A stretch of 64,000 nt of DNA, taken from Alkalidesulfovibrio alkalitolerans DSM 16529 (GTDB lineage Bacteria > Desulfobacterota > Desulfovibrionia > Desulfovibrionales > Desulfovibrionaceae). A program made the position numbers and the translations under genes. Below, piece by piece: positions 1 through 64,000 of this stretch. The DNA lies in NCBI RefSeq assembly GCF_000422245.1, contig NZ_ATHI01000028.1, forward strand, positions 1 to 64,000, written 5' to 3'. Below the pieces are notes generated by a model. That model was not told the DNA's origin, ran no database searches, and saw nothing but the letters and a program-made list of their open reading frames with translations. The first letter of the stretch is position 1, and every line of letters begins with the position of its first letter.

Positions 1-36
1 ATGCGGTCCCCTTGCCGTTTCTAGATTGGCGCAGAG

Positions 37-906
37 CTAGGCGTCGAGCTTGAGCAGGGGCTCGATGATTCTCGCCACCGCCTTGGAGGTCTCGCTGTCT
101 GGGTAGACCTTGCTGTAGTCGAAACCCTCGTCGCCCGCGCGGGCAAGCTCGGGATCGAAGGGAATGCGGCCGAGGAACGGCACGCCCGTCTCCAGGGCCA
201 GCTTCTCGCCGCCGCCGGTGTTGAATATCTCGTGCTGCTTGCCGCAGTCGGGGCAGACGAAGCCGCTCATGTTCTCGACGATACCCAGAACCTTGGCGTC
301 CACGAGGCCCACGAAGGTGATGGAGCGGCGAACGTCGTCCACGGCCAGCATGTGCGGCGTGGTCACGATCACGGCCTTGGCCGAGGGGCTCAAAAGCTGC
401 ATCACGGTCAGGGGCTCGTCGCCCGTGCCCGGAGGGCAGTCCACGATCAGGTAGTCGAGGTCGCCCCAGGCCACGTTCTGGATGAACTGACGGATCACGC
501 CGATTTTCACCGGCCCGCGCCAGATCACGGCGTCGCTGTCCGTGGGCAGCAAAAAGCCCGTGGACATGACCCACAGATTGCGCGCGTAGGGCACCGGCTC
601 GATGGAGTTGTCGTTCATGCCGGGCTGCTGGCCCTTGAGGGACAGAAGACGCGGGATGGACGGCCCGTGCACGTCCACGTCGAGCAGGCCGACCTTCTTG
701 CCCGCCTGGGCCAGGGACATGGCGATGTTCGCCGCCACCGTGCTCTTGCCAACGCCTCCCTTGCCGGAGAGGACCACGATCTTGTGCTTGATGCGTGAAA
801 GGACGTTTTGCAGCTCTTTTTCCGCCTCGCTTGGGCCGCCGCAGGAATCTTTCTCCTTGGGCGAGCAGGACGAGGCCGAGGGACAGCCCGAACAGCTCTG
901 ACTCAT
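37..906 (-). CDS. Mrp/Nbp35-family P-loop ATPase, Fe-S cluster carrier
   Basis: A 290-residue cytoplasmic ATPase of the Mrp/Nbp35 (MinD-like) family, whose known members hold and pass on [4Fe-4S] clusters. The N-terminus carries four cysteines (C5, C8, C14, C22), an Nbp35-like arrangement. The deviant Walker A GKGGVGKSTVA follows, and a CPDC pair near residue 225 is the usual dimer-bridging cluster site. The start at 906 is chosen because GGAGGAATTCAT precedes it; the frame runs open to 1011, but only by overlapping hypB. It lies 29 bases after hypB in the same direction, which suggests supply of clusters to hydrogenase or other metalloenzymes. The family call is firm; the client proteins are unknown. 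Confidence 0.9.
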   Translation of the reverse strand: MSQSCSGCPSASSCSPKEKDSCGGPSEAEKELQNVLSRIKHKIVVLSGKGGVGKSTVAANIAMSLAQAGKKVGLLDVDVHGPSIPRLLSLKGQQPGMNDNSIEPVPYARNLWVMSTGFLLPTDSDAVIWRGPVKIGVIRQFIQNVAWGDLDYLIVDCPPGTGDEPLTVMQLLSPSAKAVIVTTPHMLAVDDVRRSITFVGLVDAKVLGIVENMSGFVCPDCGKQHEIFNTGGGEKLALETGVPFLGRIPFDPELARAGDEGFDYSKVYPDSETSKAVARIIEPLLKLDA

Positions 907-935
907 ATGAATTCCTCCAAAATGGTTCGTCTCGT

Positions 936-1595
936 TCAGGATCTGGCCTTGCCCGCCCGCGCCGTGCGCAGCCAGTCGTACCAGGCGTTCAGCCCTTCGC
1001 CGCTGCGGCACGAGACTGGGAATACGGCGATGTCCTCGTTCAATTTCTTGGCGTGGGCCGTGGCCTTTTCCAGATCGAAATCGACATAGGGCAGCAGGTC
1101 GGTCTTGTTCAGGACCATGACCGCCGAGATGTGGAAGAGCAGGGGGTATTTTTCGGGCTTGTCGTCGCCTTCGGCCACGGAGAGCAGGGCCACGTTGAAG
1201 TCCTCGCCCACGGAGAACTCGGCCGGACAGACGAGGTTGCCCACGTTCTCCACGAAAAGGATGTCGAGGCCGTCGAGGTCGATGGAGTTCAGGGCCTCCA
1301 TGACCATGGAGCCGTCGAGGTGGCAGCCGCCCTCGGTGTTGACCTGCACGGCCTGGGCGCCGGTGGCGGCCACGCGGCGGGCGTCGTTGTCGGTTTGCAG
1401 GTCGCCTTCGATGACCGCCATGCGCATCTCGGGCGCGAGGTCCGTGAGGGTGCGCTCAAGCAGAGAGGTTTTGCCCGCGCCGGGCGAACTCATCAAGTTC
1501 AGGACCAGTATGCCCTTCTCGGCGAAGAGTTTCTTGAGTTGGCCCGCGATGCGGTCGTTGGCTTCGAGGATGTTGCGGACCACGGGTATCTGCAT
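936..1595 (-). CDS. hypB: Hydrogenase nickel-incorporation GTPase HypB
   Basis: A 219-residue SIMIBI-class GTPase that, with HypA, inserts nickel into [NiFe]-hydrogenase precursors. The P-loop SSPGAGKTSLLE lies near residue 36, and the Cys-His pair of the G-domain metal site is seen in GGCHLDGSM. NKTDLLPYV is the guanine-specificity (NKxD) motif. There is no N-terminal polyhistidine stretch and no N-terminal CxxCGC motif, so nickel storage is probably reduced compared with long HypB forms. It begins 9 bases after hypA in one operon, which continues into the Mrp-type ATPase. Confidence 0.95.
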   Translation of the reverse strand: MQIPVVRNILEANDRIAGQLKKLFAEKGILVLNLMSSPGAGKTSLLERTLTDLAPEMRMAVIEGDLQTDNDARRVAATGAQAVQVNTEGGCHLDGSMVMEALNSIDLDGLDILFVENVGNLVCPAEFSVGEDFNVALLSVAEGDDKPEKYPLLFHISAVMVLNKTDLLPYVDFDLEKATAHAKKLNEDIAVFPVSCRSGEGLNAWYDWLRTARAGKARS

Positions 1596-1604
1596 GGGAG
1601 CCTC

Positions 1605-1958
1605 CTATTCGGCCTCGATGTGGGATATGTGCAGTTCACGGCCGCCGATGACTTCGTGTCCGATCTGTTCGCCGCAGGCCGGACAGGGCGCGGCCACGGC
1701 CGCGAGATTTTCGGGTTCGAACTCCAGGCGGCAGCCGCCGCAGCGCATGCGCAAGGGAGCCTCTTGCATCGTAAGCTCGGCTCCAGCCAGTTCCGTGCCC
1801 TCGGTCATCACCTGCCAGGCGAATTCGAGGGCCTCGGGCACCACGTTGGTCAGCCTGCCGTGGACGACCGTGACCGCCAAGAGCCGGGTCACGCCATGGC
1901 GGCCCATCTCCTGGCGGATGATGTCCATGAGGCTTTGGACGACGGACATTTCGTGCAT
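1605..1958 (-). CDS. hypA: Hydrogenase/urease nickel chaperone HypA
   Basis: A 117-residue nickel metallochaperone acting with HypB in [NiFe]-hydrogenase maturation. It begins MHEMS, whose His2 is the known Ni(II) ligand of the family. The zinc domain is seen as CGGC near residue 73 and CPAC near residue 92. Length is normal for HypA. It is the first gene of the leftward hypA-hypB-Mrp operon. The 275 bases to the divergent CBS gene should hold both promoters; a TTGACT/TTCATT pair with a 17-base spacer near 2072-2100 faces the CBS gene but is weak. Confidence 0.95.
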   Translation of the reverse strand: MHEMSVVQSLMDIIRQEMGRHGVTRLLAVTVVHGRLTNVVPEALEFAWQVMTEGTELAGAELTMQEAPLRMRCGGCRLEFEPENLAAVAAPCPACGEQIGHEVIGGRELHISHIEAE

Positions 1959-2233
1959 GGGTCAGGGCTATACCGGAACGAAAGCCAGGGGGCAAGGCAT
2001 CGGGAGCCGCCCTTCCGCCCCCTTTTGTTTTTCACGTACCCGCTTGGAGTATCTTCCCGGTTTATTTGGTCTTGACTTCACGCGCCGTATCGCGTTCATT
2101 CCCCGCAGCAAAAGCCCCGGCGGAAGCGCTAGTTGCCGCTTACGAGGTTTTTCACGCCGTTGACCCGAAAACGCGGGCCGTTCCATCCAGGATGGGAGTA
2201 AGGCCTGACGCGCGCCCCGAAAGGAGTCCGGTC

Positions 2234-2890
2234 ATGTACGTCGGTCTGAAGATGCTCAAGAAATTCGTCACCGCGACGCCCAAGACCCTGGTCAAGGACG
2301 CACGCCGCCTGCTTGAGGAGCAGCGGCTGTGGATGCTCCTGGTCATGGAGGGCGACCGTCTCGTCGGCTACGTGAGGCTTGAGGATATCATGGCCGCGCT
2401 GCCGTCCATCATGACCACGCTCGAAAAGCACGAACTCAACTATCTGCTTTCCAAGCTGACCGTGGAAAAGATCATCAGGAAGGACATCACCTCCGTCTCA
2501 CCGACCATGGACATCGAGAGCGCCGCCAAGATCATGCACGACAAGAACTTGGCGGGCCTTGCCGTGGTTGACGACGATACAGGCAAGCTCCTTGGCTACA
2601 TCAACCGTTCCGTGATGCTCGAAGTTCTGGTCGAGGAAATGGGGCTGCTCGCGGGCGGCAAGCGTATCGTCTTCGAGGTTGCGGACCGGCCAGGAGTGAT
2701 CCACGAGGTTTCCGGCATTATCGCCCAAAAGGGGGTGTCCATCATCTCCACGGGCACTTTCTTCCACGAGAACCGGCGCATGGTCGTCATCCGCGTGGCC
2801 ACCGAGGATGAGTCGCCCATCGCGGCCGCACTCCAGGAACGGGGCTACAAACTGGTCACGGCCGCGGATTTTGTGGGGGAGTGGCTCTAG
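2234..2890 (+). CDS. CBS-CBS-ACT domain protein (AcuB-like)
   Basis: A 218-residue soluble protein with two CBS motifs (about residues 8-55 and 75-130) followed by an ACT domain (about 143-215; core begins RIVFEVADRPGVIHEV). CBS pairs usually bind adenine nucleotides and ACT domains bind amino acids, so this arrangement suggests a small-molecule sensor. The start at 2234 is supported by AAGGAG at 2221-2226; an open extension to 2066 has no ribosome site. The stop is one base before livG, so it leads the transporter operon and may sense the ligand or the energy state for that pathway. AcuB itself is tied to acetoin use in Bacillus, but nothing here supports acetoin. Confidence 0.85.
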   Translation: MYVGLKMLKKFVTATPKTLVKDARRLLEEQRLWMLLVMEGDRLVGYVRLEDIMAALPSIMTTLEKHELNYLLSKLTVEKIIRKDITSVSPTMDIESAAKIMHDKNLAGLAVVDDDTGKLLGYINRSVMLEVLVEEMGLLAGGKRIVFEVADRPGVIHEVSGIIAQKGVSIISTGTFFHENRRMVVIRVATEDESPIAAALQERGYKLVTAADFVGEWL

Positions 2891-2891
2891 C

Positions 2892-3674
2892 ATGCCCATG
2901 CTCTCCGTCGACAAGGTGACCCTGACGTTCAAGGGCATCGCCGCCCTGATGGATGTGAGCTTCTCCATCGAGGAGGGCAGCATCTGCTCGCTCATCGGCC
3001 CCAACGGCGCGGGCAAGACGAGCATGCTCAACTGCATCTCCGGGCGCTACACCCCGGATTCCGGAAGCATCACCCTGAACGGCCAAGACCTCCTGCGCAT
3101 CCCGGCACACCGCCGCACCCGGCTTGGCCTCTCGCGCACGTTTCAGAACATCGCATTGTTCAAGGGCCTCTCCGTGCTCGACAACCTCATGGTCGGCCGC
3201 CACGCCCGCATGGACTACGGCATTCTGGCAGGCATGCTTTATTTCGGTCGCGCGCGGCGCGAAGAGGACGCCCACCGCCGCCGCGTGGAGGAGATCATCG
3301 ACTTTCTGGGGCTCTCGCCCTACCGCCACCATCCCGCGGGCAAGCTGCCCTACGGCGTGCAGAAGCGCGTGGAACTCGGGCGGGCCCTGGCCGCCGAGCC
3401 GCGCCTCGTGCTCCTGGACGAGCCCATGGCGGGCATGAACCTGGAGGAGACCGAGGACATGGCCCGCTACATCCTTGATCTCAACGAGGAGTGGGGCGTC
3501 ACGGTCTTCCTGGTGGAGCACGACATGGGCGTGGTCATGGACATCTCGGACCGCGTGGTGGTCCTGGACTTCGGACAGGTTCTGGCCGTGGGCGCGCCCG
3601 AGGCGGTGCAGGCCGATCCGGCCGTGGTCGCGGCCTATCTGGGCAGCGAAGACGCCGCCTTCCTGGGGCGATAA
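2892..3674 (+). CDS. livG: Branched-chain amino acid-type ABC transporter ATPase LivG
   Basis: A 260-residue ABC ATPase on the cytoplasmic face of a LivFGHM-type importer. Walker A is GPNGAGKTS (about residues 37-45). The signature region reads LPYGVQKRVELGRAL, the LivG-type variant of LSGGQ, and Walker B is LVLLDEPMAGMN. The first ATG after the upstream stop is used. It partners with livF at 8856, livH and livM. The substrate cannot be read from the ATPase; the two CoA ligases in the operon suggest an organic acid or aromatic amino acid as well as leucine-type substrates. Confidence 0.93.
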   Translation: MPMLSVDKVTLTFKGIAALMDVSFSIEEGSICSLIGPNGAGKTSMLNCISGRYTPDSGSITLNGQDLLRIPAHRRTRLGLSRTFQNIALFKGLSVLDNLMVGRHARMDYGILAGMLYFGRARREEDAHRRRVEEIIDFLGLSPYRHHPAGKLPYGVQKRVELGRALAAEPRLVLLDEPMAGMNLEETEDMARYILDLNEEWGVTVFLVEHDMGVVMDISDRVVVLDFGQVLAVGAPEAVQADPAVVAAYLGSEDAAFLGR

Positions 3675-3698
3675 CGTTATGGAAACGGATCTACGTCA

Positions 3699-5591
3699 AT
3701 GTCGAAATCGTATGACACGACTCTGCCGCGTCTCCTCGCGAGAAACGCGGCGGCGCACGGGCGGCGCACCGCTCTGCGCGAGAAGGAATGGGGCATTTGG
3801 CAGTCCCACTCCTGGGAAGACTACCTCCGCCTGACCTCCGAATTCGCCGCCGGCCTTAAATCCCTGGGGTTCGGGCCCGGCGACGTCATCGTCCTCATCG
3901 GCGACAACAGGCCCGAATGGCTGTGGGCCGAACTGGCCATCCAGGCCTTGGGCGGAATCGCGCTCGGGCTCTACCAGGATGCCCCGGCCGAGGAGATCGG
4001 CTACGTCTTCGAGCTGACCGGCGCCAGGCTCGTGGTCGCCGAGGATCAGGAGCAGGTGGACAAGATGCTCGACCTGCGCCAGGGAGCGGCGGCCAAGCTC
4101 GAATACATCGTCTATCACGACGCCAAGGGCATGGCCTCCTATGACGAGCCCGGGCTCATGCACTTCGACCGCGTGCGCGAGGCGGGCAGGGCCGAGGCCC
4201 ACCGCTTTGGTGAATGGATCGAGGAGCGCGACCCGGACGAGGTCTGCCTCATCGCCACGACCTCGGGCACCACGGGACGGCCCAAGCTGGCCATGCTCTC
4301 GCACCGCAACATGCTCTCCATGGCCGCCAACCTCGGCGCGGTGGACGAGAAGCGCGCGAGCGACGAGTTCGTCTCCTTCCTGCCCCTGGCCTGGATGGGC
4401 GAGCAGATGATGGCCGTGGCCTCTGCGCTGCTCTTCGGCTTCTGCGTCAATTTTCCCGAAGAACCCGACACCGTGCAAAACGACATCCGTGAGATCGGTC
4501 CGCACGTCATCTTCTCGCCGCCGCGCGTCTGGGAGAACATGGCCGCCACGGTGCGCGTCAAGATTCTCGAGACCACGCCCTTCAAGCGCTGGTGCTACAA
4601 TTTCTTCATGCCGCTGGGCGAGGCTCATGCCGACGCGCTCTTCGCGGGCAGGCGGCCCGGACTCTTCCTGCGCCTGGGCAGGGCGCTTGGGCAGCTTCTG
4701 CTCTTTCGTGCGCTCAAAGACAACCTCGGTTTCTCGCGAGTGCGTTCGGCCTCTACCGGCGGCGCGGCCCTTGGCCCGGACACTTTTCGCTTCTTCCACG
4801 CCATCGGCGTGAACCTGAAGCAAATCTATGGCCAGACCGAGATCGCGGGCATCTCCTGCATCCACCGCGACGGCGAGGTGGACTTCACGAGCGTGGGCAG
4901 CCCCATCCCGGAGACCGAGATCATCCTTTCGGAGGAAGGCGAAATCCTTTCCAGAAGCGCGGCGGTCTTCAAGGGATACTTCAAGAACGAGAAGGCCACG
5001 GCCGAGACCATGCAGGACGGCTGGCTGCGCTCGGGCGACGCGGGCTTCTTCGACGACCGGGGCAGGCTCGTGGTCATCGACCGCCTGAAGGACGTCATGC
5101 AGCTCGCCTCGGGCGAGCGCTTCTCGCCTCAGTTCCTGGAGAACAAGCTCAAGTTCAGCCCCTATGTGCGCGAGGCCGTTGTCCTTGGCCATGAGCGCGA
5201 TTTCGCGGCGGCCATCGTGTGCATCGACTTCGACATCGTGGGCCGCTTCGCCGAATCGCGCATGCTGACCTATACGACCTACCAGGATCTCGCGGCCAAG
5301 CCCGAGATATACGACCTGATCCACGACGAGATCGCGGCCATCAACGCGCAGTTGCCCGAGGCCCAGCGCATCCGGCGCTTCGCACTGCTCTACAAGGAAC
5401 TCGACGCCGACGACGGCGAACTGACGCGTACCCGCAAGGTGCGGCGAGGCGTGGTTTCCGAGCGTTACGGCGCGCTCGTCGAGGGGCTGTACTCCAAGGC
5501 CTCGGAAGTGGCCCTGAAGACCGAGATCCAGTATCAGGACGGCCGCGTGCGGGGCATGTCCGGGACAATCGCCCTGCGGGGCGTGGCCTGA
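3699..5591 (+). CDS. AMP-forming acyl-CoA synthetase, long-chain (FadD15/FAA) type
   Basis: A 630-residue adenylate-forming ligase that activates a carboxylic acid to its CoA thioester via an acyl-AMP. The phosphate loop TTSGTTGRPKLAMLSHRN (about residues 188-205), the GQTEI motif and the hinge-region RSGDAGFFDDRGRLVVIDR are intact. The sequence style matches the eukaryote-like long-chain synthetases of about 600 residues. It sits between livG and livH, 24 bases after livG, so activation is probably coupled to import. ABC clusters of this kind with an inserted acyl-CoA ligase are known from other proteobacteria. Chain length and substrate remain open. Confidence 0.88.
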   Translation: MSKSYDTTLPRLLARNAAAHGRRTALREKEWGIWQSHSWEDYLRLTSEFAAGLKSLGFGPGDVIVLIGDNRPEWLWAELAIQALGGIALGLYQDAPAEEIGYVFELTGARLVVAEDQEQVDKMLDLRQGAAAKLEYIVYHDAKGMASYDEPGLMHFDRVREAGRAEAHRFGEWIEERDPDEVCLIATTSGTTGRPKLAMLSHRNMLSMAANLGAVDEKRASDEFVSFLPLAWMGEQMMAVASALLFGFCVNFPEEPDTVQNDIREIGPHVIFSPPRVWENMAATVRVKILETTPFKRWCYNFFMPLGEAHADALFAGRRPGLFLRLGRALGQLLLFRALKDNLGFSRVRSASTGGAALGPDTFRFFHAIGVNLKQIYGQTEIAGISCIHRDGEVDFTSVGSPIPETEIILSEEGEILSRSAAVFKGYFKNEKATAETMQDGWLRSGDAGFFDDRGRLVVIDRLKDVMQLASGERFSPQFLENKLKFSPYVREAVVLGHERDFAAAIVCIDFDIVGRFAESRMLTYTTYQDLAAKPEIYDLIHDEIAAINAQLPEAQRIRRFALLYKELDADDGELTRTRKVRRGVVSERYGALVEGLYSKASEVALKTEIQYQDGRVRGMSGTIALRGVA

Positions 5592-5601
5592 GGGAGAGGG
5601 C

Positions 5602-6489
5602 GTGGAATACTATCTGCAACTGTTCATCAACGGCTTGGTCATCGGCTCCATCTACAGCCTGGTGGCCCTTGGCTTCGTCATCATTTACAAGGCCACCAAG
5701 GTGGTCAACTTCGCCCAGGGTGAGATGCTCATGGCCGGAGCCTACATGTGCTTCGCCCTGACCGTGCAGGCGGGCATCCCGTTCCTGGCCTCGTTCCTGC
5801 TCACCCTGGGCTTCTCCATCGTCCTGGGCCTGTGCATCGAGCGATTGATTCTGCGGCCCATGATCGGCGAGCCCATCATCAGCGTGATCATGGTCACCAT
5901 CGGCCTGTCCAGCGTGCTCAAGGCCGTGGTGCAGTTTTTCTGGGGCACGGACATCCGTGTCTATCCCCAGGTGCTGCCCAGCGATCCGGTCTTCGTGGCG
6001 GGCGTACCCGTGGCTCCGGTCTACATCGCGGCCTTCGTGCTCGCGGCCTTGCTTTTCGTGGCCTTCTCCGCTTTCTTCAAATATTCGCGCATGGGCATCG
6101 CCATGCGGGCCACGGCCTTCGACCAGCAGGCCGCGCAGTCCATGGGCATCGGCATCAAGAACATCTTCGCCCTGTCGTGGTGCATCGCGGCCGTGGTTTC
6201 GAGCATCGGCGGCATCATCCTGGGCAACATCAACGGCATCAACATCCAACTCGGCCAGTTGGGGCTGAAAGTATTCCCGGCCGTGATCCTGGGCGGCCTG
6301 GACAGCCTGCTCGGCGCGGCCATCGGCGGTCTGGCCATCGGTGTCCTCGAGAACATCTGCGGCGGATTGGCCCGAGACCTGTTCGGCATCTCGGGATTCC
6401 GCGAGGTCGCGGCCTTCATCTTCCTGGTCATAATCCTGATGATCAAGCCCTATGGGCTCTTCGGGACCAAGCACATCGAGCGGGTGTAA
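5602..6489 (+). CDS. livH: Branched-chain amino acid-type ABC permease LivH
   Basis: A 295-residue inner-membrane permease of the LivH family with about eight hydrophobic segments. Typical family stretches are NGLVIGSIYSLVALGF at the N-terminus and VVNFAQGEMLMAGAY shortly after. The C-terminal part contains AVILGGLDSLLGAAIGG, the coupling region seen in LivH proteins. The start is GTG with GGGAGAGGG just upstream. It is 10 bases after the ligase and one base before livM, so it is in the same operon. It forms a heterodimer with LivM. Confidence 0.93.
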   Translation: MEYYLQLFINGLVIGSIYSLVALGFVIIYKATKVVNFAQGEMLMAGAYMCFALTVQAGIPFLASFLLTLGFSIVLGLCIERLILRPMIGEPIISVIMVTIGLSSVLKAVVQFFWGTDIRVYPQVLPSDPVFVAGVPVAPVYIAAFVLAALLFVAFSAFFKYSRMGIAMRATAFDQQAAQSMGIGIKNIFALSWCIAAVVSSIGGIILGNINGINIQLGQLGLKVFPAVILGGLDSLLGAAIGGLAIGVLENICGGLARDLFGISGFREVAAFIFLVIILMIKPYGLFGTKHIERV

Positions 6490-6490
6490 C

Positions 6491-7537
6491 ATGCAGGGCT
6501 CGTGCGGTCTTTTCCATACCTCCTACGCCGGCGAGGCCGGGCTGTTGCAGACGCGCTTCCAGAAGCTGCGCTTCGGCCTCTTCCTGCCGCTGTACTGTCT
6601 CGCGCCGCTGTTCATGGACGCCTACGACCTCTCGGTGCTGATCATGATTCACGTGGCCATCGTGGGCGCGGTCTCGCTGAACCTGCTCACTGGCTTCTGC
6701 GGCCAGATCTCGCTCGGTCACGGAGCCTTCATGGGCGTGGGGGCCTATGCCGCCGCAGTGGCCACAAATTCCGGGCTGCCGTTTTTCCTGGCGCTGCCCT
6801 TGGGCGGCTTCGCGGCCGCTGCCGTGGGCATGTTCTTCGGCATTCCCTCGCTCAGGCTCAAGGGCATCTATCTGGCTATCGCCACACTGGCGGCCCAGAT
6901 CATCATCGAATACGTGCTGCTGCACTGGGATTCGGTGACAGGCGGCTCCAACGGCCTGCTCGTGGCCTCGCCCGAGATTCTCGGGCTGGCTTTCGACGAC
7001 GAGCCCATGCACTTCTACCTGACCTTCGGCGTGGCCGTGATCGCTGTGCTGGCCGTGGCCAACATCGTACGCACCCGCATGGGCAGGGCCTTCGTCTCGG
7101 TGCGCGACTTCTATCTCTCGGCCGAGATTGTTGGCGTGAACCTCTTCACCACCAAGCTCACCGCCTTCGGCGTCAGTTCGTTCCTCGCCGGAGTCGCGGG
7201 CGGGCTGTGGGCGCACTACGTGATGTACATCACCCCGGAGATGTTCGGCATCGGCCTGTCCATCAGCTATCTCGCCATGATCATCATCGGGGGATTGGGC
7301 AGTGTGCAGGGCGCGGTCTTCGGCGCCATCTTCATCACCTTGCTGCCCGAAGTGCTCACGGCCGTGACCCAGGCGCTCAGCACCACCATGCCCGGCCTCT
7401 CCGAGTCCGTGATGGCCATGAAGGAAGGCATCTTCGGTCTCGTGCTGGTGCTCTTCCTGATCTTCGAGCCCGAGGGGCTCGCCTATCGCTGGCGCTTGTT
7501 CAAGGCCTACTGGAAACTGTATCCCTTCGCCCACTAA
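6491..7537 (+). CDS. livM: Branched-chain amino acid-type ABC permease LivM
   Basis: A 348-residue inner-membrane permease, LivM type, partner of LivH. Family marks include LNLLTGFCGQISLGHGAF near residue 60, GIYLAIATLAAQIIIEY and the late IIIGGLGSVQGAVFGA. The start follows the livH stop by one base, typical of translational coupling. The N-terminus has about 30 polar residues before the first membrane helix, slightly longer than minimal LivM proteins. The 135 bases to the binding-protein gene contain the short frame at 7560-7676. Confidence 0.93.
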   Translation: MQGSCGLFHTSYAGEAGLLQTRFQKLRFGLFLPLYCLAPLFMDAYDLSVLIMIHVAIVGAVSLNLLTGFCGQISLGHGAFMGVGAYAAAVATNSGLPFFLALPLGGFAAAAVGMFFGIPSLRLKGIYLAIATLAAQIIIEYVLLHWDSVTGGSNGLLVASPEILGLAFDDEPMHFYLTFGVAVIAVLAVANIVRTRMGRAFVSVRDFYLSAEIVGVNLFTTKLTAFGVSSFLAGVAGGLWAHYVMYITPEMFGIGLSISYLAMIIIGGLGSVQGAVFGAIFITLLPEVLTAVTQALSTTMPGLSESVMAMKEGIFGLVLVLFLIFEPEGLAYRWRLFKAYWKLYPFAH

Positions 7538-7559
7538 CGAAAGACAGGAGGAAGGAGCC

Positions 7560-7676
7560 ATGACCTCGGCCGGACTGCTGCTAGCGGGGACCGCCCCGCA
7601 AGAGAGAGTTCACGGACAATCGCGGACAAGGCCCCTGGCCCCACAAACGCGCAACGCATCGAGGATATCGTCATGA
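7560..7676 (+). CDS. Possible 38-residue leader/coupling ORF before the binding-protein gene
   Basis: A short frame beginning MTSAGLLLAGTAPQ with a very strong ribosome site (AGGAGGAAGGAGCC) directly before its ATG. Its TGA overlaps the ATG of the binding-protein gene in an ATGA junction. That geometry is what a coupling or leader peptide would show. The peptide is Arg/Ser/Pro rich with no domain or membrane segment. It may equally be a remnant of an earlier start of the binding protein. I cannot tell whether the peptide has a role of its own. Confidence 0.3.
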   Translation: MTSAGLLLAGTAPQERVHGQSRTRPLAPQTRNASRISS

Positions 7677-8845
7677 AAAAATATCTCATCATTTGTCTTG
7701 CCGCCTGCATGCTGTTGGCCGCCAGCGCGGCCATGGCCGCCGACAAGACCATCAGGGTCGGCGTGCTGGCCGCCCTTTCCGGCCCCACGTCCGACGTCGG
7801 CCCCTCCTACGCCAACGGCATCCGCGACTGCGCCAACTGGCTGAACGAAACCAAATACGTCCCGGGCCACACCTTCGAGATCATCCTCCAAGACTACGCC
7901 TACAACGCCCAGCAGGCCATCACCATCTACCGCCGCTTCACCTCCAAGGACAAGATCGTGGCCCTGCAGGGATGGGGAACCGCCGACACCGAAGCCTTGA
8001 CCCAGTTCGTGGCCAGGGACCGCGTTCCGACGCTCTCGGCCTCCTACTCGGCCCACCTGACCGATCCGTCCAAGACGCCCTACAACTTCTTCATCTCCAC
8101 GGACTACACCACCCAGCTTCGCGGCGGCCTGCAATACCTGCGCGACGCCTGGACCGAGTCCCGCGCTCCGCGCCTGGCCCTGATCTACCCCGACCACCCC
8201 TACGGCAAGGCCCCCATCGCGGGCGGCAAGGCCTTCGCCCGGGAGATCGGCTTCGAAGTCGTGGGCGAGGAGACCGTGGCCCTCGGCGCGCTGGACGCCA
8301 CGGCGCAGCTTCTGGCCGTGCGCGACATGAAGCCCGACTTCGTGTGGATCGGGGGCACCACGTCCTCCACGGCCGTCATCCTCAAGGACGCCAAAAAGCT
8401 CGACTTCAGCCCCACCTTCCTGACCAACATCTGGGGCGTGGACGAGAACATCTTCAAGCTCGCCGGCGACGCGGCCGAAGGCGTCTACACCTTGCAGGCC
8501 TCGGCCGTGTACGGAGCGGACGTGCCCGGCATGAAGATCATCGAGCAGGCCACCAAGGGCGAGCCGCAGATGACGCACTACATCCGTGGTTTCGCCTCTA
8601 TGCTGGTCATGGCCGAAGGGGCGCGCGTCGCCGCCGCGAAGGGGAGCGTTACCGGCCCGACCCTGAAGGACGCCCTTGAGACGCTGCGCGACTACGATCC
8701 CATGGGGCTCGTGCCGCCGGTCAGCTTCTTCCCCGACGACCACAGACCGAGCATGTCCGTCATGATCTACCGCATCGAGAACGGTGAGTTCGTGCTCAAG
8801 GGAACCCCCACCCTGCCGCGCAAGGCCGAGTGGCTGGGCAACTAG
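7673..8845 (+). CDS. Periplasmic substrate-binding protein of Liv-type ABC importer
   Basis: A 390-residue periplasmic ligand-binding protein (type I fold, LivJ/HAAT family). A clear signal peptide is present: MKKYLIICLAACMLLAAS with predicted cleavage at AMA-ADK near residue 23. The mature protein opens with IRVGVLAALSGPTSDVG, the family's first strand and ligand loop. An unusual lack of lysine/asparagine richness follows the genome's GC content. GAGG eight bases before the ATG serves as ribosome site. Position between livM and livF completes the importer. Substrate is not predictable from sequence alone; the operon's CoA ligases suggest an acid that is then thioesterified. Confidence 0.9.
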   Translation: MKKYLIICLAACMLLAASAAMAADKTIRVGVLAALSGPTSDVGPSYANGIRDCANWLNETKYVPGHTFEIILQDYAYNAQQAITIYRRFTSKDKIVALQGWGTADTEALTQFVARDRVPTLSASYSAHLTDPSKTPYNFFISTDYTTQLRGGLQYLRDAWTESRAPRLALIYPDHPYGKAPIAGGKAFAREIGFEVVGEETVALGALDATAQLLAVRDMKPDFVWIGGTTSSTAVILKDAKKLDFSPTFLTNIWGVDENIFKLAGDAAEGVYTLQASAVYGADVPGMKIIEQATKGEPQMTHYIRGFASMLVMAEGARVAAAKGSVTGPTLKDALETLRDYDPMGLVPPVSFFPDDHRPSMSVMIYRIENGEFVLKGTPTLPRKAEWLGN

Positions 8846-8855
8846 GGGAGGCCGC

Positions 8856-9653
8856 TTGAACCTGCTCAGCGTCGCCAACATCGAGGTCGTGTACAACGAC
8901 GTCGTCCTGGTGCTGAAGGGCCTCTCGCTTGGCGTCGAGGAGGGCCGCATCACGGCCCTCCTCGGAGCCAACGGCGCGGGCAAATCCACCACGCTCAAGG
9001 CCATCTCCGGGCTTTTGGCCAGCGAGAACGGCGAGGTCACGGACGGCTCGATCATCTACGACGGCACGAACATCCTGCGGCAATCGCCCGAGAAGACCGT
9101 GCGCCAAGGCATCTTCCAGGTCATGGAGGGGCGTCGCGTGTTCGACGACCTGACCGTGGAGGAGAACCTGCGCTGCGGGGCGTTCACCCGGCCGTCCTCG
9201 GAATTCGCCGAGCGCCTGGAACGGGTCTATGCCTATTTTCCGCGCCTGCGCGAGCGCCGCACCCAGCTTGCTGGCTACATGTCGGGCGGTGAGCAGCAGA
9301 TGCTGGCCATCGGCCGTGCGCTCATGGCGCGGCCCCGGCTCTTGCTCCTCGACGAGCCGTCGCTTGGCCTTGCGCCCATGCTCGTGGAGGAGATATTCGG
9401 CATCATCAAGACCATCAACGAGCAGGAAAGCACGACCATCCTGCTTGTGGAGCAGAACGCGCGCGCCGCGTTGTCCATCGCGGGGCACGGCTACATCATG
9501 GAGAACGGTCGCGTGGTCATGGACGGGCAGGCCCAGGCGCTTTTGAGCAACCCGGACGTGCAGGAGTTCTACCTGGGCATGGGGCATGGCGGCGAGAAGA
9601 AGAGCTACCGCGACGTCAAGCACTATCGGCGGCGCAAGCGCTGGCTCGGATAG
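8856..9653 (+). CDS. livF: Branched-chain amino acid-type ABC transporter ATPase LivF
   Basis: A 265-residue ABC ATPase, second nucleotide-binding subunit of the Liv-type importer. Walker A GANGAGKSTTLK, signature MSGGEQQMLAIGRAL and Walker B LLLLDEPSLGLAP are all intact. The start is taken as TTG at 8856, preceded at a good distance by GGGGAG (8845-8850); the frame has no ATG near the conserved N-terminus, and starting upstream would overlap the binding protein. The C-terminus is extended by a basic tail (residues about 240-265, rich in Lys, Arg and Tyr) beyond ordinary LivF. A dispersed repeat begins right after its stop codon. Confidence 0.92.
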   Translation: MNLLSVANIEVVYNDVVLVLKGLSLGVEEGRITALLGANGAGKSTTLKAISGLLASENGEVTDGSIIYDGTNILRQSPEKTVRQGIFQVMEGRRVFDDLTVEENLRCGAFTRPSSEFAERLERVYAYFPRLRERRTQLAGYMSGGEQQMLAIGRALMARPRLLLLDEPSLGLAPMLVEEIFGIIKTINEQESTTILLVEQNARAALSIAGHGYIMENGRVVMDGQAQALLSNPDVQEFYLGMGHGGEKKSYRDVKHYRRRKRWLG

Positions 9654-9777
9654 CAGACTGCCCCAAAAACACCATCTGCCGCGTTGCCGCGAAAAGTTCA
9701 AATCCTCGCGTATTCGTGATACGCGTCGGCCTTGAACTTTTCTTGCGCCTTGCATCTGGCGCTTTTTGGACAGTCTG
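9654..9777 (+). repeat. Dispersed oriented 3'-end repeat, copy A (after livF)
   Basis: A 124-bp imperfect palindrome starting at the base after the livF stop. Ends are CAGACTG and CAGTCTG. Inside are nested perfect arms GAAAAGTTCAA (9691-9701) with TTGAACTTTTC (9732-9742), and CGCGTAT (9707-9713) with ATACGCG (9719-9725). It shares the core (C)TGCGTTGCCGCGAA-type sequence and the late CTTGCGCCTTGCATCTGGCG with copies at 14482, 39631 and 58858. It may act as a terminator or RNA 3' end, or be a non-autonomous mobile element. The remaining bases to 9946 show no further feature. Confidence 0.8.
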
Positions 9778-9946
9778 CAAAATGGTGTTGTTCAACGATC
9801 TCAAAAAGCATGAATGCAAAGCGGAAAATTTTTCGTTCACACGGCTTCGTCGCTGGGGCCAACTGATGGGTATGCCGTACTGACAACTCGGGGCGCGAGA
9901 TTGGTGCATGGTTTCTGCTCCGGGCAACAACCGAGGGAGACGGACG

Positions 9947-11212
9947 ATGAGCGTTGATCGCGAGCACGGCTACTGGTCCGAAACGGAGACTCTGGCGCCC
10001 GAGGCCAGACGCGAGGTGCAGTGGGAGACGCTGAGAGGTCTCGTGGCCCACGCGGCCGCCTCGTCCGCCGAATTCAAGGCCCGCCTGGAACGCGCCGGAG
10101 CCAGACCCGAAGACGTGCAGAGCCTCGACGACTTTCATGCCCTGCCGGTGCTGCCCAAGAAGGATCTCATGGCCGCGCAGCAGGCGTCCGGCCGGGGCGT
10201 TCTCGGCGGCATGGTCGCGGGCGGCTTGGGCTCCCTCTCGCGCATCTACCAGTCGCCCGGTCCGATCTACGATCCCGAAGGCAAGGGGCCGGATTACTGG
10301 GGCTTCGCCGAGGCCTTCTACGCGGCCGGGTTTCGGCCCGGCGATCTGGCCCAGAACACCTTCAGCTACCACCTGACCCCGGCCGGACTGATGCTCGAAG
10401 AGCCGCTTCGGGCCATCGGCTGCGCGGTCATCCCGGCCGGACCCGGCAACACCGAAAAGCAGATCGAACTCATGACCGCGCTGCCCGTGACCGGGTTCGT
10501 TGGCATGGCCAGCTATCTTCGCGTCATCGCGGAGAAGGCCGTGGCCATGGGGCTTCAGCCGCGCGAGCATTTCAACCTGCGCACGGCCTTCGTGGCCGCA
10601 GAGCGGCTGCCCGAGAGCCTGCGCCGCGAGGTGGAGGAACTCTTCGGCATGCGCGTACGCCAAGGTTACGGCACGGCCGACGTGGGCTGCATCGCCTACG
10701 AATGCTCGCATCTCGGCGGCATGCACCTGACCAACCGGGGCTTCGTGGAGATCGTGGACCCGCAGACCAAGCGCCCCGTACCCGTCGGAGAGACCGGCGA
10801 GGTCGTCTTCACGCCCTTCGTGCGCGAATATCCGCTCATCCGGCTCGCCACGGGCGACCTCTCCTACCTCGTGGCCGAGCCCTGCGCCTGCGGCCGCACC
10901 TCCATGAAGCTCGGGGCCATCGTGGGCCGGGTGGACGACACGGCCAAGGTCAAGGGCCAGTTCATCTATCCCTCGCAGGCGGCGCAGGTCGTGGCCCGCT
11001 TCCCCGCCATATCCTGCTGGCGCATCCGTGTGGACAACCCCGGCGGCAAGGACCGCCTGACCGTCTGCCTGCGCGCGGGCGAAGGCTTCGATGCGGCCGC
11101 CTTCGCCAAGGCGTTCCAGGACGTCTGCAAGCTCAGGCCGGAGGTCGAACTCCTCGACGCCGACCTGCCCGAAGGCTGCGCCAGGCTCGTGGACGAGCGC
11201 ACCTTCGAATAG
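9947..11212 (+). CDS. Phenylacetate-CoA ligase (PaaK)-like AMP-forming ligase
   Basis: A 421-residue adenylate-forming enzyme of the PaaK (phenylacetate-CoA ligase) family; known members couple aryl acids to CoA in the cytoplasm. Family marks include GYGTADVGCIAYEC (the acidic acyl/AMP-site region), the RLATGDLSYLV segment and a C-terminal small domain from about residue 330. Oddly, the phosphate loop expected as SSGTTG reads RIYQSPGPIYDPEGKG (about residues 97-112), so it belongs to a divergent subgroup. ATG at 9947 follows GAGGGAGACGG. It is separated from livF by 293 bases that contain a repeat, so it may have its own promoter. Substrate unknown. Confidence 0.82.
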   Translation: MSVDREHGYWSETETLAPEARREVQWETLRGLVAHAAASSAEFKARLERAGARPEDVQSLDDFHALPVLPKKDLMAAQQASGRGVLGGMVAGGLGSLSRIYQSPGPIYDPEGKGPDYWGFAEAFYAAGFRPGDLAQNTFSYHLTPAGLMLEEPLRAIGCAVIPAGPGNTEKQIELMTALPVTGFVGMASYLRVIAEKAVAMGLQPREHFNLRTAFVAAERLPESLRREVEELFGMRVRQGYGTADVGCIAYECSHLGGMHLTNRGFVEIVDPQTKRPVPVGETGEVVFTPFVREYPLIRLATGDLSYLVAEPCACGRTSMKLGAIVGRVDDTAKVKGQFIYPSQAAQVVARFPAISCWRIRVDNPGGKDRLTVCLRAGEGFDAAAFAKAFQDVCKLRPEVELLDADLPEGCARLVDERTFE

Positions 11213-11225
11213 AGGAGCGGAGCAT

Positions 11226-11283
11226 CGGGGAAGGGGAGAGGAAGACCCCTCTTGCAAGAGGGGTCTTCCTCTCCCCTTCCCCG
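11226..11283. terminator. 58-bp perfect palindrome downstream of the PaaK-like gene
   Basis: Two 29-base arms meet with no spacer at 11254/11255 (centre CTTGCAAG); I checked complementarity base by base. Arms are purine-rich on one side (GGGGAAGGGGAGAGGAAGAC). It begins 14 bases after the stop of the PaaK-like gene. As RNA it would form a very stable hairpin on either strand, so a bidirectional terminator is the simplest reading. There is no U-tract, and a decayed pyrimidine-rich echo continues to about 11306. Confidence 0.7.
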
Positions 11284-11397
11284 AACCCCATCCCCTCTCC
11301 TTTCCCCAGAAACTTTTGTCTCGCTTCGCGGCAGTGAGCAGGAGAATGTTCGTTGTCGGCACTTTGCGGCGCGTTCAGGGCGGGAGCAGGAGGTTGC

Positions 11398-11423
11398 GGG
11401 AGTGGCGGCACGCCGCCACTCCC
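11398..11423 (-). terminator. Hairpin downstream of the HesB-like (Cys) gene
   Basis: Perfect 12-bp arms GGGAGTGGCGGC (11398-11409) and GCCGCCACTCCC (11412-11423) with a two-base spacer. It lies about 40 bases beyond the stop of the leftward HesB-like gene, so it would form in its transcript. No U-run follows, so termination is only probable. The rest of 11284-11461 shows nothing else I can name. Confidence 0.45.
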
Positions 11424-11461
11424 CGAGAGGTCGGTGACAAGCTCTGTTCTTTCAGGCCGTT

Positions 11462-11788
11462 CTAGCAGGCGCAGCCGCTGGAGCTTCCGCCGCTGCAGCC
11501 TCCGCCGCATCCGCCTTGCGGAAGCACAAGCGAGGAGGTGAGCCGAAAGCCCATGGGGCCCATGTCGATGTGGATGGGGGAGGCGTCGGCGAGGAGATTC
11601 TTCTCGACCACGAAATCGAAGCCCGCGAGTTCGACGCTGGTGTCGGCCTCGGTCGCCTCGTCCAGGGCAAGCCCCAGGAACGGGCCGGAGCAGCCGCCCT
11701 GATTCAGGTAGATGCGGATGGAGCTTTTTTCCTTGTCCTGGAAGTAGGCGTCGATGTTGCGTTTCGCTTCGTCGCTGATGGTGATCAT
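11462..11788 (-). CDS. IscA/HesB-like Fe-S protein, cysteine form
   Basis: A 108-residue HesB-fold protein of the A-type Fe-S carrier superfamily. The first ligand cysteine lies in YLNQGGCSGP (Cys33). The C-terminus is unusually cysteine- and glycine-rich, reading GGCGGGCSGGSSSGCAC, in place of the usual CGCG. It starts at 11788 behind GGAGGCCTTC; an open extension to 11923 runs into the neighbour gene in another frame. It is a close paralogue of the gene just upstream (11878-12201), where Cys33 is replaced by an in-frame UGA. A terminator between them means each is probably transcribed on its own. Likely role is Fe-S or other metal/sulfur handling. Confidence 0.85.
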   Translation of the reverse strand: MITISDEAKRNIDAYFQDKEKSSIRIYLNQGGCSGPFLGLALDEATEADTSVELAGFDFVVEKNLLADASPIHIDMGPMGFRLTSSLVLPQGGCGGGCSGGSSSGCAC

Positions 11789-11823
11789 GAAGGCCTCCGA
11801 AAGGGTTGTGTGTTGTAAATAAA

Positions 11824-11853
11824 AAAGCGCGCGGTTTTGGGGCCGCGCGCTTT
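11824..11853 (-). terminator. Rho-independent terminator of the HesB-like selenoprotein gene
   Basis: Perfect 11-bp arms AAAGCGCGCGG (11824-11834) and CCGCGCGCTTT (11843-11853) around an 8-base loop. Read leftward, the stem is followed by a U-rich run (TTTTTTATTTA), a textbook intrinsic terminator. It starts 24 bases after the selenoprotein stop codon and lies 36 bases before the next gene's start. Confidence 0.85.
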
Positions 11854-11877
11854 CGTGTCGATGCAGGTCCGAATGCC

Positions 11878-12201
11878 CTAACAGGCGCAGGATCCTCCGC
11901 TGCTTCCGCAGCTCGATCCGCATCCGCCGCCGCCCAGCTGCAGGGACGAAGTCACCTGGAAGCCGAGGTAGGACATGTCGATCTTGATGGGCTGGGCTTG
12001 GCCGTAGAGTTCTTTGTCCACGACAAAGGTGAAGCCCTCGGTTTGAACCTGTTCGTCGGTATCACGCGGCTCGTCCAGAGCCAGCGAAAGCCTGGGGCCA
12101 GCTCACCCGCCCGTTGCCAAATAGACTCGGATGGGAGAGAGTTCCTTGTCCGCGAAGTACTTGTCGAGTTGGTCCTTCGCGGGCTTGGTCACTTCGATCA
12201 T
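11878..12201 (-). CDS. HesB-like selenoprotein (UGA at codon 33 read as Sec)
   Basis: A 107-residue HesB/IscA-fold protein if the in-frame TGA at 12105-12103 is read as selenocysteine. Translation from ATG 12201, behind AGGAGGAGCTTG, gives VYLATGG-U-AGPRLSLALDE, which aligns without a gap to VYL/IYLNQGG-C-SGPFLGLALDE of the neighbouring paralogue; Sec and Cys are both residue 33. After the UGA the frame stays open, keeps the fold (EGFTFVVDKEL, PIKIDMSYLGFQVTSSL) and ends in the same cysteine-rich tail, GSSCGSSGGSCAC, before TAG. A selenoprotein family related to HesB is already described. Standard gene callers would split or miss this gene. Selenium insertion machinery is not in the window. 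Confidence 0.85.
12075..12101 (-). promoter_or_regulatory. Candidate bacterial SECIS hairpin just after the UGA
   Basis: Within the coding RNA, starting two bases after the UGA, the sequence can fold as a lower stem of four pairs (two of them G-U), a 2x2 internal loop, and an upper stem CCAG/CUGG with the 7-base loop GCUUUCG. Position and size fit bacterial SECIS elements, which lie directly downstream of the UGA. The fold was drawn by eye and not computed. Confidence 0.5.
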
Positions 12202-12234
12202 CAAGCTCCTCCTGGTGCGGATACGCACCGCATT

Positions 12235-12262
12235 CACGTAACTGCCAAAGAACACTTGTCAA
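12235..12262 (-). promoter_or_regulatory. Possible sigma-70 promoter for the selenoprotein gene
   Basis: A perfect -35 box TTGACA lies at 12262-12257 on the leftward strand. With a 16-base spacer the -10 would be TACGTG, which is weak. A small hairpin GGTGCG/CGCACC (12214-12229) lies in the resulting leader. The 209 bases 12202-12410 must also hold the rightward pyrR promoter, which I cannot place. Confidence 0.35.
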
Positions 12263-12410
12263 GGAAGGCGCGGAAAAAAACAAGCCTTGTTATGTATTTC
12301 ACAATGTTTTTCGTTGCTTTGTCGATCCTTCCCGCTTGGATTTTTCGTACAGGGAAATTGAAATTTTTTTCGAAGCGGCGTAGGGCTGTTTTTTTCATCG
12401 CGAGGCATGC

Positions 12411-12947
12411 ATGAACACAACCACCGTCATCGCCACCTCGGCCGAGTTCGAGAACGTCCTCAAAGATCTGGCCGAAGCCATTGCAAAGCGCCACCCCGAG
12501 GGCCGCGATCTGGCGCTCGTGGGCATCCAACGCCGGGGCGCGGACATCGCTGCCCGGCTCAAGGCCCTTCTCGACGAACGCTTCGGCGTGCGCCTGCCCC
12601 TGGGCAAGCTGGACATCAATCTTTATCGTGACGACTGGACGAGTCTGCAGGTGCAGCCGTCCATCCAGTGCACCGAAATTCCCTTCGACGTCTCCTCGGC
12701 CATGATCATCCTGGTGGACGACGTGCTCTTCAGCGGCCGCACCATCCGCGCCGCCATGGAGGCCGTGCTCGATTACGGCCGCCCTCGGCGTCTTGAGCTT
12801 CTCGTGCTCGTGGACCGGGGGCATCGCGAGTTGCCCATTCAGCCCGACTACGTGGGCGCGCGCGTCGAGACAGCGCTTGCCGACCGCGTCAACGTGCTGG
12901 TGCGCGAACGCGATGGCGAGGACGCCGTCCAGGTCATCCGGGCCTGA
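12411..12947 (+). CDS. pyrR: PyrR-family uracil phosphoribosyltransferase/regulator
   Basis: A 178-residue type I phosphoribosyltransferase of the PyrR family. The PRPP-binding loop is intact as ILVDDVLFSGRTIRAAM (about residues 99-115), and GIQRRGADIAARL near residue 37 is the flexible-loop region. PyrR proteins attenuate pyr operons in response to UMP and have weak uracil phosphoribosyltransferase activity. No pyr biosynthetic gene is adjacent here, so any target is elsewhere or the protein serves mainly as an enzyme. The next gene begins 21 bases later in the same direction. Confidence 0.9.
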   Translation: MNTTTVIATSAEFENVLKDLAEAIAKRHPEGRDLALVGIQRRGADIAARLKALLDERFGVRLPLGKLDINLYRDDWTSLQVQPSIQCTEIPFDVSSAMIILVDDVLFSGRTIRAAMEAVLDYGRPRRLELLVLVDRGHRELPIQPDYVGARVETALADRVNVLVRERDGEDAVQVIRA

Positions 12948-12967
12948 GGCGTCGGCCGGATCATCCC

Positions 12968-13369
12968 ATGACGGATCGCGGTCCGGCAGCCGGGGCGGGC
13001 ATTGTGCCCGACGCCGACATCCGCCTTGCCCTGGCCAGACGGCAGTTCAACGCGGGCGAATACTTCGCCTGCCACGAAACGCTTGAGCGGCTGTGGATCG
13101 AGGAGCGCACGGCCGTGCGCGACCTCTACAAGGGCATCTTGCAGATCGCCGTGGCCCTGCATCACGAAGGCGGGGGCAACCGGCGCGGCGCGCTGCGCCT
13201 GCTGCAAAGCGGCCAGACCCTGATCGAACCTTTCGCGCCCGCCTGCCAGGGCCTCGACGTTGCCGGGCTGCTCGTCCAAGCCCGGGCCTGCCGCGCGGCC
13301 TTGGACTGCGCCGACTCTGAAAAAGTCCTGTCAGCAGCGTGCGTGATCATGCTGCACGCAGCCCCCTGA
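12968..13369 (+). CDS. DUF309 family protein
   Basis: A 133-residue soluble helical protein of the DUF309 family. The conserved motif is seen as FNAGEYFACHETLERLWIEE (about residues 26-45), followed by LYKGILQIAVALHHEGGGN, both typical of the family. The invariant His-Glu pair suggests a metal or catalytic site, but no function is established. It follows pyrR by 20 bases, so they are probably cotranscribed. A short gap of 76 bases separates it from the permease gene. Confidence 0.85.
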   Translation: MTDRGPAAGAGIVPDADIRLALARRQFNAGEYFACHETLERLWIEERTAVRDLYKGILQIAVALHHEGGGNRRGALRLLQSGQTLIEPFAPACQGLDVAGLLVQARACRAALDCADSEKVLSAACVIMLHAAP

Positions 13370-13445
13370 TATGGCATCGAAGAATCTGGTTCATGGGCCG
13401 CGCGCAACATGCCGCCGCTGCCTGGGGCAGTGAGGCTCTCGACAC

Positions 13446-14390
13446 ATGTTGCTCGAGACGATCCCGATCTGGCTGCGCCTGATGATGCTGGGCGCGCTTT
13501 GGTTCAGCATGGCCCAGGTGTTGATCAAGACGCTCGGCCAGACCCTGCCGTTCATGGAGATCGTCTTTTTTCGGGGCCTTTGGGGCGTCGGCTTGTCGCT
13601 TTTCATGATGCGGCGCGCGGGCGTGGCTGGCGCCGGGCGGCGCAAGGGGCTCTTGCTCACGCGCGGCCTGCTGGGCTTTCTGACCATGTCCGGCAGCTTC
13701 TACAGCCTGACGGTGCTCTCGCTGTCCGACGCCATCACGCTCTACTACCTGCATCCGGTCTTCGCGGCGGTTTTTTCGTCCATGCTCGGCCGCGAGCGAT
13801 TTTTCGGCCGCACCGCCCTGGCCCTGGTGATCTCGCTCGCGGGCGCGCTGTGCATCGCGCGTCCTGCCTTCCTTTTCGGCCTGAACGGTCCCGCGCCCGA
13901 TCCCTTGGGCGTGGCGGCAGCCCTGGTCTCGGCCGTCTGCGGCGGGGCGGTCCTGGTTTCGCTGCACGAACTCGGCCGCACCGAGCATCCCCTGGTGCCC
14001 ACGCTGTGGGTCAGCGTCTGCGCGGTCTCGCTCTCGCTTGCGGGCGCGCTGCCGGTCTGGCGTTGGCCCGTGGGCTGGGAGTGGCTCCTGATCGCGGGCA
14101 TCGGCGTTCTCACGCAGCGCGCGCAGCTCGACATGACGCGCGGCCTGGCCATCGAGCCCGCGGGCCGGGCCTCTGTGGTGGGCTACTCGCAGATCATCCT
14201 GGCGGGGATATGGGGGGCGGCGCTTTTCGCGGAGACGCCGCATTGGAGCTTCTACCCAGGTGCTGCGCTGATCATTCTCGGCTCGCTCGTCTCCACCTTC
14301 GGCGCGAAAAAGCCCGCGCCGGTCAAGCCCATCGCCTGCACCACGGTGCGCCCGCCCTCTGAATCGGACGACCATAAGCCGCAGCCTTGA
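13446..14390 (+). CDS. DMT-superfamily (EamA) permease
   Basis: A 314-residue integral membrane protein with about ten hydrophobic segments, organised as two EamA repeats (about residues 10-140 and 150-290). The first repeat contains EIVFFRGLWGVGLSLFMM and the second ends with SQIILAGIWGAALFAETP, characteristic of this family. The family exports metabolites such as amino acids or nucleotides, or imports some; substrate cannot be assigned. The start at 13446 is the first ATG after a short non-coding stretch. A stem at 14397-14433 follows. Confidence 0.85.
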   Translation: MLLETIPIWLRLMMLGALWFSMAQVLIKTLGQTLPFMEIVFFRGLWGVGLSLFMMRRAGVAGAGRRKGLLLTRGLLGFLTMSGSFYSLTVLSLSDAITLYYLHPVFAAVFSSMLGRERFFGRTALALVISLAGALCIARPAFLFGLNGPAPDPLGVAAALVSAVCGGAVLVSLHELGRTEHPLVPTLWVSVCAVSLSLAGALPVWRWPVGWEWLLIAGIGVLTQRAQLDMTRGLAIEPAGRASVVGYSQIILAGIWGAALFAETPHWSFYPGAALIILGSLVSTFGAKKPAPVKPIACTTVRPPSESDDHKPQP

Positions 14391-14396
14391 AATACC

Positions 14397-14433
14397 AACG
14401 GCCGGTTGCGCCGCCTGTGCGCCTCCGGCCGTT
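14397..14433 (+). terminator. Hairpin after the EamA permease gene
   Basis: Perfect 9-bp arms AACGGCCGG (14397-14405) and CCGGCCGTT (14425-14433), six bases after the permease stop. There is no U-tract behind it, so it is a terminator-like stem rather than a certain terminator. Confidence 0.5.
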
Positions 14434-14481
14434 GCGGCATCTTGCTGGAAACAGAAAAAACGGGCTGTTGCCCCAGTCTTG

Positions 14482-14606
14482 CAGGCCGTTCATAAAGCGC
14501 TAGATGCAAGGCGCAAGAAGATTTCAAGACCGAAGCGTATCAAAGAATACGCGAGGGTTTGAACTCTTCGCGGCAACGCAGCAGATGGCGCTTTTTCAGC
14601 GGCCTG
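14482..14606 (-). repeat. Dispersed oriented 3'-end repeat, copy B (after argB)
   Basis: A 125-bp element with ends CAGGCCG and CGGCCTG, beginning three bases beyond the argB stop on the argB strand. On that strand it contains CTGCTGCGTTGCCGCGAA, GAGTTCAAACCCTCGCGTAT and CTTGCGCCTTGCATCTAGCG, matching copy A closely. Its orientation relative to the gene is the same as in the other copies. Confidence 0.8.
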
Positions 14607-14609
14607 AAC

Positions 14610-15497
14610 TTAGATCACGATTTGCGTGCCAATACCCGAGTCGGTGAACAGTTCGAGCAGGATCGAGTTCTCCACGCGGCCGTCGATGATCTGCACCTTC
14701 TCCACGCCGTGCTCCACGGCTTCGAGGCAGCACTTCATCTTGGGAATCATCCCGCCCTGCACCGTGCCGTCCTCGATGGCCTGGACCGCCTGAAGCCGCG
14801 TGAACGATGGCACCAGCTTCTTGTCCTTGTCCAGCACGCCCGCCACGTCCGTGAGCAGCATCAGCCGCTTGGCGCGCAACGATGCGGCCACGGCCCCGGC
14901 CACGGAGTCGGCGTTGATGTTGTAGGTCTCGCCGTTCTCGTCCACGCCCACGGGCGCGATGACCGGGATGAAGCCCTCGGTCTGCAGCGAGCGGATCAGG
15001 GCGTTGTTCACCGCCGTGACCTCGCCCACCTTGCCCAGGTCGATGATCTCGGGCGGGGCGTCCTTGCGCTCCAGCACCATTTCGAGCTTGCGCGCGGAAA
15101 GAAGCTGGCCGTCCTTGCCCGAAAGGCCCACGGCCTTGCCGCCATGCAGGTTGATGAGCCCCACGATCTGCTTGTTGACCTTGCCCACGAGGACCATCTC
15201 CACCACGTCCATGGTGGCCTCGTCGGTCACGCGCAGGCCCTGGCGGTATTCGCTCGCGATGTTCAGCTTGGCCAGCATGTCCTTGATCTGCGGGCCGCCG
15301 CCGTGGACGATGACCGGGTTGATGCCCACGTACTTGAGGAGCATCACATTCTGCGCGAACTGGCGCTTCAATGTCTCGTCCACCATGGCGTGGCCGCCGT
15401 ACTTGATGACGATGGTCTTGCCGTGGAACTGCCGGATGAACGGCAGCGCCTCCATGATGATCCGGGCCTTGTCCTGGGCCGTGAGACAGGCGTTCAT
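14610..15497 (-). CDS. argB: Acetylglutamate kinase
   Basis: A 295-residue amino-acid kinase that phosphorylates N-acetylglutamate in arginine synthesis, in the cytoplasm. Motifs seen are [10 protein letters not shown] (ATP-site lysine), [13 protein letters not shown] and the late [15 protein letters not shown]. The N-terminus (about 25 residues before the kinase fold) resembles the arginine-sensitive, hexameric type. It is the last gene of the leftward hsl set, 72 bases after hslU. A dispersed repeat follows the stop codon and may end the transcript. Confidence 0.96.
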
Positions 15498-15569
15498 GCG
15501 TCGGCTCCTTGCTGGGTGGAGAATGCGTGCTGGTGCATCGTCTCGTTCGTCGTTCGCGGGCGGTCCCGT

Positions 15570-16976
<1,407 letters not shown>

Positions 16977-16979
16977 GGT

Positions 16980-17530
16980 CTATTCCGCTTGCAGGGTCTC
17001 GATGACCAGGTTGTCGTTGGTGAAGACGCAGATTTCGGCCGCGATGCGCATGGCCGCCTCGGCCGTCTCGCGCGAGGAGAGCTTCGCGTGGCGCGCCAGG
17101 GCGCGCGCGGCGGCTAGGGCGAACGGCCCGCCCGAGCCGATGGCCGCGAGCCCGTCGTCGGGCTCGATGACGTCGCCCGTGCCCGAAAGCATCAGGATCT
17201 GGCGGCCGTCGCTGGCCAGGAGCATGGCTTCGAGGCGTCGCAGGTACTTGTCGGTGCGCCATTCCTTGGCCAATTCAACGGCGGCGCGCGAAAGATTGCC
17301 CTTGTATTGTTCCAGCTTGGACTCGAAACGCTCGAAGAGGGTGAAGGCGTCGGCCGTGGACCCGGCGAATCCGGCCACGATACGGTTCTTGTAAAGGCGG
17401 CGCACCTTGCGCGCGCCGTGCTTGACGACCACGCTCTGGCCGAGCGTCACCTGGCCGTCTCCGGCCAGGGTCACGCCGCGCTCGTCGAGCACCGCCAGGA
17501 TGGTCGTTCCTTTCATGATTGACTGATCGC

Positions 17531-17534
<4 letters not shown>
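16980..17534 (-). CDS. hslV: HslV, peptidase subunit of the HslUV protease
   Basis: A 184-residue N-terminal nucleophile threonine peptidase, partner of HslU. The catalytic Thr is the first of TTILAV (Thr10 of this frame), followed by [11 protein letters not shown]. The start at 17534 is favoured because GGAG precedes it and it overlaps the upstream stop as ATGA. This gives a nine-residue leader before the catalytic Thr, which must be removed; starting at Met7 (17516) would leave a shorter leader but has no ribosome site. The rest of the chain is standard for the family. Confidence 0.95.
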
Positions 17535-18102
<568 letters not shown>

Positions 18103-18106
<4 letters not shown>

Positions 18107-19404
18107 GGCGTGTCGAAAGCCGTGTCGAAGGTTTTCGCCCAGGACGGGTCGATGCGCGGCCCGAGAACGAACAGCGCGGCCTCGTCCAGCCTGGAGAGAC
18201 TCGCCGCCGCCTCGCGCACGTCGTCGAGACTCACGGCGGCGATGCGTCCCGCCGCCTCCTCCACGGACACGGGGCGGCCGTGCAGGGCCACGTTGCGCGC
18301 CTGGCGCAGCATGCGCTCCTCCGTGGATTCCGCGCCGAGCAGCACCAGGCCGCCCAGGTGATCCTTGGCGCGCGAGACTTCCTCTTCCGTGATGCCGCCC
18401 TCGGCCACGTCCCGCAGTTCGTGGCGCAGCACGTCGAGAAGCTCGCCCGTGCGGTCGGGGCTGGCCGCGGCGTAGACTTCGAGCAATCCGCAGTCGGTCA
18501 GGCAATGCGGGCTCGTGGAGATGGTGTAGGCCAAGCCGCGTTTTTCGCGCACTTCCTGGAAGAGGCGCGAGGACATCTGGCCGCCGAGCAGGGCGGATAG
18601 ACAGGCCACTGTGTAGCGTGAGTCATGGGTCAGGCCGACGGACGGAAAGGCGAGGATGACGTGGCTTTGCTCGACGTCGCGTTCTATGGCCGATGAGCGT
18701 GGCGTGAAAAGCGGCGGCGTGGGCTGCGGCGTCTTGGGGCCGGATTCAAGGCGCTCGAAAAGGCGGGCCGCCGCGCGTGTGAAGGCTGCCGGATCGACGG
18801 CCCCGGCCGCCGAGACGATGATCCGCTCCGGCCTGTGCCACTGCTCGCGCCAGGAGCGCATTCCCTCGATGGTGAAGCCGCGCACGGACTCCTCGGTGCC
18901 CAGGATCGGATGGGCCACGGCTGGATCGCGCCACACGGCCTGCCAGAAATGTTCGAAGACGAACTCTTCCGGCGTCTCCTCGACAGCAGCGATCTCCTGG
19001 AGGATGACGTTCTTTTCGAGCTCCAGCTCCGTTTCGTCGAGCAGCGGATTGACGACCATGTCGGACAGGATGTCGAAGGCCTCGTGCAGGCCGCTATCCA
19101 CCACGCGCGCATGAAAGCAGGTCTCCTCGCGGCCGGTGAAGGCGTTGGAGAGTCCGCCCAAGCGATCCAGGGCCATGGCCAGTTCGAGGGCGGATCGGCG
19201 GGGCGTGCCCTTGAAGGCCATGTGCTCCCACAGATGGGCCGCGCCTTCGCGTCCGGCGTCCTCCTGGCGCGAACCGGAGGTTATCCAGATGCCGACCGAG
19301 GCGGAGTGGACGTGGGGCATAGGTTCCACGATCACGCGCAGTCCGTTTTCAAGGCGCGTCAGGCCCAAGGTCTCGGGCGGAACGATAGGGATTGGCTTTG
19401 TCAT
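18103..19404 (-). CDS. M16 family zinc protease (pitrilysin/processing-peptidase type)
   Basis: A 433-residue M16 metallopeptidase. The inverted zinc motif HxxEH reads [13 protein letters not shown] (His-Leu-Trp-Glu-His near residues 57-61), with the downstream ligand Glu in [14 protein letters not shown]. The protein has the two-half M16 architecture of about 430 residues, like bacterial mitochondrial-processing-peptidase homologues. No signal peptide is visible, so it is probably cytoplasmic. It is the first gene of the M16-macro-hslV-hslU-argB set and joins the next gene by a 4-base overlap. Confidence 0.93.
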
Positions 19405-19484
19405 GCGTCACCGTGATGAAATGGAGGTTCGGTGCGTTTGGCCGTTGCTCGGGCGCGCTGTCGTCCGGGGCGGTCGGGTTTTCG

Positions 19485-20951
19485 TCATCGCCAGAATTCG
19501 GCCCGGGCGGAATGCGCTTCGGCGAAATCCTCCAGGGCCTTCTTGTCCGCCTCGGTTGTGGCCAGGCGGTCGGCCTGCTGGCGCTGGAATTCCGTCTGAC
19601 GTTTGTCGTTGCGGTAGAGTGCGGCATAGGCCAGTTGCAGGTGTCCCTGGAAGGCGTTGCCGGAATTGCCGTAGAGGCGACCGAGATGCTGCCTGACCTC
19701 CGGGTCTTCGGGGAGCCGCTGTTTGACCCGCTCCATGTAGTCGAGGGCCTGGGCGAACTGTTTGCGCTCGCCCAGAAGCCGCGCATAGTAGAAGAGCGAC
19801 ATGGCGTCGCGCGGGTTGACCACCACGGCCTTTTGCAGCAGTTCGCCTGCGCGGTCGAAATCTCCCGTCTGGAAGTAGAACCTGCCGGATTCGCGCAGGT
19901 AGAGCGAATCGTTTGGCGCGCAGGCCAGAGCCTCTTGGTAGCGTTCGCGGGCCTCGGTCATGCGGTTCAGACGTTCGAGCAGGATGGCGTTGCCCAGGCG
20001 GTCCGTGCAGGTCCATTCGGATTGCGGCTTGTTGTCGTAATACCCCATGGCCAGCGTCGTGTCGGTGTAGCGGGAGCGGATGAGCATTTTCACGCGCAGG
20101 AAACGGTCGTCGTCCTCGGCGCGGTTGCGAATTTCGGCGGGTAGAAGCTCGACGCGGGAGGAGATGTAGTCGATGCGTTCGGGAAGCCCGGGGTGAGTCG
20201 AGAGGTAGGTGGGGATGTCACGTCCCGCGAACCACTGTTTGCGGCGCATGATCTGAAAGCCGCGCACGAGCCCCCAGGGGTTGTAGCCCGCACGGATGAG
20301 GTAGTTCATACCTACTTGGTCGGCTTCACGTTCGTTTTCGCGGCTGTAGGAGAGCATGGCGCTGTGTCCGGCGGCCTGGGCTCCCACGGCCAAGGCCGCT
20401 CCGGTCTGACCGCCCCCGAGGAAGGCGGCCGCGATGGCCCCGATAAGCGAGGCCGGACCGATGATCCGCGACTTCTGGATGCGGTCGGCCAAGTGGCGCT
20501 GGGAGACGTGCGCGAATTCGTGAGCCATGACGCCCGCAAGGTCGGATTCATGCTCGAATTCAAGGATCAGGCCGGAGAAGAAGAATGTATAGCCTGCTGG
20601 TCCGGCAAAGGCATTGAGCATGTTGCTGCGGACGACTTCGGCGTTGATGTCGAAAGGCTGGGGTGGCATAGCGGCCTTGATCCGGTTGGCCATGTCGTGG
20701 ATGTAGCCCTGGATTTCGGGGTCTTCGATAATGGGCAGTTGAGCCCGGACGGCGAGGTTGAACTTCTGGCCGAGTTCGATTTCGTCGCGCACGGTGAACT
20801 CGAAGATGGCCCGCGACGGCGTCGCCGTGAGGAACACTAGCGCGGGAACGAGCAGGGCGGCGAATACGAGGGTCGCCAAAAGGATGTTCGAGAGACGTGT
20901 CGGCTGCATTGCGGCGATTTTTGGTTCTCCGGGCCTTACAAGACCTTCCAT
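19485..20951 (-). CDS. M48 family metalloprotease with TPR repeats (BepA-like)
   Basis: A 488-residue exported metalloprotease. A hydrophobic N-terminal segment (about residues 22-43) serves as signal or anchor. The HExxH motif is HEFAH (His144-His148) and the third ligand lies in NEREADQVGMNYL. The C-terminal third (from about residue 320) holds TPR-like helices. This matches BepA/YfgC proteins, which check outer-membrane protein assembly in the periplasm. Start choice is uncertain: MEGL at 20951 has GGTGG nearby, while MQPT at 20909 gives a neater signal peptide. It follows the rho terminator. Confidence 0.88.
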   Translation of the reverse strand: MEGLVRPGEPKIAAMQPTRLSNILLATLVFAALLVPALVFLTATPSRAIFEFTVRDEIELGQKFNLAVRAQLPIIEDPEIQGYIHDMANRIKAAMPPQPFDINAEVVRSNMLNAFAGPAGYTFFFSGLILEFEHESDLAGVMAHEFAHVSQRHLADRIQKSRIIGPASLIGAIAAAFLGGGQTGAALAVGAQAAGHSAMLSYSRENEREADQVGMNYLIRAGYNPWGLVRGFQIMRRKQWFAGRDIPTYLSTHPGLPERIDYISSRVELLPAEIRNRAEDDDRFLRVKMLIRSRYTDTTLAMGYYDNKPQSEWTCTDRLGNAILLERLNRMTEARERYQEALACAPNDSLYLRESGRFYFQTGDFDRAGELLQKAVVVNPRDAMSLFYYARLLGERKQFAQALDYMERVKQRLPEDPEVRQHLGRLYGNSGNAFQGHLQLAYAALYRNDKRQTEFQRQQADRLATTEADKKALEDFAEAHSARAEFWR

Positions 20952-20977
20952 ACCTTAACCACCGGATACCCAAACGT

Positions 20978-21002
20978 AAAGGGGGGCTTGGAGCCCCCCT
21001 TT
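20978..21002 (-). terminator. Intrinsic terminator after rho
   Basis: Perfect 11-bp arms AAAGGGGGGCT (20978-20988) and AGCCCCCCTTT (20992-21002) around a 3-base loop, 36 bases beyond the rho stop. The leftward transcript continues TTTACGTTT, a modest U-tract. Confidence 0.75.
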
Positions 21003-21038
21003 GCGACCGGGACATTCCCGGCGTGCCGACGCGTCCGG

Positions 21039-22286
21039 CTAGCGATTCATGATGTTTAGGAATTCGCTGTTGTTTTTGGTGCCGCGCATCTTGCCCAGCA
21101 GGAACTCCATGGAATCTATGGAATTCATGGGTGAGAGTACTTTGCGTAGGATCCACACTCGGTTCAGGACTTCCTCGGGCAGCAGGAGTTCTTCCTTACG
21201 GGTGCCGGAGCGATTCATGTCGATGGCGGGGTAGATGCGCTTCTCGGCCAGATGACGGTCGAGGTAGATCTCCATGTTGCCGGTACCCTTGAACTCCTCG
21301 AAGATGACTTCGTCCATGCGCGAGCCCGTGTCAATCAAGGCAGTGGCGATGATGGTCAGGCTGCCGCCTTCCTCGATGTTGCGGGCCGCGCCGAAGAAGC
21401 GCTTGGGGCGCTGCAGGGCGTTGGCGTCGAGGCCGCCCGAGAGGACGCGCCCGGAAGACGGCGTCACGGCGTTGTAGGCGCGGCCCAGGCGGGTGATGGA
21501 GTCGAGCAGGATGACCACGTCGCGCTTGCGCTCGACAAGGCGCTTGGCCTTTTCGAGGACCATCTCCGCGACCTGCACGTGGCGCTGGGGCGGCTCGTCG
21601 AAAGTGGAGCTGACCACTTCGGCGCGCACCGAGCGTTCCATGTCCGTGACTTCCTCGGGCCGCTCGTCGATGAGCAGGACGATGAGGTAGACTTCGGGAT
21701 TATTGGCGTTGAGGGAGTTGGCGATGGTCTGCAGGAGCATGGTCTTGCCGGTTCGCGGCGGGGCCACGATCAGGCCGCGCTGCCCTTTGCCGATGGGGGC
21801 GAGCAGATCGATGACGCGCGAGGAGTAGTTCTTGTCCCCGTTTTCCATGACGAACCGCGCATCCGGATAGATGGGCGTCAGGTTGTCGAAGAGGACGACG
21901 GTCTTGGTGGCCTCGGGCGGGGCGAAACAGATGGTGTCCACGCGCAGGAGCGCGAAATAGCGTTCCCCTTCTTTGGGCGGTCGGATCTGGCCGGTCACCA
22001 CGTCGCCGGTGCGCAGGCCGAAGCGTCGAATCTGCGACGGTGAGACGTAGATATCATCAGGGCCGGGCATGTAGCTGTACATGGGAGAGCGGAGAAAACC
22101 GAATCCGTCCGGGAGGATTTCGAGCACGCCCTCGCCGAAAATGGCCCCGTTCTGCAAGGCGCAGGCCTGTAAAAGGGCGAAAATGAGCTCCTGCTTGCGC
22201 ATGTTGCTCGGGTTTTCGACCTTGAACTCCGTGGCCAACTCCATGAGTTCGATCATGCTCTTGAGCTTCAATTCGGAGAGATTCAT
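21039..22286 (-). CDS. rho: Transcription termination factor Rho
   Basis: A 415-residue hexameric RNA helicase that ends transcription at rut sites. It has the N-terminal Rho helix bundle ([17 protein letters not shown]), the RNA-binding cold-shock fold with GFGFLRSP, Walker [12 protein letters not shown] and Walker [12 protein letters not shown], and ends in FLNIMNR. The start at 22286 is set by AGAGGAC upstream; an in-frame ATG at 22388 would add 34 basic residues with no clear ribosome site, but extended Rho forms do exist. Length matches the family. Confidence 0.96.
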
Positions 22287-22593
22287 GGGTTGTCCTCTGG
22301 ATGGCGTCTCGGCAGACGACTCGACGTGCGTATCGGACGGCGGGGCTTTTTTCGCGGCTCTTTTAGGGCCGCGCGGGGCGCGTGTCATAGGTGTCCGGAT
22401 GCTCCGGCCGCCCGGCTTGGAAAGCCAGAGGCCATGCGATGTTTGCGGATGGTGCGTATCCTGTGAAATGGTTCGTTATGACGACGCGCTCACGCCGTCG
22501 GCAATGCAAAAAACGGATGAAACCGGATGCTAAGGATGGTTTCGGAGTCAGGCGAACTTGGAATTAGCGAAAACCTCGGCGGTTGGCAAGTCC
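22287..22593. other. Intergenic region between carD and rho
   Basis: About 307 bases without a gene that I accept. The half next to rho includes the optional 34-codon extension of rho. The half next to carD has an AT-richer stretch (22500-22515) but no promoter pair I would defend and no hairpin of note. Confidence 0.5.
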
Positions 22594-23109
22594 CTAGGCT
22601 TCACTTTCCATGTCGCCAAGCACGTCCTGGAACATTTCCTGGATGTCGGAGCGGACGATTTCCTGGTCGCGCCCCAAGGCGAAGGACAACTCCAGCGTGA
22701 CCAGGCTCATGGCCTGCTCCAGGAGTCGGCGTTCGCCGAAGGAGAGTTCCTTGTCTCTTCCAATCAGGAGAAGTTCCTTGAGGACATAGGCGACGTCGCG
22801 CAGGTTGCCGCTTTTAAGTTTTTCGGAATATTCGCGGTAGCGTCTGTTCCAGTTCTGTCCAGTGTAACCTGTAAAATCAGACCGGTCGCGCAGGATGTCA
22901 AGCACCTGCCCTCCCTCCTTGCTGTCGCACACCGAGCGCAGGCCAACGCTGTGGGCATTGGCGACCGGGACCATGAGGGTCACGTTGTTGGCCAGGATGC
23001 GCACAATGTAGAACTCGGTCACGGCGCCGCGGATTTCCTGTTTTTCTATCCGCTCGACCTTCCCGACGCCCTGCGCCGGATAGACCACAAGTTCATTGAT
23101 TCCAAACAA
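22594..23109 (-). CDS. CarD/CdnL-type transcription regulator
   Basis: A 171-residue RNA-polymerase-binding regulator of the CarD_CdnL_TRCF family. The N-terminal Tudor-like domain begins FGINELVVYPAQGVGKVERI and the C-terminal half is helical (LKSGNLRDVAYVLKELLL, then RRLLEQAMSLVTLELS). The best start is TTG at 23109, directly behind a GGAGGATCCTCC block; the open frame to 23166 has no ribosome site. CarD proteins stabilise open promoter complexes, often at rRNA genes. It lies 77 bases after pth and is followed by rho. Confidence 0.9.
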   Translation of the reverse strand: MFGINELVVYPAQGVGKVERIEKQEIRGAVTEFYIVRILANNVTLMVPVANAHSVGLRSVCDSKEGGQVLDILRDRSDFTGYTGQNWNRRYREYSEKLKSGNLRDVAYVLKELLLIGRDKELSFGERRLLEQAMSLVTLELSFALGRDQEIVRSDIQEMFQDVLGDMESEA

Positions 23110-23121
23110 GGAGGATCCTCC
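23110..23121 (-). promoter_or_regulatory. Palindromic ribosome-binding block before carD
   Basis: GGAGGATCCTCC sits immediately before the TTG start. It holds the Shine-Dalgarno GGAGG and its own complement CCTCC, so the RNA could pair with itself (GGAG/CTCC, loop GATC) and hide the ribosome site. Whether this weak stem matters is unknown. Confidence 0.4.
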
Positions 23122-23186
23122 GCTTTTCCGGGAACAAGCCACAACTTCTATACGCCAAACCCGCAAACAAGTCCAATGTGACGACT

Positions 23187-23834
23187 CTACTCGCTGGATT
23201 TTTCATTGTCGGGGTCGGAAAAGGAGACATCGAAAGCGTGAAGGGCTTGCTGCGCCTGGGAAAGTCCCTTGCCGCCCGGCGTAAAGAAGAGCGGAAGTGC
23301 GTCGCGCGCCGTGACCAGTACGTCGGGGAGGCGCTGCGCTTCCTCGGAAGAGAAGGGCGCAAGTACCCATTCCGTGACCTGGCCGCGTTCCGGCGGTCGT
23401 CCGATGCCTACCCGAAGCCGCAGGAAACGTTCGCTGCCCAGTTCGGAGACGATCGAGGCGAGGCCGTTGTGCCCGGCCGTGCCGCCGCCGAGTTTGGCCT
23501 TGAGACGTCCGAAGGGGAGGTCCATTTCGTCGTGGATGACGAGGACGTTCTCGGGTTTCACGCCGTTCTCCATGCAGATGCGCGCCACGGCCCGGCCCGA
23601 GAGGTTCATGTAGGTGTAGGGCTTGGCGAGCAGGAAATCGCCGCGGACGCGGGGAAGAGAGACGGCCCACAGATCGAATTCGGCCGGGGAGGGGAGCTTG
23701 GTCTGGCGGCGGTACGGCTTGGCGGCGATCTCGTCAAGGACGGCGTCCACGACCATGAACCCGACGTTGTGCCGCGTGTCGCGGTAGGCCTCTCCGGGAT
23801 TGCCCAGGCCGACGATGAGTCCCTTGATGTCCAT
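23187..23834 (-). CDS. pth: Peptidyl-tRNA hydrolase
   Basis: A 215-residue esterase that recycles peptidyl-tRNA. The family start is MDIKGLIVGLGNPGEAY, with the catalytic His in RDTRHNVGF, Asp in VIHDEMDLPFG and the GGTAGHNGL loop. ATG 23834 matches the conserved N-terminus. A GC-rich hairpin lies 21 bases before it, so translation may rely on readthrough from rplY or a local promoter. The C-terminus has about 20 extra residues. Neighbour rplY is the usual partner of pth in many bacteria. Confidence 0.95.
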   Translation of the reverse strand: MDIKGLIVGLGNPGEAYRDTRHNVGFMVVDAVLDEIAAKPYRRQTKLPSPAEFDLWAVSLPRVRGDFLLAKPYTYMNLSGRAVARICMENGVKPENVLVIHDEMDLPFGRLKAKLGGGTAGHNGLASIVSELGSERFLRLRVGIGRPPERGQVTEWVLAPFSSEEAQRLPDVLVTARDALPLFFTPGGKGLSQAQQALHAFDVSFSDPDNEKSSE

Positions 23835-23854
23835 ACTGTGCGCCGCCAATGAAA

Positions 23855-23882
23855 GAGGCTCCGGGGCTGGCCCCGGAGCCTC
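23855..23882 (-). terminator. Hairpin between rplY and pth
   Basis: Perfect 13-bp arms GAGGCTCCGGGGC (23855-23867) and GCCCCGGAGCCTC (23870-23882). In the leftward RNA it lies 24 bases after the rplY stop and is followed by a short TTTC. It may partly terminate or stabilise the ribosomal-protein message. Confidence 0.6.
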
Positions 23883-23906
23883 CATGATGCGTTGATTCCT
23901 GGGGTC

Positions 23907-24497
23907 CTAGCCTTCGGATGCTTCGGCCTCGGCCTCGGGGGCCAGGACACCCACGACGGAGAAGTTTTCGTCGTAGACCAGCCCCACGCCCTCGGGGGTC
24001 TTGACGTCGGCCACCTGAAGGTTCTGGCCGATCTCCATTTCGGTGACGTCGATGACGATGGAGTTGGGCACGTTCAGGGGGAGGCATTCGATGGTCAGGT
24101 GCTCGCGGAAGACCGTGAGCTGGCCGCCGAGCACGACACCTTTGCACTTGCCCGTGATGCGCACCGGGATTTCGACGCGGATCTTCTTGTCCAGGTCGAT
24201 GCCCAGGAAGTCGACGTGCATGATCTGGCGCTTGTAGGGATGGCGCTTGAGTTCGCGGATCAGGCTCGGCTTTTCGGCGGTGACGCCGTCCTGCTCGATC
24301 TTCAGGGTCAGCACGTGGGACAGGCCGACCTTTTCGTAGGCCTTGGTCAGGGCCAGCGCGGGCACCTGGAGCATGATGTTCTCGCCCCTGCCGTTGTAGT
24401 AGATGCCGGGGACAAGCTCTTGTCCGCGGATGGCTTTGCTGGCGGTCTTGCCCTTGATCGAGCGGGCGGAGGCGATCAGGTTGACTTGCTCGGACAT
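23907..24497 (-). CDS. rplY: 50S ribosomal protein L25, Ctc form
   Basis: A 196-residue 5S-rRNA-binding protein of the long L25/TL5/Ctc type. The N-terminal L25 domain (about residues 1-95) is followed by the C-terminal beta domain (about 100-180), and the tail is acidic (EAEAEASEG). Start at 24497 lies behind AAAGGAGC. It is 36 bases after prs and precedes pth, the common prs-ctc-pth order. Ctc forms are linked to stress in some bacteria, but it probably acts as the normal L25 here. Confidence 0.95.
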   Translation of the reverse strand: MSEQVNLIASARSIKGKTASKAIRGQELVPGIYYNGRGENIMLQVPALALTKAYEKVGLSHVLTLKIEQDGVTAEKPSLIRELKRHPYKRQIMHVDFLGIDLDKKIRVEIPVRITGKCKGVVLGGQLTVFREHLTIECLPLNVPNSIVIDVTEMEIGQNLQVADVKTPEGVGLVYDENFSVVGVLAPEAEAEASEG

Positions 24498-24532
24498 GGA
24501 AAGCTCCTTTTGGATCGACTGGGGGCGCTGTT

Positions 24533-25483
24533 CTAGACGAACAGGACGCTCACCGAGGATTCTGTATGGATGTTATGGATGGCCTTGGCCAGCAGTCCGG
24601 CCACGGACATGACTTTGATCTTCGAACACTCCTTGGCCTTGGGGCCGAGCGGAATGGTGTCCGTGACCACGACCTCGGCGTAGTGGGAGTTCTCCAGCCG
24701 TTCGATGGCCGGGCCGGAGAGTACGGCGTGCGTGGCGCTGGCCACGCAAAGCTTGGCGCCGTGATCCTTGAGTACCGAGGCGGCCTCACAGATGGTGCCG
24801 GCCGTGTCGATCATGTCGTCGAGCACGATGGCCACCTTGTCCTTGACGCTGCCGATGAGGTTCATGGCCTTGGCCTTGTTAGGCTCGTCGCGGCGCTTGT
24901 CGATGATAGCCAGGCTCGCCCCCAGTCGCTTGCCGTACGCCCGCGCCCGTTCCACGCCCCCCGCGTCCGGCGAAACCACGACCAGGTCCTCGCCCTTGTA
25001 GGCGTCCTTGAGGTGATTGAGCAGGATGGGCGCGGCGAAGAGGTTGTCCACGGGGAGATCGAAAAATCCCTGGATCTGGCCGGCGTGCAGATCGATGGTC
25101 AAGAGCCTGTGCATGCCCGCCACGGAAAGGAAGTCCGCCACCAGTTTGGCTGAGATGGGTGCGCGGGGCACGACTTTGCGGTCCTGGCGCGAATAGCCGT
25201 AGTAGGGCACCACGGCCGTGACGCGCGAGGCACTGGCGCGCTTGAGCGCGTCCAGGATCAGGCCGAGCTGCATCAGGTTGAAGTTGACCGGGGAGCAGGT
25301 CGACTGGACGATGAAGACGTCGGCGCCGCGCACGTTCGCCCCGATCTCGATGCGGATTTCCCCGTCGGAGAAGGTTTCGGCGAGGATGGGCGTCAGCTTG
25401 CAGCCCATATGGTCACAAATGGCCTCGGCCAACTGAGGGTTGGCAGTGCCGGAGAGAATCCTCAAATCACCGTGAAGCGCCAT
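24533..25483 (-). CDS. prs: Ribose-phosphate pyrophosphokinase (PRPP synthase)
   Basis: A 316-residue cytoplasmic enzyme making PRPP from ribose 5-phosphate and ATP, the precursor for nucleotides, histidine and tryptophan. The metal/ATP site [20 protein letters not shown] and the PRPP loop [17 protein letters not shown] are intact. ATG at 25483 matches the usual N-terminus; reading further upstream would enter the tRNA gene. Length is typical of class I. It follows tRNA-Gln directly. Confidence 0.96.
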
Positions 25484-25509
25484 GTCGTCCCGACCTTGGT
25501 TTTGAAAAA

Positions 25510-25585
25510 TGGCAGGGGAGGAAGGACTCGAACCCTCGAATGACGGGACCAAAACCCGTTGCCTTGCCAACTTGGCGACTCCCCT
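25510..25585 (-). tRNA. tRNA-Gln (anticodon TTG)
   Basis: A 76-base cloverleaf: acceptor AGGGGAG pairs with CTCCCCT, discriminator G and an encoded CCA end. The anticodon stem-loop reads ACGGGTTTTGGTCCCGT, with anticodon TTG in the loop. The T-stem is GAGGG/CCTTC with loop TTCGAGT. It lies 3 bases after ispE and 26 bases before prs on the same strand, so it is probably processed from a shared transcript. Confidence 0.95.
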
Positions 25586-25588
25586 GCG

Positions 25589-26473
25589 TCAAGGGCCGTG
25601 GGCGAAAACCCGCGAACCCTGTGCAGACAGAAAACGTGCGGTCCTTGCGGCGTCGTCCGCGCTGCGAAAGAGGCCCAGAATGCTCGCGCCGCTGCCGCTC
25701 ATGACGACTCCGGCCGCGCCCGACCGCACCATGTCATCTTTAATACGCCTCAAGGCAGGAAAGGCCCGGAAAACAACGGCTTCGAAGTCGTTCTCCAGGC
25801 AGCCTGGCCAAAGGCAAAAAGAGCCTGTATCCGGTTCATGGTGGGCTGTCAATACGTGCATGAGTCCAAGCGATCGTCCGGAGTGTCCTTGCGCCTCGTC
25901 GAAGGCGCGGTAAGCCCAGGCGGTGTTGACGTGAAACGGCGGGCAGACGAGGAGCAGGGTGAAGCCGCTCAGGTCCACTTCGATGGGCGTGAGCACCTCG
26001 CCCACCCCACGCGCGAGGGCGGGACGTCCCAGCAGAAAGAATGGCACATCGGCCCCGAGCGAGAGGGCCAGTGCGGCAAGCTCATCCAGCGGCAGGGCTC
26101 GTCTTCCGGCGATCGAGTTCAGATGGGACAGCATGGCTGCGGCATCCGAGCTTCCGCCGCCGAGCCCCGCCCCGGTCGGAATGTCCTTGCTCACCGAGAC
26201 GCGCAGGTCCGGGGCGAATCCGGTGGCTGCCGCGAAATGCACGTAAGCCTTGTGGACGAGGTTCGTCTCGGCGGGCTCGTCGATGCCCGGACACGACAAC
26301 GAGAGGCCTTCCCCTGTCTCCCCAGGAGAGACGGTCAGGACGTCGTGCGGCTCGGCAAGCGGAAGAAAGATCGAAGTCAGGGTGTGGTAGCCGTCTTCGC
26401 GGCGGCCCTCGATGCGCAGGACGAGGTTGACCTTGCACGGGGCGAGGAGTCGAATTGCGGGAACGGAGGTCAT
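25589..26473 (-). CDS. ispE: 4-diphosphocytidyl-2-C-methyl-D-erythritol kinase
   Basis: A 294-residue GHMP kinase of the non-mevalonate isoprenoid pathway. The first motif is LLAPCKVNLVLRI, the ATP loop is DIPTGAGLGGGSSDAAAM (about residues 92-109) and the third motif is VVMSGSGASILGLF. Length is typical. It opens the ispE-tRNA-Gln-prs-rplY-pth run and lies after a Do-type protease gene on the same strand. Confidence 0.95.
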   Translation of the reverse strand: MTSVPAIRLLAPCKVNLVLRIEGRREDGYHTLTSIFLPLAEPHDVLTVSPGETGEGLSLSCPGIDEPAETNLVHKAYVHFAAATGFAPDLRVSVSKDIPTGAGLGGGSSDAAAMLSHLNSIAGRRALPLDELAALALSLGADVPFFLLGRPALARGVGEVLTPIEVDLSGFTLLLVCPPFHVNTAWAYRAFDEAQGHSGRSLGLMHVLTAHHEPDTGSFCLWPGCLENDFEAVVFRAFPALRRIKDDMVRSGAAGVVMSGSGASILGLFRSADDAARTARFLSAQGSRVFAHGP

Positions 26474-26487
26474 GGCGACGATGGAAT

Positions 26488-26509
26488 CGGGGGCGGGTGG
26501 CCGCCCCCG
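26488..26509 (-). terminator. GC hairpin after the Do-type protease gene
   Basis: Perfect arms CGGGGGCGG (26488-26496) and CCGCCCCCG (26501-26509) with loop GTGG, nine bases beyond the protease stop. There is no U-run, so it is only terminator-like; it also lies 14 bases before ispE. Confidence 0.5.
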
Positions 26510-26517
26510 TCCTTTTG

Positions 26518-27969
26518 CTATTGCGCGGGAACGTTCATGGTTCTGATGACGTTTCGGCCCTGGCGCTTGATGAGCACGAGCACGACGCCCTTCTCCCTGC
26601 CCTCGGTGCGGTAGATCCGCTCGAAGTCGGCGAGTGTGCTCACGGTCTGCTGGTTGACTTCGATGATCACGTCGCCGGGCGCGATCTGGGCTATCTCCGC
26701 GTCCGAATCGGGTTGCACGTCCAAGACTAGGAGCCCCTGAGGCTTGTCGAGACCGAGCGCGCGGGCTTCCTGTTCGTTCACGGGGCGCAGCGATAAACCG
26801 GCGATGTCACCCAGCGGTCGATCCTGGGGGGCCGGGCTCTGGGTCAATTTTTCGGTGTCGCGCTGGCCGAGTTCGGCAGTCACTTCCATGGTCTTCCCCT
26901 TGCGCCACACGGTCAGCTTGACCTTTTCCCCGGGCTTGATGCGGGCGATGGTGCGCAGCAGATCGCCAGAGTCGGCAACGTCTTGCCCGTTTACTTTGAG
27001 GATGACGTCCGAGGCCTTGAGTCCGGCCTTGTCTGCCGGTTCTCCCGGCAAAACGTTCGCGATCATGGCGCCCTTGGCCTCGGGCAGGCCGAGCGCCTTG
27101 GCGGCGTCGGCGTTCACGTCCTGGATGGTCACCCCGAGCCAGCCCCGGCTGACCATGCCTCCGCTCTTGAGTTGTTCGATGATGCCTTTGGCCATGTTGC
27201 TGGGCACGGCGAAGCCGATTCCCTGGCCCGAGGCCACGATGGCCGTGTTCACGCCAATGACCCGACCCTGCAGGTCCAAGAGCGGTCCGCCGGAGTTGCC
27301 GGGGTTGATGCTCGCGTCGGTCTGGATGAAGTCGTCGAAGGGGCCAGCGCCGATGACGCGTCCCTTGGCGCTGATGATGCCGGCGGTCACGGTGTGGCCC
27401 AGTCCGAAGGGATTGCCGATGGCCAGCACCCACTGTCCTACGCGTGCGCCGTCTGAATCGCCAAAGGACAATGTGGGCAGTTTCTCCTTGGCCTCGATCT
27501 TGAGCAGGGCGAGATCGGTTTCACGGTCGCGGCCGACGATCACGGCGTCATAGGAGGAGTTGGAACCTTGTAAGTTGACCTTGATTTCATCCGCCTCGGC
27601 GATGACGTGGTTGTTGGTCACAATGTAGCCGTCGGCGGAGATGATGAAGCCCGTGCCAAGCGCCCCCTCGCGCCGGGGACGCTGCTGCTGGGGCTGTTGC
27701 TGTTGCGGGGCTTGGTCCCGGAAGAAACGCTCGAATTGGTCGAAGAATTCGTCCATTGGCCCGCCGCGCGGCGGGCGACGGAACTGGAAGAAATCGCGCA
27801 TGCGCTCGCCGCCCCTGTCTGTTTTGACGGTCGAGATGTTGACCACGGCGCGTCCCGCCTGCTCGGCAAGGTCGGAGAAATCGGGGAGGACCGTGGCCTT
27901 GGCCGGGAAGCAGAGCGCAACCGCCAGAACGAGTCCAGCGAGGATTCGAAGGGTTTTCATATGATGCAT
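26518..27969 (-). CDS. Do-type (DegP/HtrA) periplasmic serine protease
   Basis: A 483-residue trypsin-like protease with two PDZ domains, acting in periplasmic protein quality control. The signal peptide is MKTLRILAGLVLAVALC with cleavage near AKA-TVL. The triad is His121 (TNNHVI), Asp152 (TDLALLKIE) and Ser226 (NPGNSGGPL). A Gln-rich loop (about residues 89-97) corresponds to the LA loop. PDZ domains span roughly 275-370 and 385-480. The start at 27969 is supported by AAGGAG six bases upstream; ATG 27960 is the alternative. Length and layout match DegP/DegQ. Confidence 0.94.
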   Translation of the reverse strand: MHHMKTLRILAGLVLAVALCFPAKATVLPDFSDLAEQAGRAVVNISTVKTDRGGERMRDFFQFRRPPRGGPMDEFFDQFERFFRDQAPQQQQPQQQRPRREGALGTGFIISADGYIVTNNHVIAEADEIKVNLQGSNSSYDAVIVGRDRETDLALLKIEAKEKLPTLSFGDSDGARVGQWVLAIGNPFGLGHTVTAGIISAKGRVIGAGPFDDFIQTDASINPGNSGGPLLDLQGRVIGVNTAIVASGQGIGFAVPSNMAKGIIEQLKSGGMVSRGWLGVTIQDVNADAAKALGLPEAKGAMIANVLPGEPADKAGLKASDVILKVNGQDVADSGDLLRTIARIKPGEKVKLTVWRKGKTMEVTAELGQRDTEKLTQSPAPQDRPLGDIAGLSLRPVNEQEARALGLDKPQGLLVLDVQPDSDAEIAQIAPGDVIIEVNQQTVSTLADFERIYRTEGREKGVVLVLIKRQGRNVIRTMNVPAQ

Positions 27970-28107
27970 CGGTGGCTCCTTGCAGTCACGCCGCGCGTGC
28001 CGTCGGGGCGGTGGGTTTCAGAAGATCAAGAAGTATAGCCCTCAAGGGGCCATTGTAAAGGGGCGGGAGGAAATTTGTGCATGCAGACTGGATTGCGGGA
28101 GGAATTC

Positions 28108-28137
28108 TTGACAAGATGATGCGAAGACGCATAGGAA
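28108..28137 (+). promoter_or_regulatory. Probable sigma-70 promoter of tRNA-Arg
   Basis: TTGACA at 28108-28113 is followed after 17-18 bases by ATAGGA/TAGGAA, about 16 bases before the tRNA. The -35 is perfect, the -10 only fair; the position is right for a stable-RNA gene. Confidence 0.5.
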
Positions 28138-28152
28138 ATGCAGCTTCCACGC

Positions 28153-28229
28153 GTCCCCGTAGCTCAGCCGGATAGAGCAGCTGCCTCCTAAGCAGCAGGC
28201 CGTGCGTTCGAATCGCGCCGGGGACGCCA
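28153..28229 (+). tRNA. tRNA-Arg (anticodon CCT)
   Basis: A 77-base cloverleaf: acceptor GTCCCCG pairs with CGGGGAC, discriminator G, encoded CCA. The anticodon arm is GCTGC-CTCCTAA-GCAGC, anticodon CCT (reads AGG). T-arm loop is TTCGAAT. It is a single-gene unit with its own promoter and terminator. Confidence 0.96.
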
Positions 28230-28240
28230 TTTCGACAGAG

Positions 28241-28270
28241 AAAAGCCGCCTGGGTTTCGGGCGGCTTTTT
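28241..28270 (+). terminator. Intrinsic terminator of tRNA-Arg
   Basis: Perfect 10-bp arms AAAAGCCGCC (28241-28250) and GGCGGCTTTT (28260-28269) followed by T. It begins 11 bases after the tRNA and faces the end of the convergent chemoreceptor gene, so it may serve both. Confidence 0.85.
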
Positions 28271-28278
28271 CGCGGCGG

Positions 28279-29841
28279 CTAGGCAAGCGTGTCGCGCACC
28301 ACCTGGCGCAGAACCGTGGCTAAGTGATTCAACTCCTCCACCGCCGTCGCGGCTCGGCCCATCTCCGAAGACGTCTCGTCGCACGACTGCCGCACGTCCT
28401 CGACGGATTCGTTGATCGCGTCACTCGTCGCGGATTGCTCCTCCGAGGCCGCGGCGATGGCGCGGATGCGGTCGGTCGTCTGCAATACCAGGGTCACGAT
28501 CTCCTGAAGCGCCTGCCCCGACTTGCCGGTCAGGCCGCTACACAGCGCCACCGCTTCCGAGGCCTTGCTCATGCCGTCGATGTTCAGGCGCGCGTCTTGT
28601 TGTATGGCCAGGATGGATTCCTCGACTTCCTTGGTGGCGTGCATGGTCTTTTCGGCCAGCTTGCGCACCTCGTCTGCCACCACGGCGAAGCCGCGACCGG
28701 CGTCGCCAGCCCGGGCCGCCTCGATGGCCGCGTTGAGGGCCAAGAGATTGGTCTGGTCGGCGATGTCCGAGATGACGTCCATGATCCGGCCGATTGCCTC
28801 CGCCTTCTGGCCTAGGCCGGCGAGATTGGTGGAAAGCTGATCCGACAGGCGGGATACTTCGCCAATGGCCGCCACCGAGCGGTCCACGACCTCGGCTCCT
28901 TCCTGGGCCTTGTTTTTTGCTTGGTTGGCTTGGTTCGCCGCGTCCCCGGCGCTTCGGGCTATGTCCAGCACTGCGGCGTTCATTTCGCCCATGGCGCGCG
29001 AGGTTTCCATGGCCCGGTCCGCTTGGCGGCAGGCGTTCCGATTGGCCGTGCGTACCTGTTCGGTCAGGTTTCCGGCCGTGGCCGCGAGTTGCTCCGAAAC
29101 GTCGGCGATCTGCTTCACGGCGGATTCGATCTTCTCGTTCTGCTGCCGGATACGAGCTTCCGAGGCCCTGATCTCGGAAAGGTCGGTGTAGATGCACAGC
29201 GCGCCCATGAGCTTGCCTTCGAGATCGTAGAGCGGCGAGGCATCGATGTTGATGTTGCGCTTGCCGCCTCTGCGGCCGGTGAATTCCACCTCCCGGCTGA
29301 TGGAGCGCTTCTCGCGCATGGCCGCGCCTAGGACCGTTTGGCGCTTTTCGCCGTAGAAGAACATGGAGACGTCCTGGCCGTAGTGGTCCTCGGGTTTGCC
29401 GGACTGTTCGAGCATTTCAATCAGGGCCTGATTGCCGAAGATGAAAACTTCGTTCACGTCCGTGACTACGCAGGGCGTGACCATGCAATGCATCACGCCC
29501 TTGGACAGGCTCAGGTCGTGCTTGAGGTGGTCGAGCATCATGCCGAGGGCCTGCTGCGACCCGGCGACCGTGTTGCCCGCGCCGAGAGCGAAGCTCGCGG
29601 CGAAATCGCCCTTCACGATGCGCTCTGCCGTCTCCTTGTTGGCCGCGAAAATGGCCGCCAAGCCGCTCATGGCCAGGAGTGTGAGCGCGAGAGCCGCGGC
29701 TGTGAAGGAGAACAGGGCGATGAAGATGGTTTGGTTCTGCGCGCCGGAATGAACGAGGGACGCCATGAGGACGGTGAATGCGACGATCAGACTGATGAAT
29801 GCGGCGCGGACGGTTTCGAGGGACGAGAACGAAAGGGACAT
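28279..29841 (-). CDS. Methyl-accepting chemotaxis protein with PAS domain
   Basis: A 520-residue chemoreceptor. Two hydrophobic segments near the N-terminus (about residues 10-28 and 36-65) lie close together, so there is almost no periplasmic loop. A PAS domain follows (about 118-225), then the signalling coiled coil with tip [20 protein letters not shown] and [17 protein letters not shown]. There is no HAMP hallmark I can place and no C-terminal receptor pentapeptide for CheR. It therefore probably senses an internal cue such as redox or an energy-linked cofactor. RBS is AGGAGGATAGCGC. Confidence 0.9.
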
Positions 29842-30057
29842 GCGCTATCCTCCTCGCTTCGGCATGTGACAGATCGATGGCGATTTGTAAATGATTGCTT
29901 ATCCGTATCTCTCCGTAAAAAAAGGACTAAGTTTGTTTATTGAGACAACAATCTGAAATGTCGAGATTTTTGTGCACGCCGCGGGATGGGATTGGCGTGA
30001 CGGCGGGTGGACCCGTGGGAGCGGCGCTGATTATGAATAGGGAGAGGCCGCGGGCGA

Positions 30058-31680
30058 TCAGAAGGGGAAGATCACTTCCACACAGGCTCCTTCCTCAGCG
30101 CATCGGACGAGTTCTCCGTCCAGTTGGCGGGTGAGCTCTCCGGCCAGCAGCATGCCAAGCGTTCCGGCGGACGCCACGGGGAAGGCGCCCTGGAATCCCG
30201 GGCCGTCGTCGTGGACCCGGAGACGGACGTGCTGACCTTCTTTGTTCAGGCTCACGCGCAAGACGCCGGAGTCGCGACCTGCAAAAGCGTGCTTGAAGGC
30301 GTTGGTGGCGAGTTCGTTGACGAGCAGGCCACAGGGCACGGCTTTGTCGATGCCCAGATGCACCGACTCCAGATCCGTCTCAAGGCGCAGGGCGATGCCG
30401 GAACCCATGGCCTGGGATATCTGCGACAGCAGTTTGGCGGTGTAGTCCGCCATGTCGATCAGGGCGAAATCTTCCGATCGGTAGAGTTGTTCGTGGATCA
30501 GGGCCATGGAACGTACGCGGCCTTCAAGTCGCTTGAAGCGTTCGGTTTCCTGCGGGGAGTCCGTTTCCGAATATTGCAGATTCATCAGGCTGATGATGAT
30601 CTGGAGGTTGTTCTTCACGCGGTGGTGAACTTCCTTGATGAGCACGTCTTTTTCGTGCAGCGAGGCGAGAAGGCGCGTTTCGGACTTCTTGCGCTCGGTG
30701 ATGTCGCGCGCCTGGACCAGCGCTCCGGCTACCCCTCCGTGGGTGACGGGCACGGCCGCAACCTCCACGGTGACGAAGCTGCCGTCGAGTCTCAGGATTT
30801 GCTCCTCGCGCAGGGGAACGGCCATCTTTCTTTCGTTGATCGTCCGGATTCGTTCCGCCACGGCGGCGTGATCATCGGGGTGGAAGCGTTCCAACACGGA
30901 AGTGCCGATCAGTTCCTCGGGCGAGTTGGCTCCGAACAGGGCGACTCCCGCCGGATTCAGGTAGACGAAACGGCCGTGCTGCTGGAAGAAGATGGCGTCC
31001 TGTGTGGACTCGACCAGCAGCCGGAATCGCTGTTCGCTTTCTGTGAGCGCTTTTTCAGTCTGCCGTCGTTTGCGCGCGGCAAGAAAGCTACCTGCGGCCA
31101 CTAGGAGCAAGACTCCTCCCCAGCAGGCGATGAGCACTATCGAGGACGTGTCGTGCCGTTTGGCCAGTGCCCTGAATCGTGAGTGGATCTCGGTGGAGAC
31201 GCGGGCATGGCGCGTCTCGGCCTCGCCCATGCCTCGGCGAAGTTCCAGGAGCGCCAGCGATTCGTTCGTCTGTCGTGAAGGCCCGCAGACATGCCCGGAG
31301 GTTTTGAGGATGGTTTCCTTGTACGCGGTCAAGTATTCTGAGACGATGCGGTAGCCGTTGCGAAATCCGCTTTTCGTCCGCAACGGCTCCAGGGCCGCCA
31401 AGGCATCGTCGATGCGCCATGTGGCCTGCTCGAAGTAGGCGCAACGCCCCGAGTCGGCAAGCTCACGCTCGCCGGAGAGGTGTTTCTCGGTGAGCAGATA
31501 GCCGTTCAAGAGCTCCGACCTTGCGAGGCGCAGGTTGTCGAGCACTCCCAGGTAGGTGCGGTTGTCCGTGCTCCACGATTCGTTGACCCACCAAATGATC
31601 CCGCTTGAGCCGATGGCGGCCAGGACCACGATGCAGGTCGAAGCGCCGATGGATGTGAAGAATTTTGCGATTCGCTTCAT
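30058..31680 (-). CDS. Sensor histidine kinase, HisKA_2 type with PAS domain
   Basis: A 540-residue membrane kinase. One N-terminal membrane helix (about residues 12-32), a helical periplasmic region (to about 180), a second helix (about 181-202), a PAS domain (about 215-335), then the HisKA_2 dimerisation motif EVHHRVKNNLQIIISLMNLQ and an ATPase domain with NELATNAFKHAF. This kinase type often signals to single-domain receivers or output through partner regulators. Its start overlaps the binding-protein stop by four bases (ATGA), so the two are a sensory pair. No cognate regulator is adjacent. Confidence 0.9.
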   Translation of the reverse strand: MKRIAKFFTSIGASTCIVVLAAIGSSGIIWWVNESWSTDNRTYLGVLDNLRLARSELLNGYLLTEKHLSGERELADSGRCAYFEQATWRIDDALAALEPLRTKSGFRNGYRIVSEYLTAYKETILKTSGHVCGPSRQTNESLALLELRRGMGEAETRHARVSTEIHSRFRALAKRHDTSSIVLIACWGGVLLLVAAGSFLAARKRRQTEKALTESEQRFRLLVESTQDAIFFQQHGRFVYLNPAGVALFGANSPEELIGTSVLERFHPDDHAAVAERIRTINERKMAVPLREEQILRLDGSFVTVEVAAVPVTHGGVAGALVQARDITERKKSETRLLASLHEKDVLIKEVHHRVKNNLQIIISLMNLQYSETDSPQETERFKRLEGRVRSMALIHEQLYRSEDFALIDMADYTAKLLSQISQAMGSGIALRLETDLESVHLGIDKAVPCGLLVNELATNAFKHAFAGRDSGVLRVSLNKEGQHVRLRVHDDGPGFQGAFPVASAGTLGMLLAGELTRQLDGELVRCAEEGACVEVIFPF

Positions 31681-32558
31681 TTCGGCACTGATTCACGAGC
31701 CGGAGGGCGTGGCGTTGCCGGGTGAGGGGGGATGGTTTCGGGACCAAAACCAAGTGATTGGACGATTTCCCGGTGTTCTTGGCTCCCGATGAATTCGGTG
31801 AGAACCGCGTTGAATGCGCGAGCCAGGGCCTCGTCATGCGGCCGGAACACCAGAGCGGACAAACCGAAATACGTGGTGCCGTCGACGACAGGCCCCGTAA
31901 AGGGCGTGGCCGCCTCGAACAGGCCGTTCGAGCGTGAGGCCAGATGATTCACCGTGGGTGAGGTGAGGGCGAGGCCGTCCACGCGGCCATGCCTCAAGGC
32001 GGACAGGGCTGTCTCAACGTCCTGGGCGACGAAGACGCGGTCGGCCGGGAGCCCCTGGTCTTGCAGGATTCCCTTTTCGACCGCGCCGGCGAGCACCGCG
32101 ACGACGGCGTCCGCGTGAGCGGCGGCATCTTCGTATGAATGAAGCTTCTTGGGGTTTCCGCCGAGCACGAGAAGCCCTTGGCCGACCTGGGAGACGGGAA
32201 CCGAAAAACGGACGAGCGAAGTCCTTTCGGGGGTGATGAACATGGGCGTGCCGACCACGTCGATGCGGCCGTCGCGCAATTCGTCGATCAGCGAGCCGAA
32301 GCCCATGAGAATCCATCTGACGTTGTCGAGTTCCAGCCGGGCGGCGACATGCCTGACGATCTCGGGGCCTTCGCCTGTGACTTCGCCGGTTTCGCTCAGA
32401 AAGGAATAGGGAGGTTCGATGGCATAGCCCACGCGCAACTGGGCGCGGTATCCCGCCAGATCATCGTGCTTGTCGTCTTGCCCTGGGCAGGCCGCAAGTG
32501 CGAGGGCCACCGCGATCACTGCGGCGCTTGCGATCAGCGATATCGATCTTGGGCGCAT
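31677..32558 (-). CDS. Solute-binding lipoprotein (amino-acid-type, family 3 fold)
   Basis: A 293-residue periplasmic binding protein of the SBP_bac_3/type II fold. The signal ends in a lipobox, ALALAAC-PGQDD (Cys22 as lipid anchor). The mature protein starts the fold at LRVGYAIEPPYSFLSETGEV and continues with LIDELRDGRIDVVGTPMFIT. Start at 32558 follows GGAGCACCGC. No permease or ATPase is nearby. Its 4-base overlap with the histidine-kinase gene suggests a sensing rather than a transport role. The C-terminus is proline-rich. Confidence 0.87.
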   Translation of the reverse strand: MRPRSISLIASAAVIAVALALAACPGQDDKHDDLAGYRAQLRVGYAIEPPYSFLSETGEVTGEGPEIVRHVAARLELDNVRWILMGFGSLIDELRDGRIDVVGTPMFITPERTSLVRFSVPVSQVGQGLLVLGGNPKKLHSYEDAAAHADAVVAVLAGAVEKGILQDQGLPADRVFVAQDVETALSALRHGRVDGLALTSPTVNHLASRSNGLFEAATPFTGPVVDGTTYFGLSALVFRPHDEALARAFNAVLTEFIGSQEHREIVQSLGFGPETIPPHPATPRPPARESVPK

Positions 32559-32682
32559 GCGGTGCTCCTGTGCTGGAGGAGGGAGGGTCGACTCATGCAA
32601 TACAGAATCAAAAGCACATGGGCAATATCGTCTTCGTGGGAAAGTCGAAAAAATAATGGGAGTGCGGTGGAAGAAACCACTG

Positions 32683-35484
32683 TCATTCGCCCAGCACGTC
32701 GCGCAGGACACTATCGAGGTCTTCGGCCTCGAAGGGTTTTGCAAGATACCCCGTCATCCCGGCCTCGATGAATCGCTCCTTGTCGCCGTGCAGCGCGTGG
32801 GCGGTGAGTGCTATCACGGGAACGGAGGCCCGCGCGCCGAGATGGGTCGCGCCGCGCACGAGGCGTGTAGCCTCTATGCCGTTCACCTCGGGCATTTGGA
32901 TGTCCATGAGGATGGCGTCGAAAGGCTCGCGTTCGAGGGCTGGTAGCACGTGCGCCCCGGTGTCCACGCAGACCACCGAGTGGCCGAGTTTTTCGAGCAG
33001 GCGACGGATCACGGCTTGGTTGATGCGTTCGTCTTCGGCCACCAGCAGGCGCAGGCCGCGCAGTTTCCCCGCTCGTGAAGGCACTGTGGATACTTGCTTC
33101 GAGTCCGCCTGGGTCCGCCCGAGCAGCACGGAGAATGTCACGGTTGTGCCGTGACCCGCGGCGCTCTCGATGCTGATCGCGCCGTCCATGAGTTCCACGA
33201 GGCGCTTGACGATGGGTAGGCCGAGTCCTGATCCGTGGTGTTTTCGCGTCAACGAGCCGTCCACCTGGGTGAAGGCTTCGAATATCTCGTCGAGCTTGTC
33301 CTCGGGAATGCCGATGCCGCTATCGGACACGGAAACGAACACCCGGATATCGTTCCGGCCGGGGGCGTCGAGGCAGTCGACCTCGATACGGATCGTTCCC
33401 CGCTCGGTGAACTTGAAGGCATTGCCGACGAGGTTGAAGAGGACTTGGCGGAGTCTGGCGCTGTCTCCGAGAAGCACTGGCGGGATGTCCTGTGACAGGC
33501 TCCAGGTCAGCCCGACGCCCCTCTCTTGTGCAGCCACCATGAACGAGGACGTGACCACGTCGAGGATTTCGGAGAAGCGGAATGGTTCTTGGCGCAGGCG
33601 CAGTTTGTCGGCGTGCAACCTGGTCAGGTCAAGAATGTCGTTGAGCACGGAAAGCAGGTGACGTCCAGATTGCAATGCGACGGACGCGTAGCCGGACTGT
33701 TCGTCGTCCAGTCCGCTGTCCGCAAGCAGTTGCAGCATGCCAAGCACCCCGTGCAGGGGTGTGCGGATCTCGTGGCTCATGTTGGCCAAGAATTCCGACT
33801 TCGCCTTGTTTGCCGCCTCGGCAGCGGCTTTGGCGGACTTGAGGTCCGCCTCGTGGCGCTTGCGTTCGCTTACATCGCTGAAAATGACCGCGAATTTGCC
33901 TGATTCTGGGCGATAGGCCGTGACTTCGAAGTGCCGGTCCAAGGTGCGGTTGAAGCTTTCGTAGACCACTGGCTCACCGGTGGTCACGACCCGTCCGTAG
34001 GTCTGGATCCACTCCGGCTCGGTGGCGGGCATGATCTCAAGCACCGTACGGCCGAGCAGGGTCTCGCGCGACAGGCCGGTCAGTCGCTCGAAGGCGGGGT
34101 TGATTTCGATGAACCTATAGTCGCAAGGCCTCCCGGCATCGTCGAAAATCATTTCGTGCAGGGCGAAGCCGCTGTCCATGTTCTCGAACAGGGCGCGATA
34201 GCGCTCCTCGCTGGCGCGCAAGGCGGCCTCGGCCCGTCGTCGTTCGCTTATGTCGCGGGAGACGCCGACGAATCCGACCATTTCGCCGCCTGGGTCGTGC
34301 ATCGGGCGCACCACGCACTCGACCCAAACCGTGGAGCCGTCGGCTCGGTATTGCTCGATTTCCAGTCGGCTGACTTCTGGCGTGCCGCCGCGTTCCGACG
34401 TCTCCTGGCGAGCGGCGGAAATGCTCAGGACGCGGCGCCAGGATTCCAGGGTCATAGTGTCGGGGATGTGTTCGCGCACGGCCTGTTCAGGGGGGATGCC
34501 GCGCAGCTTGACGATGGATGGAGAAACATAGGTGAAGCACCAGTCCGGATCGAGGGTCCAGATGACGTCGTCGGAATTTTCGGCGATCAGTCGATACATG
34601 GCCTCGCTTTGCCGGAGCTTTTCCTCGGCGCGGCGACGCTCGGTGACGTCCTGGGAAACGCCGATGACGCGGATCGGTGCGCCATCGGCATCGCGGATGA
34701 CCTTTCCCCGGGCGAGGAGCCAGCGCGTCTCGCCGCTTGGGGCGATCAAGATGCGGTGCTCGACGTCAAAATTGTCCGTGTTGCCGTTTCGCGTGCGGAC
34801 GAGATCGGTAATCTTCGCCAAATCGTCGGGATGCAGAATGTCCTTGACGTCCTGAATACGCAAGAATGCCTTCGAGAGCCCGAGCAGCCGCATCCAGAAG
34901 GGTGAGACGAAGACCATGCCCATGGCGAGATCCCAGTCCCAGCTTCCCATGTTGCCGAAGCGTTCGGCCGCCGAGAGGATCGCGCGCCGTCGCTCGGCTT
35001 CTTCCTGGGCGAGATGGTGGGCTGTGGCGTCGATGAGCAGACCTTCGATGGCCACCACGACGTTGTTTTCTATAACCGGCCAGGCCGAAAAGAAATGCCA
35101 GCCTTCGGAGCCGTCTTTGAGGCGGCGGGCGAACAGGCCGCTTGGCATCGTGCTGCCCGCGAGTATGTCGTCAACGACCGTCTCCGCGGCCTTCGCGTCG
35201 CGTTCGCGCTGGGTGATCGAAAAATGACGCCCGATCACTTCTTCAGGCGAATCGTAGCCATGCAGTCTGAGCCAAGCGCGGTTGACTTCCTCGAAGCGGC
35301 CCTGCCTGTCGATGCGGAAAAAACCGGCCTCCATGGCTTCGGGGTGACCGCGAAAACCTTTTGCCGGGGAGTGGGCCCGCTGGTCGCGCTTGATACGCTC
35401 GATTTCGGCTTCGAGCCGTGCAATCTCGCGCGAGGCGTCCAAAAGCTGATCCCTCAGGCGGGCTTCCGAGTCTTTGTCGTGCAT
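32683..35484 (-). CDS. Multi-PAS hybrid sensor histidine kinase
   Basis: A 933-residue cytoplasmic kinase without membrane segments. A coiled coil (residues 5-40) leads into four PAS domains (roughly 50-160, 170-290, 295-420, 425-545). HisKA follows with [20 protein letters not shown], then the ATPase domain with [14 protein letters not shown] and [18 protein letters not shown]-terminal receiver (about 815-930) has its phosphoacceptor Asp in [13 protein letters not shown]. The lack of a DNA-binding output means the signal goes on by phosphorelay. No Hpt gene is nearby. It lies 124 bases upstream of the binding-protein gene. Confidence 0.92.
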
Positions 35485-35623
35485 CCTGACTGTGCTCCTA
35501 ATTTCTCATACGCCAAAGGCGCTGCTCGATAAAGGTCTGAATGGCAAGAAAAATCATGTTCGCATATGCGTGTATTGCGCGCAGAAGAGGGGCGCGGTAG
35601 TGGGATCACAGGAGGACGAATTC

Positions 35624-35866
35624 GTGCGGGTACGAATCGTTGGGAACGGAATTCTCGAATTGCCTCGACAGATCGTGCGACACTTCGGGTTTGTGGCGGG
35701 CGACGAGGTCGAGGTCTTTCTCGACGGAGACAGGGTGGTCGTTTATCCGGTACGCTCCGAAATCGAGGGCGGCACTGGCGATAGAGAACGGGAAGGGCTT
35801 TTGGACGCCGAATCCCGACGCAGGGATCTCGAACGTCGTCTACGCCGTGAGTTCGATGAATCCTGA
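35624..35866 (+). CDS. Small AbrB/MazE-type DNA-binding protein
   Basis: An 80-residue protein with a SpoVT/AbrB-like swapped-hairpin domain at the N-terminus (VRIVGNGILELPRQIVRHFG, then DEVEVFLDGDRVVVYPV) and a charged helical tail (EGLLDAESRRRDLERRLRRE). The start is GTG at 35624, eight bases after AGGAGG; an open extension upstream to 35474 has no ribosome site. MazE-like antitoxins have this fold, but no toxin gene follows: the next gene, 8 bases on, is the convergent tadE-like gene. A solitary regulator is the best guess. Confidence 0.75.
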   Translation: MRVRIVGNGILELPRQIVRHFGFVAGDEVEVFLDGDRVVVYPVRSEIEGGTGDREREGLLDAESRRRDLERRLRREFDES

Positions 35867-35873
35867 ACGCCGC

Positions 35874-36353
35874 TCAGGGGCACAATCGCCAGGGTTCGTT
35901 GATCTTGCGATCCGATCCGGAAAGAGTCAGCATCCCGGGCATGAGGCTGCCCAGGAGCGGCGTGGCCGGCGAATAGGTATAGCTTACGTTCACCTCGACC
36001 ATCTCGCACGGGCCCCCCGCTTGTCCGCTCATGCACGGCGCGGAGACGTCGAATCCAGCGCGGCTGCATACGTCCACCTGCATGATCGGGCTCGAACCGG
36101 GCAAGGAAGTCTCTAGTTTTCTCGCTTCCGCCACGATGAGCGAGAGACGTGTTCCCTCCTCGTCGCCTTGGCCCGTGGCCGCGAATCTGGCAGCCATCTG
36201 GGCCGATTTGTTGAGGGTCAGCCAGGAGCGGAACATGTTCCCCCCCTCGATGACTGCCAGCGACAGGGCGACGAAGATGGGCAGGATGAGCGCGAACTCT
36301 ATCAGGCTCGATCCTTTTTCGCTTCCAAACAGTTTTTTACAGCGGACGCGCAT
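35874..36353 (-). CDS. TadE-like minor pilin/pseudopilin
   Basis: A 159-residue protein of the TadE family. A type IV prepilin-like start is seen: SEKGSSLIEFALILPIFVAL, with Gly14-Ser15 as a possible prepilin-peptidase site and Glu at mature +5, then a hydrophobic helix. Three cysteines in the C-terminal half may form disulfides outside the cell. AGGAGGCGGCC precedes the ATG. It is the last of three leftward minor-pilin genes of the Tad locus and follows the vWA gene by 9 bases. Confidence 0.82.
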   Translation of the reverse strand: MRVRCKKLFGSEKGSSLIEFALILPIFVALSLAVIEGGNMFRSWLTLNKSAQMAARFAATGQGDEEGTRLSLIVAEARKLETSLPGSSPIMQVDVCSRAGFDVSAPCMSGQAGGPCEMVEVNVSYTYSPATPLLGSLMPGMLTLSGSDRKINEPWRLCP

Positions 36354-36362
36354 GGCCGCCTC

Positions 36363-37700
36363 CTATTTGAGCAGACGCCAGCCGAGTTGGCGGCCGATCT
36401 GCTTGAAGACATCGTCGAGATCGTGGATCGAGGGGGCGTCGAAATAGTGGTCATCAGTGCCGGGCTTGCTCGACGCCACCGTCTTCATGAGCCAGCGATC
36501 CGTGGAATCCGAGTCGCCGTAGCGGATGGAGAAGATTTCGATGCCCGCCGCCTTGGCCAGCGCCGCTTCTTCGAGCATGGCGGCATTGAGCGCGCCTCCG
36601 TTCTCGCAGTGGCTGTTCGAATCTCCCATGCCGTAATAGGCGTTTGTCCAGTAGTTGTTGGGGTGGTAGTTGATGGCGAAGGGGCCTCCGCAGGTGCCGT
36701 CTTCGGTGTCACCGTCCGTGAGCAGAATCATGATCTTGCGGTAGCTGGGGTCGGGGTTTGCATCGGTGAAGGGGGCTTGGGGCGTAAGCACATGGCGTCC
36801 CCACTTGATCCCTTCCGAGATGACCGTGCCCGAGCCAGGGCCAAGCGCGGTGTGCTCGGCGAGCCGGGCGATGACTTCGCTGCGCTCGGTGGTCAGGCCC
36901 AGGGTCTCAGGGATGCAAGAGCAGGTATCCAGGTCGATGTTTCTGCGCGTGCTGTGGGGCAGCGCCCAATACATGGGCATGAAACTGGGGTGGATGCCCT
37001 CGTTCAGGCTTCCGTCGGCATTGCGGCATCCGGCTGGCAGACCGTCCACGCCCGTACCGATCTTGACCTTGCCTCGAAACGCCACCAAGCCCATCTTCGA
37101 GTCCGGAGCCCCGCCCGCGGGCAGGATGAGATCCACCAGATTTGAGGCCGCAGCCTTGACCATGTTGATGGGGGTGCCCTTCATGCTGCCCGTGTTGTCC
37201 AGCACCAGAACGACTTCAAGATGGTTGAATCCGGCTGCGGCCGAAGCGCGCACCGTCTTGTCTGAAACGCCCAAGACGCCCATCAGCATCATAGGCACCT
37301 CGACCTTGGCCGTGACTTCCACGCTGCGCACCTCGGTGCCGGGCGAAAGGGATTCGACCTCTGCTTCGGGGTAGTTTGTGGCGAGCATTGAGGCCACGCT
37401 TGCGGCCACGAGCCCCTTGTCGAGCTTTGGGTCCGCGGGCAGTTCGAGACTCCCGGCCAGTGCTGCGGCGTCCACGGCCGCTTGAAGCCGGGTGTGGCTC
37501 AGATAGAGGTTACCCAGATCCACGCCCATGCCCACCATGCCCACCAGTACCGGCAGGAGCAGGGCGAAGAGCAGGGGCGAGGCCCCTTTTTCTTCGGCCA
37601 GTCTACGGAAGAGGCATTGTCGTGGAAGCACGCAGGACGATCGGTCCGTCAAAGAGGGCTTCGATGAAGCCGTTGCTTCCATGGAAAGACTGGTAGGCAT
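36363..37700 (-). CDS. TadG-like pilus protein with von Willebrand A domain
   Basis: A 445-residue TadG-type protein. After a polar N-terminus comes EEKGASPLLFALLLPVLVGM, a prepilin-like helix, then the TadG N-terminal motif LSHTRLQAAVDAAALAGS. The vWA domain (about residues 160-440) has the metal-site motif LVLDNTGSMKG and LLTDGDTEDGT. It probably acts as an envelope-anchored adhesive or assembly component. The start at 37700 has GAGGTGG upstream but overlaps the upstream tadE by 98 bases; ATG 37682 or GTG 37631 are possible. The family call is firm, the start is not. Confidence 0.85.
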   Translation of the reverse strand: MPTSLSMEATASSKPSLTDRSSCVLPRQCLFRRLAEEKGASPLLFALLLPVLVGMVGMGVDLGNLYLSHTRLQAAVDAAALAGSLELPADPKLDKGLVAASVASMLATNYPEAEVESLSPGTEVRSVEVTAKVEVPMMLMGVLGVSDKTVRASAAAGFNHLEVVLVLDNTGSMKGTPINMVKAAASNLVDLILPAGGAPDSKMGLVAFRGKVKIGTGVDGLPAGCRNADGSLNEGIHPSFMPMYWALPHSTRRNIDLDTCSCIPETLGLTTERSEVIARLAEHTALGPGSGTVISEGIKWGRHVLTPQAPFTDANPDPSYRKIMILLTDGDTEDGTCGGPFAINYHPNNYWTNAYYGMGDSNSHCENGGALNAAMLEEAALAKAAGIEIFSIRYGDSDSTDRWLMKTVASSKPGTDDHYFDAPSIHDLDDVFKQIGRQLGWRLLK

Positions 37701-38007
37701 ATCCCACCTCGACGGTCACAGTTTTGAGAGCCTGGGTCACGGTGCTTCCTGCCGTGCCGGAAAGGTCGGCCGTCACGGCCTGGACGACGGCGGGAACCGC
37801 CGCCGCGTCGCCGTGCAGGAGCACGTGGCGCGCGGCTTCGCGGCTGGCTTCGACCAGCACCGAATAGGTCCGGATGGCGTTGCTGCCTTCGAGCAGCAGG
37901 GCCATAAGCAACACGAACAGAGGCAGCAAAAGGGCGAACTCGGCAGCCATGACCCCACGTTCGCTTTCGCGGCCGCGCAAGAAGGGTATGGAAAAGACGT
38001 TTCGCAT
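37603..38007 (-). CDS. TadE-like minor pilin, first gene of leftward Tad operon
   Basis: A 134-residue TadE-family protein. ERGVMAAEFALLLPLFVLLM is the prepilin-like segment, with Glu five residues after the likely cleavage, followed by a long hydrophobic helix. The start at 38007 lies behind AGGAGAG with 8-base spacing; a frame open to 38235 has no support. Its promoter is the sigma-54 site at 38035-38050. It overlaps the vWA gene that follows. Confidence 0.83.
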   Translation of the reverse strand: MRNVFSIPFLRGRESERGVMAAEFALLLPLFVLLMALLLEGSNAIRTYSVLVEASREAARHVLLHGDAAAVPAVVQAVTADLSGTAGSTVTQALKTVTVEVGYAYQSFHGSNGFIEALFDGPIVLRASTTMPLP

Positions 38008-38034
38008 GATCGTGCTCTCCTGTTGCCCGCATTT

Positions 38035-38050
38035 AGCAAGCGGCATGCCA
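38035..38050 (-). promoter_or_regulatory. Sigma-54 (-24/-12) promoter of leftward tad genes
   Basis: On the leftward strand the sequence reads TGGCATGCCGCTTGCT, matching TGGCACG-N4-TTGCW at every key base; GG and GC are ten bases apart. The start of transcription would be near 38023, giving a 15-base leader before the tadE ATG. The divergent gene encodes a sigma-54 activator. The flanking 38051-38240 is AT-rich, as expected for a regulatory region. Confidence 0.82.
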
Positions 38051-38240
38051 TTGCCTATAAAAAATTGATCAAAAAAAATTGGCCATTTGTTTCGGGTTGT
38101 TGCTGTGCGTGAGAAGACCGAATAAAAAGACAAAGGGCCTTGACAGGACCAGAAAAAGTAGTCAGTGGTCCATGAAATGTAGATAAAGTGGCAATGGCGG
38201 CATGTGTGAGCCGCCGCGCCTAAACCCTTGTCCATGATAT

Positions 38241-39630
<1,390 letters not shown>

Positions 39631-39638
<8 letters not shown>

Positions 39639-39745
39639 AAAGACGCCGCCTGCTGCGTTGCCGCGAAAGCGTCGGAGGCCGACGTGCACCAAGGCATGCG
39701 CGAGGCGTCGGCGCCTTCTTGCGTTCTGCGTCTGTCGTCCATGAA
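39631..39745 (+). repeat. Dispersed oriented 3'-end repeat, diverged copy C
   Basis: Begins inside the last codons of the sigma-54 regulator and runs about 115 bases. It keeps the core CTGCTGCGTTGCCGCGAA and a GCCTTCTTGCG tail, in the same direction as the gene, but internal arms have drifted (GCGTCGGAGGCCGACG). Its right edge is hard to fix. Confidence 0.6.
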
Positions 39746-40058
39746 AAGACTTGCGATAGAGGCGTCAGCCGCTCCCTCCGGGCAAGTTCATCCTATCAAT
39801 CCCTTTTTCGTGGATTGATCTCCAAATGCAAGATTTGTCCGGAACTGTATTCCGACGGCGCTTTACGTCCGCGCGATGCACTGTTCTGGGATCGTCGTTC
39901 ATTTGTCTGGATCCACGATTTATAGACAAAGAGAGGCGTCGCGCAGTGCGGCGCCCCTGGCTCACCGGGAGACATGGAATGCTGGAAATATTGCAAACTT
40001 CTGAAATAATATGGATTATTGTTGTCTGGTAAACTTTTGGTCGCATGTCTCGCTCCGT
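39746..40058. other. Regulatory region upstream of flp
   Basis: About 310 bases without a credible gene, AT-richer than the surroundings near 39980-40030. It holds an inverted repeat AATAAT-ATGG-ATTATT (40005-40020), about 50 bases upstream of the flp sigma-54 promoter, which could serve an activator or a bending protein. No other feature is clear. Confidence 0.45.
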
Positions 40059-40074
40059 TGGCACGGGCATTGCC
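40059..40074 (+). promoter_or_regulatory. Sigma-54 (-24/-12) promoter of flp and the main tad operon
   Basis: TGGCACGGGCATTGCC matches the consensus TGGCACG-N4-TTGC exactly. Transcription would start near 40085, leaving a leader of about 70 bases with AAAGGAG before the pilin ATG. The gene upstream encodes an NtrC-type activator. Confidence 0.88.
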
Positions 40075-40153
40075 TTGTGTCGAGCGTACCCACGGGAAGG
40101 AATCCGCACCAACCGGGAACAAAAACATTTCAGGACCAAAAAAGGAGAAGACC

Positions 40154-40327
40154 ATGAAGACCATCATCACGAAGCTCATCCGCAACGAAGAAGGCGCCAC
40201 CGCTCTGGAATACGGCCTCATCGCCGCCCTCATCGCCGCCGCCATCGTCGGCGCCGTCACGGCCCTGGGCACCAACGTTTCCAGCACCTTCACGGGCATC
40301 GCCGACAAGATGACCGTGGGCGGCTAA
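40154..40327 (+). CDS. flp: Flp major pilin
   Basis: A 57-residue Flp/Fap-type pilin, the subunit of Tad pili. The prepilin site is NEEGATALEYGLIAALIAAA: cleavage after Gly15, mature Glu at +5 and Tyr at +6 as in Flp pilins. The hydrophobic helix is alanine-rich and followed by a short polar tail (TFTGIADKMTVGG). ATG 40154 lies behind AAAGGAGAAGACC. It is the first gene of the rightward tad operon and is followed by a strong hairpin. Confidence 0.95.
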   Translation: MKTIITKLIRNEEGATALEYGLIAALIAAAIVGAVTALGTNVSSTFTGIADKMTVGG

Positions 40328-40346
40328 GCACGACTTCGACGACGCG

Positions 40347-40385
40347 AAAAGGCGGCGTCCCGGTGCGAGGGGCGCCGCCTTTTTC
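40347..40385 (+). terminator. Terminator/attenuator after flp
   Basis: Arms AAAAGGCGGCG (40347-40357) and CGCCGCCTTTT (40373-40383) with a 15-base loop and a U-tract. Since no promoter is apparent before the next gene, it probably lets most transcripts end after flp, so that pilin outnumbers the assembly proteins. Confidence 0.8.
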
Positions 40386-40421
40386 AAGCCTCATCGTTTT
40401 CGCGCGAACCTAGGGGGAGAC

Positions 40422-40958
40422 ATGGACATCGCGCTCACGATCTTTCTTTCCTGCTTACTCGTCGCTGCCTGCATCACGGACCTCCGCGAGCAGCGCATAC
40501 CCAATCTTCTGACCTATCCGGCCATGGCCATTGCGCTTGTGGCTCATGCTTTTCTGCCTGGCGGGCAGGGTGTCGTCTTCGCTCTGGCCGGACTCGGTGT
40601 GGGCGGTGGATTGATGCTCGTGCCGTTCCTGTTTGGCGTCATGGGCGCAGGCGACGTGAAGCTCATGGCCGCCGCCGGAGCCGTTCTGGGGGCGTCGGCT
40701 GCGCTCTCGGCCTTCGTGCTGACGACCCTTCTGGGCGGACTCTACGCCCTGTTCGTGCTCTGCCTGCACCGCCGCATCTTCGCGGCCCGCCTCAGGGCCT
40801 ACAAGGATGCGGCCGTCGTGGCCGCAGCCACGGGCTCCCTGAACATGCCCGAGCCCGATCCCGCGCAGCGCCTGCCTCGTCTTTGCTACGGCCTGGCCAT
40901 CGCGGCCGGCTGTTTCGCCCACATGCTTCTGGCCGCAAACGACAAAAGTCTGATCTAG
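40422..40958 (+). CDS. cpaA: Prepilin peptidase CpaA/TadV (A24 family)
   Basis: A 178-residue membrane aspartic peptidase that processes Flp and the Tad minor pilins. The two catalytic aspartates lie in ITDLREQRIPN and GAGDVKLMAAAG (the GxGD motif). About five hydrophobic segments are present. It lacks the N-terminal methylase domain of larger PilD proteins, as usual for Tad systems. It follows the flp terminator by about 40 bases. Confidence 0.92.
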   Translation: MDIALTIFLSCLLVAACITDLREQRIPNLLTYPAMAIALVAHAFLPGGQGVVFALAGLGVGGGLMLVPFLFGVMGAGDVKLMAAAGAVLGASAALSAFVLTTLLGGLYALFVLCLHRRIFAARLRAYKDAAVVAAATGSLNMPEPDPAQRLPRLCYGLAIAAGCFAHMLLAANDKSLI

Positions 40959-40986
40959 CCGGGGCCATGGGCGGGAGGAAAATGGA

Positions 40987-41808
40987 ATGAACAAAGGAAA
41001 GGCGTTTGCACAGATCGGAGTCGCCGTACTCCTGGCCTGCGTGGCTGGTTTTCTGGCCCTGCGTTGGATGAGCGCCACCAAGCCCGAGCCCCAGGTCGTG
41101 GAAATCCAAAAACCCACCGTGCCGGTGGCCGTGGCCGTTCGCATCATATCCCCCGGCACCAAGCTTGGCCCGGACATGGTCAGGATCGTGGATTTCCTCG
41201 AAACCAGCGTGCCTGACGGCGTTTTTGCCACGGCCGAGGAGGTCGTGGGACGCATAGTCCTTTCTCCTGTCAGTCAGGGCGAACCCATCACGCGCTTCAA
41301 GCTGGCCTCCACCGAGATCGGCATCGGCGGCGTGAGCGCGCTCGTCAATCCGGGCATGCGGGCCATGGCCGTCAAGGGCAACAGGGTCATGGGCATCGCG
41401 GGTTTCGTCAATCCGGGGAACCGCGTGGACGTGCTCGTGACTCTGGATCACGACGGTCAGGGCGGAGCGCGCGACAAGCCTGTGAGCAAACTTGTGCTTG
41501 AGAACGTCCTCGTTCTGGCCACGGGCGAGAAACTTGAGGCGGACGAAGAAGGCAAGGTTGCGCCGGTGGACGTCTACACGCTCGAAGTCTCTCCGGAGCA
41601 GGCCGAGCGTCTGGCCCTGGCCTCGCTTAAGGGCGAACTCAATTTCGCTTTGCGCGGATCGCTCGACAACGACCCCGTGTTGACTCCGGGCATGGACCTG
41701 CCGCGCGTGCTCCAGGCCCACAAGCCGCGACCCAAGCCTACCGGCGGACAGCCCACCCGGCGCGTGGAACTCATCACCGGGGCAAGTCGCACGGTCGTAG
41801 CGTTCTAG
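40987..41808 (+). CDS. cpaB: Pilus assembly protein CpaB/RcpC
   Basis: A 273-residue periplasmic protein of the CpaB/RcpC family, thought to help secretin assembly or gate pilus growth. One N-terminal membrane helix (about residues 10-28) is followed by an SAF-like domain (TVPVAVAVRIISPGTKLGPD) and the CpaB core (GRIVLSPVSQGEPITRFKL). Its place between cpaA and the secretin is the common Tad order. RBS: GGGAGGAAAATGG-type sequence before the ATG. Confidence 0.9.
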   Translation: MNKGKAFAQIGVAVLLACVAGFLALRWMSATKPEPQVVEIQKPTVPVAVAVRIISPGTKLGPDMVRIVDFLETSVPDGVFATAEEVVGRIVLSPVSQGEPITRFKLASTEIGIGGVSALVNPGMRAMAVKGNRVMGIAGFVNPGNRVDVLVTLDHDGQGGARDKPVSKLVLENVLVLATGEKLEADEEGKVAPVDVYTLEVSPEQAERLALASLKGELNFALRGSLDNDPVLTPGMDLPRVLQAHKPRPKPTGGQPTRRVELITGASRTVVAF

Positions 41809-41818
41809 GAGTATGGTC

Positions 41819-43219
41819 ATGCACGTCACACGAATTCTTTTCGGCCTGCTGCTCGGCGCGAGCCTGCTACTCGGCTCGATCGCCCAGGCGCATGCCCAGT
41901 CGGGACACCTCGTTCCGGCGCGTCTCGAACTGGCCGTGGGCCGTTCAATGGTCATCGCGGCTCCACAGAATGTGGAACGCGTTGCACTGTCCTCGCCAGA
42001 AGCGGCGGACATTCTGCTGCTCACCCCGCGCCAAATCTATCTCAGCGCCAAGAAGGCCGGTTCCGCCACGCTCACGCTGTGGGCCGAAGCGGGCCGCGTG
42101 GTCGCCGTGCATGAACTGGCCATCATCCCGGACGTGGCCCCGCTGAAAGAGGCCCTGCACCGGGTCATGCCGCATGAGACTGGCATCCACGTTCTGGCGG
42201 CGGGCGAATCCATCACGCTTTCCGGGACGGCTACGAGCCCTGGAGCCGTGACCTCGGCCCTGGCCCTGGCCGAAGCCTACGCGCCGGAAAAAGTCATCAA
42301 TCTTTTGCAGATCGGCGGCGTGCAGCAGGTGATGCTCGAAGTTCGCGTGGCCGAAATGACCCGCTCCCTGGCTAGGCGGCTTGGCATCAACCTTCAATAC
42401 GCCTTCCAGAACCAGTTGTTGTTTTCCACCATGCTCAACCAACTTACCAGGCTGCAAGCGGACGGCACGACCTTCTTGAACGAGGAGGTCAACGCCTTTT
42501 ACCGCTTCAACAAAGGGCAGGGTGCCTGGACCGGGTTCATCGACGCGCTGAAGGAGAATGGCGTCATCAAGGTTCTGGCCGAGCCGAACCTCGTCTGTCT
42601 TTCCGGCGAGAAGGCCGACTTCCTGGCGGGCGGCGAGATTCCGGTGCCTGTACCTTCGGGCCTTGGCACCGTGTCCATCGAATGGAAGCCCTTCGGCGTG
42701 GGACTGGCGTTTCGCCCCACGGTCCTTGGAGGGTCCCGAATCAACATCGAGGTCAAGCCCGAGGTTTCGGAGCTCGACTACGCCAACAAGGTCGAGATCC
42801 AGGGATTCGTGATCCCGGCCATCCGGACCCGCCGCGCCACGACCATGGTGGAGTTGGAGAGCGGGCAGAGCTTCGCCATCGCCGGTCTCATAAACGACAG
42901 CATGCGCGAGGCCAATTCCCGCTTCCCGGTGGTGGGCGACATTCCCGTGCTGGGCAGCCTCTTCAGCAGCAAGGAATACCAGCGCAACGAGACCGAGTTG
43001 GTGATCATCGTCACACCACATCTGGCCAAGCCGATGGACATGGCCTCCCAGAGACTGCCCACGGACGGTTTCGTGGAGCCAAGCGATGTCGAGTTCTTTC
43101 TCTTCGGCGATCTCGACGGCGGCAGGCTCGCCACGCGTCCGGCTTCGGCCACCGTGCCCCAGGCCGGGCAGGCTTCCGGCGGTTTCGACGGACACTTCGG
43201 TCCGGCCATGAGCCGATAA
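41819..43219 (+). CDS. cpaC: Tad secretin CpaC/RcpA
   Basis: A 466-residue outer-membrane secretin, the channel for the Flp pilus. A signal peptide (about residues 1-26, ending QAHAQ-SGH) leads to N-domains with a BON-like part (DVAPLKEALHRVMPHE) and the C-terminal secretin core: ALKENGVIKVLAEPNLVCLS, then VPSGLGTVSIEWKPFGVGL and VPVLGSLFSSKEYQRNETEL. The start at 41819 is preferred over ATG 41813 because AGGAG lies seven bases before it. The protein is full length. Confidence 0.94.
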   Translation: MHVTRILFGLLLGASLLLGSIAQAHAQSGHLVPARLELAVGRSMVIAAPQNVERVALSSPEAADILLLTPRQIYLSAKKAGSATLTLWAEAGRVVAVHELAIIPDVAPLKEALHRVMPHETGIHVLAAGESITLSGTATSPGAVTSALALAEAYAPEKVINLLQIGGVQQVMLEVRVAEMTRSLARRLGINLQYAFQNQLLFSTMLNQLTRLQADGTTFLNEEVNAFYRFNKGQGAWTGFIDALKENGVIKVLAEPNLVCLSGEKADFLAGGEIPVPVPSGLGTVSIEWKPFGVGLAFRPTVLGGSRINIEVKPEVSELDYANKVEIQGFVIPAIRTRRATTMVELESGQSFAIAGLINDSMREANSRFPVVGDIPVLGSLFSSKEYQRNETELVIIVTPHLAKPMDMASQRLPTDGFVEPSDVEFFLFGDLDGGRLATRPASATVPQAGQASGGFDGHFGPAMSR

Positions 43220-43229
43220 GGAGATTTCC

Positions 43230-43499
43230 ATGCGCATCCTGCTCTTCGTTCCCGCGATTCTCCTGGCTGTCGGCGCCACGTCATGCGCCATGCGGCCATC
43301 GACGACCACGGGCGAATCCACCCGCCAGATCATGGCCGCCCAAAAGGCCGCACCCCTGCCCGTGCCGCCCACGGCGGTGGAGGGCATGGACGGCGCCAAG
43401 GGCGCAGAGGTGATGAAAAACTACCGCAAGACCGAGAAGACCGCGCTCGAATCGCAGGTTTCGGGTGGAGGCGGCTCCGTCAACCTGCAGATCAACTAG
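43230..43499 (+). CDS. Small lipoprotein in the tad operon
   Basis: An 89-residue putative lipoprotein: signal LLFVPAILLAVGATSC with lipobox Cys19, then a short low-complexity mature part (PLPVPPTAVEGMDGAKG) and a helical patch AEVMKNYRKTEKT; it ends VSGGGGSVNLQIN. I do not recognise a named domain. Position between the secretin and cpaE, where RcpB or CpaD lipoproteins stand in other Tad loci, suggests a secretin pilotin role, though it is much shorter than those. RBS AAGGAG at normal distance. Confidence 0.75.
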   Translation: MRILLFVPAILLAVGATSCAMRPSTTTGESTRQIMAAQKAAPLPVPPTAVEGMDGAKGAEVMKNYRKTEKTALESQVSGGGGSVNLQIN

Positions 43500-43508
43500 G
43501 AGAAGGCC

Positions 43509-44765
43509 ATGGACCGCCAGAGTATCCCCCTGACCCTGTCCGTCAAGGACGAGAGCCTCAAGCAGGCTCTGGCCACGGCGGTGGCTGAAAACCCGCGTTT
43601 CCGGCTTCTTGGCCGCGACGATCACGCCGAGGGTGCATTGCTCGTATTTCAGCCGGGCGAAGACATCCAGGCCGACTTCGCCAGGTTGGCCAGAGCCGTG
43701 GCGCGCGGCGTCGTGCGTGACGCATTTCTCGTCACCGGGTGCGACGACCCTCGGGTTCTCGTCGATGCGATGCGCGCGGGCGCGCGTGAAATCCTGCTCC
43801 TGCCGCTTCGCATCGAGGAGTTCGAGGAAGCCCTGCGCCGTTACGCCTCGTCCCAGGTTCTCGTCTCGCGGCCGGGAACCGCGGGCGAAGCCGCCGCGAC
43901 AGGACAACGCATCGCGGTCATGGGCGTCAAGCACGGGCTGGGAACCACCACCCTGGCCGTGAACCTGGCCGCGGGGCTTCGCGCCTCGCACGGCGTGACG
44001 CTCGTGGACATGGCCCGGCCAAGGCCGGAAGTCCCCTATTTCCTGGACGTCGAATACGCCTATTCCTGGGCTGAGGTCGCCCGCTCGCCGGAGCGCTGCG
44101 ACAGCGCCTTCTTCGAGGGGCTGCTCGCGGAACACGCCTCGGGCATCAACCTGCTGCCCGGGCCCACGGACGCGGCCGAGCAGGCCATGCTCAACCCGGA
44201 TGTGGCCGAGGTCATCGCCCGGCATGCCTGCGCCGGTCAGGGGCATGTGGTCATCGACCTCTCCGCCGACCTTGACGATGCCGCCCTGGCGGTGCTGCGG
44301 CGCGTGAACAAGGTTTTTCTGACCATGGAGCTGTCGCTGCCCTGCCTGGCCGCCGCGCGCGAAGCCTTGAAGACGCTGCGCGCAGCGGACGCGGCATTGG
44401 CCGAAAAGGTCAATCTGGTCGCGGTGCGCTGCCATGGACAAATGGAGATCGGCGCGGCCGAGGTGCGAGAGGTGCTCGGCCTGCCGCTGGCCCTGACCCT
44501 GCCGGAGGACCCGGCCTGCCTTTCGGCGCTCAACAAGGGAATTCCGCTTCTGACCGCCGACCCCAAGAGTCCGTATGCGCGGGCCGTGTCGCGGCTGTGC
44601 CACGATCTTCTTCCTGCGGAAAAAGGAAAGCGATCGGGAGCCCTGGGACTGCTCGGACGGGCCTCGGGATTGCTCAAGGGCCGGTTCTCCAGGCGAAACG
44701 GCGAGAAGGTCGCTGCTCGCGGCGAAGGGCCCGGGACCGTCCAGTCCGGGATGGGCGCGGTCTAG
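43509..44765 (+). CDS. cpaE: Tad localisation ATPase-like protein CpaE/TadZ
   Basis: A 418-residue MinD/ParA-superfamily protein placing the Tad machine. The N-terminal 120 residues resemble a receiver fold without the acidic phosphorylation site. The Walker A position reads GVKHGLGTTTLAVNLAAGL: a Thr occupies the usual catalytic Lys of GKT/S, and a Lys precedes, matching the atypical P-loop of TadZ proteins. ATP binding without strong hydrolysis is expected. It is followed by cpaF after 12 bases. Confidence 0.9.
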   Translation: MDRQSIPLTLSVKDESLKQALATAVAENPRFRLLGRDDHAEGALLVFQPGEDIQADFARLARAVARGVVRDAFLVTGCDDPRVLVDAMRAGAREILLLPLRIEEFEEALRRYASSQVLVSRPGTAGEAAATGQRIAVMGVKHGLGTTTLAVNLAAGLRASHGVTLVDMARPRPEVPYFLDVEYAYSWAEVARSPERCDSAFFEGLLAEHASGINLLPGPTDAAEQAMLNPDVAEVIARHACAGQGHVVIDLSADLDDAALAVLRRVNKVFLTMELSLPCLAAAREALKTLRAADAALAEKVNLVAVRCHGQMEIGAAEVREVLGLPLALTLPEDPACLSALNKGIPLLTADPKSPYARAVSRLCHDLLPAEKGKRSGALGLLGRASGLLKGRFSRRNGEKVAARGEGPGTVQSGMGAV

Positions 44766-44777
44766 GGAGGATTCGAC

Positions 44778-46253
44778 ATGGACATCACCGCCCGTCTTCT
44801 TCGTGCCGAAAAGGCCACGACCGCCACGGCGGCGAAGCCTGAACAGCGGCCGACACCCGTTGCCGGCGACGGGCCGAAGGCGGCGCAGTCCTTTGTCGCG
44901 CGCACGCGCGACGCCGTCCCGGTCAAGCAGAGCCAGTCGGCGGCCCGCCCCGCGCGCGAGGCCGACGAGGGCTACCACGAGCTGAAGACCAAGCTGCACG
45001 ACAGGCTCCTCGATCTGCTCGACCTCTCGCTTCTGGAGACCACGCCCGAGGCCGAGGTGCGGGCCGAGATCAGCCGCCAGACCGATCGCATCCTGCGCGA
45101 GGAGCACGCGCAGGCCCCGCTTTCCATCCCCGAGCGCCGCGCCCTGATCTCCCAGATCCAGGACGAGGTGCTGGGACTCGGGCCTCTGGAGCCGTTCCTG
45201 AAGGACGATACGGTCAACGACATCCTCGTGAACACGTATCGCAACATCTACGTGGAACGCAGCGGCAAGCTCGAGCTGACCGGAGCAAGGTTCAAGGACG
45301 AGTCCCATCTGAAGAAGATCATCGACCGCATCGTTTCGCGTATCGGGCGACGCATCGACGAATCCTCGCCCATGGTGGACGCGCGCCTCATGGACGGCAG
45401 CCGCGTGAACGCCATCATTCCGCCCCTGGCCGTGGACGGCGCGTCCATGTCCATCCGCAAATTCTCTCGCGATCCCCTGGAACTCGATGATCTCATCAAC
45501 TTCGGGGCGCTCATCCCGCAGATGGGCGAGGTGCTCAAGGGCATCGTGCGCGCCCGGCTGAACATCCTCATCAGCGGCGGCACCGGCTCGGGCAAGACCA
45601 CGCTTTTGAACGTACTCTCGCGCTTCATCCCGGCCGACGAACGCATCGTGACCATCGAGGACGCGGCCGAGCTTCAGCTCAAGCAGACCCATGTGGTCCG
45701 CCTGGAGACACGGCCGCAGAACATCGAGGGACGCGGCGAGGTGACGCAACGCGATCTGGTCAAGAACTGCCTGCGCATGCGGCCCGACCGGATCATCATC
45801 GGCGAGTGCCGCGGCGCCGAGGCGCTGGACATGCTCCAGGCCATGAACACCGGCCACGACGGTTCGCTGACCACCATCCACGCCAACACGCCGCGCGACG
45901 CACTCATGCGTCTTGAAACCATGGTCTCCATGGCGGGCATGAACCTCGCGCCGGTGGCCATGCGCCGCTTCATTAGTTCGGCCGTGGACGTCATCATTCA
46001 GGGCGCGCGCCTGGCCGACGGCAGCCGCAAGGTCATCAGCTTTCAGGAGATCACCGGCATGGAAGGCGAGATGATCACCATGCAGGAAATTGTGCGCTTC
46101 GAGCAGACCGGCATCGGCGAAAAGGGCAAGGTGCAGGGACATTTCCGGGTCATGGGTGTGCGGCCGAACTTCGCCGCCCGGCTGGAGTCCATGGGCGTGC
46201 GACTGGCCGAAAACGCCTTCGCGCCGCAAATCTTCCCGATCCAGGGAGGCTGA
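44778..46253 (+). CDS. cpaF: Tad secretion ATPase CpaF/TadA
   Basis: A 491-residue hexameric secretion ATPase that drives Flp pilus assembly, and in some systems retraction. Walker A is [18 protein letters not shown]; Asp box, Walker B region ([20 protein letters not shown]) and the His box ([18 protein letters not shown]) are intact. The N-terminal about 110 residues are charged and precede the CpaF N-domain. RBS GGGAGGATTCGAC. It interacts with TadB/TadC encoded next. Confidence 0.95.
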
Positions 46254-46254
46254 T

Positions 46255-47205
46255 ATGGGTTGGCTCCTGCTCGTATCCATCGCCTTGGCCGTTTTTCTGG
46301 CCGTGAACGGGGTTTTGGGCCTCATGCGGGCCCGGGCCGACGCGCGCGACGCAGCCAGGCAACGGATGGACCGCCTGGTGCACGAATCGCTCGGCGCCGG
46401 GGCGACGAACCTTTTGCGCGCGGACGCCATGGCCCGCCGCGCCGGACTTCTGGAAAGGCTGGTGGGAGGCGGCGACCTGCGCGATCACATCCGCCGTGCC
46501 GGGATGAGCGTGTCGCCCGGATTCGTGCTGCTGATCATGACCGTGTGCGCGGCCGTCCTCGGAGTGCTCGCCTGGGTCTTCGCCGGTGTCGTCGCTGCCA
46601 TTCCAGCCGCGCTCGCGGGGCTGTATCTCCCCTATGCGGTGATCAAGGGCCGGGCCAAGGCCCGCATGGAGCGCTTCACGCGACAGCTTCCCGACGCGCT
46701 GGACCTCGTGGGCCGCGCGCTCAAGGCTGGCCACGCTTTTGCCGGAGCACTGCGCATGATCGCCGACGAGTGCGACGATCCCATCGGGCCGGAATTCGCC
46801 GCCACCCTGGACGAAATCAACTACGGCCTCTCCGTCGAGCAGGCCTTGGCCAACCTTTTGCGCCGCGTGGATTGCCCGGACCTCAAGTTCTTCGTGGTCT
46901 CGGTGAACATCCAGCGCGAATCCGGCGGCAACCTGACCGAGATCGTGACCTCCATCGCCACGCTCATTCGCGAACGCTACAAGTTGGCGGGCAAGGTCCG
47001 GACCCTCTCCGCCGAGGGCAAGCTCTCCGCGATCATTCTCATCTGCCTGCCTTTCGCAGTGGGCCTCATCCTTTACCTGATGAATCCGGTCTACATGAGC
47101 GTGCTCTGGGAGAAGGACATCGGCAGGCTGATGCTCATGGGTGCTGGCGTGAGCATGTTCAAGGGCGTGATCTGGATCAGAAAGCTCGTGAACATCCAGG
47201 TCTAG
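46255..47205 (+). CDS. tadB: Tad inner-membrane protein TadB
   Basis: A 316-residue polytopic platform protein of the T2SSF family (TadB/CpaG type). An N-terminal membrane segment, then two hydrophobic pairs (about residues 95-130 and 255-315) flank a cytoplasmic helical domain with QLPDALDLVGRALKAGHAFA and VSVNIQRESGGNLTEI, both typical of TadB. The start at 46255 overlaps the region just after the cpaF stop, with AGGGAGGC upstream. It pairs with TadC. Confidence 0.92.
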   Translation: MGWLLLVSIALAVFLAVNGVLGLMRARADARDAARQRMDRLVHESLGAGATNLLRADAMARRAGLLERLVGGGDLRDHIRRAGMSVSPGFVLLIMTVCAAVLGVLAWVFAGVVAAIPAALAGLYLPYAVIKGRAKARMERFTRQLPDALDLVGRALKAGHAFAGALRMIADECDDPIGPEFAATLDEINYGLSVEQALANLLRRVDCPDLKFFVVSVNIQRESGGNLTEIVTSIATLIRERYKLAGKVRTLSAEGKLSAIILICLPFAVGLILYLMNPVYMSVLWEKDIGRLMLMGAGVSMFKGVIWIRKLVNIQV

Positions 47206-47218
47206 GGAGGAACGGGCA

Positions 47219-48178
47219 ATGGATTACACCGTCTTGCTGATCGTGGGCGCGGCCGCCGTGTCGGTCTTCATGGCCGCCATGGGCATTCTTGGGCTTGCGC
47301 GCGGCGGCGGGGCCACGCTCAACGTTGTACAGCGCATCGAAAGGGCTTCCGGACGCGCGGTCGCGGCATCGCAGACAGCGGAGCCGACGGTGCATCTGAG
47401 GCTTGGGCGCTGGCTGTTCGACCAAGTCCGCCAACTCGGCGAGCGCATCGCTCCCAAGGACCGCACCACGTTGAGCGAGGAACGAGTGCGTTTTCTGCAA
47501 GCCGGACTGCGGCATCACCAAGCGCCGTTGGTCTTTTTGGGCGCCCGTCTGGCGCTGATGATCGTCTTTGTCTCGTTGGCTTTTCTGCTTCCGGTGCTTT
47601 TCCCCAATCCCGCGCTCAAGCGTTTTCTTTTCCTCTTTGTCACCTTGGGCGCGCTCATCGGCTACGCCGTGCCGGGCATGTGGCTCAAGTCGCGCACGAC
47701 CGAGCGCAAGCGTACGCTCCTGAACGAACTGCCCGACGCGCTCGACCTGCTCGTGGTCTGCGTGGAGGCGGGCATGGGCCTAGATCAGGCCATCGAGCGC
47801 GTCTCGCGCGAGGTGGCCACGAGCGCCCCCGAAATCAGCAAGGAGCTGAAGCTTCTGACTCTGGAGCTTCGCGCGGGTAAGAAGCGGCACGACGCCTTGC
47901 GAGGGCTGTCCCTGCGCATCGGCCTCGACGACGTGGACGCGCTGGTCACATTGCTTGTGCAGGCGGATTCTTTCGGAACGTCGGTGGCCACCACTTTGCG
48001 CGTCTATTCGGAGACCATGCGCACGCGCCGCTTCCAGCGGGCCGAGGAAACAGCGGCCAAGCTGCCGGTCAAGCTGCTCTTCCCCCTTGTACTGTTCATC
48101 CTGCCCGCTCTCTTCGTGGTCATCGTGGGCCCGGCGGGTTTGCAACTCATGGACGTTTTCGCCCGCATCAATCCTTAG
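47219..48178 (+). CDS. tadC: Tad inner-membrane protein TadC
   Basis: A 319-residue T2SSF-family platform protein, partner of TadB. Cytoplasmic motif: LLNELPDALDLLVVCVEAGM followed by VTLLVQADSFGTSVATTLRV. Hydrophobic segments lie near residues 5-22, about 100-150, and at the C-terminus. The N-terminal stretch between them is longer than in TadB and polar. It starts 13 bases after tadB. Both proteins together probably form the base on which CpaF acts. Confidence 0.92.
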   Translation: MDYTVLLIVGAAAVSVFMAAMGILGLARGGGATLNVVQRIERASGRAVAASQTAEPTVHLRLGRWLFDQVRQLGERIAPKDRTTLSEERVRFLQAGLRHHQAPLVFLGARLALMIVFVSLAFLLPVLFPNPALKRFLFLFVTLGALIGYAVPGMWLKSRTTERKRTLLNELPDALDLLVVCVEAGMGLDQAIERVSREVATSAPEISKELKLLTLELRAGKKRHDALRGLSLRIGLDDVDALVTLLVQADSFGTSVATTLRVYSETMRTRRFQRAEETAAKLPVKLLFPLVLFILPALFVVIVGPAGLQLMDVFARINP

Positions 48179-48196
48179 GGCGAGAAGGAGATACCC

Positions 48197-49762
48197 ATGC
48201 ACGCCTCATCATCTCTCATTCGTTGCCTGGCAGTCCTTATTTTGCTCGCGGCCCTTGCGGGCTGCGCCGGAACCGGCATGAGCGAAGGACCCAACTCCAT
48301 GCGCGACTGGCTTTTCGCCCTGGACAACCCCGGCGCCGAAATGAGTTACGAGCAGCATCTGGCCATGGGCCGCACCATGCTCGAACACGGCGATTTCAAG
48401 GAAGCTGCGTTTCACGCCGCCAAAGCCGGAGAAAAGCGGGCCGATGGAACTGAGGCGATTCTTCTCGCGGCGGATATCCAGCGTCGCGCGGGGCAGACGC
48501 AGGAGGCCATGGAGAGGGTGTCCCAGGTGCTCGCGCGTGAGCCCGACAACGCGCAGGCGCACCTTTTGGCTGGGCGCATCTATATGGCCGTGGCTCTGGA
48601 CGATGAGGCCATGAGGCATCTGGAAAAGGCAGTGCGCGGCAAGGACGCCTTCGAGGCCAACATGCTACGCGGCATGATCTATGATCGCAGGCAGGAGCAC
48701 GCCAAAGCCGCCCAGGCCTTCGAGGCCGCCTTGGCCGAACGCCCAGGCAACGCCGAGGCCCTGAACAATCTCGGCGTCGCGCGGATGATGCAGGACAGGC
48801 TCCCCGAGGCGGTCTCGGCTTTTTCGGAGGCCACGCGCATCGCCGGAGCCAGCGCGCGGGTCTGCAACAACTTGGGCCTGGCCCTGGCGCGGCAAGGACG
48901 CACTGACGAGGCGTTGCAGGCCTTCTTGTGCGCGGGCACACCCGCCCAGGCGCACAACAATCTGGGCTACGTTCTCTTCCTCAAGGGCGATTACGACGCG
49001 GCCTTGGTGCACCTTGAGCAGGCCGTGGCGCTTTCCCCCGTCTTCTATCCCCAGGCCAGCGAAAACCTGAAGCGGGCGCGTTTGGCGGCGGTTCACAGCC
49101 CCCGCCCGGCGTTTTCCGATCAGGCCTTTGGCCGGATTCCGGAGTCCGGCGGCCAGCCAGACAAGCCCCGCAACGCTAAGCCCGTGTTCGTTCCGGCGAC
49201 GCTGTCCGTCGAATCCGTGGCAGCCGTTCCCGCGCCCGTCATTCATGAAAAATCGGCGCAGCCGAACGCTCCCGCAATCCTGGCTTCCGAAAGGACTGCC
49301 GTTTTGGAGCAGTCAAAAGCTGTAGAACCCGCAGAAGCCGCGATGAAGGGGGCCTCCCCGACTCCAGATGAGACGGCGGTGCTTGAACCGGCTATCCCGG
49401 CTGTGAAGGTCGATGCCGTGAAGCCGGTCGCCACACCGGGCGTGCAGGCGGCGACGACCTCCGGCGAGGCCAAGTGGGCTCTTTTGCTCAGTTCCTGGAA
49501 GAGCGAGGAGGCGGCCCGCGCCCACTTCGAATCGCTCGCGGCCAAAGGCGTCGAGGTCGAATTGGCGCGCGCCGATCTGGGCGAGAAGGGCGTGTGGCAC
49601 CGCGTGCTGTTCGGACGTTTCGCCACGGGAGCCCAGGCATTGGCCGCCAAGGAATCCTCCCCCGAGGGACTCGCTCTGGGCCAGAGCGTTCCGGTGCGAC
49701 GCGAGGGTGTGGTTGAGAATTCCTCCACGTCCCGGCTGGCCGAGAGCGTGAAGAGTATCTGA
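48197..49762 (+). CDS. tadD: TadD-like TPR lipoprotein with C-terminal SPOR domain
   Basis: A 521-residue lipoprotein. The signal LAVLILLAALAGCAGTG has lipobox Cys at about residue 23. TPR repeats fill residues 50-300 (for example AAQAFEAALAERPGNAEALN, then ALVHLEQAVALSPVFYPQA). A proline/alanine-rich linker (about 310-425) leads to a SPOR-like C-terminus (WALLLSSWKSEEAARAHFES, ending VWHRVLFGRF), which in other proteins binds denuded peptidoglycan. TadD itself is a TPR pilotin-like lipoprotein; the SPOR addition is uncommon. Last gene of the operon; a terminator follows. Confidence 0.86.
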   Translation: MHASSSLIRCLAVLILLAALAGCAGTGMSEGPNSMRDWLFALDNPGAEMSYEQHLAMGRTMLEHGDFKEAAFHAAKAGEKRADGTEAILLAADIQRRAGQTQEAMERVSQVLAREPDNAQAHLLAGRIYMAVALDDEAMRHLEKAVRGKDAFEANMLRGMIYDRRQEHAKAAQAFEAALAERPGNAEALNNLGVARMMQDRLPEAVSAFSEATRIAGASARVCNNLGLALARQGRTDEALQAFLCAGTPAQAHNNLGYVLFLKGDYDAALVHLEQAVALSPVFYPQASENLKRARLAAVHSPRPAFSDQAFGRIPESGGQPDKPRNAKPVFVPATLSVESVAAVPAPVIHEKSAQPNAPAILASERTAVLEQSKAVEPAEAAMKGASPTPDETAVLEPAIPAVKVDAVKPVATPGVQAATTSGEAKWALLLSSWKSEEAARAHFESLAAKGVEVELARADLGEKGVWHRVLFGRFATGAQALAAKESSPEGLALGQSVPVRREGVVENSSTSRLAESVKSI

Positions 49763-49809
49763 CGCGCTTTCGCCGCGCGAGGAGGCGAGGAAGGATTCCC
49801 GGGAGGAAG

Positions 49810-49845
49810 GCCGCCGAGGCGTTTGCATACGGCGGCTTTTCTTTT
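49810..49845 (+). terminator. Terminator of the tad operon
   Basis: Arms GCCGCCG (49810-49816) and CGGCGGC (49830-49836) with a 13-base loop, then TTTTCTTTT. It starts 48 bases after the tadD stop. Confidence 0.8.
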
Positions 49846-49895
49846 GGGCGGATGCCACGTACACTTATCATGGCGTGAGTGAGGCCGAAATCCAG

Positions 49896-52043
49896 ATGTC
49901 GCAGAGCACACCCGAAGCATATCGAATTCTGGCCGTGGACGACGACGAGGTCGTTCTGAGCCTGTATCGCGACATTCTGTGCCTGGAGATGGAGGGACCC
50001 CGGCTCCTCGAAGCACTGGCCGAGACAAAGGGAAGGAACGTCACCAGGCAGTCCGGTTCCGGCCAAGGATTTGATCTGACGTTGTGCCAGACGGGGGACG
50101 AAGCAGTCCGGCGTGCGAGGGAGGCGTTGGACGAGGACAGGCCCTACGCCGTGGCACTCATCGACGTGCGGCTTGCGGCCGGAACCGACGGTCTTGACGC
50201 CGCAGCCCGCATCCGTGCGCTCGACGCGAGTGTTGAGATCGTCATGGTCACCGGCCAGGCGGACATCTCGCTGGCTGAGCTCAACCGCCGCGTGCCACCG
50301 CCCGAAAAACTCCTGTACTTGCAAAAGCCTTTCAAGCCCCAGGAGTTGCGACAGCTCGCCCTCTCGCTGTGCACCAAATGGCACGTCGAACGCCAGTATC
50401 AGGAGATGAGTTCCATCCTTTGGCGCACGGTGGAGGAACGCACGGCCGACTTCGAGAGGGTCAAGGGCGAGCTCAAGCAGGAACTGGCCGAACGCACTCA
50501 GATGCTGGCCCGCCTGCGCATCAGTGAGGAGCGGTATCGGCAACTTTTCGACGAGGACATCACCGGCAATTTCGTGGCCAGCCCGGACGGGCGCATCCTG
50601 GCCTGCAACGAGGCATTTGCTCGCGCCTTCGGCTTCGAGACTCCAAGCCACGCCATTGGTTTCGCCATCAGTGATCTCGCTTTCGGAACGCTCGGCGATG
50701 GTTCGGTCGGTGTCGTTCTGCCTGCGGAGGGCTCGGTGCGCAATATCGAGACTTCCTATCGCAGACCGGACGGCAGCATCGTCTGGCTGATAGGCAGCTT
50801 CAACGGTGTTTTCGACGAATACGGCAAGCTGATCGAGATCAGGGGTTACTTTTACGACATCACCGAGCGTAGGAAGCTTGAGGAGCGGCTGCGCTTGGCC
50901 CAGAAGATGGAAGCCTTGGGTACCCTGGCGGGGGGAATCGCCCACGATTTCAACAACATTTTGGGAGCTATTCTTGGCTACGCCGAGATAGTTCTTGATT
51001 CCGCCCCTTCCGGCACGCCTCTGGAGCGCCGCATGCAAGGCATCGTCACCGCCGGGCAGCGAGCCCGCGATTTGGTGCGTCAGATCCTCAACTTCAGCCG
51101 TCAGGGCGGGCAGGAGCGCACGCCGCTGCATGTCATTCCCCTGGTCAAGGAAGCGCTCAAGCTGCTTCGTTCGAGCCTTCCCGCGAACATCGACATCCGC
51201 CTGCGTCTGGAGACCTCGGACGACCTCGTGGCGGCCGATCCGACGCAGATGCACCAGATACTCCTCAACCTGTGCACCAACGCGGCTCACGCCATGCGCG
51301 ACGCAGGCGGCCTGCTCGAAATTTCGCTGGCGGACGAGGTGGTCGACGAGGACAAGGCGCAGGGCATGCCGAGCCTCACACCAGGGGCCTATCTGCGCGT
51401 ATCCGTGCGCGACACCGGGCACGGCGTCAAGCAAGAGATCTTGGACCGCATCTTCGATCCGTTTTTTACCACCAAGCGGCCTGGAGAAGGAACGGGTATG
51501 GGCCTTTCGGTCGTCCACGGCATTGTCGCCGCTCACGAAGGCGCGGTGACCGTGCAGAGCGAGCCGGGAAAGGGCACTGTCTTTCACGTTTTACTGCCCA
51601 AAACCGACGCCGCCGCCGAAATGGAGCCCGCACCGGAGATCGCGCCGCTCGCGGGAGGCGGACGGGCGCTCTTCGTGGACGACGAGTCAGCGCTTGTGGA
51701 GATAGGCTTGGAGATGCTCAAGGCTCTGGGCTACGAGGCGGAGGGTTTCACGGACCCCGAAGCGGCTTTGGCCCATTTTTCCGAATATCCGGCCCGTTTC
51801 GATCTGGTTGTCTTGGACCAGAACATGCCCCGACTTACAGGGTTGGAACTGGCCGCAAGGTTGAACGCCATCCGGCCGGGAATACCGGTTTTGTTGTGCA
51901 CCGGGTTCAGCGAGGCCATTTCAGCCGAGTCGCTGGCCGCCGCTAATGTCAGCGATCTGCTCATGAAGCCGCTCTTGCGCGGCCGTCTGGCCGAGAGCCT
52001 GCACCGGCTCGGCGCGACCGGAATTCCCGCCGTCACATCCTGA
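49896..52043 (+). CDS. Hybrid sensor kinase: receiver-PAS-HisKA-ATPase-receiver
   Basis: A 715-residue cytoplasmic protein. An N-terminal receiver (Asp in [13 protein letters not shown]) is followed by a coiled linker (about 165-205), a PAS domain (about 210-330), a HisKA domain with [20 protein letters not shown], an ATPase domain with [19 protein letters not shown], and a second receiver (Asp in [13 protein letters not shown]). The start at 49896 is preferred; GTG 49875 in frame lacks a ribosome site. The layout fits a multi-step phosphorelay node. It lies after the tad operon terminator, so it is a separate unit; whether it feeds the Tad regulator is untested. Confidence 0.9.
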
Positions 52044-52103
52044 ATCTGGCAGCTCTTGAAATGAGGCTGTCCAGGCGACGATCCGGGGTTAAGGCCTGCG
52101 GCC

Positions 52104-53378
52104 TCAGCTTGCGTCCAGGCTGTAGGAGATGCGCGAGCGCAGGTTGAGGTAGTCGATGATTTCGCCGGGCAAATGGCTCAGACGGATGCTTTTCTCGATG
52201 GTCAGGTCCGGCTCCTCGGCAAGATCGATGATCAGAGCCGACTTCTTGGGAATGTCCGGGGCATGGACGAGCACGTTCGGGAAGAGTTGGTTCTCGGGGT
52301 TTACCGAAACGACGAGACCGATGGACCCGTTCGAGAGCTGAACGACCGTCCCGGGAGGGTAGACGCCGAGACAGCGGATGAACAGCGGGAGCAGATCAGG
52401 GTCGAAAAGTTCTTTTTGCTGGGTGAACATGAACGAGAGAGCCTGATACGGAGTGTAGGATTCCAGGGGATCGGGGTGGTTGCAATGGTTGTCGTAGGTG
52501 TCGGCCAACGCCAGGATGCGCGCGGCGGTCCCGATCGCGTCGAGCGTGAGTTTTCGTGGGTATCCGGAACCGTCGGCCAGTTCGTGATGCTGAGCCACGG
52601 CTTCGAGGGCCATGGCAGGAAAATCCGAGGTCCGGGCGAGTATTTCCACGCCCATCCGGGGATGCCGTTCAACGACGGCGCGTTCGGCCGGAGAGAGCGT
52701 CCCACGTTTGCGCAGGAGCTTCTTTTCGATGCGGGCCTTGCCGATGTCATGGAAGAGGGCGGCCATGCCCAGGGCGTTCATCTCTTGTCCGGTCATGCCG
52801 GCCTTGTGACCGAGCATGAGGGAGAGGACGGTCACGTTCATGGCGTGGAAATGAATGCGCTCGCCCTGGTTCATGACGTTGACGAGGTGCAGGGTCGATT
52901 CGACGTCCGAGAGGAAGAACTCGGTCATGTCGGCCACGAGCTTGGCTGCCTCGGCCATCGAGGAGACGCGCTCGGCCAGGATGCCCTGTGTGATTGCGGA
53001 GACGTTTTTGACCGTCGCGGCGTAGCGTTCTTCGCAGCGCGCCAAGTGTTCACGCTTCTTTTGCAGCCGTTCGGCCTGGGCCTTTTTCTTGCGCCATAGA
53101 CTGTCCATGGCGGCTTCGGTTGCAACCGGTCGTTTTTTGGGGGGCGGGCCGGACTCCTCGCGGGGGCGGCCGGGCAGACGCTCGCTTTTTTCCGGGACGC
53201 AGATCACCTCTTTTATGCCGAGGTCGCGCAGGATCGCGATCTGCTGTTCGCTGGAAATCTTGAAGCTGTTGAAGAGGAAGGGATGTTCAAACCAGCGGAT
53301 GTTCTCGAGACGGATGAAAACACCCGGCTCAAGCTGGTCCACGCTGACGCGGTATTCTGGGAGGTTGAATTCGGCCAT
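52104..53378 (-). CDS. HD-GYP domain c-di-GMP phosphodiesterase
   Basis: A 424-residue soluble protein. Residues 5-100 match the DUF3391 N-terminal domain found before many HD-GYP proteins. A basic coiled segment follows, then the HD-GYP domain (about 170-350): HFHAMNVTVLSLMLGHKAGM, LFHDIGKARIEKKL, and the GYP loop LADGSGYPRKLTLDAI, so catalytic residues are present. The expected reaction is hydrolysis of cyclic di-GMP. It is convergent with the hybrid kinase and divergent from the receiver-cheD pair, linking it to motility or surface behaviour. Confidence 0.92.
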   Translation of the reverse strand: MAEFNLPEYRVSVDQLEPGVFIRLENIRWFEHPFLFNSFKISSEQQIAILRDLGIKEVICVPEKSERLPGRPREESGPPPKKRPVATEAAMDSLWRKKKAQAERLQKKREHLARCEERYAATVKNVSAITQGILAERVSSMAEAAKLVADMTEFFLSDVESTLHLVNVMNQGERIHFHAMNVTVLSLMLGHKAGMTGQEMNALGMAALFHDIGKARIEKKLLRKRGTLSPAERAVVERHPRMGVEILARTSDFPAMALEAVAQHHELADGSGYPRKLTLDAIGTAARILALADTYDNHCNHPDPLESYTPYQALSFMFTQQKELFDPDLLPLFIRCLGVYPPGTVVQLSNGSIGLVVSVNPENQLFPNVLVHAPDIPKKSALIIDLAEEPDLTIEKSIRLSHLPGEIIDYLNLRSRISYSLDAS

Positions 53379-53547
53379 TCGTGCTTGTTTTCCTTGAATT
53401 TCAGAATAGCCCTGGAGCGGGCAAAATGCAATGAAATCGGCGTCGGGTTAGGCAAACTCCGGGGTGGAGCCGGACTTGTGCTTCGGGCGTGATGGCGTAT
53501 GATTTCATGAACCAATAGCGGTCAAAGACCGCCGCATGGAGGACGAC

Positions 53548-53973
53548 GTGCGCATGCTGATCGTGGATGACAGCAGTTCGGCGCGGTGCTTTTTCAAAGG
53601 AGTTCTTGATCATCATGGATCATGCGACCTGGCGGGCACCGGCCTGGAGGCCGTGCAGATGGTGGAGCGCTCCATACAAGCCTGCGATTTCTATGACCTG
53701 GTACTCATGGACATCATGATGCCCGAAATGGACGGCCTGTCCGCGACCCGTGCCATCCGCGAGATGGAGGACGCGTCTGGGCTCGGCGAGTCGGAGCGGG
53801 CACGCATTGTGATCGTCTCCTGCCTTTCCGACCGGGAGCACATGATCGACGCACAGTACGGCTGCGGGGCTGACGCCTATCTAACCAAGCCAGTCGATCC
53901 TGGGGCCATCGAAGAGATGCTCATCAATCTCGATCTGGCTGAGAATCCTCACGATTTACGGGACGAAGTGTGA
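53548..53973 (+). CDS. Single-domain response regulator
   Basis: A 141-residue receiver with no output domain: LIVDDSSSAR at the N-terminus, phosphoacceptor Asp in LVLMDIMMPEMDG and the conserved Lys in YLTKPVDPG. The start is taken as GTG 53548, five bases after GGAGG; ATG 53536 has no ribosome site. The stop overlaps the cheD start (GTGA), so the two are made together. It may act like a CheY variant or as a phosphate sink. Confidence 0.9.
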   Translation: MRMLIVDDSSSARCFFKGVLDHHGSCDLAGTGLEAVQMVERSIQACDFYDLVLMDIMMPEMDGLSATRAIREMEDASGLGESERARIVIVSCLSDREHMIDAQYGCGADAYLTKPVDPGAIEEMLINLDLAENPHDLRDEV

Positions 53974-54488
53974 GCAAAGACGGAACCGCGTCATCCGTTT
54001 GCTTGCCGACGGCCTATCTGGGGGTCGGTCAGGGGGGGATGTATGACGAGCCCTGCTTGGTGCGCACGGTGCTCGGATCGTGCGTGTCGGTCACTTTTTT
54101 CGCGCCCACGGACGGGCTTGCTGCCATTTTTCACGCCCTTTTGCCTCGGGCAGAGGATCACCGGGAGGTGACCACCGCCACGACCTGCTTCAAGTACGTC
54201 GATACAGCCATTATCGTCCTTTTTGATGAATTCAGGCTGCGTGGTGTGCCCAGGAATCGCATCGAAACAAAGGTGTTCGGCGGCGCGGGTCTCATGCAGG
54301 GCAAGGGATTCGAGGTGGGAAGGCGAAACGTCGAATCCGCGTTCGCAACGCTCGATCGCCTGGGGGTGCGCGTGAGCGCTTCCAGCGTGGGAGGAGCGAT
54401 GGGGCGCAAACTCGTCTTTCGCACCGATACGGGCGAGGCATTCGTCAAGCGTATCAACTCGCCCTTGCTGCCCACGATCCAGGAGTGA
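53970..54488 (+). CDS. cheD: Chemoreceptor glutamine deamidase CheD
   Basis: A 172-residue CheD. The catalytic Cys is in VRTVLGSCVSVTFF and the His in AIFHALLPRAED; the Thr/Gly-rich KVFGGAGLMQG follows. CheD deamidates glutamines in chemoreceptors and in some bacteria binds CheC. It starts with GTG overlapping the receiver gene, and ends before a pair of hairpins. Most che genes are not in the window. Confidence 0.93.
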   Translation: MSKDGTASSVCLPTAYLGVGQGGMYDEPCLVRTVLGSCVSVTFFAPTDGLAAIFHALLPRAEDHREVTTATTCFKYVDTAIIVLFDEFRLRGVPRNRIETKVFGGAGLMQGKGFEVGRRNVESAFATLDRLGVRVSASSVGGAMGRKLVFRTDTGEAFVKRINSPLLPTIQE

Positions 54489-54497
54489 GTTGCGAAC

Positions 54498-54542
54498 GGA
54501 CGTCCCTTGGCCGACGTCCTGGGCGGGCGCTTCGCGCGCCCG
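54498..54542 (+). terminator. Tandem hairpins after cheD
   Basis: First stem GGACGTC/GACGTCC (54498-54504 and 54513-54519), second stem CGGGCGC/GCGCCCG (54524-54530 and 54536-54542). Both sit within 55 bases of the cheD stop. No U-tract follows, so termination is likely but not certain. The rest of 54543-54730 shows nothing definite apart from an AT-rich patch near 54695-54715. Confidence 0.5.
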
Positions 54543-54734
54543 ACGGGCGCGGTGATCGCGCAGTCGAAACCAGGTTTTTTCGTCATTTCCGGAGGAGCGT
54601 GCGAGGCGGACGAACGCGGATTTGCGTTATCCCGGTCCTGATCTTGTGACCCTGGCGACTATCCATCGCGAACCATTGGCGTCCATCACTTTGTAATGAT
54701 TGCCTATAAAATATTGGTGCCGTCCGCATGTTTT

Positions 54735-54787
54735 GGTTGACTACCCAATCAGTTAGGGGTAGACGAGACTTGTTTGGGTAAACAACC
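54735..54787. promoter_or_regulatory. Inverted repeat upstream of the TetR gene, possible operator
   Basis: GGTTGACTACCCAA (54735-54748) and TTGGGTAAACAACC (54774-54787) are near-perfect inverted arms (12 of 14 positions). The element ends 14 bases before the regulator start. TetR proteins commonly bind such arms to repress their own gene; the left arm also contains TTGACT, a fair -35. Confidence 0.5.
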
Positions 54788-54800
54788 AAGGGCGACAGTC

Positions 54801-55403
54801 ATGGATGCGGACAACGTTTCAAGCCGGGACAAGATATTGCACGCCGCCCGCGCCCTGTTCGGGGAGCTTGGCTACGCGGACACGACGTTCAAGCGCATCG
54901 CCGAGAAATCCGGCGCTGCCCTCGGGCTCATTACGCATTATTTCGGGAGCAAGGAAAAGCTGTTCGTGGCTTCGAGTCTTTCCGTGCTCGACGAGTTGGA
55001 ACAGGCGGCTCGGGCCGGAGGCGCTGGAAAACCGTCAGGGCTCGATTCGGTCATCGGCTTCGTGGCTGCGTACTTCGCCTTCACACTCAAGGCCGGACAG
55101 GACTTCATGATCCTCGTGCGCTGTTCTCCATATAGCGATCTCAAGGGCGACGTGAACAAGGACGACATCGTCGGACGGTTTGAAGGCATGATCAACGAAC
55201 TGTCACGACTCCTGAAGCTGGGTATGGAAGACGGGAGCGTAGTCCGCGCCGAGCCGTTCCGATTGGCCACTGTCATTTTCGCGAGCATCGTGGGTTCCGT
55301 GCGCACGAGGCTCCTCAGTCCCTACTGCCCGGACAACTATTTCGACGAGGCTCTCGCCTTCATCAGGCGTGCCGTGGCTGCCGACACCGGCTCGGAGGTT
55401 TGA
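54801..55403 (+). CDS. TetR-family transcription regulator
   Basis: A 200-residue regulator. The N-terminal TetR helix-turn-helix reads KILHAARALFGELGYADTTF followed by IAEKSGAALGLITHYFGSK. The C-terminal ligand domain is all-helical with no assigned family. Start at 54801 (ATG) is chosen; a TTG upstream at 54774 lies within the inverted repeat. The only gene following is a 50-residue frame, so the regulated target is either itself or distant. Confidence 0.9.
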   Translation: MDADNVSSRDKILHAARALFGELGYADTTFKRIAEKSGAALGLITHYFGSKEKLFVASSLSVLDELEQAARAGGAGKPSGLDSVIGFVAAYFAFTLKAGQDFMILVRCSPYSDLKGDVNKDDIVGRFEGMINELSRLLKLGMEDGSVVRAEPFRLATVIFASIVGSVRTRLLSPYCPDNYFDEALAFIRRAVAADTGSEV

Positions 55404-55404
55404 C

Positions 55405-55557
55405 ATGAACGATTTGCTTCCTGCCATGCTGGTCAGCGCGTACATCGTTGCTCTCAAGAATCTCGTGGAGCAGTTTCGTTGCGGACAGGCCGAGCACATG
55501 GACCGGCTGACCGCGTGGTGCCTGGCGAACCAGGACGGGCGCGGGCGTAAGCCCTGA
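55405..55557 (+). CDS. Small hypothetical protein (50 residues)
   Basis: A short frame, MNDLLPAMLVSAYIVALKNL onward, with a good ribosome site (CGGAGG, 7 bases before ATG) and one base after the TetR stop. The N-terminal half is moderately hydrophobic and could be one membrane helix or an amphipathic helix. I do not recognise it. Coupled position after a regulator makes translation likely. Confidence 0.5.
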   Translation: MNDLLPAMLVSAYIVALKNLVEQFRCGQAEHMDRLTAWCLANQDGRGRKP

Positions 55558-55652
55558 GCCGGATCGTCTCCCGGTGGAGACGGCGGTCGCAGGGATTGGG
55601 GGACAGGGCGGCCGTCTTCGCGCGGCGCGGCAGGTTTTTTGGGTGGGAACGT

Positions 55653-57185
55653 TCAACCGCCCACTGGAGCGATGCCCAGCCGGCCGAGGATTTCGGCGAG
55701 ACGCCCCTTGAGGTTGGTGGTGGTCTTGGCCAGAGCCTCGACGTTGATGACCGCCAGGATGTCCACCTTGGGCTCGGCCTGTTCCCACGCCTGGATAAGG
55801 GTCTGCTCAAGCTCCCGCTCGATTTGGAGCATCCGCATGAGGCCGTAGAGTTCCTTGGCGTTTCGGGACGTGAAAATGAACGCTCCGGGCCGCTCCTTGT
55901 CGGGGTCGAAAAGCTTGGCGCGGCGGATGCGCGTGAGCCCGGCAGCCGTGAGGCGTTCGATGCCCGGTGCGGGTACCCGCCGCGCCCGCGCCGTCTTCAG
56001 GACGACCTTTCCGCCTTCATCCGCCAGCCGTTCCTTGAGGATGGACAAAAACCGCCCTTCAAGCAGGGCGTGAATGGTCCGATACAGACTCTCCGCCTCG
56101 AAGTTCTGCACCGTCTCCCGGTAAGGTCTGGGGTCCGTGATGCCAAGCGTGCCAATGCCCGCGGTGAAGTCGTCGCGGACGATGTCGTGGATCAAAACGC
56201 AGCCCACGGCCATTGCCGTGACCTGTTCTCGGACGAATTCGAGGCGGGCGGTCTCTTCGGGGGAGACCCCGTCGTTTCCCGCAGCGGCGCGTTCCTTGAT
56301 GATTTCCAGAAACTGTTCGGCCACGACATCCATGCACACGATCGCCGCCGTGTGCAGTCTTTGCTCCCGCGTCATGCGGTCGCCGAAGACATCCTGCTCC
56401 GAGGCCAGGGCCTCGAAGACGAGTTTTCGCGCCAACACTCCCTGAGGGTTCTCGCCTATCTCCTCGAACGCCTTTTGGACACGCGTTTTTTCAATTTTTC
56501 GGCCATCGCCCTTGATCTGGTCCAACATGCTGTCGAACGGAAACTGCACAACGAGCGTGTTTTGCTCTTTGCGTAAGCTGTAGCGCTCTTCGCGGATCAT
56601 TCGCTCGTGACTTTCGTCGACCCGTCGTGCGATGAAACCGTCCAAAAGCTCTTTCCAGTAGCGATCGTTCATTTCCAGGCGCTCTGTGGCCTCGTCCATG
56701 ATCTCGATGGCGCCCTCTCCGAAAAAGGAGATGAGGGCTTCCTCGAAATTGTCGTGGATCAGCGCGGCGGAATAGACCGCTCCTTGAGCGCATTTGATGA
56801 GGACCGCCTCATTGTTCACGATCTGGGCCCGGAGCGAATCGGCCAGCGCGGCATCCCGTCCTTGCCCGGCCTTGCCGTACTGGGTGAGCAAATGCAGGAA
56901 GGTCGCTGTACAGCGCTTTACGAATTCATGTGCCGGGTGGGCGTTCGAGCGGTAGCCCAGGGTGTTGATGACGCCGTTTTGTTGAACCTGGAGCAGGGGG
57001 AATTCGTTGATGCGGTTCTTGTTGATGCGGATGAACTCAAGGAGCATCTCGCGTTCCATGACGTCGCGCAATGCACCCCTTTCCTTGAGCAGCGCGAGCT
57101 TACGCAGATAGGCCGCTAGCCGGTCGTGGATTTCGGCTGGAGGGGAGGCGTCTTGTTCCTGGGGCGTCACGGTCGTGTTCTGCAT
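55653..57185 (-). CDS. Protein of unknown function, 510 residues
   Basis: A long, soluble, mostly helical protein with no signal peptide or membrane segment. I recognise no domain. It is rich in charged helices (for example TRVQKAFEEIGENPQGVLAR, then RMLQIERELEQTLIQAWEQA). The start at 57185 uses GCGGCGAAAGG upstream. Codon use and amino-acid composition look like a genuine gene, in contrast with antisense shadows. It faces away from hldE, sharing the 209-base region between them. Conserved histidines within ALIHDNFEEALISF and VLIHDIVRDDFTAG hint at a repeated unit of about 250 residues. Confidence 0.78.
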   Translation of the reverse strand: MQNTTVTPQEQDASPPAEIHDRLAAYLRKLALLKERGALRDVMEREMLLEFIRINKNRINEFPLLQVQQNGVINTLGYRSNAHPAHEFVKRCTATFLHLLTQYGKAGQGRDAALADSLRAQIVNNEAVLIKCAQGAVYSAALIHDNFEEALISFFGEGAIEIMDEATERLEMNDRYWKELLDGFIARRVDESHERMIREERYSLRKEQNTLVVQFPFDSMLDQIKGDGRKIEKTRVQKAFEEIGENPQGVLARKLVFEALASEQDVFGDRMTREQRLHTAAIVCMDVVAEQFLEIIKERAAAGNDGVSPEETARLEFVREQVTAMAVGCVLIHDIVRDDFTAGIGTLGITDPRPYRETVQNFEAESLYRTIHALLEGRFLSILKERLADEGGKVVLKTARARRVPAPGIERLTAAGLTRIRRAKLFDPDKERPGAFIFTSRNAKELYGLMRMLQIERELEQTLIQAWEQAEPKVDILAVINVEALAKTTTNLKGRLAEILGRLGIAPVGG

Positions 57186-57394
57186 CCTTTCGCCGCGGAG
57201 AAATCCGGATTTAGGGGGGAAGGCGGCCCCGTTCGTTTTCGAAACCGTTACACCAGAAGCCGGAACATGAGAAGACCTGATCTGCGGCGGTGCGAGCAGG
57301 TGCGTTTCGGTCTCGGACCTTTGGCATATTGAACCCGGAACGAAAAGGACGTAAGAGGACGGGGCCTTTCCACGTCCAAACGAAGAAGCCGCGC

Positions 57395-58849
57395 ATGACA
57401 ACGAAACAAACCGTCCCGGCCGTTCCCGACCTAAGCGCCGTCACCGTCATCGTCATCGGCGACGTGATGCTCGATCAGTACATTTGGGGGGAGGTCAGCC
57501 GTATATCGCCCGAAGCTCCCGTGCAAATCGTGCGCGTGGCGCGCAAGACCTATACTTTGGGCGGCGCGGGCAACGTAGCCGCAAACCTTGCAGGGCTTGG
57601 ATGCCGCAGCGTCTGCATCGGGCTTTGCGGCTCGGACGAGCCGGGTCGCGAACTGCGCAGGACTTTTGCTGACCTGCCCATCGCGGTGTGTCTTTTCGAG
57701 GAGGATGGCAGGCCGACCACCGTCAAATCCAGGGTCATGGGGCGTGGGCAGCAGCTACTCAGGCTTGACGAGGAGCATACGGCCCGGGTGGACGACATTA
57801 CGGCGTCGCGCATTCTTGAGGAGTTCATGACGTATCTGCCTTCGGTCGATGCGGTGATCTGCTCCGATTACGGCAAGGGCGTCTTTTCCGGGATGCTCGC
57901 CTACGACATCATCTCCGCGTGCAAGGCGCGGGGAATTCCCGTCCTTGTAGACCCCAAGGGCGGCGATTGGACGCGCTACCAGGGGGCCACCTGCATCACG
58001 CCCAACACGGCGGAGTTCCTTCAGGTCGCCCAGTTCGACCCCACCGACGAAAAGGATCTCGATGCCCGGGCGGGCACGGCCATCAACGCCTTCAGCCTCG
58101 ATCAACTGCTCGTAACGCGCGGCGCGAAGGGGCTTTCGCTCTTCGTGCGGGGCCAGGAGCCTTGGCGTATCAAGGCCGAGGCGCGCGAAGTCTTCGATGT
58201 CTCGGGCGCGGGGGATACTGTCATCGCCACCTACGCGGCCGGGCTCGGCGCCGGCCTTTTGCCGCGCGACGCCGCAGCCCTGGCCAACGCCGCCGCAGGC
58301 GTCGTGGTCGGAAAGCTCGGCACGCAGCCCATTCTGCGTTCTGAGCTTGAGGAAACCCTGGTGCGCCGGGAGTTCGGCACGGCCCACAAGATCAAGCCCC
58401 AGGAACGGGCGCGGGCCATGGTCGAGACTTGGCGTGGGCAAGGTTCGCGTATCGTCTTCACCAACGGCTGTTTCGATCTCCTGCATGTGGGGCACATCGA
58501 CCTTTTACACAAGGCCGCCGCGCTCGGACAGCGCCTGATTGTGGGTCTCAATACCGACGCCTCGGTGCGCCGCCTGAAGGGTGACGCCAGACCCATTCTT
58601 CCCGAACACGAACGGGCCGCCCTGCTTGCGGCGCTCGAATGCGTGGATCTGGTCGTCCTCTTCGATGCCGACACGCCGCTCGATCTCATCGCCGCGCTCG
58701 AACCCGACGTGCTCGTCAAGGGCGGTGACTACACCGTGGAGACGGTCGTGGGCCATGAACTCGTCCTGGGTCGCGGCGGCAGCGTAGAGATCATCCCCCT
58801 CGTCCAGGGCAAGAGCACCACGGATCTGCTTGCCCGGATCAAGACGTAA
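57395..58849 (+). CDS. hldE: Bifunctional heptose-7-P kinase / heptose-1-P adenylyltransferase HldE
   Basis: A 484-residue fusion enzyme making ADP-heptose for lipopolysaccharide inner core. The N-terminal PfkB-type kinase (about residues 15-330) has YTLGGAGNVAANLAGLG and DVSGAGDTVIATYAAGL. The C-terminal nucleotidyltransferase (about 345-484) has FTNGCFDLLHVGHIDLLHKA with the HxGH site. Start at 57395 gives the normal N-terminus; the frame is open further upstream. Product enters the LPS pathway, so this is a Gram-negative envelope. A dispersed repeat follows the stop. Confidence 0.94.
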   Translation: MTTKQTVPAVPDLSAVTVIVIGDVMLDQYIWGEVSRISPEAPVQIVRVARKTYTLGGAGNVAANLAGLGCRSVCIGLCGSDEPGRELRRTFADLPIAVCLFEEDGRPTTVKSRVMGRGQQLLRLDEEHTARVDDITASRILEEFMTYLPSVDAVICSDYGKGVFSGMLAYDIISACKARGIPVLVDPKGGDWTRYQGATCITPNTAEFLQVAQFDPTDEKDLDARAGTAINAFSLDQLLVTRGAKGLSLFVRGQEPWRIKAEAREVFDVSGAGDTVIATYAAGLGAGLLPRDAAALANAAAGVVVGKLGTQPILRSELEETLVRREFGTAHKIKPQERARAMVETWRGQGSRIVFTNGCFDLLHVGHIDLLHKAAALGQRLIVGLNTDASVRRLKGDARPILPEHERAALLAALECVDLVVLFDADTPLDLIAALEPDVLVKGGDYTVETVVGHELVLGRGGSVEIIPLVQGKSTTDLLARIKT

Positions 58850-58857
58850 ACCCGTTT

Positions 58858-58979
58858 CAGGCTGCTGGAAAAGCCCCATCTGCTGGGTTGCCGCGAACAG
58901 TTCAAATCCTCGTGCAGGTCAAGCTGCGCGTGGCGTGAACTTTTTTGTGCCTTGCATTTGTGACTTTTTGAGCAGCCTG
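58858..58979 (+). repeat. Dispersed oriented 3'-end repeat, copy D (after hldE)
   Basis: A 122-bp element with perfect 9-base ends CAGGCTGCT and AGCAGCCTG, starting nine bases after the hldE stop. It includes ATCTGCTGGGTTGCCGCGAA, CAGTTCAAATCCTCG and TGCCTTGCATTTGTGAC, matching copies A and B in order and orientation. Confidence 0.78.
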
Positions 58980-59216
58980 GACGATAGATTGTGTCAGCAA
59001 GCTCTGAACCATTTCGCAGCCAGGCAACTGACCCGCGCGTTTGGCCTGAGGCCTTTGACCCGGCGTCGCGATCGCTTTGCGCAGCCGCTTGCAGCAAGAG
59101 CGTCGTGAAATTGGTTCTATTTAAAATCTAGATTCGCTCTTGATTAATTTGATAGATTAGTGTTTGAGGGGTGATAGCAGGTAAGCTGGAAAAAAGGTGA
59201 AAGTTGGGAGAGGGGT
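58980..59216. other. AT-rich intergenic region before the 140-residue gene
   Basis: A 237-base stretch with no gene I accept. The part 59110-59160 is strongly AT-rich (TTTAAAATCTAG, TTGATTAATTTGATAG) against the GC-rich background and is the probable promoter area for the next gene, but I cannot place a reliable -35/-10 pair. Confidence 0.5.
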
Positions 59217-59639
59217 ATGGCGCAGGTCGCGGCGCGCATCGGTGCAGAACTGGAGAGGCAGCTCAAGGCATTGTTCCGGACTAAGAGTGCCGGGGCGGAG
59301 TTTCTCCTTCCCTGGGCCATGCAGACGTTTGGCCGCGCCTTGGGGCAATTGAAAACCGAATTTTCGGCGTCCGAATTGAAGACTATCGTCGAGGCCTACA
59401 AGAAAGTCAGCCGTCTGCTCCCGGAACAGTGCCGCCAATCCTATTTCCTGCTCCGCATGCGCGAAGCCTGCGCCGATGAGAGCGTGCATCTTGTGCACGG
59501 CGCAAGCTGGCCCTCTCTCGAAAGAAAGCTCGAACGTTTGGATGATACTCGTGCCGCCGCTCTCATGGTCTGGGCGATCGCCTACTGGTCGAGTCCGGTC
59601 TGGGACGGCGTGGCGTTGGACGTCTATGTGCGGCCCTGA
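59217..59639 (+). CDS. Hypothetical protein (140 residues)
   Basis: A small soluble protein starting behind GGGAGAGGGGT. It is helical (AELERQLKALFRTKS, then FSASELKTIVEAYKKVSRLL) with a tryptophan-rich C-terminus (ALMVWAIAYWSSPVWDG). I do not recognise it. It overlaps the end of the convergent PqqD-like gene by 16 bases. The composition and ribosome site support a real gene; function is unknown. Confidence 0.65.
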   Translation: MAQVAARIGAELERQLKALFRTKSAGAEFLLPWAMQTFGRALGQLKTEFSASELKTIVEAYKKVSRLLPEQCRQSYFLLRMREACADESVHLVHGASWPSLERKLERLDDTRAAALMVWAIAYWSSPVWDGVALDVYVRP

Positions 59640-60058
59640 AGGCTTGCGCCGAGCGAGCTTGGCGGGTGCCGCAAGGCGATGATGCCCCTGCGGCCAAGCT
59701 CGCGCAGGAACGCGCTTATGGAGGCCTCGGCCTCGCGCGGCAGAATGCTGTAGCGTTTGGCGAGCATCTCGGAGAGGTCGCGTACGCTGTTGCGGCCGTC
59801 GATCCATTCCCAGACCGTGCCGCCCATACCGTCGAGTTGCAGGCGTTTGATGAGCGGCGAGCCGTCCCATATGCCCAGGCGGTAGGCCATGCGACCGAAC
59901 CAGAGGTTTGGCACGGCCGGATAGGTCAAGAGGAAGCTTCCTTCCCGCTGTTCCTCGCGAACCTCGGGATTTCGTACCGGCACGGCGGCCAGCGATTCCT
60001 CGCGGCTTGGACCGGGCGCGTGGGGCGCAGCTTTTTTCTTACGACCGAACAGTGGCAT
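59624..60058 (-). CDS. PqqD-like (RRE-fold) protein
   Basis: A 144-residue protein whose second half has the PqqD/RRE winged-helix pattern: LQLDGMGGTVWEWIDGRNSV, then LSEMLAKRYSILPREAE and FLRELGRRGIIAL. PqqD and related recognition elements bind leader peptides for modifying enzymes, but many PqqD-like proteins stand outside such pathways. The N-terminus is basic and proline-rich (GRKKKAAPHAPGPSREE), like an unstructured tail. It overlaps the preceding unknown gene by 20 bases, so they are coupled. No radical SAM or precursor-peptide gene is visible here. Confidence 0.8.
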   Translation of the reverse strand: MPLFGRKKKAAPHAPGPSREESLAAVPVRNPEVREEQREGSFLLTYPAVPNLWFGRMAYRLGIWDGSPLIKRLQLDGMGGTVWEWIDGRNSVRDLSEMLAKRYSILPREAEASISAFLRELGRRGIIALRHPPSSLGASLQGRT

Positions 60059-60911
60059 AGTCGCGACAGATAGCCTCGATCATGTCTTGGTTCAAGGGGC
60101 CGGAATCGCGCACGGCCACGGCCAGGATGCGATTGGCGGACATCTCGCGCCAGATGCGCAGGCACTGGTGGGCGCGACGCCTGAAGAGTCGCGAGATGAG
60201 TCGTCCGGCAAGGGATGCGGGGGCCTTGCTCCAGTTCACCCCTGGTCCGTCCCCGGCTTCGAACTCCTGGGGCGTCACGGCTTTGGTCAGATCGGGCCAG
60301 CGGATCATCCCCAGGTCGGCGAGTTCGGTCACCTCGAGGATCACGTCCGCAGGCCCCAGCCGTTCCAGGACCAGTTGTGCCCGCTTGCGGGCGAAGGTCA
60401 GGCCGAAATGGCCGGGTTTGAAGAAGAACGATTCCAGGACGAATCCGGCTGGAATTGTGGCCGTGATGTCGAAGAGGTCGAAAGACAGGGGCTGGTCTCG
60501 GGGAATCAGGCGCAGCGAATCGAGCCAGGCGAGGGCGGCTTCGCGATCGTCCGTGCGGGCTTGAAACAGCGCCCCGGCGCGCGCCGAAGAATCATGCAGC
60601 ACCGCGCCCAGGCCGGCTTCCGAGGTCGTTCGCCAGACATAGGGGAGAATGGTTCGTCCGTCCGATGGGGCGAACCCTTCGGTCCAGTCTTCCTGCGTGG
60701 CCTCGCCGTCTCCGGAAAAGGCCCGTTTGACTCGCGCGAAGTGCTTCTTGGGCGAAAAACGGCCGTTGATGGGCCGCCACTTGAGCGAGAGGATGGCCTC
60801 GCCCGGAGGACCGAGCCGGATCTCGGCCCTTCCCAGGGCCAACGGATCGAAATCGGCTGGAACCTCGCAGGCGATGCCGTTCCATGCGACGCGCTTGAGC
60901 TCGGTATCCAC
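60039..60911 (-). CDS. Hypothetical protein (290 residues)
   Basis: A soluble protein, beta-rich by eye, built of two similar-looking halves: the first begins VAWNGIACEVPADFDPLALG, the second LFDITATIPAGFVLESFFFK, each a strand pair with a similar PADF/PAGF turn. I know no family name. The start is GTG, immediately after the stop of the large membrane protein gene (TAG then GTG), so translation is probably coupled. It lies between that transporter-like gene and the PqqD-like gene, so it is likely a partner in the same system. Confidence 0.75.
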   Translation of the reverse strand: MDTELKRVAWNGIACEVPADFDPLALGRAEIRLGPPGEAILSLKWRPINGRFSPKKHFARVKRAFSGDGEATQEDWTEGFAPSDGRTILPYVWRTTSEAGLGAVLHDSSARAGALFQARTDDREAALAWLDSLRLIPRDQPLSFDLFDITATIPAGFVLESFFFKPGHFGLTFARKRAQLVLERLGPADVILEVTELADLGMIRWPDLTKAVTPQEFEAGDGPGVNWSKAPASLAGRLISRLFRRRAHQCLRIWREMSANRILAVAVRDSGPLNQDMIEAICRDYATVRS

Positions 60912-62873
60912 CTAGTACGCCAGTTTCCCCAATGATTTCAGAATGAGTGTGCAGCCCATGGCGAACATGCCGGTCAGGCCCATGCCACAGGAAAAGCCTG
61001 CGAGCAAGACCGGAGCATATTGCCGCCATTGCGCGCCGTAGCGTTTGAGGAAGTAGTAGCGGCCGAGCAGCGCCCCAATGAATTCGAGCAGATGGCCGTG
61101 CGGCGCAGTCTGTCCCAGGCCGCGCACAAGTCCGTAGATGAGCATCACGGGCAGTCCGAAGATCGAGAGTACGCCGTAGAGCAAAAGGCCAGCGACCATG
61201 GCTCCCCCGGCGATGATCGGAGAAAGCGCCTGGAAGAATGCGGAATTGCCCTCCAGGGTCGAGGTCTGCATGAGCAACTGGTTGAGCGCCTGCAAATGCC
61301 AGATTTCTTGGGCGTAGGGAAAATGCACGGACGGTATGGGTGCCAGCCGCCACAGGAATTGTGAGAAAAGCAGCGAGGCGATGAAGACCACGGGCCAAGC
61401 CACCACCTCGGCCTTGATGATGCCGCGAAGACTCGTGCCCGTCAGCTCGATCTGGCGGAACTGCACCGTGGCCTCGCCATAGTTGTGCATGGGGATTGGC
61501 GCGTACCAGATCTCGATGCCGGAATAGCCGAAGTATTTGGCTCCCGCGATGAAGCTCGCCTCACGCACCAGCGGCAGGTTGACCACCTGTCCCGCAATGC
61601 CCTCCATGCGCGCGGTGACGTAGGAGATGAACGGCGTGTAGACGAAGCCGTACAGGACGAAGAAGAGCCAGGGAAAGCCCGGCACGAGGACTACGCAGAT
61701 CAGCGTGTAAGCCAAGGTAGAGAAGAAATAGATGGCGATTGACAACCAGAAGTTTATGTCGCCGCGCTCTGGCCGTCCACGAATCAGATCCTTCCACGAG
61801 GCTCCGCCCGCGCCTTTGGTCTTGCGGAGCGAACGCACCACCTGCCAGATGCCGATGACGCCGATGGACAGGCCCAGGCCGATAGAGACGCTCATGTAGA
61901 AGTCGAAGTTGTTGGCGAAGAGCGTTTCCACCGTGCGCATGCCGGGATGCCAGCGATGCAGGAAGCCGGCTTCATAAAGGAACGGGTTGGCCGTCATGGT
62001 GAAAATCACGCCGAGGAAGCTGCCGATGACGGCCCAAAACGGCAGGACCATGCCCAGGAACAGTAGGCCCAGGTCGAGTTGGATGCCCGTGGCCACGGCG
62101 GGCAGTACGTCTTCCGTATAGGGCGTGAGCTCGATCCATGGGATGGGGATCAGCCGCACCGGCTCGGTGAAGATGAGCCCCGAGATGGCTGGCAGGAGCA
62201 CGTAAATCGCGCCGAAGGCCAAGCCTATTACCCCGCCGATGGAAAAGACCCGCCACTTCCATCCTTTGTCGCGTTCGTCCGTGGACTCAGCCAGGGCCAT
62301 GGTGCCGAGCGCTGCCACCGGAGCCATGGGGAAGGGCAGCTTCTCGATGTCCGAGGTGATGCGGTACATGGCGTAACCCAGGCCAAACTGGTCGATGCGC
62401 TGGATGAGTTGCGCACCGAAGAGCAGGAGGACCGGTATGAGCCAGTCCGTGTGGAAGAACGTGCGTTCGAGCAGGGATTCGGATGTGATGGCTGGGGCGA
62501 TCCAATCCGGGATGAACTCCGTGAGACCGAGCATGCGGGCGGCGTCGGACTGCACCAAGTACTGCTGCCACAAGAGTCCTTGGAAAGGCGAGGCCAGGGC
62601 CGCACCGGCCATGTAGTAGAGCAGGAATATCTCTTGTTGCTTGAGATGCGTGTAGGAGCGCTTGGCGATCTCCGCGAAGAGGATGATCGTCACCCAGCGT
62701 GCGGCCGGTCCTATGCCCTGGCCGATGACGAGTTGCAGGTACATGGAGCCGGGCATCATCAGGAAGCCGATGAACACGGCTCCCACGAGGGTCTTCCAGT
62801 CGAAGCCTTCCTCGAATTTCTCGGGCGGCTTCAGAAGGTCGCGGTATTCTTTAAGTTCCTTATCGTTGTACAT
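60912..62873 (-). CDS. Large polytopic membrane protein, OPT-like
   Basis: A 653-residue integral membrane protein with about 14 hydrophobic segments. Parts such as FLMMPGSMYLQLVIGQGIGP and LTGTSLRGIIKAEVVAWPVV with a following IPSVHFPYAQEIWHLQALNQ recall the oligopeptide transporter (OPT) superfamily, but similarity is partial and I cannot name the substrate. The start (ATG 62873) lies behind AAAGGGC. It is downstream of a second, related large membrane gene (from 62895) by 21 bases and directly before the 290-residue gene. Confidence 0.75.
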   Translation of the reverse strand: MYNDKELKEYRDLLKPPEKFEEGFDWKTLVGAVFIGFLMMPGSMYLQLVIGQGIGPAARWVTIILFAEIAKRSYTHLKQQEIFLLYYMAGAALASPFQGLLWQQYLVQSDAARMLGLTEFIPDWIAPAITSESLLERTFFHTDWLIPVLLLFGAQLIQRIDQFGLGYAMYRITSDIEKLPFPMAPVAALGTMALAESTDERDKGWKWRVFSIGGVIGLAFGAIYVLLPAISGLIFTEPVRLIPIPWIELTPYTEDVLPAVATGIQLDLGLLFLGMVLPFWAVIGSFLGVIFTMTANPFLYEAGFLHRWHPGMRTVETLFANNFDFYMSVSIGLGLSIGVIGIWQVVRSLRKTKGAGGASWKDLIRGRPERGDINFWLSIAIYFFSTLAYTLICVVLVPGFPWLFFVLYGFVYTPFISYVTARMEGIAGQVVNLPLVREASFIAGAKYFGYSGIEIWYAPIPMHNYGEATVQFRQIELTGTSLRGIIKAEVVAWPVVFIASLLFSQFLWRLAPIPSVHFPYAQEIWHLQALNQLLMQTSTLEGNSAFFQALSPIIAGGAMVAGLLLYGVLSIFGLPVMLIYGLVRGLGQTAPHGHLLEFIGALLGRYYFLKRYGAQWRQYAPVLLAGFSCGMGLTGMFAMGCTLILKSLGKLAY

Positions 62874-62894
62874 GCCCTTTCCGCCTTGCCCGGA

Positions 62895-64000
62895 CTAGTC
62901 CGGCAGCACTTGGTAGGCCAGCCCGGTATTGAGACCCACAGCGGCCCAGAAGCCGCCCATGAGGAAATCGCCCAGGATGAGTCCGTAGAAGAAGTAGCGG
63001 ACGCGCTTGAACAGCGCCACGCCGCCGTAACGCAGGCAGATCTGGTTTACCAGCCAGCCCACGAAGAAGCTGAACCACAGGATGCGCATGGATGAACTGT
63101 AGGTGGCAAGATAGCCGATGGGGTGCAGCGGCCACCAGGTGAAGCGGTGGTAACAGGCCACCAGCGCGGCCATGACAAGGGCTCCCACGGCCGCCCAACT
63201 CAGTATCTGCGGCTGGGTTCCCAGCGGTGCGTCTAAAAGACGCTTGACGTTGTCATAAACGTTGAGGGTCGTGCGCGTGGCCCATTCAAGTTCCAAGTCG
63301 CGCAGGCCATGGGTGTGGGCCAGGACCATCATGGCCCCGATGCTCACGATCACGCCAAGCACGATGACCAGGATAACGCCGGCCACGAAGAGTCCTTTGT
63401 TGCGGATGCCCTCGCCCACCTTGGCTCCATGGAAGAGCGAAGGGAGCAAGGATTCGCGCAGGTCCACGAAGAGTACCTTCTGGGCCGCGGCGGCCACGAG
63501 CAGGCCGGTGGAACCCAAGAATCCCGAGCCGAAGAGGGCGATCAGACCGTCGAGCGGCGCGGCCGTGAGAGTGAAGTAGGCTATGCCGCCCTGGCAGATG
63601 ATACGCGCGGCTACGAAGGAGACGATGAAGAACATGAGCAGCACCGCACCTGCGGCTACGGGACTCATGCCGAAATGCACGCACCAGCCGCCGAGCAAGG
63701 CGAGCGCGATCAAGCCCCCCCAGAACGCGGCACGCAGAGAAAACCATTCGCTCTCGCTGGCCTTGGCCCCAGTGAGGCCCAGGGCGCAACGCGCGATGAG
63801 CCCCAGGTGCGCCCGCGAAAGCCAGATGAGGAAGAGAAAGAAGACGCCGTAGGCCCCGATCATCTGCGTTTCCTCGACGGCGGTCAGGGTGGGGCCGAAG
63901 GTCACGCCCAGGGCCGAGGCGGGCATGGCTGCCCCCAGGACGTCGAGAACGCCGAACAGCAACGCGCCGAGGAGGAAGAAGATCCAGAGGCTTAGAGATA
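62895..64000 (-). CDS. DUF6785/DUF6784-like membrane protein, N-terminus beyond the window
   Basis: A membrane protein whose reading frame is open to the right window edge, so the true start lies outside; at least 368 residues are visible. At least eight hydrophobic segments are seen. The C-terminus (WWPLHPIGYLATYSSSMRIL, then QICLRYGGVALFKRVRYFF and LGDFLMGGFWAAVGLN) matches the pattern I know from DUF6785/DUF6784 transporter-like proteins. It is the first visible gene of the leftward set with the OPT-like protein; the pair may form one transporter complex. Confidence 0.78.
   Translation of the reverse strand, partial: SLSLWIFFLLGALLFGVLDVLGAAMPASALGVTFGPTLTAVEETQMIGAYGVFFLFLIWLSRAHLGLIARCALGLTGAKASESEWFSLRAAFWGGLIALALLGGWCVHFGMSPVAAGAVLLMFFIVSFVAARIICQGGIAYFTLTAAPLDGLIALFGSGFLGSTGLLVAAAAQKVLFVDLRESLLPSLFHGAKVGEGIRNKGLFVAGVILVIVLGVIVSIGAMMVLAHTHGLRDLELEWATRTTLNVYDNVKRLLDAPLGTQPQILSWAAVGALVMAALVACYHRFTWWPLHPIGYLATYSSSMRILWFSFFVGWLVNQICLRYGGVALFKRVRYFFYGLILGDFLMGGFWAAVGLNTGLAYQVLPD

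Follow-up and report, generated by a model that had tools for sequence, protein, structure and literature searches.

A 2006 study (PMC1794560) listed HesB-like selenoproteins in both D. vulgaris and D. desulfuricans, and in 2007 Desulfovibrio vulgaris DVU_1382 was described as a member of the HesB family with an in-frame TGA (PMC1914089). The HesB-like selenoprotein appears with the motif UxGP in a review table of 2026 (PMC13188914), and its function has been described as not clear (PMC11097638). For Methanococcus maripaludis, 75Se labelling of the HesB-like selenoprotein is cited in PMC11097638. Bacterial SECIS elements are stem-loops located just 3′ of the UGA, having a small apical loop with a guanosine, whereas archaeal SECIS elements are located in the 3′ UTR (PMC1088965). 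A-type carriers were reported by Vinella et al. to be missing in many Delta-Proteobacteria (PMC2682760).

The window analyzed here, the whole stretch of 64,000 nucleotides, derives from Alkalidesulfovibrio alkalitolerans DSM 16529, whose genome (3.2 Mb, 32 contigs) is rated 100% complete. It carries a hesB/iscA-like gene with an in-frame TGA (the Sec gene) and a tandem paralogue with cysteine at the same position (the Cys gene). The features discussed below are the following.

11462..11788, minus strand: tandem Cys-containing paralogue, 108 codons plus stop, Cys33 in GGCSGP; NF038090, 110.8 bits
11823..11854, minus strand: hairpin resembling an intrinsic terminator, with T tail, in the gap that separates the Sec and Cys genes, from a terminator search
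11878..12201, minus strand: hesB/iscA-like selenoprotein gene, 107 codons plus TAG stop, selenocysteine (Sec) at codon 33; NF038090 and PF01521
12068..12082, minus strand: putative SECIS hairpin core GGCUC-UGGAC-GAGCC, with conserved pairing and compensatory changes
12103..12105, minus strand: UGA within the frame, taken as the codon for selenocysteine (residue 33); the aligned codon of Sec-type homologues is also TGA
12208..12213, minus strand: AGGAGG ribosome-binding site of the Sec gene, from the sequence
12257..12262, minus strand: putative −35 element TTGACA of the Sec gene, kept in the two nearest relatives
12411..12947, plus strand: pyrR, divergent neighbour; NF003549, 200.6 bits against a cut-off of 138

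Gene structure and family membership

With TGA read as U, positions 12201-11878 of the minus strand encode 107 residues (MIEVTKPAKDQLDKYFADKELSPIRVYLATGGUAGPRLSLALDE...GGGGCGSSCGSSGGSCAC). The gene consists of an ATG start, 32 codons up to the TGA at 12105-12103, 74 further codons and a TAG stop. The sequence-only reading of this DNA had described a 107-residue protein broken only by this TGA, which proved exact when the frame was read again. The TGA, which that reading had placed opposite Cys33 of the tandem paralogue, indeed falls in the same alignment column (GGUAGP versus GGCSGP). Its expectation that normal gene calling splits the gene was likewise borne out, as mechanical ORF calling stops at the TGA and returns a 50-aa ORF (12255-12103). 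Standard annotation would thus split the Sec gene, and reading the UGA as Sec corrects the call.

Membership of a HesB-like selenoprotein family, also claimed beforehand, was established using curated models. Over its whole length the Sec protein matched NCBIfam NF038090 (IscA_HesB_Se) with 127.1 bits, the curated cut-off being 85, which the Cys paralogue also exceeded; the Sec gene is an ordinary member of this family. Both proteins also passed Pfam PF01521 (Fe-S_biosyn), the Sec protein with 32.3 bits against a gathering threshold of 26.3. Its scores were below the cut-offs of TIGR01911 HesB_rel_seleno (33.9 bits, cut-off 66.35), of the IscA equivalog TIGR02011 (19.9 bits, cut-off 150.6) and of the ErpA equivalog PRK13623 (24.2 bits, cut-off 117), and TIGR01911 was rejected as its family on this score. 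The nearest named relative found, with 88% identity, came from the metagenome assembly of a Desulfovibrio sp. (L053). The AlphaFold model (mean pLDDT 81.7) best matched IscA, SufA and related structures (Foldseek hits 1x0g, 1r94 and 1s98, E values 1e-7 to 1e-5), while the Cys-rich tail, residues 91-107, was disordered (pLDDT <50). Residue 33 aligned with the conserved Cys of the GGCSG loop in AQ_1857 and HI1723.

Upstream of the Sec gene, no clear −10 element was seen within the window and a rule-based search gave no full promoter. The Sec gene and pyrR have a common upstream region of 209 bp (12202-12410). This head-to-head arrangement of pyrR with the hesB-like pair was found in 44 of 67 loci, distributed over many genera of the family; no locus sampled from the order's other families had it. 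It may reflect either a common regulatory region or simple synteny.

Decoding of the in-frame UGA

The sequence-only reading had proposed a search of the genome for selA, selB, selC and selD. All components were present: tRNA-Sec (88.8 bits, UCA anticodon, tca according to ARAGORN), selA (613.8 bits), selB (389.7 bits) and selD (346.4 bits), the last with one in-frame TGA of its own. Given this set, UGA recoding is very probably in use in the organism. The selD gene (L020, G000:C6:15265-16185) likely encodes a selenoprotein itself, its in-frame TGA being located near the N-terminus (GUAAK).

Across the order, an NF038090 member scoring over the cut-off was present in 183 of 199 genomes; among the genomes listed there was typically one copy with TGA and one without. 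About 150 related genomes carry the TGA form. In the 168 genomes where selB and the TGA form were each tested, the latter occurred in 145 of 149 selB-positive versus 5 of 19 selB-negative genomes (Fisher p = 3e-13, a value that overstates the independent evidence, as related genomes share ancestry). Three of the five selB-negative genomes with a TGA form are incomplete (43, 82, and 77%). The other two, G087 and G103, are near-complete and were considered as counter-examples; both turned out to carry tRNA-Sec, so that selB was likely missed, and they were dismissed as such.

The putative SECIS hairpin is built from the codons of the peptide ALDE, which form the stem GGCUC/GAGCC and the loop UGGAY. 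The loop carries G at position 2, with a distance of 26 nt from the UGA to this G. Conservation was assessed on 60 Sec-type genes, in which TGA occupies the same codon of the alignment, together with 61 further members of the family, all from 67 loci. In Sec genes, the ALDE codons are nearly frozen (GCU 59/60, CUG 60/60, GAG 59/60), whereas in Cys genes they are free, GCU making up 6 of 51 Ala codons and GAG 16 of 36 Glu codons. The complete stem of five pairs is present in 59 of 59 distinct Sec genes versus 0 of 35 Cys genes that encode the ALDE peptide as well, and shifting the stem partner by 1-4 bases lowered the paired cells to 22-63%. Compensatory changes were observed from G-C to U-A in eight sequences and to A-U in one. 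In L080, a U-A pair was converted to C-G by a silent Ala change combined with replacement of Glu by Gly; selection on the protein hardly accounts for this. The single-sequence fold downstream of the UGA was not more stable than shuffles; the case for a SECIS therefore rests on comparison across genes, and this comparison supports the predicted hairpin. With its small loop containing a G, it agrees with published bacterial SECIS elements (PMC1088965).

Comparison of the Sec gene with its two nearest orthologues yielded dN/dS values of 0.13-0.27 after the UGA. These values show purifying selection on the 3′ part of the frame and indicate that it is constrained and translated. A pseudogene, a sequencing error or a true stop yielding a 32-residue peptide would equally make standard gene calling end at the TGA. 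However, dozens of independently sequenced genomes share the TGA, and the selection past it and the SECIS constraint likewise argue against these explanations, which were rejected on these three grounds and retain hardly any probability. Neither a lack of selenocysteine machinery nor a base error, both named earlier as grounds for abandoning the selenoprotein interpretation, was found at the sequence level. Homologues with Cys at the aligned Sec position, by which selenoproteins are recognized, are present. Taken from these comparisons, Sec is almost certainly inserted at codon 33, and what looks like a broken gene is very probably functional, encoding a selenocysteine-containing relative of proteins for iron-sulfur assembly.

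The Cys paralogue and the origin of the pairs

The terminator search in the gap between the Sec and Cys genes returned one hairpin against a shuffle mean of 1.9, which is not significant alone. A hairpin followed by a T run is likewise located between the pair in the nearest relatives, L037 and L053, and a terminator-like hairpin occurs there in many relatives.

Within the lineage of the window (L034, L037, L053), the tree places the Sec copies and the Cys copies in different clades, and evolution is faster in the Cys copy (dN 0.29-0.38 versus 0.04-0.11 for the Sec copy). The family tree contains lineage-specific Sec/Cys pairs in several genera. A tree holding all Sec rows together was rejected (p-AU 3e-35), and well-supported branches force at least six changes of Sec-group label; the alignment has 109 columns, and inspection of the tree preceded the tests on the groups. 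With the same proviso, one ancient Sec/Cys duplication was ruled out by the tree and the AU test. The pairs probably arose by repeated duplication with a Sec-to-Cys change or by gene conversion; either would do, the 109 columns being too few to separate the two.

Several further observations concern the distribution of the family. One group of genera has a third neighbouring member in which Sec/Cys is lost, e.g. SFMSESGPRL, and which forms a well-supported clade of its own (coding-strand offsets L036:1981, L038:1969, L039:1986, L042:1973, L043:1973, L054:3888, and L055:3887). In the genomes G062, G104 and G157, selB is kept and the family is present in the Cys form only, which points to apparent losses of the Sec copy. 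Nine NF038090 matches, several weak and some with TGA, were found in G187, one genome of the family, which represents a local expansion. No relatives were found in phages, and the plasmid collection gave just one weak match, on a 2.6-Mb record.

Possible functions and comparison with known systems

A PF01521 search of the source genome returned the Sec/Cys pair as the only two matches. Among 199 genomes of the order, none of the PF01521 matches seen exceeded 35 bits; nine were listed, weak ones typical of the HesB-like family. The order-wide search recovered its E. coli control; its threshold was tight enough to miss the window's own weak matches, so that its negative result covers only strong, classical IscA/ErpA proteins. 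With no further PF01521 match found in their genome and no strong IscA/ErpA match seen in the order, the pair are natural candidates for the A-type role, which this does not prove. As the pair are apparently the sole IscA-family proteins of a probable strict anaerobe, the role of the HesB-like selenoprotein becomes directly testable here.

We propose that SelB with Sec-tRNA, held at the hairpin 12082-12068, would decode the UGA at 12105 as selenocysteine, yielding the full 107-residue IscA-fold protein. Sec33 would occupy the position of the first conserved cysteine of IscA and, with the flexible Cys-rich tail, most likely form a binding site for metal or an Fe-S cluster. The protein would then most likely act as an A-type carrier of Fe-S (or iron/metal), in a form adapted to strictly anaerobic life, and the Cys33 copy may do a related or back-up job. 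The sequence-only reading had already assigned residue 33 to the first Fe-S ligand site: the position holds by alignment with IscA-fold proteins, the ligand role less firmly, and the AlphaFold model, with its disordered tail, does not support a cluster site geometry. A carrier role for Fe-S or metal has, in our estimate, an even chance of being correct, and the complete proposal, from Sec decoding through the carrier role to a related or back-up Cys copy, we hold with about equal belief and doubt.

The IscA fold, the membership of the Fe-S_biosyn family and the lack of another A-type protein found in the source genome favour a carrier over a selenoprotein for thiol/selenol redox chemistry or metal/metalloid handling, in which Sec33 would be a nucleophile or a soft-metal ligand together with the tail cysteines. 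Sec, however, usually serves in redox catalysis, and redox functions are expected for most uncharacterized selenoproteins (PMC13188914); the tail is a variable run of Gly, Ser and Cys, and the protein scores far under the IscA/ErpA equivalog cut-offs, so that this function is a possible, if somewhat doubtful, alternative. In the archaeal, distant Methanococcus maripaludis, a disruption mutant of the HesB-like selenoprotein was viable with unimpaired nitrogen fixation (PMC11097638), and an essential Fe-S role is therefore not general.

Either function could be fulfilled by an interchangeable, selenium-responsive pair of isoforms, the Sec copy serving when selenium is plentiful and the Cys copy when it is scarce. 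Recurrent tandem Sec/Cys pairs fit such a switch, as do several selB-negative genomes that retain the Cys form alone, and M. maripaludis is known to switch between Sec and Cys isoforms (PMC11097638); the separate clades and the faster Cys copy in the window's lineage suggest division of labour instead, and we consider such a selenium-responsive pair rather unlikely. The carrier proposal can also be extended to the order, whose whole A-type Fe-S carrier function might have passed to this HesB-like family, the main member carrying the cluster via the selenium ligand of Sec33 and its tandem Cys partner being made repeatedly by duplication or conversion. If this extension, which we regard as speculative and improbable, were true, cluster delivery in these anaerobes would depend on selenium.

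The Sec gene adds one species' copy to the published HesB-like selenoprotein family of sulfate reducers. Less expected are the status of the pair as sole A-type (PF01521) proteins found in the genome, the lack of a strong IscA/ErpA-type match in 199 genomes of the order, the repeated Sec/Cys pairing and the head-to-head position of pyrR. Compared with NF038090 IscA_HesB_Se, nothing of substance differs. DVU_1382, likened here by description, has the same family name and use of TGA and comes from a sulfate reducer, very probably of the same order. With the methanogen HesB-like selenoprotein (TIGR01911), the Sec protein has the UxGP motif and the HesB domain in common, but it scores under the cut-off of that model, and its predicted hairpin is located in the coding region, as opposed to the 3′ UTR of archaeal SECIS elements. 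With the A-type carriers IscA, ErpA and SufA (1x0g, 1s98, 2d2a), it shares the fold and, by alignment, the position of the first cysteine; it differs from them in having Sec for that Cys, in its Gly/Ser/Cys-rich tail and in scores far under the IscA and ErpA cut-offs.
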